A stretch of DNA of 64,000 nucleotides. It comes from Prorocentrum cordatum. Taxonomy: Eukaryota > Sar > Dinophyceae > Prorocentrales > Prorocentraceae. The position numbers were made by a program, and so were the translations under genes. This document shows positions 1 to 64,000 of this stretch, in pieces. Where the stretch lies: NCBI GenBank assembly GCA_963575745.1, contig CAUYUJ010017903.1, positions 15,001 to 79,000 on the forward strand, in the 5' to 3' direction. Each line of letters begins with the position of its first letter. Position 1 is the first letter of the stretch. Below the pieces are notes generated by a model. That model worked only from the letters and a program-made list of their open reading frames with translations, searched no databases and was not told the origin of the DNA.

Positions 1-389
1 GTCGCTGGGGCCCTCTCGGGGCGAGCAGCGCGCGTCGCGCGAACTCCGCGCTGCGCTCTGTCCAGCGCCTCGCTCGCCCGTCGTCGCTCCGCCCGGCGGC
101 CAGAACCATGCGCGCTATCAGTTAGCCAGCAAGCAATCTCTGTTCCACAGCGTACGAAGCATGCGCGTCACTGTGACCCCTTCGGGGCGACCTGCGCGCG
201 TCGCGAGGGCTCCGCCTTGCGCTGCGCCCGCAGCCTCGGACTTTGGAGTGCGCGGGCAAAGGAAAAGGAAAAAGGAGTGGAGGAAACGGGCGCGATCCTC
301 GTGTGGGGCGTGCCGACATGGTCGTCGCGGCGCGCGGGCGCTGCCGTCGGGGTTCCCAGGGAAGCCCCCTGCAGAGGCTACGCCACACA
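1..389. repeat. 0.38-kb dispersed repeat, copy 1 (cut by window start)
   Basis: This stretch matches 7,325-7,706 over almost its whole length. Shared blocks include CGACCTGCGCGCGTCGCG, GCGCTGCGCCCGCAGCC, GTGCGCGGGCAAAG, GGGCGCGATCCTCG and GCGCGCGGGCG. The two copies lie on the same strand and bracket the first group of satellite arrays. No protein family is recognisable in either strand. Confidence 0.8.
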
Positions 390-498
390 ATTCGGCACAC
401 CTTCATACGGTTCGTGGCCCCATAGGGAACGCCACCGAAGAAGATATTCACAATTGCGGTACTCACAACTGCATATGGTTGGGTCCTTCGCCAGGATA
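390..498 (+). repeat. Orphan tail module of an array-bearing repeat element
   Basis: A last partial satellite unit (CGTGGCCCCATAGGGA, CACCGAAG) is followed by the conserved tail: GAAGATATTCACAATTGCGG, then CATATGGTTGGGTCCTTCGC and CAGGATAATTT. The same tail follows the arrays ending at 2,540, 5,815, 12,478 and 16,795. Its matching head is not in the window. Confidence 0.8.
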
Positions 499-524
499 AT
501 TTGACCTCTTTAGGTGTATTTTTT

Positions 525-640
525 CCCAACCATCCTGTGGTGTTGGGTCCTCGTTTTGAAGAGACGGTGCCCCGCGTTCCTCCTTCCTCCTCCTCCCCCT
601 CCTCCCTCCTCCCCCTCCTTGCCTCTGCTCTCGGCACACC
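525..640 (+). repeat. Head module of array-bearing element 1 plus pyrimidine tract
   Basis: The head starts with TTTCCCAACCATCCTGTGG, then TGTTGGGTCCTCGTTTTG, AAGAGACGG and CCCCGCGTTCC, and runs into (TCC)n. CCCAAC and GTTGGG can pair across an 11-nt loop. The same head precedes the arrays at 3.9, 5.9, 10.0, 16.3 and 32.7 kb, always immediately upstream and on the same strand. Confidence 0.85.
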
Positions 641-2540
641 TCTCACGCGTTTCGTAGCCCCACAGGGAGCTCCACCGAAGGCCCCAGTGGGGGTGTTCGC
701 ATGCGGTTCCCCCACCCAGGGCAGCGTTTCGTGGCCCCATAGGGAGCTCCACCGAAGGCCCCAGTGGGGGTGTTCGCATGCGGTTCCCCCACCCAGGGCA
801 GCGCTGCGTGGCCCCATAGGGAGCTCCACCGAGGCCCAGTGGGGGTGTTCGCATTGCGGTTCCCCCACCCAGGGCAGCGTTTCGTGGCCCCATAGGGAGC
901 TCCACCGAAGGCCCCAGTGGGGGTGTTCGCATGCGGTTCCCCCACCCAGGGCAGCGTTTCGTAGCCCCATAGGGAGCTCCACCGAAGGCCCCAGTGGGTG
1001 TGTTCGCATGCGGTTCCCCCACCCAGGGCAGCGTTTCGTGGCCCCATAGGGAGCTCCACCGAAGGCCCCAGTGGGGGTGTTCGCATGCGGTTCCCCCACC
1101 CAGGGCAGCGTTTCGGAGCCCCATAGGGAGCTCCACCGAAGGCCCCAGTGGGGGTGTTCGCATGCGGTTCCCCCACCCAGGGCAGCGTTTCGTGGCCCCA
1201 TAGGGAGCTCCACCGAAGGCCCCAGTGGGGGTGTTCGCATGCGGTTCCCCCACCCAGGACAGGTTTCGGAGCCCCATAGGAGCTTCACCGATGACCGATG
1301 CTCCCAGTGGGTGGTGCCGCGCATGCGGTTCCCCCACCCAGACGGCAGCGTTTTCGTTGGCACATAGGGAGCTCCACCGAAGGCCCCAGTGGGGGTGTCC
1401 ACATGCGGTTCCCCCACCCAGGGCTGCGTTTCGTAGCCCCATAGGGAGCTCCACCGAAGGCCCCAGTGGGGGTGTTCGCATGCGGTTTCCCCACCCAGGG
1501 CAGCGTTTCGTGGCCCCATAGGGAGCTCCACCGAAGGCCCCAGTGGGGGTGTTCGCATGCGGTTCCCCCACCCAGGGCAGCGTTTCGTGGCCCCATAGGG
1601 AGCTCCACCGAAGGCCCCAGTGGGGGTGTTCGCATGCGGTTCCCCACCCAGGGCAGCGTTTCGTGGCCCCATAGGGAGCTCCACCGAAGGCCCCAGTGGG
1701 GGTGTCCACATGCGTTTCCCCCACCCAGGGCAGCGTTTCGTGGCCCCATAGGGAGCTCCACCGAAGGCCCCAGTGGGGGTGTCCACATGCGGTTCCCCCA
1801 CCCAGGGCAGCGTTTCGTGGCCCCATAGGGAGCTCCACCGAAGGCCCCAGTGGGGGTGTCCACATGCGGTTCCCCCACCCAGGGCAGCGTTTCGGGGCCC
1901 CATAGGGAGCTCCACCGAAGGCCCCAGTGGGGGTGTCCACATGCGGTTCCCCCACCCAGGGCAGCGTTTCGTGGCCCCATAGGGAGCTCCACCGAAGGCC
2001 CCAGTGGGGGTGTTCGCATGCGGTTCCCCCACCCAGGGCAGCGTTTCGTAGCCCCATAGGGAGCTCCACCGAAGGCCCCAGCGGGGGTGTTCGCATGCGG
2101 TTCCCCCACCCAGGGCAGCGCTTCGTGGCCCCATAGGGAGCTCCACCGAAGGCCCCAGTGGCTGCTCTCGCATGCGGTTCCCCCACCCAGGGCAGCGTTT
2201 CGTGGCCCCATAGGGAGCTCCACCGGAGGGCCCAGTGGCTGCTCTCGCATGCGGTTCCCCCACCCAGGGCAGCGCTTCGTGGCCCCATGGGGAGCTCCAC
2301 CGAAAGCCCCCGTGGCGCAGTTCGCATGCGCTTCCCCCACCCAGGGCAGCGTTTCGTGGCACCATAGGGGGCTCCACCGAAGGCCCCAGTGGCGCAGTTC
2401 GCATGCGGTTCCCCCACCCAGGGCAGCGTTTCGTAGCCCCATAGGGAGCTCCACCGAAGGCCCGCCCCGGTGGCGCAGTCCGCCTGCGGTTCCCCCATCC
2501 AAGGCAGCGCTTCGTGGCCCCATATGGAGCCCCACCGAAA
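641..2540 (+). repeat. 77-bp tandem array, about 25 units (array A)
   Basis: Units repeat every 77 bp, for example near 994/1,071 and 1,696/1,773/1,850/1,927. Each has a conserved core (GTGGCCCCATAGGGAGCTCC, ACCGAAGGCCCCAGTG), a variable four to ten bases, GCATGCGG, and a spacer ending CCCACCCAGGGCAG. Variants cluster: GTGTTCGCATGCGG units at both ends, GTGTCCACATGCGG in the middle, and CTGCTCTCGCATGCGG and CGCAGTTCGCATGCGG near 2.2-2.5 kb, which fits local duplication. Because 77 is not a multiple of three and the minus strand of a unit lacks stops in all frames, very long minus-strand ORFs run through it; these are not called as genes. Confidence 0.95.
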
Positions 2541-2598
2541 GCGGCACCCACAACGCGTTACCAACAATTGCTTATGGTTGGGTCTTTCACCAGGGTTT
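2541..2598 (+). repeat. Tail module of array-bearing element 1 (diverged)
   Basis: GCGGCACCCACAACGCG, ACCAACAATTGCTTATGG and TTGGGTCTTTCACCAGG match the tail consensus with several changes. It closes the element opened at 525. Confidence 0.7.
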
Positions 2599-2645
<47 letters not shown>

Positions 2646-2654
2646 TTTTTTTTT

Positions 2655-2719
<65 letters not shown>
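2599..2719. repeat. Poly-T tract of about 120 bases
   Basis: Almost pure T with two isolated A residues (near 2,644 and 2,656). It interrupts the tail module: a second TTCGCCA...CAGGATAATTTGA fragment resumes right after it. This could be a poly-A tail of a retroposed sequence read from the other strand, or slippage in a T run; the exact length is unreliable in sequencing. Confidence 0.8.
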
Positions 2720-2720
<1 letters not shown>

Positions 2721-2766
2721 GTTTGGGTTCTTTCGCCAAAAAATCAGGATAATTTGATTTCTCGTC

Positions 2767-2796
2767 GAGAATCCCCCTGTAGGGGGACACGCCCGA
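2767..2796 (+). repeat. Orphan right end of a TCGGGC MITE
   Basis: GAATCCCCCTGTAGGGGGAC followed by ACGCCCGA matches the right terminal repeat of the elements at 14,581, 17,902 and 18,201. No left end is visible upstream, so this copy was truncated, perhaps by the event that left the poly-T tract. Confidence 0.6.
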
Positions 2797-2924
2797 CATA
2801 ACCCGAGGCGGGTGCGAGGGGGGCCCCGCTCGAGCTGGGAGGGCAGGCGGCGAGAGGGTGCAGAGAGCCCGCCGCGCGGGCCCCCACTAAGAGGAGGAGG
2901 GGGGGGGGGGAATCCGCCCTCTCT
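2797..2924. other. No feature recognised
   Basis: GC-rich sequence with a G run at about 2,898-2,909. No coding or repeat family recognised. Confidence 0.5.
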
Positions 2925-3105
2925 CTCGGAGGTGGATGGACCTCTTGCCCTGACACGTCGACTATTAAGGGAGTGGCCGTTTTCGGCTCGCGGAGGGCGC
3001 CGCGGCCGCCCTTTTTTGCGGGTCCAGGTCCGTCGGTTTCGGCCCCAGGCCGTTCTCACCAAGGGGAGGTTTGCCAAAGGGAGGTTTGTCCACCGCCGAT
3101 TCTCG
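2925..3105 (+). repeat. Dispersed repeat, copy 1 (partner at 27,400-27,570)
   Basis: Shares blocks with 27.4 kb in the same order: CCTGACACGTCGA, GCGGGTCCAGGTCCGTCG, CCCAGGCCGTT, AAGGGGAGGT and AAAGGGAGGTTTGTCCACC. The paired copy is followed by a MITE half; this one is not. No protein is recognised. Confidence 0.75.
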
Positions 3106-3549
3106 CCTTGCCCGGGACAGTGAGACCCATGGGATGGGCATCCCGACGAAATCGCACGTGGGGGGACGTGGCGGGCACGGGAGGAGAAGCGGAAGTGGGG
3201 GCGATCGAGATGCGGCTGCACGTGAGAGTGACTTCGACCGGAGTGACCTCTAGCGCGGGCGTATAATGGGGCCTCCCGATCGCTGAAGGCGATGCGACAG
3301 CAGCGGCTTACGCGCCCGGTGGTGTCCCCAAATGGTCCCCCTTCAGACGCGCACCAAAGGCCGCTCTTGCGTGTAGCCGAGAGATGGGCACGGGAAGAAG
3401 GGGTGCAAGAACCGACTGCACGTCCGGCTTCTTTTTGTGCACAGGGCTCGTGGTCGGCGCCGCCGCTTGCGTGGCCCCTTCGAGACAGAAGGCCGCCTTC
3501 CCAACAGGCGGCCGCTGTCGGTGTTGAGCAACATTCGCTGTTGGGCATC
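3106..3549. other. No feature recognised
   Basis: Mixed GC-rich sequence. Open frames exist on both strands but show no recognisable domain or composition change. Confidence 0.5.
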
Positions 3550-3715
3550 GTATCCATTGATGGGCCTGTTTTCCAAAACCACCATACGTTGGACGGGGGA
3601 AAGGAGGTGGAGGACGAGGAGGACGAAGAGGAAGAGGAGGAGGGGAGGAGGAGGAGGAGGAGGACCCCCTCTCCCCTCCAAGTTGTGGTGGTGGCGGTGG
3701 AAGACAGGCCCAGGC
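3550..3715. mobile_element. Foldback element, copy 1, with (GGA)n interior
   Basis: The left arm (ATTGATGGGCCTGTTTTCCA, CCACCATACGTTGGA) is the inverted complement of the right arm (TCCAAGTTGTGGTGGTGG, CGGTGGAAGACAGGCCC). Between them is (GAG/GAC)n. A closer-matching inverted pair of the same family sits at 43,525-43,698. Arms of about 40 bp around a microsatellite fit a non-autonomous foldback element; no ORF is present. Confidence 0.7.
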
Positions 3716-3867
3716 TGTGCCAAGGGCAGGGGCGAGAAGCGAGACGGGGGCGGACTGCAGCAAGGCCCGCGGCCCCTCGTGTGGCCCTGGCACGCTTCTC
3801 TCCCGGCCCGTCCGCCGCAGCGCGTGGGTGCAGCTCTCGAAGCAGAAGAGAACCAGCCCAGACAATG
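3716..3867. other. No feature recognised
   Basis: Short GC-rich spacer between the foldback element and the next array-bearing element. Confidence 0.4.
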
Positions 3868-4035
3868 TTTTGGGTTTTTTTCCCAACCAACCTGTGTTGT
3901 TGGGTCCTCGTTTGAAAGAGACGGTCCCCGCGTTCCTCCTTCCTCCCGCTTCCTCCCCCTCCTCCTCCCTCCTCCCACCATCATCATCGTCATCATCATC
4001 ATCGTCGTCATCATCACCGTCATCACCATAATCCC
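3868..4035 (+). repeat. Head module of array-bearing element 2 plus pyrimidine and ATC tracts
   Basis: TTTTTTCCCAACCAACCTGT, GTTGTTGGGTCCTCG and AAGAGACGG match the head consensus, with a changed loop. It is followed by (TCC)n and then (ATC)n at 3,978-4,030. Confidence 0.85.
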
Positions 4036-5815
4036 GCACACCAATTTCGGCACACCCCTCACACGTTTCGTGGCCCCATAGGGAGCCCCGCCGAGGGTCC
4101 CAGTGGGTGTGCCCGCATGCGTCCCGCACACCCATTTCGGCACACCCCTCACACGCTTCGTGGCCCCATAGGGAGCTCCACCTAAGGTCCCAGTGGGTGT
4201 ACCCGCATGCGTCCCGCGCACCAATTTCGGCACACCCCTCACACGTTTCGTGGCCCCATGGGGAGCTCCACCGAAAGTCCCAGTGGGTGTGCCCGCATGC
4301 GTCCCGCACACCCATTTCGGCACACCCCTCACACGTTTCGTGGCCCCATAGGGAGCCACACCGAAGGTCCCAGTGGGTGTGCCCGCATGCGTCCCGTCAC
4401 CCATGTCGGCACACCCCTCATCACGCTTCGTGGCCCCAGGGGGAGCTCCACCGAAGGTCCCAGGTCCCAGTGGGTGCGACCGCATGCGTCCCGCAACGCC
4501 CATGTCGGCACAACCCCTCACACGTATCGTGGCCCCATAAGGAGCCTCACCGAAGGTCCCAGTGAGGGTTGTGCCCGCATGCGTCACCCACACCCATTTC
4601 GGCACACCCCTCACACGTATCGTGGCCCCATAGGGAGCTCCACCGAAGGCCCCAGTGCCCGCGCCCGCATGCGTCACCCACACCCAATTCGGCACACCCC
4701 TCACACGCTTCGTGGCTCCATAGGGAGCTCCACCGAAGGCCCCAGTGCCCGCGCCCGCATGCGTCACCCACCCCCATGTCGGCACACCCCTCACACGCTT
4801 CGTGGCTCCATAGGGAGCTCCACCGAAGGCCCCAGTGGGGGGCCCGCATGCGTCCGCACACCTCATTTCGGCACAACCCTCACACGCTTCGTGGCCCACT
4901 GGGGAGCCTCCACCGAAGGTCCCAAGTGGGGTTGCCCGCATGCGTCCCGCACACACCATTAGTACACCCCTACACGATTTCGTGCGCTCCATGTCAGGGA
5001 GCGCCACCCGAAGGTCCCCAGTCAGCGTCCCGCACACCCATTTCGCACACTTTCGAACGTTTCGTTGGCCCCATAGGGAGCTCCTACCAATGTCCACCGG
5101 GTGTGCCCGCATGCGATCACCGCCACACCATTTCGGCACGCCCCTCACCCGTTTCGTGGCCCCCATAGGGAGCCTCCACCCCGAAGCGTAAGTGGGTGTG
5201 CCCGCATGCGTCCCGCACACACATTTCGGCACACCCCTCACACGTTTCGTGGCCCCATGGGGAGCCCCACCGAAGGTCCCAGTGGGTGTGCCCGCATGCG
5301 TCCCGCACACCCATTTCGACACACCCCTCACACGTTTCGTGGCCCCATGGGGAGCTCCACCAAAGGTCCCAGTGAGTGTGCCCGCATGCGCCCCGCACAC
5401 CCATTTCGGCACACCCCTCACATGTTCCGTGGCCCCATGGGGAGCTCCACCGAAGGTCCCAGTGGGTGTGCCCGCATGCGTCCCGCACGCCCATTTCGGC
5501 ATACCCCTCACACGTTTCGTGGCCCTATACTCAGCGCCGCCGAAGGTCACAGTGGGTGTGCCCGCATGCGTCCCGCACACCCATTTCGGCACACCCCTCA
5601 CACGTTTCGTGGCCCCATGGGGAGCTCCACCGAAGGTCCCAGTGGGTGTGCCCGCATGCGTCCCGCACACCCATTTCGGCACACCCCTCACACGTTTCGT
5701 GGCCTCATAGGGAGCTCCACCGAAATTCCCAGTGGGTGTGCCCGCATGCGTCCCGCACACCCATGTCGGCACACCCCTCGCACGTTTCGTGGCCCCATAG
5801 GGAGCGGCACCGAAG
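4036..5815 (+). repeat. 90-bp tandem array, about 20 units (array B)
   Basis: The core is the same as in the 77-bp array (CGTGGCCCCATAGGGAGC, CACCGAAGGTCCCAGTG, GCATGCGTC), but the rest of the unit is CCGCACACCCATTTCGG plus CACACCCCTCACACG, giving 90 bp. Units near 4.7-5.1 kb are more diverged, with small indels, than those at 5.2-5.8 kb, as expected if homogenisation is local. The 90-bp period preserves reading frame, so the minus strand shows a 30-residue repeat containing GGAPYGATKRVRGVPKW. Confidence 0.95.
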
Positions 5816-5870
5816 AAGATATTCACAATGGCGGTATTCACAACTGCATATGGTTGGGCCCTTCGCCAGG
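5811..5870 (+). repeat. Tail module of array-bearing element 2
   Basis: GAAGAAGATATTCACAATGG, CGGTATTCACAACTGC and ATATGGTTGGGCCCTTCGCC match the tail consensus. It ends about 7 bp before the next head module, so elements 2 and 3 abut. Confidence 0.85.
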
Positions 5871-5876
5871 TTACTT

Positions 5877-6040
5877 TTTTTCCCAACCATCCTGTGGTGT
5901 TGGGTCCTCGTTTTGAAGAGACGTCGCCCCGCGTTCCTTCCTTCCCGCTGCCCCCTCCCTCCTCCCATCTTCATCATCATCGTCATCATCCCCATCATCG
6001 TCATCGTCATCCTCATCTGTCGTCATCATCATTATCACCA
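5877..6040 (+). repeat. Head module of array-bearing element 3 plus pyrimidine and ATC tracts
   Basis: TTCCCAACCATCCTGTGGTG and TTGGGTCCTCGTTTTGAAG match the head at 525 almost perfectly. (TCC)n and (ATC)n follow, as in element 2. Confidence 0.85.
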
Positions 6041-7265
6041 CCCATGTCGGCACACCCCTCACACGTTTCGTGACCCCATAGGGAGCTCCACCGAAGGTCC
6101 CAGTGCGTGTGCCCGCATGCGTCCCGAACACTCATTTCGGCACACCCCTCACACGCTTCGTGGCCCCATAGGGAGCTCCACCGAAGGTCCCAGTGGGTGT
6201 GCCCGCATGCGTCCCCGCGACCCATTTTGAGTTTCGGCACACTGCCTCAATCACCGTTTCGGTGGCCCCATAGGGGTGCTCACCGAAGTCCCAGTGGGTG
6301 TGCCCGCATGCGTCCCGCACACCCATTTCGGCACACCCCTCACACGCTTCGTGGCCCCATAGGAATCTCCACCGAAGGTCCCAGTGGGTGTGCCTGCATG
6401 CGTCCCGCACACCCATTTCGGCACACCCCTCACACGTTTCGTGGCCCCGTAGGGAGCTCCACCGGAGGTCCCAGTGGGTGTGCCCGCATGCGTCCCGCAC
6501 ACCCATTTCGGCACACCCCTCACACGCTTCGTGGCCCCATAGGAATCTCCACCGAAGGTCCCAGTGGGTGTGCCTGCATGCGTCCCGCACACCCATTTCG
6601 GCACACCCCTCACACGTTTCGTGGCCCCGTAGGGAGCTCCACCGGAGGTCCCAGTGGGTGTGCCCGCATGCGTCCCGCACACCCATTTCGGCATCACCCC
6701 TCACACGTTTTTCCTTGCCCTCATATGGAGCTCCACCGAAGGTCTCATTGGGTGTGCCCCGCTGCGCACGCATCAGCCATGTTCGGCCCACCCCTCACAC
6801 GTTTCGGTGCCCCATAGGAGCTCCACCGAAGGTCCCAGTGGGTGTGCCCGCATGCGTGTTCCGCACACCCATTTCAGGCAACACCCCTCATACGTTTCGT
6901 GGCCCCATAGGGAGCTCCACCGAAGGTCCCAGTGGGTGTGCCCGCATGCGTCCCGCACACCCATTTCGGCACATCCCTCACACGTTTCGTGGCCCCATCG
7001 GGGGCTCCACCGAAGGTCCCAGTGGGTGTGCCCGCATGCGTCCCGCACACACATGTCGTCCCACCCCTCACACGTTTCGTGGCCCCATAGGGAGCTCCCC
7101 CGAAGGTCTCAGTGGGTGTGCCCGCATGCGTCCCGCACACCCATTCCGGCACATCCCTCACACGTTTCGTGGCCCCATAGGGAGCTCCACCGAAGGTCCC
7201 CGTGGCGCAGTCCACATGCGTCTCCTTTGCCCAGTACAGCGTTACGTGGCCCCATATGGAGCCCA
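6041..7265 (+). repeat. 90-bp tandem array, about 13 units (array B2)
   Basis: Same unit as array B. Positions 6,301-6,480 and 6,481-6,660 are identical over all 180 bases, a two-unit block duplicated recently. The last unit (CGTGGCGCAGTCCACATG) is of a different type, and the expected tail module is missing: the array runs directly into the 0.38-kb dispersed repeat at about 7,277. Confidence 0.95.
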
Positions 7266-7276
7266 CCGCAGGTCCC

Positions 7277-7706
7277 AGCCAGCCAGCTAGCTCTCTTTGC
7301 TCCGCGCAGCGGGCGACCCGCGCGCGTCGATGGGACTCCTCCGGGGCGACCTGCGCGCGTCGCGGGGGCTCCGTGCTGCGTTCCGCCCAGCGCCTCGCTC
7401 GCCCGTCGTCGCTCTGCCCAGCGGCAAGAGCCTTGCCCGCTATCAGCCAGCCAGCTAGCTCTCTTTGCTCCGCGCAGTGGACGACCCGCGCGCGTCGCTG
7501 GGACCCCTCCGGGGCGACCTGCGCGCGTCGCGGGAACTCCGCGCTGCGCTGCGCCCGCAGCCTTGGAGTTTTGAGTGCGCGGGCAAAGAGGGAGTAAAGG
7601 AAGGGGAGGAAGCGGGCGCGATCCTCGCGGGGGGGCGCGCCGACATTGGCGTCGCGGCGCGCGGGCGATGCCGTCGGGGAGTCCCGGGGAAGCTCCTTGC
7701 GGCGGC
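7277..7706. repeat. 0.38-kb dispersed repeat, copy 2, with partial tandem duplication
   Basis: Matches 1-389. Within it, CAGCCAGCCAGCTAGCTCTC and TTTGCTCCGCGCAG occur twice (about 7,277 and 7,446), each followed by CGACCTGCGCGCGTCGCG, so the first ~165 bp are tandemly repeated. Confidence 0.8.
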
Positions 7707-7949
7707 CACGCCCCGCGTCACGAGTATTCAGAGGCAGTCGTTGTCAAACTATTGGCATTCATACACATTTGCACCACGCTTTGTCATATTCGCCTTCATG
7801 CACGTAGACTCGCTCGCACGCAGATCATTCACAGTCAGACGCACGCGCGCAGATTCACCCGCGCTCAGTCTCCCTACGTACTCAGATCAATCGTTTTCGT
7901 TCACTTTTTGTACCACGCCACTCATGTCGGCACGCCCCTAGCACGGTTC
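7707..7949. other. No feature recognised
   Basis: AT-richer than the flanks, with several CGCAC and CACGC words. No domain or repeat recognised. Confidence 0.4.
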
Positions 7950-8037
7950 GTTGCCTCATAGGGATCGCCACCGAAAAAATGAATCACTATTGCGGTACTC
8001 GCACCTGCATATGGTTGGGTCCCTCGTCAGGCTAATT
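7925..8037 (+). repeat. Orphan final satellite unit and tail module
   Basis: GTCGGCACGCCCCTAGCACG and TTCGTTGCCTCATAGGGA are a diverged 90-bp unit. TATTGCGGTACTCGCACC and GCATATGGTTGGGTCCCTCG are the tail. No head lies upstream, so the copy is truncated or was displaced from element 3. Confidence 0.7.
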
Positions 8038-8039
8038 TT

Positions 8040-8070
8040 TTTTCTCTCTCTCTCTCTCTCTCTCTCTCCC
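8040..8070. repeat. (TC)n microsatellite
   Basis: Uninterrupted TC repeat directly after the tail module. Confidence 0.9.
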
Positions 8071-8129
8071 TCTATCGGGAGCTCCTGGACGGAGTGGTGC
8101 CCGCTGCCAGCGGTGTTGCCATGGTGTCG

Positions 8130-9120
8130 CCGACAAGGATGACGACGGCATCGATCCTGCTTGCGATGATGATTGCGACGACGACGAAGACGACGACGAT
8201 GCTGCTGCTGATGATGATGGTGATGCTGAGGATGCTGCTGCTGATGATGGTGATAATGAGGATGATGATAATGATGTTGTTGATGATGATGATGGTGATG
8301 ATGTTGCTGATGGTGGTGGTGATAGTTATGATTATGCTGATGCTGCTGGTGATGATGCTGATGGTGATCATGATGTTGCTGATGATGATGCTTATGATGA
8401 TGATGATGATGACGATGATGATGATGATGATGATGATTATGATTATGATGATGATGGTGATGATGATGGCGATGATGATGCTGGCGATGGTGCGGCTGAT
8501 TACGATTATACTTATGATGTTGATGGTGGTGCTTCTGCTGCTGTTGATGATGATGGTGATGATGACGACGGTCATGGTGATAATTCGGATGATGATGTTG
8601 TTGCTGTTGATGATGCGGATGATGATCATGAGGAGTGGGTTGTTGATGATGAGGATGAACACGATGTAGAGGATGCCGATGATGGCAATGATGACGAGGC
8701 TGATGATGAGTATATTTTGTTGTTGATGTTGCAGATGATGATGATGGTGTTGGTGAGGGCGATGGTTATGTGGATGGTGATGATGCGGATGATGATGTTG
8801 ATGTTGATGCCCTTGTCGAGGATGATATTGATGATGATCATGCTGATGAGTTTGATTGTAATGCCCATGGCTATGATAACTATGATGATCGTGATGGTCT
8901 TGCCCATGTCAATGATGATGGTACTAGTGATGGAGATGTGACCGCGACGATGCATTTCATGATGCCGATGCTGATGACTGTGAATACGACGATCTGGATA
9001 TTGTGGCAATGATAACGATGATGGTGACGATTCTGATGTTGATGCTGAGCAGGATGATCATGGCGGCGACGATGATGACGAGGACGTTCTTGATGATGAC
9101 AGTGATGGTTCCATGAGGAC
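8130..9120. repeat. GAT-rich trinucleotide tract of about 1 kb
   Basis: GATGATGAT with interspersed GCT, GGT, GTT and TAT triplets. All frames stay open over long stretches (poly-Met, poly-Asp or poly-Ile/Thr), but the Asp frame shifts phase between the first and second halves. That argues against an acidic protein and for an expanded microsatellite. Confidence 0.85.
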
Positions 9121-9123
9121 ACG

Positions 9124-9178
9124 CATCAGCGGCATCAGCAGCGTCAGCGGCGTCAGCGGCGTCAGCGGCGTCAGCTGC
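9124..9178. repeat. 9-bp tandem repeat (GGCGTCAGC)
   Basis: About six units of GGCATCAGC or GGCGTCAGC follow directly on the GAT tract. Confidence 0.8.
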
Positions 9179-9309
9179 ACCAGTGGTGGCAGCGGCATCA
9201 GCGGGAGCACCGCGGCATTTCGACCACAGATCCGTCGGTCCGGTTTTCCCCGATGCGTGGACGCGCGGAGGCGTGGACCATTTCCTTAGGGCCGTTTTTT
9301 CTCCCAGTG

Positions 9310-9487
9310 TACCGTGGGGGCCCATGCCAAGAAACACTCTGCTTGCCTCCAGGATGCTCTGGGTTTCTTGTGTTTTCGATGGTTATGCAGGAGCGCGCGA
9401 CGTTCCCACACCAAAGATCGATGGAAGTCCTGGGTCTCAGGGTTGGGTTTCTTGTGGAAGGTTTCTTGTAGTCGAGCCCGTACTGTA
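9310..9487 (+). mobile_element. CAGT-type MITE, copy 1, flanked by TA
   Basis: The ends are TA-CCGTGGGGGCCCATGCC and GTCGAGCCCGTACTG-TA. Internal conserved blocks are AAGAAACACTCTGCTTGCC, TTCCCACACCAAAGATCG and GGAAGGTTTCTTGT. Terminal repeats ending in CAGT with a TA duplication are the hallmark of Tc1/mariner-type elements. There is no coding capacity in 174 bp. Four more copies lie at 22,365, 25,502 (inverted), 27,871 and 31,487. Confidence 0.8.
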
Positions 9488-9777
9488 GGGCAAGTTTTTC
9501 TCCCCGAGTAGTTTTTTGTTCGACGACGTATGCGTGACCCGGGCCTGGCGGGGAAGGCATACGCACCAATCCTGGACACAGTAACGACCTGGCCAGGATC
9601 AGCCCAGACATTCGGCGCTCCACTTTGTTCGATGCATGGGCTTCGCGTGCTGCGGGTGCGATACACAGGGGAGGCAGCGAGGGCTGCAGAAAGGAGCCCT
9701 TCAGGGCCCCAGAGGAGGCTTTTAGGGCCCCAGAAGTGCGCATTCATTTTTCGAAGAAGAGGAAACGACATCCACAT
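9488..9777. other. No feature recognised
   Basis: Mixed sequence between two MITE copies; no coding or repeat family recognised. Confidence 0.4.
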
Positions 9778-9872
9778 AAACTATTGGCGCTCCTCGCGGA
9801 GTTCTTGGATCCGCGCTGGTCTCCCCTGGCAGCGCCTCCGGCGGCGCCCCTGGCGCGCTCATGCGCAGACAA
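9778..9872 (+). mobile_element. Left half of an AAACT-type palindromic MITE
   Basis: AAACTATTGGCGCTCCTCGC, GGATCCGCGCTGG and the loop GGCGCCTCCGGCGGCGCC match the complete copies at 15,466 and 60,988. The right arm is absent. Confidence 0.6.
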
Positions 9873-9974
9873 CATCCCTACTGGGCCGGCGTTTCGCCCC
9901 CGAGTCGTTCTGTCGACGTTTCTGGGGGCCCGTGCCCCCCGGAGCGCCAAGTTTCGCCAGAAGCCAGCCGCTCC

Positions 9975-10085
9975 AATTTTTCCCAACTATCCTGTGGTGT
10001 TGGGTCCTCGTTTTGAATAGATGGTGCGCCGCGTTCCCGCCTCCTCCTTCCTCCTCTCCTCCTCCTCCTCCCCCTCCTCCTCCCT
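9975..10085 (+). repeat. Head module of array-bearing element 4 plus pyrimidine tract
   Basis: TTTTTCCCAACTATCCTGTG and GTGTTGGGTCCTCGTTTTG followed by (TCC)n match the head consensus. Confidence 0.85.
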
Positions 10086-12478
10086 CCTCCCCCTCTTCCC
10101 TGCGTTTCACCCACCCAGTACAGCGCTTCGTAGCCCCATAGGAGCTCCGCCGAAGGCCCCAGTGCTGCCGCCCGCATGCGTCACCCACACCCAATGCGGC
10201 ACACCCCTCACACGTTTCGTGGCCCCATAGGAGCTCCGCCGAAGGCCTCAGTGCTGCCGCCCGCATGCGTCACGCACACCCAATTCGGCACACCCCTCAC
10301 ACGTTTCGTGGCCCCATAGGGAGCCCCGCCGAAGGCCCCAGTGCTGCCGCCCGCATGCGTCCCGCACACCCAATTCGGCACACCCCTCCCACGTTTCGTG
10401 GCCCCATAGGGAGCCCCACCGAAGGCCCCAGTGCTGCCGCCCGCATGCGTCCCGCACACCCAATTCGGCACACCCCTCACACGTTTCGTGGCCCCCCTTG
10501 GAGCTACGCGAGGGCCCAGTGTTTTGCGCCGCCTGCGTTCACCACACCCCCAATTCGGCACACCCCTCACAAGGTTCGTGGCCCCATAGGGAGCTCCGCG
10601 ATAGGCCAGTGCTGCCGTCCGCATGCGTCACGCACACCCAATTGGGCACACCCGTTTCGTGGCCCCACAGAGAGCTCCGCCGAAGGCCCCAGTGCTGCCG
10701 CCCGCATGCGTCACCCACACACTATTCGGCACACCCCTCACACGTTTCGTGGCCCCATAGGAGCTCCGCCGAAGGCCCCAGTGCTGCCGCCCGCATGCGT
10801 CACCCACACCCAATTCGGCACACCCCTCATACGTTTCGTGGCCCCATAGGAGTTCCGCCGAAGGCCCCAGTGCTGCCGCCCGCATGCGTCACCCACACCC
10901 AATTCGGCACACCCCTCACACGTTTGTGGCCCCATAGGAGCTCGCTGAAAGTCCCAGTGGCCGCCCGCAGCACCACCCACAACCCAATTCGGCCACACCC
11001 CTCACACGTTTCGTGGCCCCATAGGGAGCTCCACCGAAGGCCCCAGTGCTGCCGCCCGCATGCGTCACGCACACCCAATTCGGCACACCCCTCACACGTT
11101 TCGTGGCCCCATAGGGGGCTCCGCCGAAGGCCCCAGTGCTGCCGCCCGCATGCGTCACGCACACCCACTTCGGCACACCCCGCACACGTTTCGTGGCCCC
11201 ATAGGAAGCTCCGCCGAAGGCCCCAGTGCTGCCGCCCGCATGCGTCACGCACACCCAATTCGGTACACCCCTCACACGTTTCGTGGCCCCATCGGAGCTC
11301 CGCTGAAGGCCCCAGTGCTGCCGCCCGCATGCGTCGCCCACACACAATTCGGCACACCCCTCGCACGTTTCGTGGCCCCAGTGGAGCTCCGCCGAAGGCC
11401 CCAGTGCTGCCGCCCGCATGCTCAGCACACCCAATTCGGACAACCTCTCGCTCTGTTTCGTGCCCAATAGGGAGCCCGCCGAAGGCCCCAGTGCTGCCGC
11501 CCGCATGCGTCCCGCCCGCCATTTCCGGAACCCTTACACGTTCGTGGTCCCTAGGGAACTCTACCGAATGCCCCAGTGCTGCCGCCCGATGCGTCCACGC
11601 ACACCCAATTGGGCACACCCCTCACCGTTTCGTGGCCCCATTGGGAGCTCGGCCAAAAGGCCCAGTGTGCCGCCGCATGCGTTTTTTCACGACACATCCA
11701 ATTTCGGCACACCATCACCACGCTTCGTGGGCAACATAGGAGCCCAGCGAAGGCCTCAGTGCTGCCGCCCGCATGCGTCCCGCACATTCATTTCGGCACA
11801 CCCCTCACACGTTTCGTGGCCCCATAGGGAGCTCCACCGAAGGCCCCAGAGTGCTGCCGTCCGCATGCGTCCCGCACACCAATTTCGGCACACCCCTCAC
11901 GCGTTTCGTGGCCCCATAGGGAATGCGTCCCGCACACCCATTTCGGCATACCCTTCACACGTTTCGTGGCCCCATAAGGGGGCTCCACCGAAGGCCCCAG
12001 TGGGTGTGCCCGCATGCGTCCCGCACATCCATTTCTGCACACCCCTCATGCGTTTCGTGACCCCTCACACGTTTCGTGGTCCCACAGGGAGCTCCACCGA
12101 AGGCCCCAATGGGTGTGCCCGCATGCGTCCCGCACACCCATTTCGGCACACCCCTCGCACGTTTCGTGGCCCCGTAGAGGGGCTTCACCGAAGGTCCCAG
12201 TGCTGCCGCCCGCATGCGTCCCGCACACCCATTTCGGCATACACTTCACACGTTTCGTGGCCCCATAGGGAGCTCCGCCGAAGGCCCCAGTGGGTGTGCC
12301 CGCATGCGTCCCGCACACTCATGTCGGCACACCCCTCACGCGTTTCGTGACCCCTCGCACGTTTTGTGGTCCCATAGGGAGCTCCACCGAAGGCCCCAGT
12401 GGGTGTGCCAGCATGCGTCCCGCAAACCCATTTCGGCACACCCCTCGTACGTTTCGTGGCCCCGTAGGGGGCTCCACC
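10086..12478 (+). repeat. 89-90-bp tandem array, about 27 units (array C)
   Basis: The core is TCGTGGCCCCATAGGAGC, CCGCCGAAGGCCCCAGTG, CTGCCGCCCGCATGCGTC with spacer ACGCACACCCAATTCGG. Most units read CAGTGCTGCC where array B reads CAGTGGGTGT; from about 11,990 onward the two variants alternate, so types are mixed in one array. Units at 10,930-11,700 carry many small indels. Several units near 12,030-12,060 and 12,340-12,370 are internally truncated. Confidence 0.95.
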
Positions 12479-12545
12479 GAAGAAGATATTCACAATTGCG
12501 GTACTCACAATTGCATATGGTTGGGTCCTTCGCCAGGATAATTTG
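12479..12545 (+). repeat. Tail module of array-bearing element 4
   Basis: GAAGATATTCACAATTGCGG and CATATGGTTGGGTCCTTCGC then CAGGATAATTTGGC match the tail at 440-498 almost base for base. Confidence 0.9.
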
Positions 12546-12954
12546 GCGGAGCCTCGGATCTTTGGGTTCCCGCTCGGTCGTTCAAAGTAGGTTGGCAGGC
12601 GGTTTTTTCTCCCCCAATCCCCGGGTTCCGCCCGACAAGTTTGGCCGCTCAGAAGAAAGGGGAAACCATGGGATACACCCCAGGGGGGCTATTCGGACGC
12701 TCCGACCGACGGGTACGGCAACATCAGCGGCAATACACGCCCCTGGGAATGCAACGCAACTTGTGCAGGTCGTGTCGAAGGATAGTCCGGGGGACTTTCC
12801 CGGGGGGTGTTATTCATCTCAGGTCCGTTTCTGACTGCCCCGGGGCCCGAAAACCGCCCACCTGGGGCCAAGAGCAACGCCAATCGACGCCGAAGAGGAC
12901 AGACGAATCGTCGAGTTGTGTTGCATTTCTTTTCGAGGGCAGTGCCTGGTCGGC
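12546..12954. other. No feature recognised
   Basis: Unique-looking GC-rich sequence without a recognisable domain on either strand. Confidence 0.4.
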
Positions 12955-13030
12955 GTCACCCCACCGTATGAATACTATATTTGCGTCGCCCCTCCAGGGG
13001 CGACGCGCGCGCGCCCGTAAATCTTATACA
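12955..13030. repeat. 75-bp direct repeat with an 11-bp hairpin, copy 1
   Basis: CGTATGAATACTATATTTGC precedes a perfect hairpin at 12,983-13,006 (stem GCGTCGCCCCT, loop CC), then (CG)n and CCCGTAAATCTTATACAG. The second copy is at 13,195-13,270. Function unknown. Confidence 0.75.
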
Positions 13031-13194
13031 GCCGGGGCCCTGAAGAAGGAACCCTTTTCGTTGGGGAGGGGCTCCGCGTTCCTTAAGCGTTTCGTAGTTT
13101 GCCTCAGGTTTTCCTTCGGTTTTCGATGGGAAAACGAAGTTTAACTTATGGGAAATAGGGGCCTCGTTCCTTATGTAGGGTTCCTTAGGTCAAC

Positions 13195-13270
13195 GCTCCC
13201 ACTGTATGAATACTACGTTTGCGTCGCCCCTCCAGGGGAGGCGCGCGCGCGCGCGCCCGTAGATCCTACA
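13195..13270. repeat. 75-bp direct repeat with a hairpin, copy 2
   Basis: TGTATGAATACTACGTTTGC and GCGTCGCCCCTCCAGGGG repeat copy 1 about 240 bp away; the right half of the hairpin stem has changed to AGGGGAGGCGC, weakening it. Confidence 0.75.
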
Positions 13271-13726
13271 GTGGAGGCTCCGTGGCGGGCGCTTTTGTCT
13301 GGCCGTACCGCTCGGCAAACGATCTATATTTCAAGATGTCTGCACTGTATGTCCGGGTCGGACGCACGCCTCCGACGAGGATACATACAGTCGAGGTCGA
13401 TTAGTAGGTCGACCCTGCCAATCAAGGGTACCCTTGTGCCCTGTGTGTCGGGACCCGTGCCTCCTACATTCCTATGGCAATGTGGCCCTCGGAAGGGTCT
13501 TGCGTCCTATCGCGTGTCCTATCCAATCAATCCCGACTGTATTGCAAGTATCGTTTCACCGACCTTTATCCCCATCTACATCCCGATGCAGACCGCCACC
13601 ATCTCAGCACCCCAGTTGGAGATGCACCCCTCGAGACCCGAAGGGAGCGGCCTCTTGTGCCCATCCGGGAAGGCACATCGGCCAAGGGGCCGCGGCCGCG
13701 CCCAAGGGGATGGGGGTCGGTTCAGT
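13271..13726. other. No feature recognised
   Basis: Open frames exist but show no domain, and composition does not differ from the surroundings. Confidence 0.4.
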
Positions 13727-13927
13727 TCGGTGGCGAGCGAGGGAGGGAAGTGGGAAGGAGACGGTCTGCTCAGAGGGTTCGGGCGCCTCCCAGACTTCTG
13801 AGAGGCTTTCGAAGCCCTCCCGACGACGCGGACGGCCTCGCAGCTGGCGCGAGGGCCTCTGAGAAGTCCCGCCGCCCTCTGAGAGGGCCTTCTCCTTCCC
13901 ACTGCCCCCCTCCTCGCTCGCCGCCGA
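13727..13927. mobile_element. TCGGCGGCGAGC-type MITE, complete copy
   Basis: The left end TCGGTGGCGAGCGAGGGAGG, AAGTGGGAAGGAGACGG is the inverted complement of the right end CCTTCTCCTTCCCACTGC, CTCGCTCGCCGCCGA. The interior is rich in CTTCTGAGAGG and CTCTGAGAAG palindromes. Terminal repeats are about 50 bp and the element 201 bp. Related copies: 31,054, halves at 19,453 and 20,536, and a split copy at about 33,986-34,316. Confidence 0.75.
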
Positions 13928-13962
13928 TCGGCGCTCGACTAGTACGCCCCTGTGCGTCCCAG

Positions 13963-13974
13963 GCGACGACGACG

Positions 13975-14008
<34 letters not shown>

Positions 14009-14009
14009 A
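13963..14009. repeat. (GAC)n microsatellite
   Basis: About fifteen GAC triplets with one GTC interruption. Confidence 0.9.
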
Positions 14010-14224
14010 GCGTAGGATGCATCGGCGGCGCGCGGAGCTCCGCGCCGGCCCCTCGCCGGGCGGGCGCGGCGGCGCGCCCCCCCCCAGGAAGCCCAAGGGG
14101 TGCGAGAACGGCGCGGACCGGGCGGCCTCCTCCTCCCTGCTCTCGGGAGCCTTGAGACGGGGGTCAATGCAGACGGGGGTCAGCCAGGGCGCCAGATCCT
14201 GCAGGATCCTGCGAAGACCCCCTC

Positions 14225-14380
14225 TGGCTGACCCGGGTTAGGGAGCCGCTCGTGGCCGCGAGGCGGCCGCGCGTATTGGCTGACCCGGCTTTGCGAGGAC
14301 CTGCGTTGCAGTTTTTTTTTTCCTGCATTGCAGTTTTTGGTTTCTTGCTGACCCGGGTCTGGATTGACCCGGGTCAGAAG
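14225..14380. repeat. Scattered CTGACCCGGGT repeats
   Basis: CTGACCCGGGTTAGG, CTGACCCGGCTTTGCG, CTGACCCGGGTCTGG and an inverted GACCCGGGTCAG lie within 160 bp, together with two copies of TTGCAGTTTTT. They may be a decayed inverted-repeat element. Confidence 0.4.
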
Positions 14381-14392
14381 ATCCCCGATGCT

Positions 14393-14524
14393 CCTTGGCA
14401 CCGTTGGGGCGTGTGCACTTTTTCCTTCGGCGAGGGCCATCGAGGAGCATCCTGGACCATTTGGCGAAAAAGCCACGCACGGAGCCGAAAAAGAACACAG
14501 GGGATGGACGTCCGAGCGATGGTC
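14393..14524. mobile_element. TTGGCATCG-type MITE, copy A (left end decayed)
   Basis: Right end GGATGGACGTCCGAGCGATGG with inner blocks CGAGGAGCATCCTGGACC, TTTGGCGAAAAAGCCACGC and AACACAGGGGATGG. The left end CCTTGGCACCGTTGGGGCG is a diverged form of CTTGGCATCGCTCGGACG. Copies at 21,807, 25,064 and 60,796 establish the family. Confidence 0.75.
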
Positions 14525-14580
14525 GGTGCTCGGTGCCCGAAGGGTGCCCCTGGCGCAAGGTGCCCCCGGCTTTTTTGGAG

Positions 14581-14724
14581 TCGGGCGTGTCCCTCTGCAG
14601 GGGGAGTATTCAAAAGTAGTTCACAAATGGTCTGGGGGCGATTCTTGGGTTGTTTTTGTTTTGCATGTTTTTTGGACTATTTGGAATTTTCGTCCAAAAT
14701 CTGCGTGTAGGGGGACATGCCCGA
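14581..14724 (+). mobile_element. TCGGGC-type MITE, copy 1
   Basis: Left end TCGGGCGTGTCCCTCTGCAG, right end CGTGTAGGGGGACATGCCCGA. The terminal inverted repeats are about 24 bp with some mismatches. The interior is T-rich and has the family word TCTGGGGGCGATT. 144 bp, no coding capacity. Confidence 0.85.
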
Positions 14725-15168
14725 CCTAACCCCAGCTTGTCGCTCTATTCTGGAGCCCCTGGGGCCCTCTGGGCCTCTTCAAGGGTGCTCTGGAGGCCGT
14801 GAGGGCCTCCTTGGAGATTCTGGGGGAACCTTGAGTCAGGGGCACTTCCAGCAGCACCCGACCCTGCTGCTCCATCTCCCTCCAGCTCCCTCCATCTCCT
14901 CCTCCTCCTCCTCCTCAGACGAGGAAGAATGGTGCCGATCTGCCTCTACCTTTGCCGCGTTTGTGCCTTCTTGAACCTCCTGGGATGCCCGTCGCCACCG
15001 CTGAATTCGCCTCGAAAGTTGTGTCAGAACGCACTCCGGGAGAGGTCTGCGGAGCAGTTGTATCGGCACCGTTTGGTTTCCCCAGCACGTCCCTCCATCT
15101 CTTTTTCTCTCCCCCCACCTCACTCCCTCTCTTCCTCTCCTCCTCACTCCTCTCGAAGGAGGAAGCAT
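14725..15168. other. No feature recognised; short (TCC)n
   Basis: Nothing recognisable apart from a short TCC tract at about 14,895-14,915. Confidence 0.4.
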
Positions 15169-15278
15169 AATTTCCTGGAAATCCGCCCGGATTCCTTTAG
15201 TCAGCGTCGGTGCGCCCCTGGCGCGCTGAGAAGGGGGGTCCAGCCGATCCAAGAACCCGCGCGGACCTCTGAGAAATT
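15169..15278. mobile_element. AAACT-type palindromic MITE, diverged short copy
   Basis: Left AATTTCCTGGAAATCCGCCC, right CCGCGCGGACCTCTGAGAAATT; the middle has GCCCCTGGCGCGCTGAG. It resembles the copy at 60,988 but has lost most of the loop. Confidence 0.55.
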
Positions 15279-15465
15279 GTGTGTGTGCCCTTTGTTGTAC
15301 ATCTATTCTCGCCTCTCACTTCTCTTGCTTGTCCCCCCTCGCCTTCCCCCCCCCGCGCCCCATCCCCATCGCCCATCCCCGCAGGGCGCCCCATCCATTT
15401 CCTCCTGCCCCCCCTGCTCTGCCGCCCATTCCCTGGCCTGGACGAAGGAAAAACTGCATAAACGT

Positions 15466-15611
15466 AAACTTTTGGCGCTCCGCGCGGATTTGTTGCATCT
15501 GCGCTGGACCCCTCTCCCTGGCGCGCGGAGCGCGCGGGGGCGGCGCCAGAGGCGCCGCCGGAGGGGGGGCTCCAGCGCAGATCCAAGAATCCGCGCGGAG
15601 CGCCAATAGTT
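15466..15611. mobile_element. AAACT-type palindromic MITE, complete copy
   Basis: Left arm AAACTTTTGGCGCTCCGCGC, GGATTTGTTGCATCTGCGCTGG; right arm CCAGCGCAGATCCAAGAATC, CGCGCGGAGCGCCAATAGTT. The loop GGGCGGCGCCAGAGGCGCCG is itself a palindrome. 146 bp; nearly the whole element can fold into one hairpin. Confidence 0.8.
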
Positions 15612-16297
15612 CCAAGGTATGGCATTTTTTTTGTTTTCGATGCCCCCACGTCATGCCAAAAAAAAAAAAAAACTTTGCTTTTTTGCCCCCTTTTCCCCAC
15701 CCCCAAACCACCCCCTTCCCCCTGCCATCCTCCTGCAGTGCGTATGCGCACTAGATGAAAACAAGGCCCGCCAGCGGGAGTCCTCTGATGCCCTCAGGGG
15801 CCCACAGGAGAAGCTCTGAGGGCGCCTTGGAAATTCGGAGGTCGACGAACACCCCAAGATTTCCCGTACACGCTGGTCGTTGAAAGTCTGAATTTCTAGG
15901 CACCCAGATCCCAATCTACCTCAGGCGCATTCCTACTTCCAGAGGCGAACTGCTTTTGCTGGGTTGTGTTCTTCTCCAGGAGGGCCTGAACCCAATCTGC
16001 CTTATGCGCCCTCCCTTATCCGCTCATCTGCTCTCACCTGCTTCTTCCGACCGACGTGCACCTGAGCGATGCAACAGAAACGGGGCCGTACGCGCCGACA
16101 TTGACGCGTAAGTTGCCAGCGCAAGGTATCGCGCAAGCACCCTCGTCTCCAGTGTGGCGTGCCTCGCTGGCGGCCCGCGTAAGCCGCGGCGTAAGGCCCG
16201 TTTATTTGCGTCGCCCATCTGTTGTCCGTTGCCCTCCCATCCCCCTCTCGCCCTCGCGCTCTCCTGCTCGCCGGCTCTCCCCTCCGCTCCCCCTCCG
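15612..16297. other. Mostly unrecognised; A15 run and a small dispersed repeat
   Basis: Holds an A run at 15,658-15,672. A segment at 15,868-15,930 (GGTCGTTGAAAGTCTG, CCCAGATCCCAATCTACC) resembles 28,762-28,822. No gene recognised. Confidence 0.5.
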
Positions 16298-16494
16298 CTT
16301 TTCCCAACCGTCCCGTGGTGTTGGGTCCTCGCTTTGAAGAGACAGCGCCCCGCGTCTCCTCCCCCTTCCTCTCCTCTCCTCCTCCCCCTCCTCCCTCTTC
16401 TCATCCGCCTCGTCATCGTCATCGTCATCATCATCGCCATCGTCATGATCCACACTATCATGATCATCACCATCGCCATCGTCAGCGCCGCGCC
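16298..16494 (+). repeat. Head module of array-bearing element 5 plus TCC and ATC tracts
   Basis: TTTTCCCAACCGTCCCGTGG, TGTTGGGTCCTCGCTTTG and AAGAGACAGCG match the head, with the variant AGAGACAGCG shared only with the copy at 32.7 kb. Confidence 0.85.
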
Positions 16495-16795
16495 CCTCGC
16501 ACGGCTCGTGGTACCACAAGGGAGCTCCACCGAAGGCACCAGTGGCAGGGTCCGTATGCGGGGACCGCCACCCATTTCGGCACACCCCTCACACGATTCG
16601 TGGCCCCACAGGGAGCTCCACCGAAGGCTCCAGTGGCGGGGTCCGCATGCGTCAACTCCACCCATGTTGCCGCACCCCTCACACGCTTCGTCCACCGAAG
16701 GCCCCAGTGGCGGTGTCCACACGCGTCCGCGCCACCTATTTCGGCGCACCCCTCACACGTCCCGTGGCCCCATCGGGAGCTTCACCGAAACCGGT
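16495..16795 (+). repeat. ~90-bp tandem array, about 3.5 units (array D)
   Basis: GGGAGCTCCACCGAAGGC, CCAGTGGC, TCCGCATGCG and CCCATTTCGGCACACCCC recur. One unit (about 16,690) has lost the first part of the core. Confidence 0.9.
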
Positions 16796-16852
16796 ACCCA
16801 CAGTGCGGTACTCGCAACTGCCTGTGGTTGGGTCCTTCGTCTGGCTATCTCT
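16796..16852 (+). repeat. Tail module of array-bearing element 5 (diverged)
   Basis: CCACAGTGCGGTACTCGCAAC and CTGTGGTTGGGTCCTTCGTC match the tail. The element is only about 550 bp in total, showing that array length varies while head and tail are kept. Confidence 0.75.
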
Positions 16853-17029
16853 GTTCGGGCAGTGCCCCGCGTGAGGCCACCCGTTCCTCTTGTAACGCGA
16901 GGCTCCAGGATCGAAGCAAGCTCGAGGAGGTTTTTGCACGTTGATGTGTTCTTCAGTGGCCGTCGGCCAATCCCGCTGCCGTGCCTGGGTTTGGGTATGA
17001 AGCCTATTGGATGTGCGCTGGGATCTCGT

Positions 17030-17610
17030 GGGAGGCCTGTCGGGAGCCTCTGGGGGGCGGCGGTTTGGAGGCCTCTCGGGGGCCGTTTTGGGGTCTCTTG
17101 GGGTCCTCTTGGGGTCCTCTTGGGGGCCTCTTGGGGGCCTCTTGGGGGTCTCTCGGGGCCTCCTGGGTGCCTCTTGGGGCGGCCTCCTGTGGGCCTCTTT
17201 GGCGGAAGGCTCGGATTTTCGGTTCGTGTTCCTTCTCTTGGACCCCTTTTGGGGCTGTCTTGGGCCCCCTTAGGCCTTCTTGGGCGCCTCGTAGGCTGTC
17301 TTGGGGCGCTCTTAGGCCGTCATGGGGCCCTTTTGCATGCCTCTTTGGCTGTTTTGGTCTTGGAGGCCTCTTGGGCCGTCTTGGAGCGTCGGAAAGCCGA
17401 AAAGACGAGAACGCCATAATCCTTCAAACAACTCGGGCAACTCAATGATTTTCTTCTCTTGCGGCCCTCTTGGGAGGCCCCTCGGAGGCCTCTCGGGGCG
17501 TCTTGGGCGTCATGGAGCGATCTTTCGGCGACTCGGGGCCCTCTTGGGCCGTCCTGGCGGCCTCTCGGAGCCCTCTTTGGGCCCGTCGTGGGGCTCTCTT
17601 GGGCCAAACG
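17030..17610. repeat. G-rich minisatellite, CTTGGGGGCCT type, copy 1
   Basis: Degenerate 11-13-bp units (CTCTTGGGGGCCT, CTTGGGCCGTC) repeat across about 580 bp. Embedded at 17,392-17,420 is GGAAAGCCGAAAAGACGAG, AACGCC, a motif also found in the copies at 20.2, 48.7 and 61.7 kb. G runs are spaced to allow G-quadruplexes. Apparent proline/arginine-rich ORFs on the minus strand are repeat by-products. Confidence 0.8.
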
Positions 17611-17663
17611 AGTTCACGCGGGGAGGCGCGGTGCGGCCAGGGGGAACCGCGCCCCGCCCCGCC

Positions 17664-17835
17664 AGGGGCGCGCTGGGCCCTGGGCGGCCGCTAATTCACC
17701 GTGGGGGGCGCCTGGGGTGCCCTGGGAGGGCCCTGGGAGGGCCCTGGGAACTCTGGGTCCCTGGCGCGCCCAGGGGCGCCCTGGGCCCTGGGCGGCTGCT
17801 AATTCACCGTGGCGGGCGCCTGGGGTGCCCTGGAA
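17664..17835. repeat. ~60-bp direct repeat, 109-bp spacing
   Basis: CTGGGCCCTGGGCGGC, TGCTAATTCACCGTGG and GGGCGCCTGGGGTGCCCTGG occur twice, with GAGGGCCCTGG repeats between them. Confidence 0.8.
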
Positions 17836-17901
17836 TTTGGGCTCCGTCTGAGGCTGGAGGCCTGCTCCAGGATGGCCCGCACCAGGACGCCTAGCGTTAA
17901 T

Positions 17902-18053
17902 TCGGGCCTGTCCCTCGACGGGGGGAATGTTCAAACGGGGTCGAAGCATATTCTGGGGACGATTTGTTTGACCATGGCTTGTGTCTGTTTGAGCATGTTT
18001 TGACTATGTTCTTCTTTGTCGTCAAGAATCCGCCTGTAGGAGGACATGCCCGA
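17902..18053 (+). mobile_element. TCGGGC-type MITE, copy 2
   Basis: Left end TCGGGCCTGTCCCTCGACG, right end CCTGTAGGAGGACATGCCCGA. The interior has TTCTGGGGACGATTTG and TTTTGACTATGTTC. 152 bp. Confidence 0.85.
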
Positions 18054-18200
18054 CCTTCGCCTGGCTCCAAGCTGAGCTCAGAAGGGCGCCAGGAAGCTCT
18101 GGTGATCCCCGAGATCGCCCTTGGTGCGCCTCGACAGGACAGCCAGCGCCAGCGCCACCGGCAGCACACTGCCTGTGCGCTCGAGGGGCGCTCGCCCCTG

Positions 18201-18349
18201 TCGGGCGTGTCCTTCGACGGGAGGAATATTCAGGAATACTCGAAGAATAGTGCGGGGACGATGTTTCCATTATTTGTCCATGCTTTGGGCTCTGTTTTGA
18301 CTATTTTCCACTGTTCCTCCGAAGTCCCCCTGTAGGAGGACATGCCCGA
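18201..18349 (+). mobile_element. TCGGGC-type MITE, copy 3
   Basis: Left end TCGGGCGTGTCCTTCGACGG, right end CCTGTAGGAGGACATGCCCGA. Interior GCGGGGACGATGTTTCC and TTTTGACTATTTTCC. 149 bp, only 147 bp from copy 2. Confidence 0.85.
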
Positions 18350-19452
18350 CCTAATCCCACCTCTTCTGCCCAGGGTGCGCAGAGGAGCGCGAGCGGATGG
18401 GGACTCTTACCATCGGGGATGGCGAGCGAAGCACACACCCATACCCATAGGGTGGACGGATTGGTCTATGGGTGCGTGTTGTCGGAATGGGAGTCCCCGC
18501 TCGAACGGGAGGTTCCCCCGGGGTCTGACAACCCGCCCCCTTTCTCGTAGCCGGTCTTCCTTCCTCCGACCCCCCCATGGGTATGTGTGTGTGTGTCTGT
18601 GTGTGGAGGGGGGCGGTGGGGGTGTTGTTCGTTTGTCAGGGGGCCCAGCAGGAACCACCATGAGCCATGCAGAAGTGCCAAGGAGCCTCGTCACAAGTCT
18701 TGTGCAGGAGACCCGAACGTTCCGGGGGAAACCCTTATTGGGGTATGCCAGAGCGTCCCTTTCTAGTTGTGGCCTGCCAGCTTTTTTCTCTACACGTTCA
18801 GAGCATGATCAGGGCTGGAGCAACGCAGTTCCAGGTTGGAGACCATCCGTTGGCTGCTGGTTGGAAGCGAGCGTCTGCTCTGCCGTTTGCAGGGCGAGCT
18901 GGTTGGAGGGAGTCCCCTTCCGGTGGCAAATGTCCGCTGTCATTGCAGAAAGTCCTGGCGATTCTCCCAGCCTTTCCCCTTCTTGCACCGTGCCGCGCTG
19001 GCGCCTTCGAAGCGTCGTCGACTCTTGGCCTAGGTCTGGTACGGTGCATAGTTCCTCGGCCCCTGAGGGCCACTACCACCAGCTGGGGGGGCTGGCCGCT
19101 CCCCCCGCCCAGCTGGCGGCACCCCGTTCCAGGCGCGCTCCCAGAGAGCGCCCAGGGCGGAGTGCCGCCCGCTCGGCGGGGGGGGGGCGCCGTGGGGAGC
19201 GGAGCTCTGTGGAGTTCTGGCGAAGGTGGCGGTGGCTCTCTTTGTTGCCACGACCTGTGCGCCGCACCGCTCTGGAGCGGGGCCCGAAGGGAGTCCAAAC
19301 TCCTCCCCGTCGCCGTCGCCGTCGCCGTCGTCGTCGTACTCATCGTGCTGCCCGCCGCTGTCTGCCCGCTTGCCCCCGTCTTCGCGCCCCAGCTGCCCGG
19401 ATCCCCCCGCGCGCGGGATGCCCCCCGGGGGGGGGGGCGGGGGAGCCCGTCC
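18350..19452. other. No gene recognised; short TG and GTC microsatellites
   Basis: Contains (TG)n at 18,583-18,602 and (GTC)n near 19,308-19,340. A 441-residue plus-strand open frame crosses this region and the adjoining MITE half, is low in complexity and shows no domain, so it is not called. Confidence 0.5.
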
Positions 19453-19560
19453 TCGGCGGCGAGCGAGGGGGGATACGAGAAGGAGAAGGCCTTCTCAGAA
19501 GGCGGTGGGACTGCTCTGAAGCCCTCGCGCCTTCTGAGAAGTGTCTTGTGCGTCACCGGG
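19453..19560 (+). mobile_element. Left half of a TCGGCGGCGAGC-type MITE
   Basis: TCGGCGGCGAGCGAGGGGGG, GAGAAGGAGAAGGCCTTCTC and AGAAGGCGGTGGGACTGC match the left half of the family; the right end is missing. Confidence 0.65.
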
Positions 19561-19709
19561 GAAGGCTTAGGAAATTGTTGACGCTTCGCGTATCCCCACC
19601 AGCCCATCCAGAAACGATGCTCAGGGGAGTTAAGGTGATCAGGGAAGTCGGGGAGCATGCAGAATAACAAAGGGCGGGGGAAGCTGTCACAGACCCCGAG
19701 AGGGGGAGG

Positions 19710-19850
19710 ATGGAAGAGGAGTCGTCGTCGTCGTCGTCGTCGGAGGAGGAGGAGGAGGGGGAAGAGGAGGAGGAGGAGGAGGAGGAGGAGAACGGAGAAG
19801 GAGGAAGAATCGGAGGAGGAGGAGGAGGAGGGGAAGGAGCTTCTTGGGGG
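19710..19850. repeat. GTC and GGA microsatellite tracts
   Basis: (GTC)n then (GGA)n with GAAGAG interruptions. Confidence 0.9.
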
Positions 19851-20410
19851 TCTTTTGAGGGCCTCTTGGAGGGCTTTTTGGGCGCCTTGGGGCATCTTGG
19901 GCGCCTCTTGGGACCCTCTTGAGGCGCTCTGGGGAGCCTTCGGGGCGCTTTTGGGGCCATCTTGGAGGGAGTCGATCAAACAAGAGGGGGGGTTTAATTA
20001 GCGTCCCCCCTCGGAAGCCCCTAAAATCGCCTCTTGGACCCCTCTTGGAACGCTCTTGGAGTGCTCTTGGGCGCTCTTGGGGCCGTCTTGGGGCTCTTTT
20101 GGGGCTCTCTTGGGGCCCTCTTGGGCCATCTTGGAGCCATCTCCAGGCCTCGGATGGCCATCGGAAGCGAAAAGGCGAGAAAGCAAAAATCATTGATTTT
20201 CCTTAGGTTTTGGGACGATTTTGGCCTCTTCGGGGCCTCCTTGGGGAGCTGTTTGGCCACTTGGAGTTATCTTGGGGCCGTCTTTGGGCTTCTTGGAACC
20301 ATCTTAGGAGCCATCGTGAGCGATCTTGCGCTATCTTGAGCCATCTTGGAGCTCATCTTGGGTTCTCTGAGGCGCTCTTGGAGCCGTCTTGGGCCATCTT
20401 GGACGCTCTA
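19840..20410. repeat. G-rich minisatellite, CTTGGGGGCCT type, copy 2
   Basis: CTCTTGGAGGGCT, CTTGGGGCGCC and CATCTTGG units repeat. At 20,157-20,195 the motif CATCGGAAGCGAAAAGGCG, AGAAAGC recurs as in copy 1, splitting the array in two. Confidence 0.8.
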
Positions 20411-20535
20411 ACTACCCGCGGCCCCCCCCGTCCAGGTCCAGGGGAGGGGGTAGGGGGAGGGGTAAACCCCTCCCCAAGGGGGAAGAGGGAGGGGTGGAAG
20501 AGGATCTGCTCTAGACCACCTACGCCCAGAGGGCT

Positions 20536-20598
20536 GGTGGGACTCGTCCTTCCGAGAAGGCCGTCTCCTTCTCACTTCCTCCCCTCGCTCGCCGCCGG
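20536..20598 (+). mobile_element. Right half of a TCGGCGGCGAGC-type MITE
   Basis: TCCGAGAAGGCCGTCTCCTT, CTCACTTCCTCCCCTCGCTC and GCCGCCG match the right end; the left end is absent. Confidence 0.6.
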
Positions 20599-21193
20599 CG
20601 TCCGCCGCCGCCCGCAGGAGTGCCGACACTGCCACCTCTGCCCCGAGGGGGAGATCCAGGCGCTCTCTCGGGAGGGGAAGGTCGGGCAGGCGAGGGCGGG
20701 GGCGTGGGGTGGGGGGGGGCTTCGGGAGGGGAGGGGCAGGAGGAGAGCGGGATGTGGATCAGGCGATCGCGAACATGGATTAAGGGAAGGCGTGGATTGG
20801 CGACGGGTCCCGTCTCCACGGGAAAGCGCGGATTTCCGCGGCCGAGCGAGGCGGCGCCGGCCGCATTTTGGGGAGGGCACCTCCTCCGCCCCATTGATTT
20901 GGCGACCGCGCGCCAAAGTCCAAAGTCCATGGATCGCTAATCCATGTTTGCGCGCCCCCGAGTGGAGGAAGCGGCGCGGGGCAGGAGGGGGGGAGGGGGC
21001 GGAGGAAGGACTAAGGAACGGCAAAGGAGCCCGGTGCGGAGGGGGCGGGTCTCGGGAGGACGGCGAAAGGGGGGGACGGCAGAGGAGAGGGTGACGGGGG
21101 AGGGGGGGGGCCGCAGGAGCAGGGGGGGCCTAAGACCGGGGGCCGGGGGAAGAGGGCTGGAAGGGGGGATCGGGGGCAACGACAGGGGGGGAT
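20599..21193. other. G-rich sequence, no gene recognised
   Basis: Long G runs and AGGAGG words; no repeat unit or domain stands out. Confidence 0.4.
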
Positions 21194-21354
21194 AGGCATA
21201 GGGGGGATGCATCGACCCCCAATCGCTCATTGCGTCGACCCCCAATCGCTCATTGATCGACCCCGAATCGCTCATTGATTCACTGTCGGAGGCCTATCGC
21301 CGATCTATCGGCGATGTATCGCCGATTCCAGGTCGATGCATCCCCCCCTATGCC
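21194..21354. mobile_element. Short element with GGCATAGGGGGGATGCATCG ends
   Basis: Left GGCATAGGGGGGATGCATCG plus ACC; right GGTCGATGCATCCCCCCCTA plus TGCC, inverted complements with one extra base. Inside, CGACCCCCAATCGCTCATTG occurs three times, followed by GCCGATCTATCGGCGATG. 161 bp. Only this copy is seen. Confidence 0.6.
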
Positions 21355-21806
21355 AGTCCCCCCCTATCGTTGCCCCTCAGAAGAGAAAGGAAATGGGCGA
21401 CCTCGGGACATTGGGAGGGGCGGTGAGAAGGGGGAGCGGTGGTGAGGGTGGAATACTGAGCGAGGGAGGATGCGACCTGGGGAGAGTCTGATTCGCGTCG
21501 CGGTACGGCTCACTGGCAGGAGGCGGAAAAGGGGGAGGAGGCGGGAGCCGGAGGGATGAGGCGGGGGAGGTTGGGTGGAGGAGATGACGGGGAGGGGCGG
21601 ACAGGGAGAAGGTGAAAGAGGAGGCTGGGAATATGGATGTGGTCGGCAGAGTACGAGGATAATTACTTTTGACAGGAGGAGACGGAAGCGCAGGCGCAGG
21701 AGGAGGAGGAGGACAAAGGAAGGAGGGCGGGTTGCCGCGGTGTCGCGCAGGGAAGCGGTTCGGAGCCGTGGGGTCCTTTTTCTTGATCGAGGCGATGGCA
21801 TTGGAT
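21355..21806. other. No feature recognised
   Basis: Purine-rich on the plus strand; long minus-strand open frames are Pro/Ser/Leu-rich low complexity. Confidence 0.4.
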
Positions 21807-21950
21807 TTGGCATCGCTCGGACGTGTTTCGTCCCAGGGAGGACAGCGCCGGAAGCCCTGCACCCTCTGGGGAGCTTTGTGGATCACCTCGAGAAGGAACC
21901 ACGCACGAAGCAAAACAATGCACAGGGAATGGACGTCCGAGCGATGGCAA
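21807..21950. mobile_element. TTGGCATCG-type MITE, copy B (best-preserved ends)
   Basis: Left TTGGCATCGCTCGGACGTG, right TGGACGTCCGAGCGATGGC plus AA: nearly perfect inverted repeats of about 20 bp. Interior ACCACGCACGAAGC and CACAGGGAATGG. 144 bp. Confidence 0.85.
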
Positions 21951-22364
21951 GTAGAGTGGGCTCTCGGTGACTTGTTCGCGACACGCTTGCTGTGAGCCCT
22001 ATTATCCTGACATTGGTATCAACACTAATGTATTTCACTGGCCTTGAGGATGTCCGCCTGTCCCAGCGCACCTGATCCAACAAAAACGACGAGCACTTCG
22101 CAAGGGGAGGAGGTGAAGAAGGTGACTGGGATGAACGCGAAAGAGAAGGACAATGATGTGGAGATTATTTGGATTGCGCAGCCGCTCAGGGGGACCGGCG
22201 CATGTCAGAGCAATACAACCAATGATGCAGAGTGAATGTTTAGCATATGAGTGGAAGTCACCTCCAGCGGGGCGCGGGGTAGCGAGGAGGCGCTGTGCGA
22301 TTCTGGGCAGCTCATATCGCAGTATAGACGTGTATAGCCATAAGCTAAGCGCAGCATAGGAGTA

Positions 22365-22540
22365 CAGTGGGGGCTAATGCCAAGAAGCACCCTGCTTGCC
22401 TCCAGGGTGCACTGGGTTTCTTGGGTTTCAATGGTTCTGCTATGGAGAGCGTGATGTTCCCACACCGAGAGTCCGTGGACGTCCTGGTGTCTCAGGACTG
22501 GGTTTCTTATGGAAGGTTTCTTGTGGTCGGGCCCCTACTG
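22365..22540 (+). mobile_element. CAGT-type MITE, copy 2, flanked by TA
   Basis: TA (22,363-22,364), CAGTGGGGGCTAATGCC at the left, TCGGGCCCCTACTG at the right, TA (22,541-22,542). Interior AAGAAGCACCCTGCTTGCC and GGAAGGTTTCTTGTGG. 176 bp. Confidence 0.85.
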
Positions 22541-22736
22541 TACCTTTACTGCTACCCATGCCTGGATTTCGCCTTGTTGGGGCCTCCTGGGAGGCCCTCG
22601 TCACCATCGCTGCGTTTGCCTCGAACTTCTGGGCAGAACCGCACCCCGGTAGAGGCCTGGGGAGTAGCAGTATCAGTAATTCGTGGTTTTCCCACCACTT
22701 CTTGCCATCTCCACGAACGAGGATATATCCGTTCCA

Positions 22737-22754
22737 GAGCGTTCCGGAACGCTC
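22737..22754. other. Perfect 18-bp palindrome
   Basis: GAGCGTTCCGGAACGCTC, followed by two more imperfect AGAGCGTTCC/AACGCTCT words up to about 22,780. Could be a protein-binding or cruciform site; nothing else supports a role. Confidence 0.5.
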
Positions 22755-22979
22755 TTAGAGCGTTCCCTAACGCTCTGAGAAGGCCACGGCTCTTAATGCA
22801 TCTTCACGAGCCGCCGGATCTCAGATATCGTTTCGATGTATCATCGTCCGATGTTATCATTTTCTCGGTTCCGTCTTAGGCAACGTCGCATTGTTCTTGA
22901 GCGATTGCAGGCATTTATATAATAACAACAATGATGTTAAACATATGTCTCTCTCTATATATATATGGTCATGACGAAC

Positions 22980-24035
22980 ACAGGAGGAGGAGGTGCAGGA
23001 GGAAGAGGATGAGGAGGAGAAGGGTCGAGGATCGTGGAGGAGGATCGAGGATCGAGGAGGAGGATCGCGGTCCGGAGCGACGACTGCGGGCATGATTGCA
23101 TGGTCCACAGGCGGGGCCTCAGGGGCCCGCTTTGGAGCTCGAAGGGCGCAGGCCTGCGAGCTGGAGGCGTGCTGGCGGCATGCTGCCGTAGACGCTCGTG
23201 CATGGGCGGCCTCGAGGAGTATCGAGGAGGAGGATCGAGGATCGCGGAGGAGCATCGAGGAGGAGGATCGAGGCGGAGGCGGAGGAGGAGGAGGAGGAGG
23301 AGGAGGAGGAGGAGGATCGAGGAGGAGGATCGAGGATCGAGGAGGAGCATCGAGGAGGAGCATCGAGGCGGAGGCGGAGGAGGAGGAGGAGGAGGAGGAG
23401 GATCGAGGAGGAGGATCGAGGAGGAGGAGGAGGAGGTTCGAGGAGGAGGATAATCTTTTGGTAACCGCTTGCGGGGTCCCGCGTACTAGGACGGCGGCTG
23501 AGGAGGAGGAGGAGGAAGAGAAGAGAGGAGGAGGAGGAAGGAGGAGGAGGAGGAGGAGGAGGAGGAGGAGGAGGAGGAGGAGGGAGGAGGAGGAGGAGGG
23601 GAGCAGAGCAGGAGGAGGAGGAGGAGGAGGAGGAGGAGGAGGATCGAGGAGGTGGCGAGGATCGAGGATCGATGAGGACGAGGCGGAGGAGGAGGAGGAA
23701 GAGGAGGAGGAGGAGGAGGAGGAGGAGCAAGGCAGCGGGAGATGACGGAGAAGGACAGCACGCCGCGGACGTGGACTTGCCTACCGATCGCGCGCACGCG
23801 CACAGGCCCGCCGCAAGATGAAGCTCACGATGCTGAGGCAGCAGAAGGGCGGCCCAGACGTCGGCGAGGCCTCCCGCAGTCAGCGCCAGCTTCCGGAGGA
23901 GCATCGAGGAGGAGGAGGAGGCGGAGGAGGAGGAGGCGAAAGAGGAGGAGGGTCGAGGATGAAGGATCGAGGATCGAGGAGGAGAAGGAGAAGGAGGAGG
24001 AAGAGGAGCACTGGTTGGATGAGGAGGAGGGGGAG
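22980..24035. repeat. Purine-rich (GGA)n tracts with GGATCGAGGAGGA units
   Basis: (GGA)n blocks alternate with GGATCGAGGAGGA and CATCGAGGAGGA, interrupted by short unique stretches at 23,070-23,215, 23,455-23,500 and 23,745-23,895. Arg/Glu/Gly-rich ORFs on the plus strand and Ser/Leu-rich ORFs on the minus strand are by-products of composition. Confidence 0.9.
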
Positions 24036-25063
24036 GACCGCTGATGGAGAATCGAGTTCTACGGCAATTTACTAGCCAGTGTTGCTCCTCGCAGGCTTCA
24101 GAAGCTTCTAGAGGCTCCCAGGGAATCCGTGGAGCTCTCGAGACTTTTGTTGCTTGTTTTCTGCCGATCGTGGTTGTCTTTCTTGTTCTCTTCTGCGCAG
24201 TCTTACTCCTCCAGTCTTACTGCTCCCGCTTGGATGTCCCGCCATCGTATGCGTCACAGCTTTCGAGCGCAACTGTTCTACTACACAAGATTGGCATGAC
24301 ATCTGCGTCGGACTGGCTCTGCAAAGGGCAACGTGGAACGTTGGGAGTGTTATGTCCTCTCCAATTGGGCCGCCATTGATGAGGGCTTCTCTACCCCGCC
24401 ACTGGTTGCTACATGCGACGCGGTGGCCGACCCACAGTCGACTCGCACAAGCATGCCAGATGCCATCCAGTTTACGGGCCCATGTGCGCGACTCTGCGAG
24501 CGAGCAGCGGAGGAGCGTGCGTGGAATCATGTTCGTGTGCAGTACTTGAACTGAATAGTTTCCGGCGAGCACGAGACGCGCTGATCTGCCCGCCCACTCG
24601 CGTGCACGCCCGCGCGAGCCGACCGCAGCGTACGAATCCGATCCGATCGGATCTTGCTCCTCCAGCCTCCTCCATCCTCATCGCTGCTCCGCCATCCTCC
24701 CCCTCTCCCCCGTCATCCTCCCTCCCTCCGCCGCCCCTTCGATCATCCAGCTTCTGGCCTCCCGTTGTTGGCAGCGCACGGTCAATGCCAGCGACGTCGA
24801 CGAGTTTGAGGTCTGCTGGACACCGCCAAGATGCAGCCCAAACTGCGCAGCATCACCAGAGCAAGCAGGGATTGCTGGGCTGCCGTACCAGGCCGACCAC
24901 TGCTGCGCAGATCGCGCTGAGGCTTTGGTTATCGCTCGTGCAGGGCCGCTCGACCATTGACCCACGGCGTTGGCCCCGACGCTGCCAGGCCCGGGCTATG
25001 CCGCTGCGGACGCGGCCGAGGGCGAGACTCCTGGGGCGCAGGCCTGACCATCAGAGGAGGAAC
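24036..25063. other. Unrecognised, repeat-poor stretch
   Basis: The longest repeat-poor stretch outside the retroelements. Open frames of 70-230 codons occur on both strands, none with a recognisable domain. A plus-strand word ATWNVGSV near 24,328 recalls the start of a LINE endonuclease, but nothing downstream supports it. Confidence 0.4.
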
Positions 25064-25193
25064 TTGGCATCGCTCGGAAGTGTGCACTGTTAGCGGCGGG
25101 GACCATCCAGGAGCATCCTGGATCCTCTCGCTCGCGAAACAACACGCACGAATCCGAAGCATGCGCTGAGACTGGACGTCCGAGCGATGGCAA
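25064..25193. mobile_element. TTGGCATCG-type MITE, copy C
   Basis: Left TTGGCATCGCTCGGAAGTG, right TGGACGTCCGAGCGATGGC plus AA. Interior CAGGAGCATCCTGGATCC. 130 bp. Confidence 0.85.
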
Positions 25194-25501
25194 GGGAACA
25201 GGTGCGAGGAGGACGTCGACTGCAGAATCGACTTGCCCCTCAAGTGTTTATCTCGTCTTTTCTCGTCTAGAATGTATGTGCGAGAATGATGGCGCCACGT
25301 GTCCTACGTGCGCCGCGTAGTCTCTGGCCTGGAGTCGTTGGTGGCTTAGGGCAATTCCTGGGGCGCAGGCCTGGTCATCAGAGGAGGAACAGGTACTGAT
25401 ACCGCTGCCCTGGCCTCGTTTGGTCCGTTTCTGGGCCTCCTGGGAGGCCCTCGTCGCCACCGCTGGAGTCGTCTCGGAATCCTCGGGAGTACAGTAGGGG
25501 C

Positions 25502-25668
25502 CCGACTTCAAGAAACCTTCCACAAGAATCCCTACCCTGAGACCCCAGGACGTCCATTGATTTCTGGTGTGGGAACGTCATGCTTCCCATTGCAAAACCA
25601 TCGAACCTCCAGGAAACGCAGGGCACCCGGAAGGCAAGCAGGGTGTTTCTTGGCATGGCCCCCCACTG
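25502..25668 (-). mobile_element. CAGT-type MITE, copy 3 (inverted), flanked by TA
   Basis: TA, CAGTAGGGGCCCGACTTC at the left and TGGCATGGCCCCCCACTG, TA at the right: the family in the opposite orientation to the other copies. Interior AGGAAACGCAGGGCACCC is the complement of the usual interior. 167 bp. Confidence 0.85.
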
Positions 25669-25744
25669 TAGCCGTATCGGTACCTGTTCGTTTCCCCCAT
25701 TTATGGGACGCAGGCTTGGTCAGTTCTGCCGGCCAGTGTGCTGA

Positions 25745-25851
25745 CCTTGAGCGCAGCCCTTGCTGCAGCAGGTGATGATCCTTGCTGCAGCAAGGGCAGC
25801 ATGGGCTGCGCTCAATGTCATCACCTGCTGTAGCAAGGGCTGCGCTCAAGG
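25745..25851. repeat. 34-bp inverted repeat built of TTGAGCGCAGCCC words
   Basis: Left arm 25,745-25,778 (CCTTGAGCGCAGCCCTTGCT...) pairs with right arm 25,818-25,851 with one mismatch. The 39-bp loop contains CCTTGCTGCAGCAAGG, itself a perfect palindrome, and another TGGGCTGCGCTCAA. Related words continue to 25,995. Confidence 0.8.
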
Positions 25852-25989
25852 TGGCAAGGGTACTCAGCAAGGTGCTGTTGAGCAGCGACTGCCACCATGC
25901 CTTGAGCAGCGCTTGAGCAGCGCTGCTCAAGGCCTTACCCCGCTGCTCATGGCGCTTGCCATCAGGCATTACTTGCTGTAGCCAGGGCT

Positions 25990-26845
25990 GTGCTCAAGGT
26001 CCGCCACCCTTGCTTCACCTGGTGCCCTGCCCATCCAGAGGTGGAGCACTTCCTAGAGGGCCGGCTGGTTGCCAGCTTCTACGGCAACACTTGGGTTGAC
26101 TTCTTCGCGAATTCGGTTGCCCAGGGGCACTTTCCTTCTCGTGTCGTGCATGGTGCCTGCGCGGCTCACCTTTCAGATGCTCGCAGTGAGGCTCAGCTGA
26201 TCGCATGGCGGATGGCCAAGCTGGGCGAGCTGCATCATGGTACGGACGGCTTGGTGATTAAGACGTGGCGAATCCCAGCGCCCGCAGCACACGGACATGT
26301 GGTGTCAGTGTCAGGGCGCTAATTGTCTGGGGCCAGCATTCGGAGGGTTCTGGTGTTGTGCTCTGTGCGGGGTTACAGCAGGCACGGATGAGGCCAAATT
26401 GCGCCTCGAGCGCGCAGCCTGTGCGCCCTTGCCGCTGCAGAAATTAGAGGCTACTGCTGCCACCTGCTCTCTTTCTTCCTAGGCCTCTCTCCCTTCTGCC
26501 AGCGAGGAGGCTACAGCGGTCGCCCTTGCTGAGGTGGACCGTTACCTGAGCTCGCCCCCCATGTCTACCCCCTCGGCCACTAGTTTGTCTGCTCCTGTGG
26601 CAATTGCGTCCAGAAGGCCTCCGGAGATGTATTTTCTTTTTTACATGCTTCGGGCACACCACTTGGTCCCCGAAGGCCCCAGTGTGTCTTGCCTGAAGTG
26701 TGGAGGGCCCAAGCAACGGTTTCTCCGTCTCTTTCCTCCTCCTGCGTCTTCTCCGTGGCACCGCCCTCAAGACGGAGCGAGCGGTGGAGGCGTTTCGAGC
26801 GTGGCCCTCTTCCCTCGAACCCGGCGGAAGAAGGTCGTCCTCTAG
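25990..26845 (+). pseudogene. Retroelement C-terminal relic: end of RNase H and zinc-ribbon region
   Basis: The frame opened at 25,990 reads FTWCPAHPEVEHF and then SFYGNTWVDFFANSVAQGH, which matches the last part of a LINE-type RNase H domain (the GN..xD..A motif with the final catalytic Asp). After a frameshift near 26,315 a second frame reads GFWCCALCGVTAG (a CxxC finger), hits a TAG at 26,480-26,482, and continues in the same frame to VSCLKCGGPKQRF, a second CxxC. This resembles the zinc-ribbon C-termini of dinoflagellate non-LTR elements. No RT lies upstream, so it is a 5'-truncated, decayed fragment. The start at 25,990 is arbitrary. Confidence 0.6.
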
Positions 26846-26989
26846 AGTTGGGTTCCCACGGGCCTCAGCCTCGTCATTCGGTCGAGTGTGGTCTTAGCGG
26901 GCCTCGGCCCCCGTCCCTCCGCAGCTGGAACGTGGAGCGAGTGTGGAGGAGCACGGCATCACCTTCTTCATGCGCCTACTGCTGCTCCC

Positions 26990-27235
26990 CCCCTCCTCCT
27001 AGATCCTCGGTCGTCCTCCTTCTCCTCCTCCTCCTCCTCCTCCTCCTCCTCCGCCACGATCCTCGATTCTCCTCGTCGTCGTCGTCCTCCTTCTGGGATC
27101 CTGGACTCCTGATGGCTAGGGGGTCTTCAGACGCAGCCATCCCTCATCCTCCGTGAAACATCGATCCCTATCCTCCTCCTCCTCCTCCTCCTCCTCCTCC
27201 TCCTCCTCCTCCTCCTCCTCCTCCTGCGCGATCTT
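26990..27235. repeat. (TCC)n tracts
   Basis: Two TCC tracts (27,020-27,055 and 27,172-27,222) separated by CGTCGTCGTCGTCC and unique sequence; the reverse complement resembles the tract at 23-24 kb. Confidence 0.9.
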
Positions 27236-27399
27236 CGATCCTCGATCTCCTCGTCGTCGTTCTCGGCTTTGGCAGTCCTCCTCTCACCCGCCGGTGCTGC
27301 CTGCCCGCTGCTCTCCCCCCTCGCCTCTCTTCCCGCTTCCGCGCCCCGCCGCGTTCGCTCCGAGCCACCGCCCAGGGCGGTCCGTCCAAAGGAGGGGTC

Positions 27400-27570
27400 G
27401 GGGGTGGACAGACCTCCTACCCTGACACGTCGAGTAAGGAATTGGCCGTTCTCGGTTCGCGAGAGGGCGTCGCGGCCGTCGTTTTTGCGGGTCCAGGTCC
27501 GTCGATTTCGGTCCCAGGCCGTTTTCACTAAGGGGAGGTCTACTAAAGGGAGGTTTGTCCACCGCCGAGG
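27400..27570 (+). repeat. Dispersed repeat, copy 2 (partner at 2,925-3,105)
   Basis: CCTGACACGTCGAGTAAGG, GCGGGTCCAGGTCCGTCG, CCCAGGCCGTTTTCAC and AGGGAGGTTTGTCCACCGC in the same order as copy 1. Confidence 0.75.
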
Positions 27571-27582
27571 GGGGGGGGAGGG

Positions 27583-27618
27583 GCGCCGATCCGAAAAATC
27601 CGCGCGGACCTCCGAGTT
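27583..27618 (+). mobile_element. Right arm of an AAACT-type palindromic MITE
   Basis: GCGCCGATCCGAAAAATCCG, CGCGGACCTCCGAGTTT matches the right arm at 61,090-61,128; no left arm. Confidence 0.6.
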
Positions 27619-27870
27619 TTTATGTTTATGCCACTTTCTGTCCCCCTATCAAGGGAGGAAAAAAACACCCGGGCCCGATGACCGGCGTTTGTGCGAAGCG
27701 GCCCTGGGCGTTCACTGAACAGCCCTGCCCTGTTCGATGCCTTCGTTGGGTGCGTTTGCCAAACGGCTCCGCGTTTCGGGGTGATTCTTACGAGGGTGGA
27801 TTTTCTGGTCTACTCCCTTCGCGGGTTTTCTTGTTTGTCCTCTTCGGGGGGTGGGCGCAAGCCCAATCTA

Positions 27871-28036
27871 CAGTGGAAACCCATGCCAAGAAACACCCTG
27901 CTTGCCTCCAGGGTGCCCTGGACTTCTTGGGTTTCGATTGTTCTGCTATGGAGAGCGTGATGTGCTCCCACACCAAAAGTCAATTCACGTCCTCAGGTTT
28001 TCTCGTGGAAGGTTTCTTGTGGTCGAGCTCCTACTG
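27871..28036 (+). mobile_element. CAGT-type MITE, copy 4, flanked by TA
   Basis: TA, CAGTGGAAACCCATGCC at the left, GTCGAGCTCCTACTG, TA at the right. Interior AAGAAACACCCTGCTTGCC and TTCTGCTATGGAGAGCG. 166 bp. Confidence 0.85.
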
Positions 28037-28354
28037 TACTCCCCGGTGATCCTTCTCTTTTCATTGTTTTGCCGATCGGCGCGGGCCCTCGCACCCCCCC
28101 ACCTTCCCGCCCTGGTCTCCCTCACACGACGCATTGTTGCCAAGAGTGGCATTCAGCAGAGGTCAGGAGCCAGACCCCCACCCCTCTCCCCCCAATTTCG
28201 CCCAATGTCGAAGCGCCGGTAAGAACACGCTCGCCAGCGCCTTCCTACTTCATGCTTCTGCCCCCCTCTTGCGACCCATGGCGAGCCCCCCCCGGCGATT
28301 CTCGTTGAGAACGGTCGTCTGGGCCTCCCGGATGGGATCCCGAGTGGAGTTCGG

Positions 28355-28666
28355 TCGGGTATGTCCTTCTACAGGCAGATTTTGTACGAAAAATAGTCAA
28401 GTCAAGTCAAGTCACCCCGCTCGCACGAGGGCGGGCCCATATAGGGCGCGAGGGAAAAACAAGTTACAGTGCAAGCAGGAAGCGGCGGGCGTGCTCACTC
28501 ACAGAAATCCAAGAAGTCCTCCGTCATATCTGCCCAGGCAGCGTCGTCTTGCGCGGCTTCTTGCCACGATCCAAAAAAACAGAATTGTCGAGAGAGCACG
28601 AACATCGTCCCCAGATTATTTAATTTACTATTCTTAACGTTTTCTCCTGTAGAGGGACATGTCCGA
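28355..28666 (-). mobile_element. TCGGGC-type MITE, copy 4 (inverted, with ~160-bp insertion)
   Basis: Ends TCGGGTATGTCCTTCTACAG and CCTGTAGAGGGACATGTCCGA. The word AACATCGTCCCCAGATTATT is the reverse complement of the family interior, so the copy is inverted. It is 312 bp rather than about 150; the extra lies in the middle and includes AGTCAAGTCAAGTCAAGTCA. An additional right-end-like fragment (CTGTAGAGGGAGATGCCCGA) sits at about 28,684-28,703. Confidence 0.7.
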
Positions 28667-28703
28667 CTTAAAGGGTACAGTTTCTGTAGAGGGAGATGCC
28701 CGA

Positions 28704-29134
28704 CTTCAAGGGTAGAGTCGACCCGCATGGTAAGAATGAACGACTTTCCAAGCCTACCCGCCGGTCGTTGAAATGAGGTACGTCTAGGTTCCCAGATCCC
28801 AGTCTAATTTGATCCGCCTTCCTACTACAAGACTCGAACGCTTATCCCTCTCCCCTCCTTTTCGGGGGGCTGGCGGAGCTCCAACCTACTTCCAACGCCT
28901 TCCTACTTCATGGTTCTACCAACTTCTTTCGACCGACGGATAGTCTAGGCCTTCCAGATGAAGTCCGAGTAGAGGCGACCCGCATAGCAAGAATTAATAG
29001 TTTTCCAAGGTTGCCCTTGCATCCTGCCCCTTCGGGCCATCCTTGGCCGCTTTCGCTGGCCGCGACCCGCTCGCAGAATTTCGAAATGGCATCCTTATCG
29101 TGCATCCTTTTTCTACGGGTTGAATGTAGGCTAG
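28704..29134. other. No gene; small internal repeats
   Basis: CGACCCGCATRGYAAGAAT and ACTTTCCAAG words occur twice (28,725 and 28,978), and CGCCTTCCTACTTCATG occurs at 28,898 as well as at about 28,239. Likely decayed mobile sequence; unresolved. Confidence 0.5.
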
Positions 29135-29225
29135 GTCGAAGGATCGCGCCGCAACGCCGATGCGTCGCCGATGCGTCTCGATGTGGAGCCCGATCGTCTC
29201 CACGCCGAGGGCGCCGATGCCGAGC
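29135..29225 (+). repeat. Dispersed repeat related to 34,396-34,484
   Basis: GGATCGCGCCGCAACGCCGA, TCTCGATGTGGAGCCCGATC and GGCGCCGATGCCGA match the left part of the inverted-repeat element at 34.36 kb. Confidence 0.6.
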
Positions 29226-29253
29226 GGCCCGCCCGATGGGGGGGTGGGGCGGA

Positions 29254-29486
29254 GCGAGCCCTCCCCGGGTGATCCTCGTCGGGGGATTTTTGGGGGGGGC
29301 CCTGGCCAGCTTGGGGAAGGTCGGGGCGATTGGAAGAAAGGGAGCGGGAGGGCGGGGAGGGAGCAGAAAGGGGGGAGGGGGGGGGGGGTCGAGAAGAGAA
29401 CTCACAGGGCGGAGGAGGGCGAGGAGGATGGCGATGGGAGGAGGGGGGCTGCCGCCGAGCCCTCCCCCGGTGATCCTCGCCGGGTG
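29254..29486. repeat. ~30-bp direct repeat bounding a G-rich stretch
   Basis: GAGCCCTCCCCGGGTGATCC at 29,254 and GAGCCCTCCCCCGGTGATCC at 29,457, about 200 bp apart. Confidence 0.7.
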
Positions 29487-29778
29487 CCAGCCTGGGTACG
29501 GCAGGTGCGTGTCGTGTCTGCGCGGTGGCGACCCTGCCGCGGGCATGCAAGGTTGAACGTCGCAGGTGGCCCAGAATCGGTGAGTACCGCACGATCTGGC
29601 CGTGGAAATGCCGCCGACCTTGCAAGGTTAAACGATCCACGTGGTGACAGAAACCAATGCCGAAGTCGTCAAGACACGAACCAGCCGTACATCAGCATCG
29701 TGCCTGACCGATCTCACCCCCCAAGGTGGGGATAGGCCCCGCGAGCCCCGAAGGTAGCACTGCACATATCCCCTTCTG

Positions 29779-29820
29779 GGTGGTGGTGGTGGTGGTGGTG
29801 GTGGTGGTGGTGGTGGTGGT
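29779..29820. repeat. (GGT)n microsatellite
   Basis: Fourteen uninterrupted GGT triplets. Confidence 0.95.
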
Positions 29821-29996
29821 GCATCGGGCAATCGTGCCAGGGCCATACCAGTGGGAAGCATGATAGTTTCAACGACGGACGCCTGGTGGCATTCGGACCT
29901 AAAATTGGGGTCCCTGGCGCCTGACGGCCATTCGAGACGATGCGGGCACCCCCGGATGCCTCTCCGCGAGGCGCAGCTGCTGGAGAGCACCCCTTA

Positions 29997-30345
29997 GCTG
30001 GGATGCAACTCCTGGAAGGTGAGATTCTGTATTGGCGCTGGTATTTACGCGGTCGATGACCGACTTAATCTGGGCTCATCCGGCTTCATTTGGCTTAATC
30101 CCGCTTCATCCCGCTTGATGACTCGCACTCCAGCTTAACCCCGGGCTCAGTTTGGACCGCTCCGGTGAAGGGGCCTCCAATCGGGTCCCACCGCCCGTAA
30201 TATTCGTTCCAGCGAAGACCTCCCAGGAGTTGCCTCCTAACATTGTGTCCTCCTCTCTCCTCCAGTGTCTCCCCCTCTTTCTTCTCACGCCTCTGCTTTT
30301 CACCGCACTTTCTTCTCATTGCCCCTGCTTCCCTCTCATGCCCCC
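29997..30345 (+). repeat. ~0.3-kb dispersed repeat, copy 1 (partner at 60,334-60,630)
   Basis: GGGATGCAACTCCTGGAAGG, GCGGTCGATG, TAATCTGGGCT, GAAGACCTCCCAGGAGTTG and AACATTGTGTCCTCC are shared in order with 60.3 kb. The interior holds CTTCATCCCGCTT-like short repeats. No ORF is conserved. Confidence 0.75.
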
Positions 30346-30467
30346 CGCAGGTACCCAGCTGAGGCTTAGCTGGAAACCCGCCGAGAACCGAGGGGAACCC
30401 TCTGGTTCGATGCTCGTTTCGGGGACCTTCCTGGAGCCCACCTAACGGATCTGTTCGACCCCAGTTC

Positions 30468-30545
30468 GACTCAAGTTCGACTCAAGTTCGACTCAAGTTC
30501 GACTCAGGTTCGACTCAGGTTCGACTCAGGGTCGACCCAACTCGA
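30468..30545. repeat. 12-bp minisatellite (AGTTCGACTCAA)
   Basis: About six units of TTCGACTCAAG or TTCGACTCAGG. Confidence 0.9.
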
Positions 30546-30599
30546 CTGACGTTCGACGCAGCTTCGACGCACGAGTGGAGCGAGTGGCTCCAGGAAGGT

Positions 30600-31037
30600 C
30601 CCCAGAATGAGCATCCAGCTCTGGAAACTCGAGCCTGGAACCATCCCCCCCCGACGCCGCCGCCGCCGCCGCCCCCCCCCCCCTCCGCGCGCCGCTCGCC
30701 CGCCCGCAGGACGCCTCGCCGTCCCGCTTCGAGATGCAGCAGCTGGATGGGGGGGGGGGCCTCGTCGGGCGGCGTCGGGCGGCAGCAGGTCGGATGGCAA
30801 AGGACAGGCCAGCCACAGCTGGGGGAGCTGTGGTCCTCACCAGGGGGCCACATGCGAACCCCACCCTCCCCCTCAGAAATCGGGGGGGGTAGGGGTAGGG
30901 TTCGCGTGTGGCCCCCTACTTACCCCCCCCTGGGGGGCCCAATCGATGTCGACACCCCTCTCGAGAGATCGTCGACGCGAGGGGTTCCCCCAGGGGGGGG
31001 GCAAGGACCACCGCTCCCCCAGTTGTGGCTGGTCGGA
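30600..31037. other. No feature recognised
   Basis: Contains (CGC)n and C/G runs; open frames on both strands are low complexity. Confidence 0.4.
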
Positions 31038-31245
31038 AGGAGAAGGTCATCGATCGGCGTCGAGCGAGGGGGCAGTGAGAAGGAGAAGGCCTTCTCAGAA
31101 GGCGGCGGGACTTCTCGCACGCTCCGCCGCCTTCTGAGAATCTGCTAGCGTCTTCGAAGAAGGTTCGGGGGCCTTCCGAGCCTTCTGAGAAGGCCTTCTC
31201 TTTCTCATTTCCCCCCGGGCTCGCCGCCGAGAGGAGAAGGTCATC
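31038..31245. mobile_element. TCGGCGGCGAGC-type MITE with 14-bp flanking direct repeat
   Basis: The element 31,054-31,230 has the left end TCGGCGTCGAGCGAGGGGG, AGTGAGAAGGAGAAGGCC and right end GGCCTTCTCTTTCTCATT, GGGCTCGCCGCCGA. AGGAGAAGGTCATC occurs at 31,038-31,051 and again at 31,232-31,245, directly flanking it, the best candidate target duplication of this family. 177 bp. Confidence 0.8.
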
Positions 31246-31486
31246 CAGGACAATACACCCCAACCCGAATAACATGCCGACGACGCGGGCCTCACTCAGG
31301 TCCCTGTCTTTGCATTAGGGGTACTCTGAATTGTGGGCGGTTTGGTTGGGTATATCTGCAGGACCGCCCTTCCCTGATGTTGTCGGCCCTCCCAACTTAG
31401 GTCACTTCCCAACGGGTTAGGGGTTCTTTTATTAGTGCTAATCAGAAGGTGCCGCTGCCGCTACCCGTCCCTCAAACTCGGGCCGA
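31246..31486. other. No feature recognised
   Basis: Short unique sequence. Confidence 0.4.
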
Positions 31487-31655
31487 CAGCTTTGGGGGGG
31501 GGGGGGGGGCAATGCGCGTGGGGTTTCTTGAGCTTCGATGGTTCTGTCATGGAAAGCGTGAGGCTCCCACACCAAACATCGATGGATGCCCTGGGTTCTC
31601 AGGGTTGGGTTCCTTGAGGAAGATTTCTTGTGGACTGGCCTCCACTCCACCTGTA
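31487..31655 (+). mobile_element. CAGT-type MITE, copy 5 (degenerate)
   Basis: TTTCTTGAGCTTCGATGG, CTCCCACACCAAACATCG and AGATTTCTTGTGG match the interior; the left end is reduced to CAGCTTTGGGG and a G run, the right end to CTCCACCTGTA. Confidence 0.6.
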
Positions 31656-32159
31656 CGGCCCTTGAGCTGCCGCCGCTGACCCAAAGAGGTGCACGAGAGG
31701 GGACGTTCTTCCATTCTACGTTTCTCTCGGGAGGGGAAAATATGCACGGACACAGACAACCGTCGACCTTCATTAAGAAACATGAGGAGCACTTGGGAAT
31801 CTGGGATGTGGAGAGTCTCTTGACAACTATGGGAACATGTGGTTCATTCTGGGACTTGTGGTTTGTATGTCTTTACCTGTGTGTGTCCCTGGGCCCCTTC
31901 GGCACCGCCCTTCCCGGTAACTGAGCGCCCGACCGTCGCCACGGCTGGACTCGCGTCTCGAGGCCCCAGTCTGGACCCTCCACCCACCAAAACACCCCCG
32001 AACCCAAGGGGGCCCCGGGTCGCCCTCCATGCCCAGGGGGGGGGGGGGCGTCGGGGAACAGTAAACGGTCACGTCTGCAGCCCGTACTCCCCCCCCGCCT
32101 CCAGCCCGAAATTTGGGCCTTCGGGTCAGGGAAGGGTTGTCTGAGGTAATTCGGCAGTC
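31656..32159. other. No feature recognised
   Basis: Unique-looking; no domain on either strand. Confidence 0.4.
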
Positions 32160-32455
32160 GGGAGGAGGAGGCAGAACATGAGGATGATGAGGAGGATGAG
32201 TAGGAGTAGGAGTAGGAGTAGGAGTAGGAGGAGGAGGAGGAGGAGGAGGAGGAGGAGGAGGAGGAGGAGGAAGAGGGAGGAGGACGAGGAGGAGGGAGGA
32301 GGAGGAGGAGGAGGGAGGAGAAGAGGAAGAGGAGGAGAAGGAGGAGGAGGAGGAGGAGGAGGAGGAGGAGGAGGGGGAGGAGGAGGAGGGAGGAGGGAGG
32401 AGGGAGGAGGGAGTAGGGAGGAGGGAGGAGGAGGAGGAGGACGAGGAGGAGGAGG
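32160..32455. repeat. (GGA)n tract with TAGGAG and GGAGGAGG variants
   Basis: Nearly 300 bp of GGA repeats, with GTAGGA units at 32,196-32,228. Confidence 0.95.
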
Positions 32456-32734
32456 CCCTCGGCAGCCTGCCATCTGTCATCAAGGACGGATCCCAGGGGC
32501 GAACAGCTGCCTCCGAGGAGGGGAGCACGACTCCAGCCAGCAGGGCCCATGGGGTCTCTGCCAGGGAGGGGCAGGCCGCTCCAAGCCAGGTGGGGCAGGC
32601 CGTCCCGGATCAGGTTGGGGTGGTGGTCCACCGCCAGGGGATGTCCAGGTCCGCTGCTTCGGAGTCGTGCCCTGGGCTCTCCAGGAGGGGCCTTCGAGGT
32701 TCGAGCTTCGAGGTTCGAGGCGCTTTTGTTCCCC

Positions 32735-32825
32735 TTCATCCTGTGGTGTTGGGTCCTCGCTTTGAAGAGACAGCGCTCCGCTTCCTCCTTCCTCCCCCTC
32801 CTCCCTCCTCCCAGCATTTCCCCCG
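32735..32825 (+). repeat. Head module of array-bearing element 6
   Basis: CATCCTGTGGTGTTGGGTCC, TCGCTTTGAAGAGACAGCG and (TCC)n; the first CCCAACC is changed to CCCCTT. Confidence 0.8.
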
Positions 32826-33860
32826 CTCAGTATATAACGTTTCGTTGCCCTCACTGGAAGAGTTTCACCGAAGGCCCCAGTGGCACCGCCCGCATGCGTC
32901 ACCCCCACCCAGTGCGGCGTCTCGTGGCCCCGCAGCTCCACCGGAGGCCCCAGTGGCACCGCCCGCGTTCGTCATCCCACCCAGTACGGCGTCTCGTGGC
33001 CCCACTGGCAGCTCCATCGAAGGCCCCGGTGTTGCCGCCCGCATGCGTCACCCCCCCCCAGTACTAGTACAGCGTGCCTTGGCCCCACAGGGAGCTCCAC
33101 CGAAGGCCCAAGTGGCACCTCCCGCATGCGTCACCCCACCCCGTATAGCGCTTCGTGGCCCCATAGGGAGATCCACCGAAGGCGCCAGTGGCTGCACTCG
33201 CATGCGCTTCTCCCACCCAGCACATTGTTTCAAGGCGCCATATGGAGTTCCACTGAAGGCTCCATTGGCGGTGCTCGCATGCGTTCCCCCCACCCAGTAC
33301 AGCGCTTCATGGCGCCATAGGGAGTTCCACCGAAGGCACCAGTTGCGCTGTTCACATGATTTCCCCCACCCAGCACAGCGCGTCGTGGCCCCAGAGGGAG
33401 ATCCACCGAAGGCGCCAGTGGCTGCACTCGCATGCGCTTCTCCCACCCAGTACATCGCTTCATGGCGCCATATGGAGCTCCTCTGAAGGCTCTAGTTGCG
33501 GTGTACGCATGCGTTTCCCCCACCCATTACAGCGCTTCATGGCGCCATAGGGAGTTCCACCGAAGGCACCAGTTGCGCTGTTCACATGCTTTCCCCCCGC
33601 CCAGCACAGCGCTTCGTGGCCCCATGGTGAGCTCCACCCAATGCCCCAGCGGCTGTACTCGCATGCGTCACCCCCACTTCGTACAGCATTTTGTTGCCCC
33701 ATATGGAGCTCCACCGAAGGCCTAAGTGGCTGCCCGCCCCAATGCGGCGTGCCCCTCGCACTTTTCGCGGCCTCGTAGTGCGTTCCGCCTAGAGCACCAG
33801 TGGCAGCGCCCACATGGCGGCCCACATCGGCACGCCCTTCGCATGCTTCATGGCCCCATG
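32826..33860 (+). repeat. ~77-bp tandem array, about 13 units (array E)
   Basis: Core CGTGGCCCCATAGGGAG, TCCACCGAAGGCGCCAGTGG and CGCATGCG with spacer CTTCTCCCACCCAG: the 77-bp type seen at 0.6-2.5 kb. Several units read CATGGCGCCATATGGAG. The first and last units are irregular, and no tail module follows. Confidence 0.9.
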
Positions 33861-33985
33861 ACGAGATCCCCCCAAGGCGATGCCCGCAACGACTGTTCCT
33901 GGGCCCCCGAAACTCGATCCTGGGTTGAAGACCGCGTCGGGTGGACCCCAGGAGGGATCCGGGGACCGATTTTGGACGATGTTCG

Positions 33986-34316
33986 GCGGCGCGCCCAGGG
34001 GGGGAACGTGAGAGAACGAGAAGGACTTCTCAGAAGTCGGTGGGACTTCTCAGAAGCCCTCGCTCCTCCTGAGAAGTCTTCTGTGTCTTTGGGGGAAGGA
34101 GGAATATTCAAGAATTGTAAAAAATAGACTGGGGACGATTACTATTGCTCTTGTGACTGTTTTGAATATTTTTTGAATAGTTCCATTTTTAAAAATTCTG
34201 CGCGTAGGAGGACATGCTCGACCTAAGCTTAGCAAGTCTCTTGGACGGCCTGGGGACTGCCGAGCCTTCTGAGAAGGCCAGCCCCTTCGCAATTCCCCCT
34301 GGGCTCGCTGCCGATA
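33986..34316. mobile_element. Probable TCGGCGGCGAGC-type MITE interrupted by another MITE
   Basis: Left part GAACGAGAAGGACTTCTC, AGAAGTCGGTGGGACTTC ends near 34,085; right part GCCTTCTGAGAAGGCCAG, GGGCTCGCTGCCGA resumes near 34,255. A TCGGGC MITE lies between. The junctions are not clean, so nesting is inferred. Confidence 0.5.
34082..34223 (+). mobile_element. TCGGGC-type MITE, copy 5 (left end decayed)
   Basis: GGAGGAATATTCAAGAATTG, GACTGGGGACGATTAC and the right end GCGTAGGAGGACATGCTCGA are intact; the first ~15 bp of the left end are changed to GTCTTTGGGGGAA. Confidence 0.75.
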
Positions 34317-34346
34317 TCTGCCTGCCCGCATGGGCGGCCAGATAGG

Positions 34347-34595
34347 TAGTCCACATCTTCTAGGCCTCTTAGATGGGGTCGGAGTAGATGGGGTCGGATT
34401 ATCGCGCCGCATCGCCGATGCATCCTCGATGCGGCTTGATGTGGAGCCTGATTTGCTTCACGTCAACGGCGCCGATGACTCGTCGACGTCGCCCAATGCA
34501 TCGCCGATGCATCGCCGATGTATCGCCGATGTATCGCCGATGCGGCGCGATCCTCTGACTCCTTCTACTCGGATCCCATCTAGCTAGTCCACATC
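34347..34595. mobile_element. Element with ~47-bp inverted repeats and 11-bp direct repeats
   Basis: Left AGATGGGGTCGGAGTAGA, TCGCGCCGCATCGCCGATGC and right GCCGATGCGGCGCGATCC, CTACTCGGATCCCATCT are inverted complements with a few mismatches. TAGTCCACATC flanks it at 34,347-34,357 and 34,585-34,595. The interior has an 11-bp tandem CATCGCCGATG. About 225 bp, non-coding. Confidence 0.7.
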
Positions 34596-34599
34596 CACC

Positions 34600-34760
34600 G
34601 CTCCCTGGGCCCCTGGGGCACTGGAGTGCACGAATCCCTCCGCCTCGTCCTCCTCCTCCTCTTCCTGCTCCTGATCTTCATCACCCTCATCCTCCTCATC
34701 CTTGTCTTCATCCTCATCCTCCTCCTCGACATCATCAGCATCTCCACTACCACCCACCAT
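34600..34760. repeat. TCC/TCA-rich tract
   Basis: CCTCCTCCTCTTCCTGC and CATCCTCCTCATCC repeats. Confidence 0.8.
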
Positions 34761-35136
34761 CTGGACCTTCGTCGTCGTCATCGTATTCGTCTTTGACTTC
34801 GTGGTCATACCCATGTTTAATTGTCTTTATCATCGTTATGCTCGTACTTCCACTCCTGCATCAATTTTCTTCCCTTCCCCTTTTCCTTCCCTCCCTCCTC
34901 CGCCCTTTCCCCTTTCCCTTCTTCTCATCCTTCTCCCCTCCTGTCTTTGTACTCCTCCCCTCCTGTCCTGCTATTCCTGTTTGGACGGATGCAGGCAGAG
35001 ATGGAGAAACAGTACATCGCCACCTGGGAGATGAATATGGCCGCCCCGCCGCCATCGCCAGAAGCCTCCCCTCAGACTCCATAGCTCCTTCATTCCCTCC
35101 TGCCTTCCCCCTCTTCCCTCCTCCTGCTCCTGACGT

Positions 35137-35302
35137 TCCTTTTGTTGTTGTTGTTGTTGTTGTTGTTGACGTTGTCGTTGCTGTTGTCGTCGTCTTGTTG
35201 TTGTTGCTGTTGCTGCTGTTGTTGTTGTTGTTGCTGCTGTTGTTGTTGTTTGTGTTGTTGTCGTTGTTGGTTGTAAGTGTTGTTGTTGCGGTTGTTTGTG
35301 AG

Positions 35303-35356
<54 letters not shown>

Positions 35357-35575
35357 GAATGTCGTCGTTGTTGGTGGTGTTGTTGTTGTATGTAAATAGT
35401 GTTGATGATGATAGTGTTGTTGTTGTTGGTGTTGTTGTTGATGATGTTGTTGTTGTTGTTGTTGCTGTTGTTGTTGTTGTTGTTGTTGTTGTTGTCGCCG
35501 TTGTTGTTGTTGTTGGGGTTGTTGTTGTTGGTGGTGTTATTATTATTGTTGATGTTGAGTTCTCATTCCTGAAAA
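35137..35575. repeat. (TTG)n tract of about 440 bp
   Basis: TTG triplets with GCT, GTC and GAT interruptions. It is the first of several TTG tracts that separate the ~1-kb units downstream. Confidence 0.95.
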
Positions 35576-35579
35576 ATAA

Positions 35580-36549
35580 TTATTGTTGATCCCCCCACCG
35601 CTGCATACTTTTTTTCTCAATCAAAGTGTGCCCCTCGACGCTCGTACCTTGTTTTTTGACAGCGAAAGTCTTCCTGCTCAAACTGGCCCCCTGGCCCTTG
35701 GTTTACAACAACAACGGCTCCCGCTTGAGACTTCCTTACAATTTAGCCAGGACCCCGCTCCCGCCCGAGACTTCCTCGCATGTTATTCAGGAATCGCGCT
35801 CTCGCTTGGGAGTTCCTTACAATTTATTCAGGAATCGCTCTCCCGGCGCTCTGGAGTCGCATTCTCGCTGGAGACTTGCTTGCAACTTACTGAAGAATGG
35901 CCTTGCGTTGGGATTTCCTGCAAATTGCCCAAGCGCCGCGCTCCCGACACCCAGGCACCCAGGAGTCGCGCCCGTTGTGGCCCAATGTGCATGCCCTTCG
36001 TGGCCCCGCTGTCGCCATTTGTGTCCCCCTTGCTGTCCTACGTGGCCCAGTTGTTACCCTCAGTGGCCCCATAGTTGCCTTCTGTGGCCCCGCATTATCT
36101 GCATTTCGTGGCTCCCGCTCGTTCGCGCTCTTCGTGGCCCCATACGCATTCCCTTCGTGTCCCCGCTGTCGCCCTTCGTGGCCTACTTCGTGCCCTTCGT
36201 GGCCCTGCTGTCGTTCTCTCTCGCTCTCGCTTTCGCTCGTCGTCGCCGTCGTCGTCGTCGTCGCCGTCGTCTTTCGTCGTCGTCGTCGTCGTCGTCGTGG
36301 TCGGTCCCCTGTCCGTCCCTCTTGGGGTCGAGTCGACGGTCCGCGGCCGCCCCGCCGATCAGCGCTGCCGCTGGCCAGGCCGACGGTCCGCGGCCGCCCC
36401 GCCGCTTGCCGGGGCCCGGCCTGCAGGGAAGAAAGGTATACCCCCCCAAAGGGGTTCGATCGAAGACGAAGTGGGCGGGTATCGAGGGTTTGGGAAATAC
36501 GCGTTATTGGGCACTCGAGCATATAAGGGCGAACGGTCTTAAAGTTGTT

Positions 36550-36584
<35 letters not shown>

Positions 36585-36635
36585 TGTTGTTGTTGCTGTT
36601 ATTGTTGTCGTTGTGAATTCTCATTAAGAATAATT
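35580..36635 (+). repeat. ~1.05-kb unit, copy 1, ending in (TAG)n(TTG)n
   Basis: Begins ATTATTGTTGATCCCCCCAC and GCATACTTTTTTTCTCAATC, and ends GATCGAAGACGAAGTGGGCG, GTATCGAGGGTTTGGGAAAT, GCATATAAGGGCGAAC, then the triplet tail. A (CGT)n block lies at 36,238-36,300. The following unit repeats it at a spacing of 1,054 bp. A non-autonomous retroposon with a simple-repeat tail is one reading; no ORF is convincing. Confidence 0.85.
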
Positions 36636-37283
36636 ATTGTTGATCCCCCCCCACCGGTGCATACTGTTTTTCTCAATCAAGGTGTGCCCTCGACGCTCGC
36701 ACCCTGTTTTTTTGACAGGGAAAGTCTTCCTGCTCAAACCTTGCCCCCTGGCCCCCGGGTTACAACAACAACGGCTCCCGCCTGAGATTTCCTTACAATT
36801 TAGCCAGGACCCCCGCTCCCGCCCGAGACTTCCTCGCATTTTATTCAGGAGTCGCGCTCTCGCTTGGGAGCTCCTTACAATTTATTCAGGAATCGCTCCC
36901 GGCGCTCTGGAGTCGCATTCTCGTTGGACACTTGTTTGCAACTTACTGAAGAATGGCCTTGCGTTGGAATTTCCTGCAATTTGCCCAGGCGCCGCGCTCC
37001 CGACACCCAGGCACCCAGGAGTCGCGCCCGTTGTGGCCCAATGTGCATGCCCTTCGTGGCCCCGCTGTCGCCATTTGTGTCCCCCTTGCTGTCCTACGTG
37101 GCCCAGTTGTTACCCTCAGTGGCCCCATAGTTGCCTTCTGTGGCCCCACATTATCTGCCCCCGCTCGTTCGCGCTCTTCGTGGCCCCATACGCATTCCCT
37201 TCGTGTCCCCGCTGTCGCCCTTCGTGGCCTACTTCGTGCCCTTCGTGGCCCTGCTGTCGTTTTCTCTCGCTCTCGCTTTCGCT

Positions 37284-37314
<31 letters not shown>

Positions 37315-37617
37315 TTCGACGTCGTCGTCGTCGTCGTCGTCGTCGTGGTCGGTCCCCTGTCCGTCCCTCTTGGGGTCGGGTCGACGGTCCGCGGCCGCCC
37401 CGCCGATCAGCGCTGCCGCTGGCCAGGCCGACGTTCCGCCCCGCCGCTTGCCGGGGCCCGGCCTGCAGGGAAGAAAGGTATACCCCCCAAAAGGGGCTCG
37501 ATCGAAGACGAAGAGGGCGGGTACCGAGGGTTTGGGAAATACGCGTTATTGGGCACTCGAGCATATAAGGGCGAACAGTCTTAAACTTGTTGTTGTTGTT
37601 GTTGTTGTTGTTGTTGG

Positions 37618-37648
<31 letters not shown>

Positions 37649-37675
37649 GATGTTGAACATTATTACTTCTCAAGA
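36636..37675 (+). repeat. ~1.05-kb unit, copy 2, ending in (TTG)n
   Basis: Repeats copy 1 nearly base for base with small indels: TGTGGCCCCATAGTTGCC, CCTTCGTGTCCCCGCTGTCG and GCATATAAGGGCGAACAG in the same order. The tail here is (TTG)n with one GTG (37,587-37,655), whereas copy 1 ends in (TAG)n then TTG. Confidence 0.9.
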
Positions 37676-37859
37676 ATAATTATTGTTGGGACCCCTGGTG
37701 CACGACCCCCCTCCAAAACCTAGGCCGCAGCTACATTTTCATCATTTTTTCGCGAAAGCTTCAGAAAAGTGGATTGTGTCCGGATCCGGTTGTTTTGTTG
37801 ACGCTCGTTTTCCCTTGCAAAAAACATATAAAATGAAAATTCTTGTTTTTACTTGATCA

Positions 37860-38390
37860 AATTGCAAGAATCCCTTGCAAAAAATAAGGTAAAGTGGACA
37901 TTCGTGCGCGCAAGACGAAATCCTTCCAAAACCTTAGGTTTCGTAACGATTTTAACATAAAAACATCAAAAACCCAATGGTTTTTTAAGAAAAAATTGTC
38001 AAAATGTCCTTCCGCGCGCGCTGTCCGAATCCCACAAAACCAATGGTTTTTCAACATTTATGTTACATGAGCTCGCGCGAGCTACTTTTTCTTGTTCTAA
38101 CATAATCAAATTTCAATAATCCCTTGCAAAAAATAAGGTAAAGTGGACATTCGCGCGCGCAAGACGAAATCCTTCCAGAACCTTAGGTTTCGTAACGATT
38201 TCAACATAAAAACATCAAAAACCCAATGGTTTTTCAAAAAAAAATGTCCAAATTTCATCCCGCGCGCGCTGTCCGACTCCCACAAAACCAATGGTTTTTC
38301 AACATTTATGTTACATGAGCTCGCGCGAGCTACTTTTTCTTGTTCTAACATAATCAAATTTCAATGCTCCCTTGCAAAAAAAAAATAAAG
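37860..38390. repeat. ~248-bp AT-rich tandem repeat with CAATGG palindromes
   Basis: CCCTTGCAAAAAATAAGG occurs at 37,872, 38,121 and 38,369 and again at 39,079. Each unit holds ACCCAATGGTTTTT and AAACCAATGGTTTTTC, the palindromic GAGCTCGCGCGAGCTAC, and GCGCGCGCAAGACGAAATCC. Clearly lower GC than its surroundings. Confidence 0.85.
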
Positions 38391-38459
38391 TGGACATTCG
38401 CGCGCGCAAGACCAACAAAAAACACGACGATCTCAGGAACTTGCCCCAAAAATGTGACC

Positions 38460-38525
38460 AACTCCGCTCTCTCTGTCTCTCTCTCTGTCTGCTCTCTGTC
38501 TCTCTCTCTGTCTGTCTGTGTCATG
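38460..38525. repeat. (TC)n / GTCTCT microsatellite
   Basis: CTCTCTGTCTCTCTCTCTGTC repeats inside the third 248-bp unit, which is cut short by it. Confidence 0.85.
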
Positions 38526-38809
38526 TATTGTATGTCACAATTGCAGGATGCTGGGCACACGCGCGCCCCGAATAAGTGACCAAGTTCTGTGGGTGTGTAC
38601 CCCACGCCAGTGTAGTAGCCACGGTCGTCCGCACGCCACGAAGTGAAGTGTCCCAACGTCATAGGGCGGGAAGCTGGGTTTGGGTGGTCGCGAAGAGTCG
38701 TTTGGATATTTGGTAGAGCTTGAACTGCCCCCCCACGAAGTGGGGGTATTGTCTGGCGTCGCATGAAAACCCTGGCACTGGTGAGAACACTGAGCGTTCG
38801 GGTAAAATG

Positions 38810-38860
<51 letters not shown>

Positions 38861-38880
38861 GAACATTATTAATTCTAAAG

Positions 38881-39979
38881 AATAATTATTGTTGGGACCC
38901 CTGGTGCACGGCCCCCCTGCGCCGCCTAGGCCGCAGCTACATTTTCATCATTTTCGTGAGGAAGCCTCAGGTAATTCGATGTGATCAAGATCCGGTTGTT
39001 TTGTTCCCCCCCGCTTTCCCTTGCAAAAAACACTATAAAATGACATTTCTTGTTCTAATATAATCAAATTTCAAGAATCCCTTGCAAAAAATAAGGTAAA
39101 GTGGACATTCGCGCGCGCAAGACGAAATCCTTCCAAAAGCTTAGTGTTCGGAGCGATTTTAACATAAAAACATCAAAAAACCAATGGTTTTTCAACAAAA
39201 AAATGTCAAAATCTCATCCCGCGCGCTCTTGCGGATTCGTAGGAAACCCAACACTTTTTAAACATTTCTGTCAAACGGGCTTTTGCGAGCAACTTTTTCG
39301 AACTTCTGCGACAACGGTTGCGCACCTGCCAGGGCCATCATCCCTGTCAAATAATACCATGCGGGACACATTCGTTTTTTCTTCGCGCGCGCACGCCGAA
39401 ATCTCCAAAAACCATTGGGCTTCTTAAGAATTTTAGCACCGCGCATCATAAAATCACACGAATCGCACCGTAGGTCCTCGAAAAACACCTGCACGACTTT
39501 TCAAAATTTCTACCCGCGCGCGCTGTCCGAATCCAAAAAAAAACCAATGGTTTTCCAACATTTATGTTACATGAGCTCGCGCGAGCTACTTTCGCACGCT
39601 CTTGCAACGGGGTTCGCGCGCCTGCCAGGGGCCACAATCCCTTGCGGTTGCGCCATAGGTTGCGCCCTCGGATGTTCTGTGGAAGGCTTAACAACTTCTG
39701 TGGGTTAACAAGGCTTAAGAACTTCTGTGGGTGTACGAACGTAGGCTTAACAACTTCTGTGGGTGTGTACTCCACGCCAGTGTAGTAGCCACGGTCGTCC
39801 GCAGGCCACGAAGTGAAGTGTCCGAACGTCATAGGGCGGGAAGCTGGGTGTGGGTGGTGGCGAAGAGTCGTGTGGATATTTGGTAGAGCTTGCACTGCCC
39901 CCCCACAAAGTGGGGGTATTGGCTGGCGTCGCATGAGAACCCTGGCACTGGTGAGAACACTGAGCGTTCGGGTAAAGTG

Positions 39980-40013
<34 letters not shown>

Positions 40014-40020
40014 GGTGTGT
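38881..40020 (+). repeat. ~1.15-kb unit of the second type, copy 2, ending in (TTG)n
   Basis: Starts TTATTGTTGGGACCCCTGGT, GCACGGCC, and ends CGTCATAGGGCGGGAAGC, GTTCGGGTAAAGTG, (TTG)n. It has one 248-bp repeat copy (39,079) and a partial one at about 39,520. A triplicated GGCTTAACAACTTCTGTGGG at 39,686-39,760 is specific to this copy. Confidence 0.85.
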
Positions 40021-40792
40021 TGTTGTTGTTGGGTTCCCATGCCGGAAGGAGAGTGATTTTTGCCCCCTCCTGTAACATGTGTGTCGTTTCAATTGAAGCG
40101 TCCTTCCTGGGATTCGCACCAGGATCGGTGTTCCCGCCTGTGCTTCCTCGCAGTTTAGTGGGGACCCCCGCTTCCATCTGAGACTTCCTCACACTTTGCT
40201 AAGGAGTGGCGTTCCCGCTTGAGACTTCTTCGCAATTGAGTCAAGACTTCGCAATTTAATCAAGACTCCCGCTCCCGCCAGAGAACCCCTCACATTTTAT
40301 TCAGGAGTTGCGCTCTCCCCTGTGACCTCCCTAAAAATTATGCAGCAATCGCGCTTCCGACACTCAGGAAACACGCTGCGCCAAGGACGCCGCTACAATT
40401 TACTTAGTAATCGCGCTCTCGCCATGCACAGGCATCCCGCTTGAATGTCCCACCCGCCCGACCCGCCCGTCAGGGGATCGCCCGCCCGTCGTGGGTTCCT
40501 GCCCGGGACTTCCTTCAGGAACGGCGCTTTCGCCGAGGAGTTCTTCGAACGTTCGCGCTCTTCCCTTCCTGTTCCTCCTCCCTCTCCCTCCTCCCTCCGC
40601 CTCCCTATCACCCCCCTGTTCCCTCATCCTAAGGTCTCTCTGCCCTATCCCCTCTTCCTCCTCTCCCTTCTCCCTTTTCCCTCACCTTTCCTGCCTCCTC
40701 CCTCCTTTTTGTTTGTGTGTTCTCTCTCTCTCTCTCTCGCTCTCCCCTTTGTTTGTTTCCCGCTCTCTCTTTCTCTCTCTCTCTCTCTCTCG

Positions 40793-40831
<39 letters not shown>

Positions 40832-41505
40832 CCCCCATATCTCTTTCAATCTCGCTCCACCTCTCGTATATGTTTGTTTGCTGTCTGTCTCTCTCTCTCT
40901 CTTTCTCTCTGTCTCCCTCTGCTTCTACTCGGCGGCCCCCCTCTTTGCTCCTTCTCTCCTGGCGTTTTCCCTCTTCCTTCGCCCCTCCCCCCCCATTCCT
41001 TCCATTCTCCCTCGTTCTCTCCCCCTCTTCCTTTTGCAGGGCCCACACCAATTCCAATGGCGGGCTCATGTACGCCCACGAAAGATTGTCCGCCCGTTCA
41101 GGTTTGCCCGCCTGTCTAAGCCAGCCGCACCCCGCAAAGAGAAATAATCCCCCCAAAAGGAATGTGATCGAAGACAAGAAGGGCGGGTATCGAGGGTGCG
41201 GGGAACTCATTTTGAATGACACGGGCAAGTAAGAGCGAACAGTCTTAGAATGATTGTTCTTGTTGTTGCGATTGTTTGTGAGGTTGCTGCTGTTGTTGAT
41301 GTTAGTGGTCGTGTTGGTGTGTTGTTGGCGGTGTTGTCGTTGTTGTCGCCGCCGTCGTTGACGCCGTTGTTGTGGTGAGTGCTGTTGTTGTTGCTGTTGT
41401 TGTTGTTCAATTGTTGTTGTGTTTATGTTGTTGTCGGCGGTGCTGTTGTTGTTGTTGTTGTTGTTGCTGGTGTTTTTGTTATTGCATGTTTGTTGCTAAC
41501 GTACG
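40021..41505 (+). repeat. Longer unit with (TC)n core, ending in TTG-rich tail
   Basis: The end (AAAAGGAATGTGATCGAAGAC, GGGCGGGTATCGAGGG, GAGCGAACAGTCTTAG) matches the end of the 1.05-kb units. The start has related words (AGACTTCCTCACAC, TTTATTCAGGAG). The middle is a pyrimidine tract at 40,560-41,040 including (TC)n. A TTG-rich tail follows at 41,250-41,505. Confidence 0.7.
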
Positions 41506-41760
41506 TATTGTTGACCCCCCTCTGGTGACCATTGCACGTTTCGGTTAAAATGATCCCCCGGTGCCCGCACCCTGTTTGTGTAACAGAGGAAGCGAGGTGT
41601 CACCAAATTGGGCCCTTGGCCCCCGAGTTGCAACAACAACGGCTCCCGCCTGAGAGCTCCTCACATGTATTTCAAATGCGCGCTATTGCGCGGGACGTCC
41701 TCGCACTTTGTACAGGAATCGCGTCGATCTGAACACGTGCAGATCCGCCGCCGCCGCCGC
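41506..41760 (+). repeat. Start of a further 1.05-kb-type unit (truncated)
   Basis: TGTTGACCCCCCTCTGGTG, ACAACAACGGCTCCCGCC and CTTTGTACAGGAATCGCG match the first part of the unit at 35,580; it is lost after about 41,760. Confidence 0.65.
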
Positions 41761-41939
41761 CTCCTCCTGCCCCCAATCTTCTTCAATTCCTCAGGGGTCT
41801 CCCCCTGGCGAGGTCGCAGGTGTTTACCCGACGTGGCAATGATACAATCATTACAAGTGTTACGCGGTTCAAGTGGCAAGGCCGCCAGTCAGGACCCACG
41901 GATCAGGATCGCAATCGTCCCGTTCCGCTCCGCTCCGTT

Positions 41940-42120
41940 CCGTTATTCCTCTGTTGTTGCTCCTCCTCGTCTTCCTCGTCCTCCTGCTGCTCCTCCTTCT
42001 CCTCCTCGTCCTCCTCCACCACCCCCTCGTCCTCCTCCCCTTCCTCCTCCCCCCCCTTCCCCTTTCCCCCCCTATTCCTCCTACTTTTCCTCCTCCCGGC
42101 GTGTCTTCTCATGTGCTCGA
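41940..42120. repeat. (TCC)n / CTCCTCGTC tract
   Basis: Pyrimidine-rich microsatellite. Confidence 0.9.
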
Positions 42121-42334
42121 TCCCCCCCGCGCCCCTCCGACGAGGCTGCGTGGGCCGCGTGCGAGGCGGCGCAGGAGCCCTCCAGTTGGACGGGCTTCGG
42201 CGGAGGATCGAGGTGCGAGAAGCGAGGATCGAGGGTGTTGGACGTTTTCGGAAATGACGGGGGGAGGGGTAAGCCAGTCGGGGGGAGGCGAGGGGATGGG
42301 GGAGGCAGAGAGGAACAGAGGGATACATATGTTA

Positions 42335-42402
42335 TAAACATATGTGTGTATGTGTATGTGTATGTATGTATGTATGTATGTATGTATATATATATATATA
42401 TA
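42335..42402. repeat. (TATG)n(TA)n microsatellite
   Basis: GTGTATGTGTATG, (TATG)n then (TA)n, followed by a small inverted repeat TTGGCGCTTCGCGCCA. Confidence 0.9.
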
Positions 42403-42639
42403 AGAGTGCATTGGCGCTTCGCGCCATGCACCATGGTCCTTGAAGTTTGACATGCTGGCGGAAACGCAGGAAGGTAAACCTTAACATTTAGCGATCACTC
42501 CTTGTTTCCTTTTCCGGCGTCGCCGTTCTAATAATGTGGTTCATCATTTTTCCTTCATGCTTCCTGTTCCTGTTCGCCCTACCCTGCGAATTATTGCTTA
42601 TCTTCCTCAGCTCTTTTTGTGGAGGTTTCTCCTTGGAGA

Positions 42640-43130
42640 GCCTCTTGGGGGCCTCGCGACAGTTTTCCAAGGGCACCGTGGGGCCGTCTGGAGGCCTCGA
42701 GGGCGCTTTCTGTGGGTCTCTGGGAGCTTCCTCAGGCCACCCTGCTTCCAACCGCGGTCTCCCTGAACGACCGGGTCACGACTTGGAAGGCGTCGGGGGG
42801 GCATATTGGGGCCATCTTGGGCCGTCATGGGGCTCTTTTCGGGTCATCTTGGAACCCTTTTGTGCTGTCGTAGGGCTCTCGTGGACTGCCTGGATGCCCT
42901 TTCGGATAGTTTTGGTGCCATTTTCGGGTGTCCTGGGCGGTCTAGGACGCCCGGGAACCAAGAACAGGGCATTCGCTAAATCACGCAAGAATTTTGGTAC
43001 ACCAGTTTTTTTCTGCGGTTTTGAAGTCTCTTGGGAATCTACTTCAGGTCGTCTTCGAATGTCTGGTGGGTGTCTGGGGTCTCTTGGGGCCTTCGGGGGT
43101 CGTTCGGCTGCCCTCCGGACCGATTTGGGC
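42640..43130. repeat. G-rich minisatellite, CTTGGGGGCCT type, copy 3
   Basis: CATCTTGGG, CGTCATGGGGC and CCTCTTGGGGGCC units, with the conserved-type insertion GACGCCCGGGAACCAAGAAC near 42,945. Confidence 0.75.
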
Positions 43131-43284
43131 TGGTTGCCTAGGCCCAGCAGGGGCGTCCAGGAGCTCTGGCAAGCCTGGGGGACCTCCTGCAGGGGCGTCC
43201 CGGGGGCCCCCCGGGACCGTGGCGGCCACGGCTCGCGGGGGTCTGGTTTTGCTTTTCGGGGAGGGGGGATGTTTTCCCTGCCCC

Positions 43285-43490
43285 CCCGTCCCGAGGCGCC
43301 CCCCCCGTCCGCCAGACGCGGTCGAGGGGAGGTGCGTCCAAGGGGCGCTCAGTGTTGGAGCCGTGGTGTCCCGAGGCGCCCCCCCGGCCACGGGCCGCGG
43401 TCGAGGGGAGGTTCCGGGGGGGGGGGGGCGCTCGAGGTGGGAGCCGTGGTGTCCCGAGGCGCCCCCCGGCCGCCGCGGGCCCCCCGGGCC
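43285..43490. repeat. ~81-bp tandem repeat, about 2.5 copies
   Basis: GCGGTCGAGGGGAGGT, GGAGCCGTGGTGTCCCGAGG and CGCCCCCC repeat; the G run of the second copy (43,418-43,430) is unreliable in length. Confidence 0.8.
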
Positions 43491-43524
43491 GAGCCACATC
43501 TTGCACTGTGGCCATGTTGGGAGC

Positions 43525-43703
43525 TGTTCTTGACGGGCCTGTTTTCCACCACCACCACCATAAGTTGGAGGGGAAGGGGGTCCTCCTCCTCCTCCTCCTC
43601 CTCCTCCTCCTCCTCATTCTGCTCCTCCTCCTTCTCCTCGTCCTCCTCCTCCTCCTTCACCCCTCCAACTTATGGTGGTGGTGGTGGAAAACAAGCCCAT
43701 CAA
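43525..43703. mobile_element. Foldback element, copy 2, with (TCC)n interior
   Basis: Left GGGCCTGTTTTCCACCACCA, CCACCATAAGTTGGAGGGG (43,535-43,573) and right CCCCTCCAACTTATGGTGG, TGGTGGTGGAAAACAAGCCC (about 43,660-43,698) are inverted complements with one or two mismatches. (TCC)n and (CTC)n fill the loop. Same family as 3,550-3,715. Confidence 0.8.
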
Positions 43704-43739
43704 TTCTGGCGTGGTGATGCGGGATCCGGGAGCCTCATC

Positions 43740-44120
43740 GACCCTCCGGGTTTGTTTTTGGCCAGCATTGGCGATCTCTGGGTCCACCTCGAGGGCAGTT
43801 TGGGATTGTCATGGGGCTTTGTGGGCCATGTCGGGCGACGTGGGCGAAGTGCTGGAGCAATTGGTCGCCATCCCCAGGCTGGGCATTCTCGGTGGCTCTG
43901 GGACCGTTTTGAGTTTCTGTGGATATCATGGGTGCAGAACGTGGGACAAGGAACAAATACTGGCACCGTGAAGTTTTTCCGTGTTTGTTGACACATCGGG
44001 GGCGTATTTGGGGTTCCTGGGCAATATTTGAGGCCCTCTATTACCATCGTACCTATTTGGTGATTCTTGGGGCCGTCTTCGAGGCCAGTTGGGCTTTCCT
44101 TGCCACCTGGCGGCCATGGT
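43740..44120. repeat. G-rich degenerate minisatellite, copy 4
   Basis: CATGGGGCTTTGTGGGCCATG, CTTGGGGCCGTC type units, more diverged than the others. Confidence 0.5.
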
Positions 44121-44229
44121 AGAGTGAAATTGTTTGGAGTATTGGAGTATTGTAATTAGGGGGACCTGGGAGATGGAAGTATGAGGAGGAAGTCTACAAC
44201 ATCATGTGTATGGAAACTGAACTGGGGCT

Positions 44230-44760
44230 GCCAGTCCTCGAAAACCATGTGGGTTAGCCAGCAAGGCCGGCCCAGCGATGAACATCAGCAGGGCCACATA
44301 AGATCCCATTGGCGCCAGAATCGGCCAAATGATCAGCTCGTTCGTTCAAATATTGCCCAGTGTGGCTTTCCACTTTTCTGAAGACAATATAAGAAAAACC
44401 TGATCAAAGACATGACGAACACGAAGAACAAGTCGAAGGTTCGTCCTCCCCCGGGTGCGCCGCTGAGCCACGCCGGCCGCGCACTCTGAGTCGTACTCGA
44501 TGATGACAGGTTGTGAAGATGGCATCAAAGCAATATGATCACGAACCCAAGACAAAGCGAAAAATAAAGCAGACAGTTCACCAACATTATTGGAATGATG
44601 ATATGCACCGATGTATCCAGGCTCATTCGGGTCCAGGATGGCAGGCCCACAGTAGTCCCGGAGCGAGGAAGAAGAGGAGGAGGCAACAGTAGAACCCCAC
44701 CCAGACACGTCTGTATCTGGCCCTGCGGTCGCCGAACCATCGCAAGAAAGTACGAGGGCC
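44230..44760 (-). pseudogene. LINE RNase H domain (relic)
   Basis: Read on the minus strand, the domain starts LSCDGSATAG and GWGSTV (first catalytic Asp at about 44,741), continues with NNVGELSALFFAL (catalytic Glu) and EYDSECAAGVA (second Asp). After a frameshift near 44,365 the end of the domain reads VESHTGQYLNERADHLADSG, with the last Asp. All four acidic positions of an RNase H fold are therefore identifiable. It would degrade the RNA of the RNA-DNA hybrid during target-primed reverse transcription. A further frame change near 44,760 separates it from the RT part. About 110 bp of unassigned sequence (44,121-44,229) follow, perhaps the 3' untranslated end. Confidence 0.8.
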
Positions 44761-44901
44761 TCGTGTACTCGAAGATCTCCTGGGGCAGGCTGCTGAGGAA
44801 GTTGGTCCCCTCGTCGGCCTGCCGGCGGTCCTCCCCCTGGTCCGCCGCCTGCTGCAGGCGGCGTCCGCTGCGTGATGCGGGGCAGAGGTGGAAGAGCAGC
44901 A

Positions 44902-44903
<2 letters not shown>

Positions 44904-44932
<29 letters not shown>
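44904..44932. repeat. (AT)n microsatellite inside the LINE relic
   Basis: About fourteen AT dinucleotides between the zinc-finger and RNase H parts of the element. It reads as an Ile-Tyr run in the coding frames and is a later expansion. Confidence 0.95.
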
Positions 44933-44936
<4 letters not shown>

Positions 44937-45023
44937 CCAATGGTTGGGAACGGCACTGATCCAATTCGAGCAGAACTGGTTGTTGGCGACGCTCCGCGGC
45001 ACAAGCCAAAGTAGCACTGGCGC

Positions 45024-46640
45024 TCACGTGCAGCAGGTACTCCGAGATGTACTTCGCCTCCTCCAAGGACGGCGTCGTTTCTGCTCCCAGACAGTGTGGG
45101 ACCAGTCCGCACCGTGCCAGGCCAGGCAGGGGGGAAGACCGTCAGGATACGTATTCCCAGGTACGCGTGCATCAAGCATGCCGCGTGCAGCCGCATTGCA
45201 CGGGCAGCTCCACAAACGGTGCATGGTGGTCTCGACGGCGCCTGTGCAGCGGACGCAGATCTCGTCGCCGTCGTGGTTCGGGATGCGGGTCTTGCTCAGG
45301 GAGGTCCAGATACCGCCGGTGGTGAGCGCGGGGCCGCCGTAGTGCAGCTGCGCGCCGAACGTGTGCTCTCGTGCCTCACGCACCTCGGAGAGACCTTGGT
45401 GCAGGCCGCCGAAGTCCTTCGGCCGGCGGGCGGCCTCCCGCTCAGCCAGGCAGCGCCGCAAGAAAACACGCAGGTCGTGAAGCCGAGTGTCTACCCGAGC
45501 AGCCTTGCGCAGTCGTGGATAATCGCGCCGGTCTGCTTGGGCAAGCAGCTCGGGGCGAATGCTGAAAGTGAAGGCGTAGTGGGTGCTCTTGAAAGACGTG
45601 GCAGTACGCCACTCAATGCCCAGCGCCCGACAAGCTCGATCCAACAGAGTGAAAGGTCCAAATTTGTGACGTCGTCGCTGTGCCCACAAAGAGCGCCACA
45701 CACTCAAAGGTACAATGTTGGCCAGGACGACCCTGTAGAACATGCGGATAGCCGTGTAGACAGCCGCGCACGTCAAGTGCGTTCGGTGTGCGCCCGGCCC
45801 AAGCAGGTGGGTGAGGTCGCGCGATCTCCGACCCACTCGGCCCGGCGATACATTGCCCATCAAGGATACGGCGGCCCAAGCCGCTGCGTCCGACATCTGA
45901 GTCTTCGTAAAAGCATAGCGGCCGTCACACCAAAGCGCCGCCACGGCGTCGGCGACACCAGCGCCGCGCTGTGTCTGTGGTAAGATTTTGACGACGTCCA
46001 CTCGTTTTCGAAACTGTTGCAGGTGTCTAGCAGCGACGGGCGCTGCCACCGGTGAGCCCAAGATTTGGTCAATCCCAAGATATCTGAAAGTACGCCGTGG
46101 TGGAATAACTCGCAGTTCGGGACTGCCGCACTCGGGGGCGCGCGTACCTGTGGTCGTGACCACCCCGCGGGCGCACTTCGGCACGTTCAAGTCTGGGCCA
46201 ATGGCACGGTCAATCTCGCGTGTGGCTGCCAGAGCGTCGGCGAGTTCTTGCCACGAATGAGCCAGAATGAACCTGTCGTCGATGTAGGAGAAGAGCGTCG
46301 CCGTGGGTACCGCCCGCTCCACTGCCAAGTGCCACATGATTGAAGTTAAGTTGCACAGAATACACGCCATAGGACAGCCCTGCGGTACGCCGACGAGGTT
46401 GTCGCCCTGCAGCACGACGTCCGTTGGCTGGTAATCAACGAACAGAATACGGGATAGGTTCTTCTAGTTCCGAAGGACGTGCCCGCAGATGTCCAAGCCC
46501 AAGTGGTTGGTCAGCTCCAGCAGGATGTGCAAGTCCATCCAGTCGTAACACTTCTCGAGGTCCAGGGACAGCACGTAAGCTGGGTCGGTCTGCGCCACGC
46601 GCGCCTGCGCCAGCTTTGCTTGCAACTCCCATAATACGCC
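45024..46640 (-). pseudogene. Non-LTR (LINE-type) reverse transcriptase with C-terminal zinc finger (relic)
   Basis: On the minus strand, LSLDLEKCYDWMD (motif A, catalytic Asp at about 46,562) is followed by a TAG at 46,464-46,466. In the same frame come LVGVPQGCPMA (motif B region) and SYIDDRFILAHS (motif C, YIDD at 46,275-46,286). Further on are a thumb-like region and, near 45,210-45,260, CVRCTGAVETTMHRLWSC, a CX2C-X8-HX4C finger of the type that follows RT in many LINEs. Without the stop the frame would run from about 46,640 to 45,024. A frame change near 45,060 leads to KYISEYLLHVSASATLACAA before the AT microsatellite. The start of the RT and any endonuclease are missing, as expected for a 5'-truncated insertion. 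Relatively few lesions suggest moderate age. Confidence 0.85.
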
Positions 46641-46649
46641 TGGACACGA

Positions 46650-47060
46650 ATGTCGACCCCATCATCATGAACAAGGCCTTCGCCTTGTTCTTTCCCCCCT
46701 CATCATCCTTGTCCTCCTCCAACTGTTACGCATCATCACTACAGCAATGATGGACAAGAGCACCATTCCCATTCACAGCCTTCTCATCACTCATCCTCCT
46801 TTTATACAACTCCATCCACAGGAATCCTCCGTGTCATCGTTTTTGTCATCATGACCTCTCCCATTTTTCTTGTCCTTCGCCCTCCCACCCTTCGCGTCGG
46901 AAGCTGGGGAGGAGGAGGACAGCGTGGATCCCAATGCGTTGTTACGCTCCCCTGGCCAGTGCTAGAACACCATCGTGCGCGAAGCGCACGCGTTTTTCTA
47001 GTGTTTCATTTTTTTAAAATGTTTTATATATACAAAGATCTATATACATAATACATATTG
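46650..47060. other. No gene; one hairpin
   Basis: GAACAAGGCCTTCGCCTTGTTC at about 46,668-46,689 forms a 9-bp stem with a 4-base loop. Otherwise nothing recognised. Confidence 0.5.
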
Positions 47061-47449
47061 CGAAGGCCTTACGGCCGGTGCCACCGACCCTGAGGTTGGG
47101 GAGGAGGGCGCGGAGCATGGGGGGGAAAATGGGGAGAGGGGGACAGGAGGGAGAGGTGGATGGGGAGGAGTAGGAGCACATGGGGGGAATAAGTAGGAGG
47201 AGAGTGAGGCGAGCAAGGTCGCATGTACAGGTGGAGGGGGGACACGAAGGAAGGGCAGGGGCGAGTGGAGCGTGGCGCTCATGAGGACGAGAAGGAGGAA
47301 GATAATGGCAAGGATGTTGACGATGTTGACGACGCCAGTTGCCTATCAGGACCATTCGGGGCGTCTTGGAGTCCTCATGGTGCGACTTCCAGTCTTCGTT
47401 CGCCGTTTTGAAGCTAGGTTTGGCATCTTGGGCATCTGGAAGGCCACGG

Positions 47450-48065
47450 AGTGTAGATTTGGAAGGCGCTGGGGCGGGGACCTGGGCCGGGGCCAAGGCC
47501 GGAGCGGGCCGGGAGCCAGGGTCAGGGCCGGGGCATGGGCCGGGGCCAAGGCCAGGACTGGGGCCCGGGCCGGGGTCAGGGCCGGGGCCCGAGGCCGGGA
47601 CTAGATCCTCCGGGGTTGGGGCCGGGGCGGGAGCCGGGGCCGGGCGGGACCAGGTACCTATAGGGCCAGGGTTCGGGCCGCGGCCGGGAGCGGCCGAGGC
47701 CGAGGCCGGGGCCAGAACCGGAGCCGGCGCTGGGGCTGGACTGGGGCTGGGGACATCATGTTGGCTGGGACCAGCTGCGGTCGGGGCCGGAAACCGGCAT
47801 CGGGGCCGGGACCGGGGTCGGGGGCTGGAACCTGGAGCTGGGACTGGCGCTGGGACCAGCCGCAGCCGGGGCCGGGGCCGGGACCGCGCGCCGGGGCCGG
47901 GGCTGGAACCGCGGGGCCGGAGACGGAGCCGGGGCTGGGAGCCCGAACCAGGACCGGGAGCCTGGGTCAGGGCCGCGGCCCGGCCAGGACCGAGGCCAGA
48001 GCCGGAACCGGGGCCGGGGCTGGGGCTGGACTGTATGGGGCTGGGCCTGGACCAGCTGCCTGGCC
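47450..48065. repeat. GC-rich minisatellite of GGGCCG units
   Basis: GGGGCCGGGGCC, AGGGCCGGGGC and GGGACCGGGGCC repeat for about 600 bp. Pro/Ala and Gly/Ala-rich ORFs on the two strands follow from this. Confidence 0.9.
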
Positions 48066-48069
48066 TACA

Positions 48070-48515
48070 GACCACTTGAGAAATAAAAGTTCGATTCGTG
48101 TTTTTCGAGTGTTTCATGCTGTTTGCGAGTTTCTATCGAAATAGACTCGGCATGGTTTTCGTGTTTATTTTGATAGAAATTTTAACTCTGACCCGCGCTC
48201 GGGCCACATGCGAATTCCATGTCTACTCGTGTCTACTTACTAGCGTGTCTATGTATGGGAAAAGTGTTTTTGTATTAACGTGTCTACTCGTGTTTATTTT
48301 TGCCAAAAATGCATTCGGTCGTTTCTATTTATTGTCGTGTCTATTTAACACGGCGCGTGTGTGTTTTCTGTGCAGCATGCGTTGTCTCACGACCTTGCAA
48401 GTAGAGGAGAGCCGTCAAAAAAAAACGTCAAAAAACATCGCCGAACCCCTTGTGATTGGACAACCCCGACAATGTAGCTCGATGTTGTGTTGTTTTTCCG
48501 CAGGGGAGCTGGCAG
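48070..48515. other. AT-richer unique stretch, no gene recognised
   Basis: GTGTCTACTYGTGTYTA-like words recur at 48,215-48,300. A run of AAAAAAA at 48,418. No domain. Confidence 0.4.
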
Positions 48516-48519
48516 ACGA

Positions 48520-48800
48520 CGGTGTGTTGGAAGCGTTTTTGGGCCTTCTTGGCAAGCGTTGGAAACGTTTTGGGCCGTCTGGGCGCCATGTTGGGCCGTG
48601 TTGGGGCCCTCTCGGAAGCCTCTGGCGCCGTCTCGGGGCGATCAGAGGGGCCTCTTGGGCCGTCGAGCATCGAGAAGCGAAAGAGACCAGGCCGCCTTGG
48701 GCCGTTTGGAGGCCATGAAGGCGTCTTGGACAAATCTTTCGGCGACGCGGGCCGCTCATGCACCATTTTGGAGGCGTTTTGGGGTATTTTGGGTTCATCT
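48520..48800. repeat. G-rich minisatellite, CTTGGGGGCCT type, copy 5
   Basis: CCGTCTTGGG, CCATGTTGGGCC units with the inserted motif CATCGAGAAGCGAAAGAGAC at 48,668. Confidence 0.7.
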
Positions 48801-49285
48801 TTGATCCTTATTCTACACAATTGTTTCTCGAAGTCCTGCGCAACCATTATAATTATCCGATGTCAGCCGTTCCCATCCGCACTTTCCCCTCCCCCCAATA
48901 TCCAACGCGCTCGTTCCAGCTCCCCCCGACCTGTTCGCGCCCGCCACCGCGCCCCCTCAACTCCTCAATGCGTCCCCGCCTTCTCCTAGTTTCACGTGTT
49001 CTTTCCAAGTCTTCTGAGTCCTACACCCCGAAGCCCCCTGTCAATTTCTCTGCCCTCGTCGTTCCAACAGTCTCCCTATTTTCCCATTCTTGATCTCTTC
49101 TCCGTCCACCTCAAGGCTCGCGCCTCCTCGACACTCCTCCCGATTTCCGCATAAACCCTCCGATATCATTGCAAAATTCTGGTCCGCCTTCGTTTTCCCA
49201 CCTCTCCGAGGTCCCGCACATTCCTCTCCGTGCCTCCATGTTTGTTCGCGTTTCTGCTACATCCCAGCCATGCGTATGCACTCTG
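48801..49285. other. No feature recognised
   Basis: Pyrimidine-rich plus strand; open frames lack domains. Confidence 0.4.
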
Positions 49286-49510
49286 GTGGCACTCGTAGCT
49301 CAGCCTGCGGTCCTCGTGGCGAACTTGGTGTCTCTCGTCCTAGCTCCGCTTGCGGCCCTCGTAGCCGAGCCGGTGGCTCTCGAAGCTCTGCTCGTGGCCC
49401 CGGCAGTTCGGCTCGTCGCCCTGCCGGCTCCGCGGAAGGCCCTCGTGCATAGCTCTGCCCGCTGCCCGCGCAGCTCGGGCTGCGGCCCTCGTCGCTCGGC
49501 CGGGTGGCCC
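49286..49510. repeat. 21-bp degenerate minisatellite, block 1
   Basis: GGCCCTCGTAGCTCTGCTGGT-type units repeat, giving seven-residue periodicity (ALVALLL-like) in translation. Blocks 2 and 3 lie at 49,655-49,780 and 50,390-50,640. Confidence 0.75.
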
Positions 49511-49529
49511 TCGCAGCTCGGCGGGTCCT

Positions 49530-49640
49530 CATCCTCCTTCCCGTCCTCCTTCTCCTCCTCCTCCTCCTCGTCCTCCTCTCCCTCCTCCTCCTCCTCCTCC
49601 TCCTCCTCCTCCTCCTCCCTCCTCCCTCCTCCTCCCTCCC
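49530..49640. repeat. (TCC)n tract
   Basis: Uninterrupted TCC with GTCC changes. Confidence 0.95.
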
Positions 49641-49806
49641 TCCTCTTCCCTCCTCCTCTGGCAGCTCGGGCTCGGTCCTCCTCGTCGCCCCGCCCGTGGC
49701 CCTCCACAGCTCCGCGCGAACGGTCCCGGTGGCCCGGCCCTCGCAGCTCTGCCGGGGGCTCTCTCGCATAGCCCAGCGGGGGTGGACGGGGGCCCTCGTT
49801 GGCCAG

Positions 49807-49925
49807 TCCCCCCTCCTCCCTCCTCCCTCCTCCCTCCTCCCTCCTCCCTCCTTCCTCCTCCCTCCTCCCTCCTCCCTCCTCCCTCCTCCCTCCTGCCTCC
49901 TCCCTCCTCCCTCCTCCCTCCCAGG
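49807..49925. repeat. 7-bp minisatellite (TCCTCCC)n
   Basis: About sixteen units of CCTCCCT with two changes. Confidence 0.95.
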
Positions 49926-50389
49926 CGGGATCGCGTCTGAAACAAGTCACGACGGGAGGTCTTTGGCCGTTCTCGTCCTCTGGGGGGCCCTCGCCAGGCC
50001 TCGGGGCCGTTTGAAAACGATTCAGGACGAGAGGTTGGTCCCGGAGAAAGGTCCGGGACTTCCGGGGACCGCGTGTTGAACAAACCAGGACCTCGCATGT
50101 CTTGGGTAGGTGCGGCTTGCGATGGCACGGCGCCTGGCGAGGCAACCCTGGCGCGCCAGCGCGGCCGTCGCGAAGGCGTCGGTTTTTTCCTTCTTCCAGG
50201 CCGTGCTCCTCGCTGTCCCCCTCCTCGTCTGCCTCCTTGGTCTCTTCCTCGTCTGCCTCCTTCGCCTCCCCGCGGTCCAAATCGGAGTCGTCGGCTGCTA
50301 GGTCGTACTGCTCCACCCCTCAGCTGCCGCGAAGAGAGGAGGACCTGAGGGAGATGGGGCCAGCGAGGGCCAGTCCCGCTCTTCCTCGC

Positions 50390-50640
50390 CCGGCTGCTCT
50401 CGAAGCTCTGCTTCTTGCTGCCGTAGCTCTGCTGGTGGTCCTTGACGCCCTGGTGGCGGCCCTCTTAGCACGGCTTGTGGTTCGCGAAACGCTGTTGACG
50501 GCCTTCGTAGCTCAGAGGGACGTTCTTGGAGCTCTGCTTTCTCGTCCTCTTAGCTCCGCTGGTGGCCCTCGTTGCGTAGCAGGTTGATCTGGTAGTTCCG
50601 GTTTGCGGGAATCGTAGCTCTGCTTGTGGACCCTGTAGTG
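50390..50640. repeat. 21-bp degenerate minisatellite, block 3
   Basis: CTCGAAGCTCTGCTTCTTGC, TGCCGTAGCTCTGCTGGTGG and TCTTAGCTCCGCTGGTGGCC continue the unit of block 1; the two blocks were probably one array split by the TCC tracts and unique sequence. Confidence 0.7.
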
Positions 50641-50919
50641 CAGTGCCTGGAGGCAAGGTGAGGAACCCGTATGTGGCGTATTTGTCGTAGCAGTTGTATT
50701 CGCCGTGCCCTCGCGAGGGCGGCCGTGGTAAAGATAATGATGTCGGGTCGAGGTTGTGTCCCATGTCCGACGTTGTACCCCGTCTGTTTTTGGTCCGTGT
50801 TTGTTCGTGCCCGCGTTCCTATATGCGTGTATGGTCTCGGCATCTTTGCCGGTAGATCTCCACCACGGTGGGTAGGTCTCGTAGCCCTTAGCTTTATGTT
50901 GTATCATATCCGCCTTGTA

Positions 50920-52304
50920 AGAGCGCGTTTCTTTATCATCGGCGATGACGGGCGTCATGGGGCGGGAGGGGGCGGGGGAGGGGTATGACGTAACGACCCC
51001 CCCCCACCCTGCGGCTCAGGCACCACAGCCGCGCTCGCGCGCTCGACGACGATGAGCGACCAGCGACGACGACGACGCGAGCAGCATGTAGGTGGCGATC
51101 TGCCCCACAGCCCCTGTGTACACCACAGTGCTCTCGTGCACCACAGCGCTTATGTACACCACAACGCCTGCGTACACCGTAACAGCCGTGTGCAACGCAG
51201 CGCCTGTGTACACCACAGCACTTGCGTGCACCACAGCGCTGGTGTACACTACAGCGAATGTGTACACCGCAGCAGCCATGTGCAACACAGCGCCTGTCTA
51301 CACCACAATGCGTAATTGCACCGCAGCGCCTGTGCACACCACAGCGCTTGTCTACACAACAGCATCCACGTGCAACCCAGCGTTGGTGTATACTAGAGTG
51401 CCTGCGTGCACAGGACAGGTAGAAGGAGCATGACGGTGAGGATCTGCTGCGGACAGCTAAACGCCACGCTAGGGAAGTGCTGAGAATAGAATGCGACGTT
51501 TTTCCTTCCTCCCTCCACCTCCGCCTCCTCCTCCTCCTCGTCCTCCTCCTCCTCCTCTTCCTCCTCCCCTCCTCCTCCTCCCTCACCCTTCTCCCCTGTC
51601 GTGCGGGTCGGCACTACAGCGCACGTGCGCGTCTCAGCGTGCACCGCAGAATGGTCTATTCACTGGCGCCGTGCTGAGTGCACGCAGGCATTGTGGTGTA
51701 CACTGGTGCTGTGTTGCACACGGCTGGTGTCGAGAACGCAGGCGCTGTGGTGTACACAAGCGCTGTGGTGCCAGCAGGCACTGTGGCACACACTGGCGCT
51801 GTGATGCACGCGGCTGCTGTGGTGTCATAGGCGGTGTGGTGTACAGAGGCGCTGTGGTGCACGCAAGCACTATGGTGTACACAGGCGTTGCGGTGCAGAT
51901 CGCCACCGACATGCTGCTGTTACCCGTCCTCGGTGATCCCTAGGCATTCCCAGACGTTGCTGGCGCGAAACGTGACGTCATCGGTTCCCTCCACCCTCTC
52001 CAGATGATTGCTTTCATCGGCCCAGAATCAAACCACAGGCTCCAGCTGCGTCCGCGCGCAGGACGACGACGTTGAGCGACGAGCGACGAGCGACAACGAC
52101 GACGACGACGTGGTCTCGACGACGACGACGATGACGACGACTGCGGACCAGACTCCTATTCGGATCCCTATGCGGACACCTATGCGGAGCACGATGCGCA
52201 CGGCGGCAGTGCCCGGAACGCAGTGGGGGGGGCGTTACGTCATATGGGGGGGGGCCAGCGGCCATGACGCCCGTCATGCCCAAAACAATGAAGAAACGGG
52301 CTCT
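50920..52304. mobile_element. 1.4-kb foldback element with long inverted repeats containing 18-bp tandem repeats
   Basis: The left terminus (AGAGCGCGTTTCTTTATC, GATGACGGGCGTCATGG, TATGACGTAACG) is matched in inverse at the right terminus (CGTTACGTCATATG, CCATGACGCCCGTCATGCC, AAGAAACGGGCTCT). Inside, CAGCATGTAGGTGGCGATCTG at 51,081 pairs with CAGATCGCCACCGACATGCTG at 51,896. Then come inverted 18-bp arrays (TGTACACCACAGCGCCTG on the left, 51,105-51,420; its complement on the right, 51,655-51,895). The central unpaired part is a TCC tract (51,505-51,595). Right-arm spacers include GACGAC repeats (52,060-52,140). No transposase is recognisable; the six-residue repeats in translation are by-products. 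Confidence 0.75.
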
Positions 52305-53113
52305 AATTCAACAGCCGGTGGTTGGTGCTGAAATCGGGGTTACTCACCCCTTTCGGATGTTCACCCGCTGGTGGGTACTGTTGGAGTCGCGGTTGATCAC
52401 CTTCTCGTGGCACGCGCGCCGCCGATCGCGACTGGCGCGCTGAGGCCGGCCCCCCCACGGGCGCGCACGCGGCCAGGCGCGGCGCCCAGGGGCGAATGCG
52501 GGGGACAGAGTTCCCGCAAACGGCCCTCTATCTCCTCCTCTTTCTCGTCGTCCTCTCCTTCTCCTCCTCCTCCTCCTCCTCCTCCTCCTCTTCCCCCTCC
52601 CCCCCCTTTTCCTCCTCCTCCTCCTCCTTCTCCTCCTTCTCCCCCTCTTCCCTTCACTGTGCGCACTGCCCGTTTGCCGCTGCGCCAGATCCGATCCGAT
52701 CCGATCCGATCCGACATCCTGCTCCTCGTCGTCGTCCTCGTTTTTTCTTCGCCGTCCTCGTCACCCCCGAGCAGTATTCAGCAGCGGGATCCAAAGAAGT
52801 CGCCCTCGTCACCCTCTCTTGCCGCTTGCCTCCCACCCCTCCTGCCTGGCAAGCCCGGCGGGCCGCCACCAGTACGGGGATGGCAACTCCGCGGACATGT
52901 CGCCGTTCTTGGGCTCGATCATGGATCACTCGCCGGCCATGCTGGAGACGGTCCGCCCCGACGGCGGCGGCGGCGACGGAGAGGGTCGGCCCAACGCGCG
53001 TGTATCTTGAGGTGTCATCTGTATGCGGGAAGCTCCAAAGGTGTTTGGAGGTTCCTCGAGGCTGGGGTACACGGAGGGTTGGGGGCGGGGTAGGAAGGGC
53101 GAATGGGAGGATG
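52305..53113. other. No gene; TCC tract and (GATCC)n
   Basis: TCC tract at 52,555-52,650 and (GATCC)n at 52,686-52,710. Other sequence unrecognised. Confidence 0.6.
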
Positions 53114-53220
53114 TCGGGCATGTCCGTCTAGAGGAGGAATATTCAAAAATAGTCCAGCAATGCTCTGGGGACGGTTGTTAGATTATTTGTGTGATCTACG
53201 TTGGGGCTTTTTGTTGTACT
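53114..53220 (+). mobile_element. Left part of a TCGGGC-type MITE split by the retroelement
   Basis: TCGGGCATGTCCGTCTAGAG, GAGGAATATTCAAAAATAG and CTCTGGGGACGGTTG match the family up to TTGGGGCTTTTTGTTGTACTC, i.e. about the first 107 of 150 bp. The remaining ~43 bp are found at 58,974-59,016. Confidence 0.8.
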
Positions 53221-53239
53221 CAAACACGTGCAGCGATGG

Positions 53240-53660
53240 GAGGTGGGAGTCCGTTGCGACCGAGGCGCCGGACTACGGCGCGCCCGAGTCGCGCGCGAGG
53301 TGCCAGGTGGCGCCGACGGGCCCGATTCACGGCGATGCGCCCTGCTTCGACTTGCCGCCCTCGTGCCCGCTGACAGCACGGAGTCTCCAGGCCGTGGGAG
53401 ATGAACTTCGCGTGCATGTTTGTCCTTCAGCATCAGGCTTTCGTTTGCCAAGTTATGTGACGAAGACTTCGCTGGATATGATGAGTGACGTCGATGAGTT
53501 TGGTGATGCCAGTGAACTGCCCGCGCCACCATCCAGGCGGCGGAAATGCAACCTGCTCCCGCTCCCGTCTGGCGAGGTGGGCGAAGTCCAGGCGTGGCGC
53601 CGTTGAGGCGCAGGCGACATGGGGCTGGCGCAGGCGGTGCCAGAGGTGAACTATTGGCTT
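53240..53660 (+). pseudogene. N-terminal region of the retroelement polyprotein, unknown function
   Basis: The frame from about 53,230 to 53,606 reads with coding-like composition (PLTARSLQAVGDELRVHVC, SDVDEFGDASELPAPPSRRR) and ends at a stop at 53,604-53,606. It then seems to continue in another frame as VPEVNYWLALVISGLNYHCG. No domain is recognised; by position it could be the gag-like or N-terminal part. Confidence 0.45.
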
Positions 53661-53669
53661 GCACTTGTC

Positions 53670-54700
53670 ATCTCTGGGCTCAACTATCACTGTGGCCCCT
53701 GCGGGAAGCCCCCCCCACCTGGCAAGCCAGCGTGGGCCTTCGACGTCAACGCAGCGGCTGGCAACGCAGCTGCTGGCACATGAGGTCCACGTTTTCTTGG
53801 GCCAGCGCGGCGGCGACCTCCCCGAGCCGGACTGGGACGCGGAGGTGAAGGCGTCGGTTGTGAGCTACGCGGGGCAGTGGGTCTACCCCTACCCCTCTGA
53901 GCCGCTGGACCTCGAGAGGCTGCTGGCGGCGCCCCCCCCCCCCCCGCGCTGGGGCGTGATCGGCTGCGTCACCGGTGGGTGTGCTCAGCGCGTGCGAAGG
54001 CCGGGTGCGGCGCGCGCTCCTGGACCGGGCCCCGCGAGCGTGCTCAAGGCCGAGGAAGAGGTTGAGACGTTGCCCGCCACTCCTCGCGCGTGGGCGTCGG
54101 CCGCAGAGCGGGAGCGGATCGCCCCCGCGCTGGTCGAGAGGCAGATCCTCGAGCCCATGGAGCTTGAGGATGTGGCCGCGTTCAAAGGCAAGAAACTACT
54201 CGGGGGGCTCTTCGGGGCCCGCAAGGGCGGCTTCGAGCGCGGGGAGGGCCCGCAACGACTGGTCCTGAATATGATCCCCTCGAATGCTGCCCAGCGCGCG
54301 ATTCAGGGCGACATGCCACCCCTCCCTTCTTCAGAGAAATGGCGCAGCATAGCGCTGAGGTCAGGCGAAATCTTGTCTATGGGGTCGGAGGACCTCAAGT
54401 GCTGTTTCTACGTGTGCAGATTGCCAGAGACCAGGAGGCCACACTTCGCTCCGCCCCTTCCTGTGCGTCGGACGGCCAGCGGGCTCTCAGGAGAAGGAGT
54501 GGTTCATTTGACCTCGGCGGTGGTGCCGATGGTGGATCTCGGCGACTGGGGTGCTCTAACATGCACATCGTTATGTTCTTCGGCATTGGCGTGCTGGGCT
54601 GCCGCGGCTCCCGCCCGATCAAGAGGTGCGACGTGACTTTCCCGTGCCTGGGCGAGGAGGTGAGCCTCGGCCACGTGGGCCCTCGTTCTCCTCTCGGTGC
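53670..54700 (+). pseudogene. Retroelement reverse transcriptase, fingers and palm up to motif B
   Basis: One frame holds QLLAHEVHVFLGQRGG and YAGQWVYPYPSEPLDLERL (an N-terminal extension), then ALVERQILEPMELEDV, GPQRLVLNMIPSN (fingers; RLxxxxIPSN) and ILSMGSEDLKCCFYVCRLPE (motif A region). The order and spacing are those of the RT in dinoflagellate YR retroelements. After about 54,530 the match moves to a second frame (HAHRYVLRHWRAG, LPPDQEVRRDF). A TAA at 54,557-54,559 in that frame sits where Gln is expected, a single C-to-T change. Would copy element RNA into DNA. Inactive as it stands. Confidence 0.75.
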
Positions 54701-55828
54701 CAGCAGGTGACATCGGCGGCCGCATCGAGCTCGGGCAGCAGCGCCGCGCCAGCAGGACGTCGTTGGCGCGGCCAGGTGGGCCCGCGGACGGCGCCCAAGC
54801 CCGGGGCAGGAGGTGCGGCGCGGCCAGATGGGCCCCCTGCCTCCTCGCCGCGCCAGTCGTCAGCCTCGGCCGCGGCATCGACCTTGGGCAGCAGCGCGAT
54901 GCCAGCAGGACGTCCTCGGCGTGGCCAGGTTGGCTCGCCGAATATGGCTGGCTGGTGTGACGTGTACATCGGGCGGGGCAATAGGCAGCTTGGTTTTGCC
55001 CCATCCTTTCGGGGAAATCCTTTTCGCGTCAATGCGGATGGAGACCGAGAGAACGTGATCCAGAAGCCCGGAGAGTGGGCCCGCAGTCGTCCAGAAATGG
55101 TGGCCAAGATCCCTGAGTTGACGGGGTGCAGGCTGCTGTGCCATTGTGGCGATCATGAGGCATGCCACGCTGGCGCCATTCAAGAGCTCTTGGACGAGGT
55201 GTGCTGCCCCGTGGGGGTCGACGAGGCCCCCCCCTCCGAGACTGACGGTCCGCGCTGGCTGGCGTGGCAGGCTTACATCGACAACCTGGACATGCTGGAG
55301 GTCGGGCCGGTGGTGGAGATGGAGATGCTGAGGCTCGCAGGTCGCCCTGAGGCCATGGAGGCGGACCTGGCGAGGTGCGACGCGCTCGGCGTTCCAGTGG
55401 GCGATGGCAAGTCGGTGGTCAGGCAACCTGAGGCGCCTGCGCTGGGGGACTTCGCCGACGGCGCGCGCGGGGCGATTGCCCCCCCTGGCGAGCTCTGCAG
55501 GAAGTTGGCCTCGCTGACGCGGCGCGCCCTCAGGAGGTCGGTGGTCGCGCAGAACTGGCTGCAGGTTCTCGGCGGACGCTGGGTTCGCCCGATGCTGTAC
55601 CGCCGCGAGACGATGACGGGCCTCGGTGCCTTCTGGAAGTTCATGGCCCGCATGCAAGGCGAGCGCCCTCTCCCATCTTCAGCCCGATGGGGAGCTCTTG
55701 AGCGCGCTGTGCCTGATGCTGATGATGCTCTGTTACTTTCGCGCCCCCATCCGTGGCCTGGCGACGGCGTCGGATGCGAGCCTATGGCGAGGGGCAGTGC
55801 GCAGGTCGCGTGGCTTTCTGCCGCGTAG
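54626..55828 (+). pseudogene. DUF4326 domain followed by RT motif C, thumb and connection
   Basis: An open frame of 400 codons. At its start, the end of the motif-B block (RRDFPVPG) gives way to a low-complexity linker built on a duplicated ~90-bp sequence (54,706-54,785 and 54,850-54,935). Next, at 54,950-55,195, comes CDVYIGRGNRQLGFAP, GNPFRVNADGDRENVIQ, LTGCRLLCHCGDHEACHA: the IGR, GNPF, L.C.C....CH pattern of DUF4326. Then RWLAWQAYIDNLDMLEVG supplies RT motif C with YIDN in the place of YxDD, and GRWVRPMLYRRETMTGLGAF a thumb-like part. DUF4326 thus lies inside the RT between motifs B and C. Its function is unknown; the Cys/His pattern suggests metal or nucleic-acid binding. The frame ends at 55,828, after the match has already moved to another frame (GLATASDAS). 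Confidence 0.75.
54706..54935 (+). repeat. Two ~85-bp direct repeats in the RT/DUF4326 linker
   Basis: TCGGCCGCG or TCGGCGGCCGC, GCATCGA, TGGGCAGCAGCGC, CCAGCAGGACGTC and GCGTGGCCAGGT occur in both, 144 bp apart. The duplication lengthens the linker in front of DUF4326. Confidence 0.75.
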
Positions 55829-56760
55829 CATCGCAGCAGCTCGAGCCTCTCAGTTGGGGCGGACAGGTGGCCTCGACGACGAGGGTATACTTCTCTCTAT
55901 TTGATGGCATAGGAGGCGGCCGCAGGGCGCTGGATATGCTCGGCCTCTCCGCGGGCGGGTTCGCGACGGGCGAGATCGACGAGGGGGCAGCTCGAGTAGG
56001 CCGATGCTCGTGGCCCCCCTGCGCGGACCTCTCGCGCGCGAGGGCTGGGCGCCGCGGTCTTGCGGGCAATCGGTCTCGGCTCTACGAGGTCCAGCGGTTC
56101 GCGCGGCTCCTGGTCGAGGTGGTGCGGGGGCAGTGCCAGGTCCAGGCCCATCGAAAACGCGGCGTCAATCGACGACGAGCACCTCTTCGCTTTGTCGGTC
56201 GAGCTCGGGCCGCAGCCAGCGTTGCTGGACGCGGCGGCGCTCTCTCACTGTCATCGTGGCCGCGTGCGCTGGGTCGATCAGGACATGACGGTCGCCCGGC
56301 AAAGGGCGTCGGTGACACATGGGCGAGGTGGAGTTCGGAACTTCATGGGGGGGCAGGGCCGCAGCCGCGGTGGCTTCGCCCTGGGGCGAAGTGGCGAGCT
56401 GGGCAGTGCAGTTCGGGAAGGTTGCCCACCCTCCTCAGGTGCGTGCCGCGGCGTGCCCCTGGCTCGGCCCCGACGGGCATCGCGTCTTGCGATGCGCCGT
56501 TGCTCGGGAGATGGCGAGCAGACGACCGCAGCTACCCGCCGTGCCAGTGCGAAACTATGAGTTGTCTCGTAGAGCGTGACGGTCGCATGCGAGTGCCTGA
56601 CTCTCTCGAGAGGGAGCTGCTGCCGGTTTTCCCGCCTCGCCACGCGGTGGCCGCGCGGGCCAGGAAGGGCCCGAAGGGGCTTCGGCAGTGCCGATGCGCG
56701 TTGCTCGGCAACTCCTTCCAGCGCGGCGCGCCTGCATGGCTGCTGGCGCACTTGGCTGTG
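55753..56760 (+). pseudogene. Cytosine-C5 DNA methyltransferase domain of the retroelement
   Basis: Motif I: VYFSLFDGIGGGRRALDMLG at 55,885 (AdoMet-binding F-D-G-x-G). Motif IV: SWPPCADLSRARAGRRGLAG at 56,008, with the Pro-Cys pair holding the catalytic cysteine. Motif VI: IENAASIDDEH at 56,150, in a different frame. Motif VIII region: SHCHRGRVRWVD near 56,245. Motif X: CRCALLGNSF at 56,690, back in the first frame. Two compensating frame changes lie between. The segment between motifs I and IV is shorter than usual, so bases may also have been lost. Would transfer methyl groups to cytosine in DNA. Capture of DNMTs by retrotransposons is reported in dinoflagellates. The domain sits between the two parts of the RNase H. 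The first two of the ten motifs and the target-recognition part are weak. Confidence 0.75.
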
Positions 56761-57099
56761 TTCGCGGGCTACTTGCAGGAGGTGCCGACGATTGAGGCCC
56801 TGAGGTTCATGGGAGGGGCCTGCGTCATGGCGGAGGCGGACGTGCTGATGGAGACTGGAGGCCAAAGTGAGTGCGAGCCAAAGGCACAGCTTGGCGACCC
56901 GTCTTCTATAGACGAGAGTGGAGGCATCTTCGTCAGGCAGCGCGGCCTGTGGATGCAAGACGCTGTGCTGGACCCGTCCGTGATCGTGGTGGAGGAGGTG
57001 GCGCGCAGGGCTGAAGCGCGCGGCAGTGATGTGCGTCTCGACGCACTTGAGCGCATGTCCCCCCTGACGTGGCCCAGGCGCCCAGTGTCGGCGGCCCGC

Positions 57100-57460
57100 T
57101 GGACTTGGCGCGCAGTGGCGTCATGGCGGTGGAGTCGGCTCCCTCACATCGCTGACCTTGAGGTGCGCAGCTGTCTTGGAGCATTGCAATGGCGTCGCCG
57201 GCAAAGACAGCATCTCCGCACCCGGTTCGTTCACCTCATGGATAGTCAAGTTGGTATTGGCGTTGTGACAAAAGGGAGTTCTCCGTCCCACTTGCTGACT
57301 GTTGTTGCGAAGAGAATATGCGTGCTTGTGCTGGCAAGCCTGTGTAGGCCCATCTATGGGCACTCAGAGACTGACAGAAATCCCGCGGGCGATCCGCCCC
57401 GCAGGCTTCCCGACGGCAAGGATGATGGCGCGTCGTCGCCCTCGCAGATTCGCGGCCGTG
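57100..57460 (+). pseudogene. RNase H C-terminal part of the retroelement
   Basis: HIADLEVRSCLGALQWRRR (Glu in helix A), FVHLMDSQVGIGVVTKGSS (catalytic Asp in DSQ) and CRPIYGHSETDRNPAGDPP (last Asp region, usually NPAD) follow in order. This is the connection/RNase H end found just upstream of the recombinase in dinoflagellate YR elements. The first strand of the same fold, GLATASDAS, is 1.3 kb upstream at 55,755, before the methyltransferase. The extra Gly in NPAGDP is unusual. Confidence 0.7.
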
Positions 57461-58397
57461 GCCAGCCAGCAAGATCGCAGAAGCGCCCAATCTCGGGCCG
57501 GGCTGCTTTCACGCACTCTCATTCAGCCCGCCACTCTCAAACGATATCGAGCTGCCGTGGCCAGTTTCGCACAGTGGCTCGCAAGCCGCGGAGGGCAGGC
57601 CAGCGCCAACATTGACTAGATTGATTGTCAAGTCGCAGAATGGATCGAGTTCTGTGGGCCGACGGCAGGGGGGCAAACGAGGCCGTGGACGCCCTGTCTG
57701 GTCTCCCATTCCTGCTGCGTCGGCGCCGAATCTTGCCGGCCTCGTCGAAACTCTTTGGAGCATGGATGCGGATCGAGCTTCCTCATCGCGCGCCGCCTCT
57801 GGCGCTCAACCTTGTGATGGCAATGCTCTGCTGCTTGCACTCGGCTTCAGCGGATTTCTGCGCAAAACAAAGCTCGTGGCGTTGTGCCGCTGGCAGGTGC
57901 AGGTGTCTTTAGAGCGCTCGACTGTCGTGATTGTGTTGCCCATCTCCAAGAGTGGGCTGAGGCATCGCGTTGACGAGTCCGCGGTCATCAATGACGCTGG
58001 CGTCGCCCGCTTTGTCGATCACACCTCGCCCAGCACCTGCATCCCAGATGTGTGTGTTTTTTTTGAGCGGTGTTGTGAACTTCATAGTTGTGTTCGGCTG
58101 TTTGTTGGGCGGGCCCGAGGTCCGCCACATCGGTTTTCGCCCATATTTTTTCCGCGAGGAGGGGCTACGCATTCTTATCGCGTCTCTCAGAATATGCCAG
58201 CAACGCTTCAGACTGGCCGTTGGAGAGACACGCAGACGGCCAGAATATACATTCCCGAAGGTGTGCGAGTGTTGCTGCAACTTGTTTTTGATGTGAACCC
58301 GCAGCAGCGGTTTGCAGTGCTGGCCCAGACCTTGTGGGCAGACATTAATTTAGCAGCAGGGCCACCGAATATCCCTTGTATTAACAAGTTCACATGA
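57460..58397 (+). pseudogene. Tyrosine recombinase of the retroelement
   Basis: The N-terminal core-binding part (TLKRYRAAVASFAQWLASRG, to a stop at 57,617-57,619) is in one frame. The catalytic part continues in another frame with LLLALGFSGFLRKTKLVALC (first catalytic Arg), VIVLPISKSGLRHRVD (beta-hairpin Lys), PRGGATHSYR (second Arg region), LQTGRWRDTQTARIYI (Trp in place of the third basic residue; nucleophile Tyr at about 58,248). It ends at a stop at 58,395-58,397. A second small frame change near 58,140 separates GFRPYFF from PRGGAT. Would insert the circular DNA copy without target duplication. All key residues can still be found, but not in one frame. Confidence 0.8.
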
Positions 58398-58973
58398 TTA
58401 CACTTCGTGTGGCCCTGCAGTGTTCTGGGGTAGAGACCCCTTCCGCAATGTTCGTTGAAGCAAATAAGGGGCGGGGGGGGGGCAGAAAAGGGCGCATGGA
58501 AAGAGCATGGACCCCGCCCTTGGGGCGGGGAGCGTTTTTGCTGCCCCAGGGCGCGGACCCTGAGGCTTTGTAGGCGCGGGATGAGGCCCCGAAGCGGCAG
58601 AGCCGTCCTCTCCCTGGGCGTGGCCATGCTTCCTCGGGGGTCGAGGCGTGGCATGGCCCTCGTGGCCAGAGGGGGTTTGGCTGGGCGTTGCCCTGGTGTG
58701 TTCGACCTCCGGCGAGGCGTAGCTGCAGCGCGCCCCCTAGGTGCTCCGTGCCCCCGCGCTCTCGGCGTGGCGCTGCTGTGCTTGCTGTTGGGCCCTCCGT
58801 GGCCCTTGGGGGTGACGGCCTCCGGCGAGGCGCAACTGCAGCTCGGCCGAGCGGCCTGACCTCTGTGTGGCGGCGCCCGCCTCTGGAGTCCCGTTGCGAC
58901 TCTTCACAAGACCCTAGCGTGGGAAAGAACATGACGAGCGAGCAGGTGTTAGGGGTCACGTGAAGCTATGTAT
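58398..58973 (+). other. 3' non-coding part of the retroelement
   Basis: Contains ACCCCGCCCTTGGGGCGGGG (hairpin, about 58,510-58,530), a direct repeat CCTCCGGCGAGGCG with CTGCAGC (58,708 and 58,818), and the GGAGTCCCGTTGCGAC and CACGTGAAGC words also found at the 5' end. Confidence 0.5.
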
Positions 58974-59016
58974 TACATCTGTCCTTCAAAATCCGCCTGT
59001 AGGGGTACATGCCCGA
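58974..59016 (+). mobile_element. Right part of the TCGGGC-type MITE split by the retroelement
   Basis: TCTGTCCTTCAAAATCCGCC, TGTAGGGGTACATGCCCGAC completes the MITE begun at 53,114. Together the parts total about 150 bp, the normal length. Confidence 0.8.
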
Positions 59017-59650
59017 CCTAATTCTACCTACTTCTTCCGACCGATGGGTACCTATCTCCCGAAGGTGGCAGACCTCTGCGCGGTTGAGCTTCTAGACCCG
59101 CTGCCTTTGCCTGAGACCAATGTGTGGGAGTTCGTCCGGCCAAGTGAGGGAGCTCGTCCGTGCCAAGTGAGATGTGTTTCGCCACAGGCTGACAGACTGC
59201 GATCGGTGACTTGTGTTCCAACGTGGAGCCGTCAGCCCTGGAAGCAATATATGATTGACACGAAGTTGAGCCTTACCTGAAAATACATCGAGGCACTGGA
59301 TCAATGAGGCAATATCGTCCCATCAGGTGTTTCAGGACGTCGGTGCGAAGCGGCGCGTCCAGGGATTGCCGCCAACGACGCAAAGAGTGCGCGAGAACAA
59401 TATTCTCACATGACTGAGTTGACACTCGGGGTCGCCATGTCTGGAAGACTTGGAAAAGCGAGCGAGCAACGCTCGACAGCATTGTGGGCGGAATGATGGT
59501 ATCTCCTGGCCATGTATTGCGGACGTGGAGTTTTAATGTCGGAGTACATATGATAGCATGTTACACAGCGTTGTTTCCTTTTCTCCACTGCCTGACTGCT
59601 GCTGTTCACGGCGCCTGCTGTTTATCCGTTGGCAGTTCAGGACAAGTAAG
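59017..59650. other. No gene recognised
   Basis: Unique-looking; TACCTACTTCTTCCGACCGA at 59,025 resembles words near 28,930. No domain on either strand. Confidence 0.4.
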
Positions 59651-59654
59651 GAGG

Positions 59655-59815
59655 GACATGGATGGAGGAGGAAGAGGAAGAGGAAGGATGGGGATGGAGA
59701 GAGGGAGGGAGGGAGGGAGGAGGAGGAGGAGGAGGAGGAAGAAGATAAGGAGGCAGGGGAGGAGTATGATATCGAGACAGACGGAGAGGTTGAGGAGGAT
59801 GAGGAGGATGAGAAC
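59655..59815. repeat. GGA/GAGGAT purine tract
   Basis: GGAGGAAGAGGAAGAGG, (GGGA)n and (GAGGAT)n. Confidence 0.9.
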
Positions 59816-60170
59816 CCGTAATCGAAGAGGATGAAGCGGGATAGGGGGGGATGACTAGGCGGATGAGGGGGCAGGAGTGTGTTGGTGCCGAGGGGCCAGG
59901 GAAGGCGGAGGACACGGAACTGGACTTTTTGCTGTTGGAGATCAGACAGCGTTGCTTTGTTTTGCTTTGTCACCGACATATCAGGCGAGAGGGGAGAGGG
60001 GCGGGATGGGGAGGAGAACGAGGAGAACCGGGCAAGAGCAGGATGAGTAGGAGCATGCCGGGCGGCATGCGCTACAGCGCCGCCGCCTTTCCGCAGATCG
60101 GCGAGTCGTCTCCAGCGGCCCTCGGCATGGACGACGAGGACTGCCCCCCTTGGCCTCTTGGACCGCCTCT
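59816..60170. other. No gene recognised
   Basis: GC-rich unique sequence; no domain. Confidence 0.4.
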
Positions 60171-60325
60171 TGCTCCGCCCCCTCGTCGTCCTCGTCCTTC
60201 TCCTTCTCATCTCCTCCTCCTCCTCCTCCTTCTCCTCCTCCTCCACCCCACGCATTCCTCCTTGTGCTCCTCGCCCTCCTCCTCCCCCTTCCTCCTCGTC
60301 CCTCCTCGTCCTTCCGCTCGCTGCC
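60171..60325. repeat. (TCC)n tract
   Basis: Pyrimidine tract complementary in type to that at 59.7 kb. Confidence 0.9.
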
Positions 60326-60333
60326 ATTTTGCT

Positions 60334-60630
60334 GGGATGCAACTCCTGGAAGGTTCAATTCTGCATCGGCGCTGGTACTTTCGCGGTCGATTGTCGGCTA
60401 ATCTGGGCTAATCCGACTGTGTTCTGTTCACTCCCGTTTAATTTCGTTCAATCCAGCGTAATCTCGGCTGAATTCCCGGCTTAATGTTGCCCGAGCCGGT
60501 GAAGTGTTTTTTTATGTAATCGGGCCTGATCGCCCTGAACCGTTCCAACGAAGACCTCGCAAGAGTTGTCTCCCAACATTGTGTCCTTCTCCCTCCTCCT
60601 GTCTCTCCCCCTCTGCCTTCTCATCGGGGG
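60334..60630 (+). repeat. ~0.3-kb dispersed repeat, copy 2 (partner at 29,997-30,345)
   Basis: GGGATGCAACTCCTGGAAGG, TTTCGCGGTCGATTG, TAATCTGGGCTAATCC, GAAGACCTCGCAAGAGTTG and AACATTGTGTCCTTC in the same order as copy 1. Confidence 0.75.
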
Positions 60631-60795
60631 CGGCCAAGAAGGGGGTGATGACTAGGGGGGGGGGCATCATGGCGGGGGCCACGATATCTGCCCAGGTTTC
60701 ATGTCGCCTTTTCTTATCTCAATACGTCCCTGGCCCGCGCACGTGCCGCTGGCCATGATCAGCGCTCCCCCCTGTCGGGCGCCCCCCTCTTGGCC

Positions 60796-60924
60796 TTGGC
60801 ATCGCCCGGACGTGTGCGTTTGTCCTTCGGCGAGGACCATCGAGGAGCATCCTTGATCATTTGGCGCAAAAGCCACGCACGAAACCGAAAAAAACACAGG
60901 GAATGGACGTCCGAGCGATGGCGA
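60796..60924. mobile_element. TTGGCATCG-type MITE, copy D
   Basis: Left TTGGCATCGCCCGGACGTG, right TGGACGTCCGAGCGATGGC. Interior CCTTCGGCGAGGACCATCG and GCCACGCACGAAACCG match copy A at 14,393 closely. 129 bp. Confidence 0.85.
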
Positions 60925-60987
60925 GGGGTGTGTGTGGGAGGACGAGGACGGACGTGTATAGGGGAACGAGAAATGCCATAAGCATCG

Positions 60988-61128
60988 AAACTCGGAGGTC
61001 CGCGCAGACTTCTCGCATCCGCGCTGGACCCCCATCCCGTGCGCGCGGAGCGCGCCAGGGGCGGCGCCGAAGGCGCCGCCAGGAGGCCCCAGCGCGGATC
61101 CGAGAAATCCGCCCGGACCTCCGAGTTT
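60988..61128. mobile_element. AAACT-type palindromic MITE, complete copy 2
   Basis: Left AAACTCGGAGGTCCGCGCAG, TCGCATCCGCGCTGG; right CCAGCGCGGATCCGAGAAAT, CGCCCGGACCTCCGAGTTT. Loop GGGGCGGCGCCGAAGGCGCC. 141 bp, able to fold end to end. Confidence 0.85.
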
Positions 61129-61389
61129 TTCATGGTTAGGTCATCTTCCGTTCCCCTAGAGACGTATCGGAGGCCCAGAGGTTGCATCAGCACCAACACC
61201 AGCGGTGTGCCTCCACCGAGGAAATTTTATATCCCGATCTCTCGGTGATGGTGGGAAGACTCGGGCTTCCCAGGTGGACGAAAAATTTCAACCAACACCG
61301 AAATCTAGGAACATCCTCCCCCGCTGGGCGCACGCCCCTGTTTTGGAGTTGGTGCCCATACCAAGCCTCCAAAAGGAGGACGAGGGATG

Positions 61390-61700
61390 CCTCTTGGTGG
61401 CTTCTTTGGGCTCTCGGGGTATCCTGGACGCCGCCTGGGGGATTCTCGGGGGCCTCTTCGGGGCGTCTTGGGGACATTCTGAGGGCCTCGTCGGGTCGTT
61501 TTGGGGCCGTCTTGAGCTGCTTCTGGCCGTCTGGCGTTTCGGAGGGCCCCTCGAAGCGCAATGGGGCCATCTAGGAGGTCTCTTTTGGCTGTGCTGGGGT
61601 TTTCATGGGGCCAACTTGGGCCCCCCTGGGCCGTCCCTGGGGTCTTCTTGGCCCGTTGGGCTGTCCTGCGTTGTGAGACGCCCGGATCGGCGAGAACGCC
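61390..61700. repeat. G-rich minisatellite, CTTGGGGGCCT type, copy 6
   Basis: CCTCTTCGGGGCGTCTTGGGG, CGTCTTGAGC units with the inserted motif CCCGGATCGGCGAGAACGCC at 61,680. Confidence 0.75.
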
Positions 61701-61794
61701 ACGAACAGTCGAAACCCAGGAGTGTGAGTGCTTGTCTGGAGGGCTCCGCCTTCTGCCGCCAGCCCTCCCTTTGACATGAGGGGTGAACCTTGGG

Positions 61795-61990
61795 CCCGGG
61801 AACGCCGGGAACGCTAGGAACGCCGCAGGAATGCCGGGAATGCTGGGAATCCTGCCGGGAACGCTGCATGGGGCCTCCAGCCGGGAAAATCAGCCGGGCA
61901 GGCCCGGAGGACCGGGAGGTCCGGGGGGGCCGGGAGGCCGGGAGGGTCGGGAGGGCCAGGAGGGCCGGGAATGCCAGGAAGGCCAGGCCC
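61795..61990. repeat. 9-10-bp minisatellites (GCCGGGAAC and CCGGGAGG)
   Basis: Two adjoining arrays, GGGAACGCCGGGAACGC type then GGGAGGTCCGG type. Confidence 0.85.
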
Positions 61991-62129
61991 CGACCTCCCA
62001 ACATACCCCCAAAACAAGCTCTCACATATAAAAAGACGCCGCTCTATAATTTAAGAAACGACGTCGTCAATTCTGTGAAATTGACGCCGCATATGCGGCA
62101 TCCAACATTAGGCCAAAAAGGCAACGGGG

Positions 62130-62215
62130 GAGAAAACAAGGAAGAAGAAGAGAGGAGGAAAAGGAGGAGGAGGAGGAGGAGGAGGAGGAGGAGGAGGGGG
62201 AGGAGTATGATGAGG
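62130..62215. repeat. (GGA)n tract
   Basis: GAAGAAGAGAGGAGG then uninterrupted GGA. Confidence 0.9.
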
Positions 62216-62479
62216 TGGAGGAGACGGCGGACGAGCGGAAAGAAGATGAGGTCAAGGCCAGAGAAGCGTGCTCGATAGTTGGCTCCAAGATTGCCCACGA
62301 CTGCTCTCGAGGGCCGCTGGAGGGGCCAGATAGGGGCCCACAAGAGCCGAGATGTGAACTTGGGGTGGTTGTCGTTGGCTGTTTACTTCCCGCCCTAAGG
62401 TTACCCCGAGACCGCCATCAGGCCCCCAAGAAACCAACCAACAGGCCCCAAGAGGCCCCAGAGAGGCCCGCAGGATGCC

Positions 62480-62820
62480 TTTGGGTGTTGTATGGGTGTC
62501 CCCTCTCGGGTTTCATAGTTATCCCTTCTCTTGGGTCAATCGGTGCCCCTCCCACCTCTTGGGTATCATGCCTGTCCCCCGTCTTGGGTTTCATGCCTGT
62601 CCCCCCTCTAGGGTTTCATGTCTGTCCCCCTCTTGGGTTTATGGGTGCCCACCCCCCGATTGGGCTTCATCCCCCCCTCCCCTCTACGGGTTTAGGGGAG
62701 TCCCCGCTCATGGGTGTCATGGGTGTCCCCCCTCTCTCTGGGCCTTTATGGATCCCCCCCTCGTGGGTTCCATGCATGCCCCCGCCCGTTCTGTGGTTTT
62801 ATGTGTCCCTGGTCGGGGAT
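62480..62820. repeat. ~27-bp degenerate minisatellite
   Basis: TCTTGGGTTTCATGCCTGTC with CCCC recurs about ten times with drift (TAGGGTTTCATGTCTGTC, CATGGGTGTCATGGGTGTC). Confidence 0.8.
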
Positions 62821-62934
62821 GTAAGTGCCAGGCGCGTTGTTTGAACGCATACTTGTAGATATATACACATATGTATGTATGTAGGCAGCCATCGTGGTAA
62901 ATCCTGTGGTGCATCCATTAAGGCATGAACAATT

Positions 62935-62956
62935 CCTTAGCCAGTTTTGGCTCAAG
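62935..62956 (+). other. Relict dinoflagellate spliced-leader sequence
   Basis: CCTTAGCCAG followed by TTTTGGCTCAAG matches the conserved 22-nt dinoflagellate spliced leader with one substitution (T for G at the third base) and one inserted G; the last 12 bases are perfect. It lies 17 nt upstream of the ATG at 62,974. A genomic SL copy directly upstream of a coding frame is the signature of a trans-spliced mRNA reverse-transcribed back into the genome. It is not an SL RNA gene: no SL donor GT with snRNA-like sequence follows (the next bases are ATTTTGCC). Confidence 0.8.
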
Positions 62957-62973
62957 ATTTTGCCTAGCCACAC

Positions 62974-63978
62974 ATGTGCACTCGCAGGCCCGCAGTAACC
63001 TTGGACGAACATGCGTGCAAAGCAGCGCTAACGTTGCTGCCAGTGACAGCTTGGACGAAGGAGATGAAATTCATGTCGTACCCTCTGAAGTTCAAGGTCG
63101 CCCCAGACTGGATGAGAGGCAAGAAGATGATACCGTGCGTGGCTGAGATCTTGACGAGGACGGGGGGCTACAACGTTACACAATTGTCCCTTCGAGCTGG
63201 TATGAAAGCGTTCTTCAATGATGGCGACGTGGATGTGGACCCGCACGAGCAGGAGAAAGCAGCTTACTCGATCAGGGCACTGATTTCGCAGATGGCAAAC
63301 CATAAGCGTAAGAAAAGAGAAGTCCCTCGGGTACACAGGCATCAGTGGTCGGTTGTCTTCTACAAGGTCAACGCACAAGTTGTCGACGACGTCATTGCGC
63401 CACCTGACGACAAGGACGATGACGACGTCGAGGTAGTCAACGAGGATGAAAAGAAAGACGTCTGGTCGGTCTCAGACTGCAGCGACCACGAGGCTGAGAA
63501 AACAAACTTGTTCGACTCATCCGACCCTGTCCTGAGATCCCTTCTCAACCACTGCGAGGACATCCCCCTGCCAGCCACAGACGTCCGCAAGCGACGGCGC
63601 CTTTCCTCGAAGACTCCATCATCAGACTGGGCAAAGCCATCCTACTATGCTCGTGCTGTTCAACTCTCTGCTGGTGATGCGGTTCCTGCAGTGTCCCCCG
63701 CGACGTTCGCAGTCCTGCAGAAATCGTTGAAGGCGGAGGAGGCCGCGAAGGTCACTGGGAGCAAGAACGGCGGCAAGGCGAAAAAGACCATCACGAAGGC
63801 TACGAAGGCTACGAGGACCATCAAGAAGGCTACGAAGGGTGTCGGGGACGAGGGCGCCGCGGTGGCGATCTCGTGGCAGCAGTTCTTGAAGAGAGAGCAC
63901 TCCAAGGCGTACCACAAGGCGGTCGTTGAGGCTCAGAGCCAGGGCAAATCCAAGGATGAGGCAAAATCGTGTGGCTAA
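62974..63978 (+). CDS. Intronless gene for a charged, lysine-rich, probably nuclear protein (334 aa)
   Basis: The only open frame outside repeats with coding-like composition along its length. ATG at 62,974 is preceded by an in-frame TAG at 62,965-62,967, so it is the first possible start; Met-31 (63,064) is an alternative. Residues 35-130 are a mixed domain (APDWMRGKKMIPCVAEIL, LSLRAGMKAFFND, QWSVVFYKVNAQV) that I do not recognise. KRKKR at 111-115 and RKRRR at 205-209 look like nuclear localisation signals. Residues 143-159 are acidic. Residues 262-290 are a Lys/Ala/Thr repeat (TKATKATRTIKKATKG) resembling histone-like or H1 tails. The end, ISWQQFLKREHSKAYHKAV, recalls the HMG/YABBY-like tails of many dinoflagellate proteins. 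It stops at TAA 63,976. No introns and a relict spliced leader upstream point to a retroposed copy. Expression is unproven. Confidence 0.65.
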   Translation: MCTRRPAVTLDEHACKAALTLLPVTAWTKEMKFMSYPLKFKVAPDWMRGKKMIPCVAEILTRTGGYNVTQLSLRAGMKAFFNDGDVDVDPHEQEKAAYSIRALISQMANHKRKKREVPRVHRHQWSVVFYKVNAQVVDDVIAPPDDKDDDDVEVVNEDEKKDVWSVSDCSDHEAEKTNLFDSSDPVLRSLLNHCEDIPLPATDVRKRRRLSSKTPSSDWAKPSYYARAVQLSAGDAVPAVSPATFAVLQKSLKAEEAAKVTGSKNGGKAKKTITKATKATRTIKKATKGVGDEGAAVAISWQQFLKREHSKAYHKAVVEAQSQGKSKDEAKSCG

Positions 63979-64000
63979 GCCGCAGGGGGGACGAGACTTT

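Follow-up and report, generated by a model that had tools for sequence, protein, structure and literature searches.

A 64,000-nucleotide stretch of Prorocentrum cordatum DNA (hereafter the window) contains, at positions 53,334–58,349 of the forward strand, a dead copy of a DIRS-like retroelement with which a 1,601-residue P. cordatum protein model is colinear (tblastn). In this family, DUF4326 is inserted into the palm of the reverse transcriptase (RT) and a Dnmt3-type cytosine methyltransferase (DNMT) into RNase H. We put a probability of about 0.55 on the full reading, namely a dinoflagellate (Prorocentrum type) family whose Pol carries both enzymes in these positions and couples them to cDNA. 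The combination of RT, cytosine methyltransferase and recombinase is already known; the new part is DUF4326 inside the RT, and no earlier literature report of this domain in retrotransposons was found. The recognizable parts of the window copy are as follows.

53334..53690, + strand: 5' part, pre-RT region (frame 0; tblastn P0019, 48% identity over 119 columns)
53650..54531, + strand: N-terminal segment of RT, from the fingers through the palm to motif A (frame 1; tblastn P0009 53659–54531, and others)
54533..54649, + strand: motif B region of RT, extending to RRDFPVP (frame 2; tblastn P0009, 56% identity)
54641..54941, + strand: linker, a 153-base tandem duplication with two copies 75% alike (repeat search)
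54950..55225, + strand: DUF4326, lodged in the RT between motif B and motif C (frame 2; Pfam PF14216, E=1e-12)
55256..55687, + strand: RT motif C, thumb and connection (frame 2; tblastn P0016 55256–55702, P0009 54914–55678)
55692..55850, + strand: first segment of RNase H, holding the catalytic Asp in ATASDAS at 55761 (frame 0; tblastn P0006 55692–55850, and others)
55885..56800, + strand: Dnmt3-type C5 methyltransferase within the RNase H domain (motif I at 55891, IV at 56014, VI at 56153 in frame 2, X at 56701)
56851..57402, + strand: region after the DNMT and second segment of RNase H (frame 1; tblastn P0001, P0015, P0016, P0006)
57524..58349, + strand: putative tyrosine recombinase in three frames (tblastn P0009, P0010, P0011)

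Architecture and decay of the element

RT, DUF4326, DNMT, RNase H and recombinase blocks were all located on the forward strand, as an earlier note on this DNA had described. Their order is serial as that note had it except that DUF4326 lies inside the RT and the DNMT inside RNase H; the note missed the former position, as well as the recurrence of DUF4326 in other RT groups. The extent that it gave, 53221–58973, does hold the element, though homology was detected only over 53334–58349. P0009 matches the window colinearly from RT to recombinase over 53659–58349 (best E=0.0), and P0015 (best E=5e-118) and P0016 (best E=3e-109) are likewise colinear with the element (tblastn). The P. cordatum relatives are gene models, some of them chimaeric (P0012 with PF16417, P0020 with PF00852).

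The window copy is dead and decayed. Reading frames across the matches run 0-1-2-0-1-2-1-2-1-0, amounting to nine changes, of which the one at 57402/57524 may simply mark the border between two ORFs. Stop codons fall within matched stretches, including one inside the RT motif B region. The description of a self-methylating element therefore does not hold for this copy and is applicable only to intact relatives. Among 10 window ORFs scanned with Pfam, the only significant match was that to DUF4326, because the remaining domains are split over several frames. At 1e-3, tblastn with 35 proteins detected no second copy in the window outside 53334–58349. Around the decayed copy, no terminal repeats were found beyond low complexity, whether split, inverted or of the A-coding-B-A-B kind; the window likewise yielded no spliced-leader relic and no match in tRNA and Rfam scans.

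The blocks form one retroelement, as first proposed, and the pairing of DNMT and DUF4326 is found elsewhere too. PF00145 and PF14216 recur in one protein in P0002, P0004, P0008, P0009, P0015, P0017 and P0025. PF14216 was matched in 12 of the 15 P. cordatum proteins in which RT flanks both sides of the site, with a partial domain in two more, although this count is biased upward because the queries carried DUF4326. With the DNMT ORF as query, three of four matches with RT on both sides contained PF14216 (P0002, P0004 and P0005; P0007 is without it). Adjacency by chance, or the landing of a separate DUF4326 gene in one copy, might be suspected from the tandem repeat just upstream of the domain and from the many frame changes, but the prospect is negligible and was rejected given the recurrence of the combined domains in relatives, with DUF4326 within the RT both in these P. 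cordatum proteins and in P0015.

DUF4326 between reverse transcriptase motifs B and C

The RT assignment rests on motifs and predicted topology. Located motifs are RLVLNMIPSN (54256), EDLKCCFY (54388) and YIDNLD (55274, with YIDN at 55274), and on this evidence the putative RT and RNase H motifs follow in order in the window, colinear with those of P0009, P0015 and P0016. Profile searches found PF14216 in the window and PF00145 in relatives, with no Pfam match for the recombinase; the RT of the element's group matched neither Pfam RVT_1 nor PDB profiles, and no profile matched RNase H in that group. The window also holds a LINE RT, which was used as a comparison profile.

DUF4326 is placed in frame within the RT, with the motif B region ending at ~54649 and the motif C hairpin at 55274; domain and motif C share open frame 2. 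The PF14216 match covers residues 131–208 of the ORF starting at 54560 and scores 48.9 bits against a Pfam cut-off of 25, bearing out the addition of DUF4326 that the earlier note had recognized. In P0009, P0015 and P0008, the domain sits between an RRDxPLP-type motif and YI/VDN. P0015, from a public contig, carries it at the same RT site; other proteins show just a linker at that point. The distance from YIDN to the FRR motif is 112 residues both with DUF4326 (P0009, P0010, P0014, P0015) and without it (P0016), indicating that the insertion leaves the remaining RT in place. In the predicted structure of P0008, DUF4326 is compact (10-residue pLDDT means of 80–88 over 351–440) and lies between the motif B helix (302–317) and strands 455–460 and 466–472, which bracket YVDN at 461; the model has low confidence in the helix (pLDDT ~50–71) and the motif C hairpin (59–66). 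By eye, the linkers of P0019 and P0017 are also repeat-like.

The signature of the window domain spans 54965–55168 (YIGRG at 54965, CHCGDHEACH at 55139). In DUF4326 alignments, Y-x-G, N-P and C-x-C...C-H form invariant or near-invariant columns; the window copy keeps the Y, G, N, P, three C and H, and has lost the D after CHG (CHAG). Of the 14 RT-inserted copies that could be scored, the window copy included, 11 retain C-x-C...C-H and three have lost a signature residue; among the other retroelement domains it is retained in 9/9. Identity of DUF4326 to P0015 is 46% for P0009, 41% for P0008, 41% for P0002, 39% for P0014 and 35% for P0010. The preceding linker reaches 30, 17, 23, 22 and 40%, respectively, the last over 5 residues, and the same five proteins show 45–48% in the DNMT and 56–61% in the RT from motif C to thumb.

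Alternatively, DUF4326 may have no enzymatic use and be no more than a hitch-hiker or structural spacer, inserted long ago in a loop where the RT tolerates it. The related P0016, P0022, P0007 and P0023 manage without the domain, which is therefore not essential; in every one of the five pairs it is less conserved than DNMT and RT, and a single acquisition would suffice for the RT-inserted copies (AU p=0.37). However, C-x-C...C-H is retained in 20 of the 23 scorable retroelement copies overall, identity exceeds that of the linker in four of five pairs (the fifth being the one resting on 5 residues), and the differing placements in three RT groups are unexpected under simple tolerance. We consider a spacer quite improbable.

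The DUF4326-RT ORF of the window alone had no homologue at E<=0.001 among the 7992 candidates scored, a capped set sharing exact words and of similar length, and its DUF4326 structure model had no PDB fold match at E<=0.001. A designed repeat protein was the sole PDB profile match of DUF4326 (E=3e-5) and was taken as chance. P0015 had no relative among viral contigs.

Methyltransferase, RNase H and recombinase

The methyltransferase is Dnmt3-type. PF00145 was matched in relatives, DNMT3A/3B were best by sequence and by fold, and VIA-align of the P0008 model returned only methyltransferases among the 50 rows listed. Unlike DNMT3A/3B, the enzyme of the window family is inserted in the RNase H of a Pol polyprotein, with HIADLEV (57145), HLMDSQV (57232) and DRNPAG (57373) marking the second part of RNase H. 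Judged by eye, ~36 of the residues that separate motifs I and IV in the DNMT of P0017 are missing from the window copy, and the DNMT parts of P0023 and P0024 are without motifs IV and VI.

The putative recombinase is read at 57524–57655 in frame 2, 57658–57825 in frame 1 and 57825–58349 in frame 0, with FLRKTKL, PISKSGLR, GRW and ARIYI present; the recombinase block of the earlier note was located at 57846–58253. The earlier note counted a complete set of catalytic residues, whereas box II by eye reads FFPRGGAT in the window and SLRRGGAT in P0009, and its Arg is therefore lost. P0009 has the R...K...YxxR...W...Y pattern by eye and a weak match to the PHROG 216 integrase (E=0.0055); the recombinase had no Pfam or PDB match. 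In P0009 the recombinase belongs to the same protein model; P0015 and P0016 are Pol proteins that stop short of it, which is compatible with a separate recombinase ORF.

The pairing of a cytosine methyltransferase with a recombinase, which the earlier note inferred for this element, was published in 2018 as SymbioDIRS-Dnmt3 (de Mendoza et al., PMC5890265). As described there, this too is a DIRS-like element of a dinoflagellate host; it has a tyrosine recombinase and a Pol that combines RT, RNase H and a Dnmt3-type DNMT, and Pfam is stated to match its RT poorly, as seen here. The window family may be an ordinary SymbioDIRS-Dnmt3 member in which DUF4326 was already present and went unmentioned in 2018, a reading compatible with the others that the shared building blocks favor. 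Yet the main text, which names domains from Pfam searches, mentions DUF4326 zero times, and a DUF4326-free form exists (P0016, P0007), making this rather unlikely. DIRS and Ngaro elements with adenine methyltransferases share the RT-RNase H-tyrosine recombinase plan with a captured methyltransferase; the window family differs in its cytosine-type enzyme and in DUF4326.

Recurrence and phylogeny of DUF4326

Two further RT groups also carry DUF4326, at other positions, and their RT similarity to the window group is undetectable. The three RT groups (I, II and III) were compared with one another profile to profile, and groups I and III also with the LINE RT of the window. Probabilities stayed <1% with thin profiles, so that neither kinship nor RT identity was shown that way; for RNase H, group I against group III gave E=0.0064. 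In P0025, DUF4326 lies inside a methyltransferase. Part of P0027 resembles a methyltransferase by eye (SPPC, EHPED), but Pfam and PDB searches gave no confirmation and it was left uncounted.

The DUF4326 tree was built on 86 columns, with a bootstrap that had not settled, and left out P0004, P0005, P0012, P0018 and P0020 as partial or near-duplicate. Viral loci numbered 126, giving 105 distinct domains thinned to 51. Retroelement rows stood apart from 55 virus-type rows, with low support (28/87). Placements were mixed under a branch supported at 99/92, with four placement changes needed among retroelement rows. Multiple capture or exchange is not claimed: holding the 11 RT-inserted rows together was not rejected in the AU test cited above. 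For gain or loss within RT group I, a tree was built from 14 chosen rows; the best tree needed two changes and 29% of bootstrap trees needed one, with long-branch warnings.

Possible roles in cDNA modification and host conflict

The preferred reading, with both enzymes coupled to cDNA, suggests the following course in intact relatives. RT and RNase H would make double-stranded cDNA, which the tethered Dnmt3 would methylate at CG; the abstract of PMC5890265 reports de novo CG methylation by retrotransposon DNMTs, though not for this family. DUF4326, beside the RT active site, may act on nascent cDNA or on linked nucleotide or ADP-ribose groups. Modified cDNA might then resemble host DNA and escape sensing before the recombinase inserts it. 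The architecture, its recurrence, the conserved DUF4326 signature and the Dnmt3 class are observed; the activity and substrate of DUF4326, and its coupling to cDNA synthesis, we infer.

Published proposals for the domain concern viruses. DUF4326 fusions to Macro, SLOG and NADAR domains and to replication or restriction-modification components have been described, and a link of NAD+ signalling with replication and DNA modification was predicted from phage fusions (PMC7824862). The domain has also been placed in the rhodanese-phosphatase superfamily and proposed to process the phosphates at the ends of ADPr or of its degradation products (PMC9503650). DUF4326 could be a counter-defence enzyme unrelated to cDNA chemistry, one that would blunt host NAD+/ADPr immunity by stripping diffusible ADP-ribose signals of phosphates or other groups, with the RT a mere carrier. 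Besides the superfamily assignment, this would fit the fusions to SLOG and NADAR in P0031 and P0035, the two YAcAr and one YpsA matches among 18 viral DUF4326 ORFs with a length of 190 aa or more, and PF22751 DUF488-N3a matches in relatives, which are weak and below cut-off. However, fusions to DNA polymerase and other DNA enzymes are about as frequent in these small samples (two DNA_pol_A among the same ORFs, and P0032 and P0034 as DUF4326-DNA_pol_A fusions), and retroelement DUF4326 adjoins RT motif C or lies in a DNMT. An enzyme acting apart from the cDNA is possible but somewhat doubtful.

Equally tentative is a wider version of the cDNA-coupled reading, in which at least three dinoflagellate RT groups captured, exchanged or re-placed a virus-type DUF4326 and used it with a methyltransferase against NAD+/ADP-ribose surveillance of cDNA. 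The placements named for it are N-terminal, within the RT palm, within a cytosine methyltransferase and in tandem. If true, it would make a retrotransposon counter-defence module that is built into the polymerase itself.

A little-studied domain that the cited papers discuss for viruses is here found in retroelement polypeptides with RT and cytosine methyltransferase, supporting the link predicted in PMC7824862 from a different kind of element and pointing to an unstudied layer of retrotransposon-host conflict. The family also provides a natural example of an RT that accommodates a whole domain between motifs B and C and of an RNase H that accommodates another. Virus-type DUF4326 of phages and large DNA viruses shares the YIGR...W-NP...C-x-C...CHGD signature and the occurrence of polymerase fusions, but differs between YIGR and W-NP, where the 13 aligned retroelement rows have extra residues relative to the 4 virus-type rows.

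Structure and decay of the element in the window

The studied retroelement comprises blocks for reverse transcriptase (RT), DUF4326, RNase H, a cytosine methyltransferase (DNMT) and a tyrosine recombinase, all running in one direction in 53,100-59,000, as located by motifs in the three forward frames. The features of the window are as follows:

53,334-58,349 (+), decayed DIRS-like retroelement
54641-54941, 153-base tandem duplication in the linker before DUF4326
55274 (+), RT motif C of the element
45024-46463 (-), second RT fragment (P0036), unrelated to the element

The same-strand succession of these domains, proposed in an earlier note, is upheld by the motif positions and by colinear tblastn matches of three relatives, namely P0009 (protein model of P. 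cordatum, 1601 residues; 53659-58349), P0015 (53523-57387) and P0016 (53743-57402). None of the 35 retrieved proteins has a second matching place elsewhere in the 64 kb (tblastn, 1e-3). Profile scanning of 10 window ORFs bore out the proposal for DUF4326, the sole significant Pfam match (PF14216; 48.9 bits against a cut-off of 25 bits; E = 1e-12); Pfam was silent on the other domains because frame changes break them. Along the element, the relatives' matches follow the frame path 0, 1, 2, 0, 1, 2, 1, 2, 1, 0, with 3 stops within the stretches matching P0009. About 36 residues are absent between DNMT motifs I and IV relative to the related protein P0017 (read by eye), the DUF4326 CHGD motif has lost its D, and the recombinase residues, previously called complete, include a substituted box-II arginine. 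No flanking repeats apart from low complexity were found in the window. This copy is a fossil.

Pro/Gly-rich repeats like the linker duplication were also seen by eye in P0017 and P0019, and a repeat-bearing linker may mark a subfamily. The second RT fragment matches RVT_1 at E = 3.9e-5, below its cut-off, and appears LINE-like from its motifs GVPQGCP, YIDD and a late CVRC...

Position of DUF4326 within the RT

In four relatives, motif A is followed by motif B, an RRDxPLP-type motif, DUF4326, W-x-x-WQVY[IV]DNLD and the thumb.

RT motifs preceding DUF4326 in P0009, P0015, P0021 and P0008
Motif A: DLKCCFY or DLRCCFY
Motif B: PMGW-SxTG-IQHIHR

The same site holds a linker of ~40 residues in P0016 and P0022, and a shorter one in P0007 and P0023 (Amphidinium carterae per its source). 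The spacing from Y[IL]D[NG] to FRR is 112 residues in P0009, P0010, P0014 and P0015 and in P0016, and 110-111 residues in P0007, P0023 and P0024. Motif C in the window and in window-type relatives is mostly YxDN (YIDN, YVDN, YLDN), not YxDD, with YLDS in P0019 and YLDG in P0024 as exceptions.

A rough AlphaFold2 model of P0008 (22 sequences; mean pLDDT 61.7; pTM 0.43) comprises a motif B helix (302-317; pLDDT ~50-71), a compact DUF4326 (351-440; 10-residue pLDDT means 80-88) and strands 455-460 and 466-472 bracketing YVDN at 461 (motif C hairpin, ~59-66). The predicted order is that expected for an RT palm bearing one inserted domain. No RT profile matched the window-type RT, and its putative identity is drawn from motifs and this predicted order; sections of PMC5890265 describe Symbiodinium DIRS RTs as aligning poorly with Pfam.

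Frequency and conservation of the inserted domain

Seven proteins, five of them from P. cordatum, were retrieved with the window's DNMT frame as query, and 33 when aligned P0002, P0004 and P0005 served as the query. The latter set includes 17 P. cordatum proteins, 15 with RT sequence flanking the DUF4326 site on both sides; P0003 and P0006, which begin downstream of the site, were left out of the count. PF14216 is present in 12 of these 15, a fraction biased by alignment queries that themselves contain DUF4326, while P0018 and P0020 hold a partial domain and P0013 has none. The DNMT-frame search gives a less biased frequency of 3/4. Some P. cordatum models omit RT parts or are gene chimaeras (P0012, P0020). 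Judged by these relatives, the source of the window is probably a dinoflagellate, perhaps Prorocentrum.

Between P0015 and P0009, identity is 50% in the RT fingers, 60% in the palm, 56% in the RT C-thumb, 30% in the linker, 46% in DUF4326, 48% in the DNMT and 50% in the second part of RNase H. Against P0008, P0002, P0014 and P0010, P0015 shows DUF4326 identities of 41, 41, 39 and 35%, respectively, with 45-48% in the DNMT and 56-61% in the RT C-thumb. DUF4326 is conserved below the DNMT and RT and above the linker, except against P0010 (5 aligned linker residues). Of the 14 RT-inserted copies that could be scored, that of the window included, 11 retain the C-x-C...C-H signature and three (P0011, P0017 and P0021) have lost it (P0018 and P0020 were not scorable); the signature occurs in 9/9 other retroelement DUF4326 domains, with P0028 entered by kinship with P0029. 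In P0023 and P0024, the DNMT insert in RNase H remains in long open frames with motifs IV and VI gone, and is possibly an inactive DNMT retained as a structural part.

DUF4326 in other retroelements

When 12 of the 35 proteins (P0007, P0009, P0015, P0023-P0030, P0033) were compared with one another by BLASTP at 1e-3, they fell into three sets with no cross-match beyond DUF4326 and DNMT, save overhangs of up to ~100 residues on DUF4326-centred matches (e.g. P0015 with P0033, P0026 with P0030). The window-type proteins make up set I, in which P0024 has an N-terminal DUF4326 (31-112). In set II, P0025 has a PF00145 match (1-124), then DUF4326 (280-353) and motif X (by eye), and P0026 has two DUF4326 domains. 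Set III (P0027, P0028, P0029, P0030, P0033) carries DUF4326 upstream of a different RT (RVT_1 E = 0.0012 in P0033 and 0.084 in P0029; P0028 is without an RT part). Because DUF4326 is what brought sets II and III to light, they permit no inference on its frequency there. Cytosine-methyltransferase-like motifs (SPPC, EHPED) lie at ~200-440 of P0027, upstream of DUF4326 and the third RT type, with no confirmation by Pfam or PDB.

In a DUF4326 tree of 20 retroelement and 55 virus-type rows, one weakly supported branch (28/87) sets the retroelement domains apart, and a starred branch (99/92) unites RT-inserted, DNMT-inserted and N-terminal copies; the AU test did not reject a single clade of RT-inserted copies (p = 0.37). 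In a tree built from 14 chosen set I rows, with DUF4326 columns removed, all eight P. cordatum rows form a starred clade and the placement of P0015 is ambiguous.

Novelty and possible function of DUF4326

The combination of RT, Dnmt3 and recombinase in dinoflagellates is already published (sections of PMC5890265), and no report of DUF4326 in any retroelement was found in open-licence PMC papers, including sections of PMC5890265, PMC6338049, PMC11453091 and PMC10449503; relative to that literature, DUF4326 is therefore the new part. For the nuclear fraction of P. cordatum, PMC10449503 reports DNMTs to be ~11-fold more abundant, with no tie to these elements in the sections concerned.

DUF4326 has been placed in the rhodanese-phosphatase superfamily, with a proposed role in processing ADPr-product phosphates (sections of PMC9503650), and appears in a gene-transfer table (part of PMC6450098). 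No PDB structure matched a model of the isolated domain (mean pLDDT 80.7). Ribonucleotide reductase, NrdA-like or nrdA.1 names occur at 12 of the 40 phage matches listed, of 214 records, and could reflect function or mere position beside nrdA.

Among 10 scanned proteins, DUF4326 is joined to DNA_pol_A in P0032 and P0034 (the latter with uracil-DNA glycosylase, UDG), to SLOG in P0031 and to NADAR in P0035. In a set of 18 viral ORFs with a length of 190 aa or more, DNA_pol_A and YAcAr are matched twice each, and 5_3_exonuc_N, 5_3_exonuc, UDG, HNH_3, RNase_T and YpsA once each. The viral locus L071 matches a PHROG DNA polymerase at 1.4e-89; L069 equals it in length and domain place, and the two may therefore be a single case. 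Given the phage fusions, the retroelement make-up of polymerase, DNA methyltransferase and DUF4326 resembles a phage pattern. DUF4326-polymerase joins in phage-type proteins are those of P0032, P0034 and L071.
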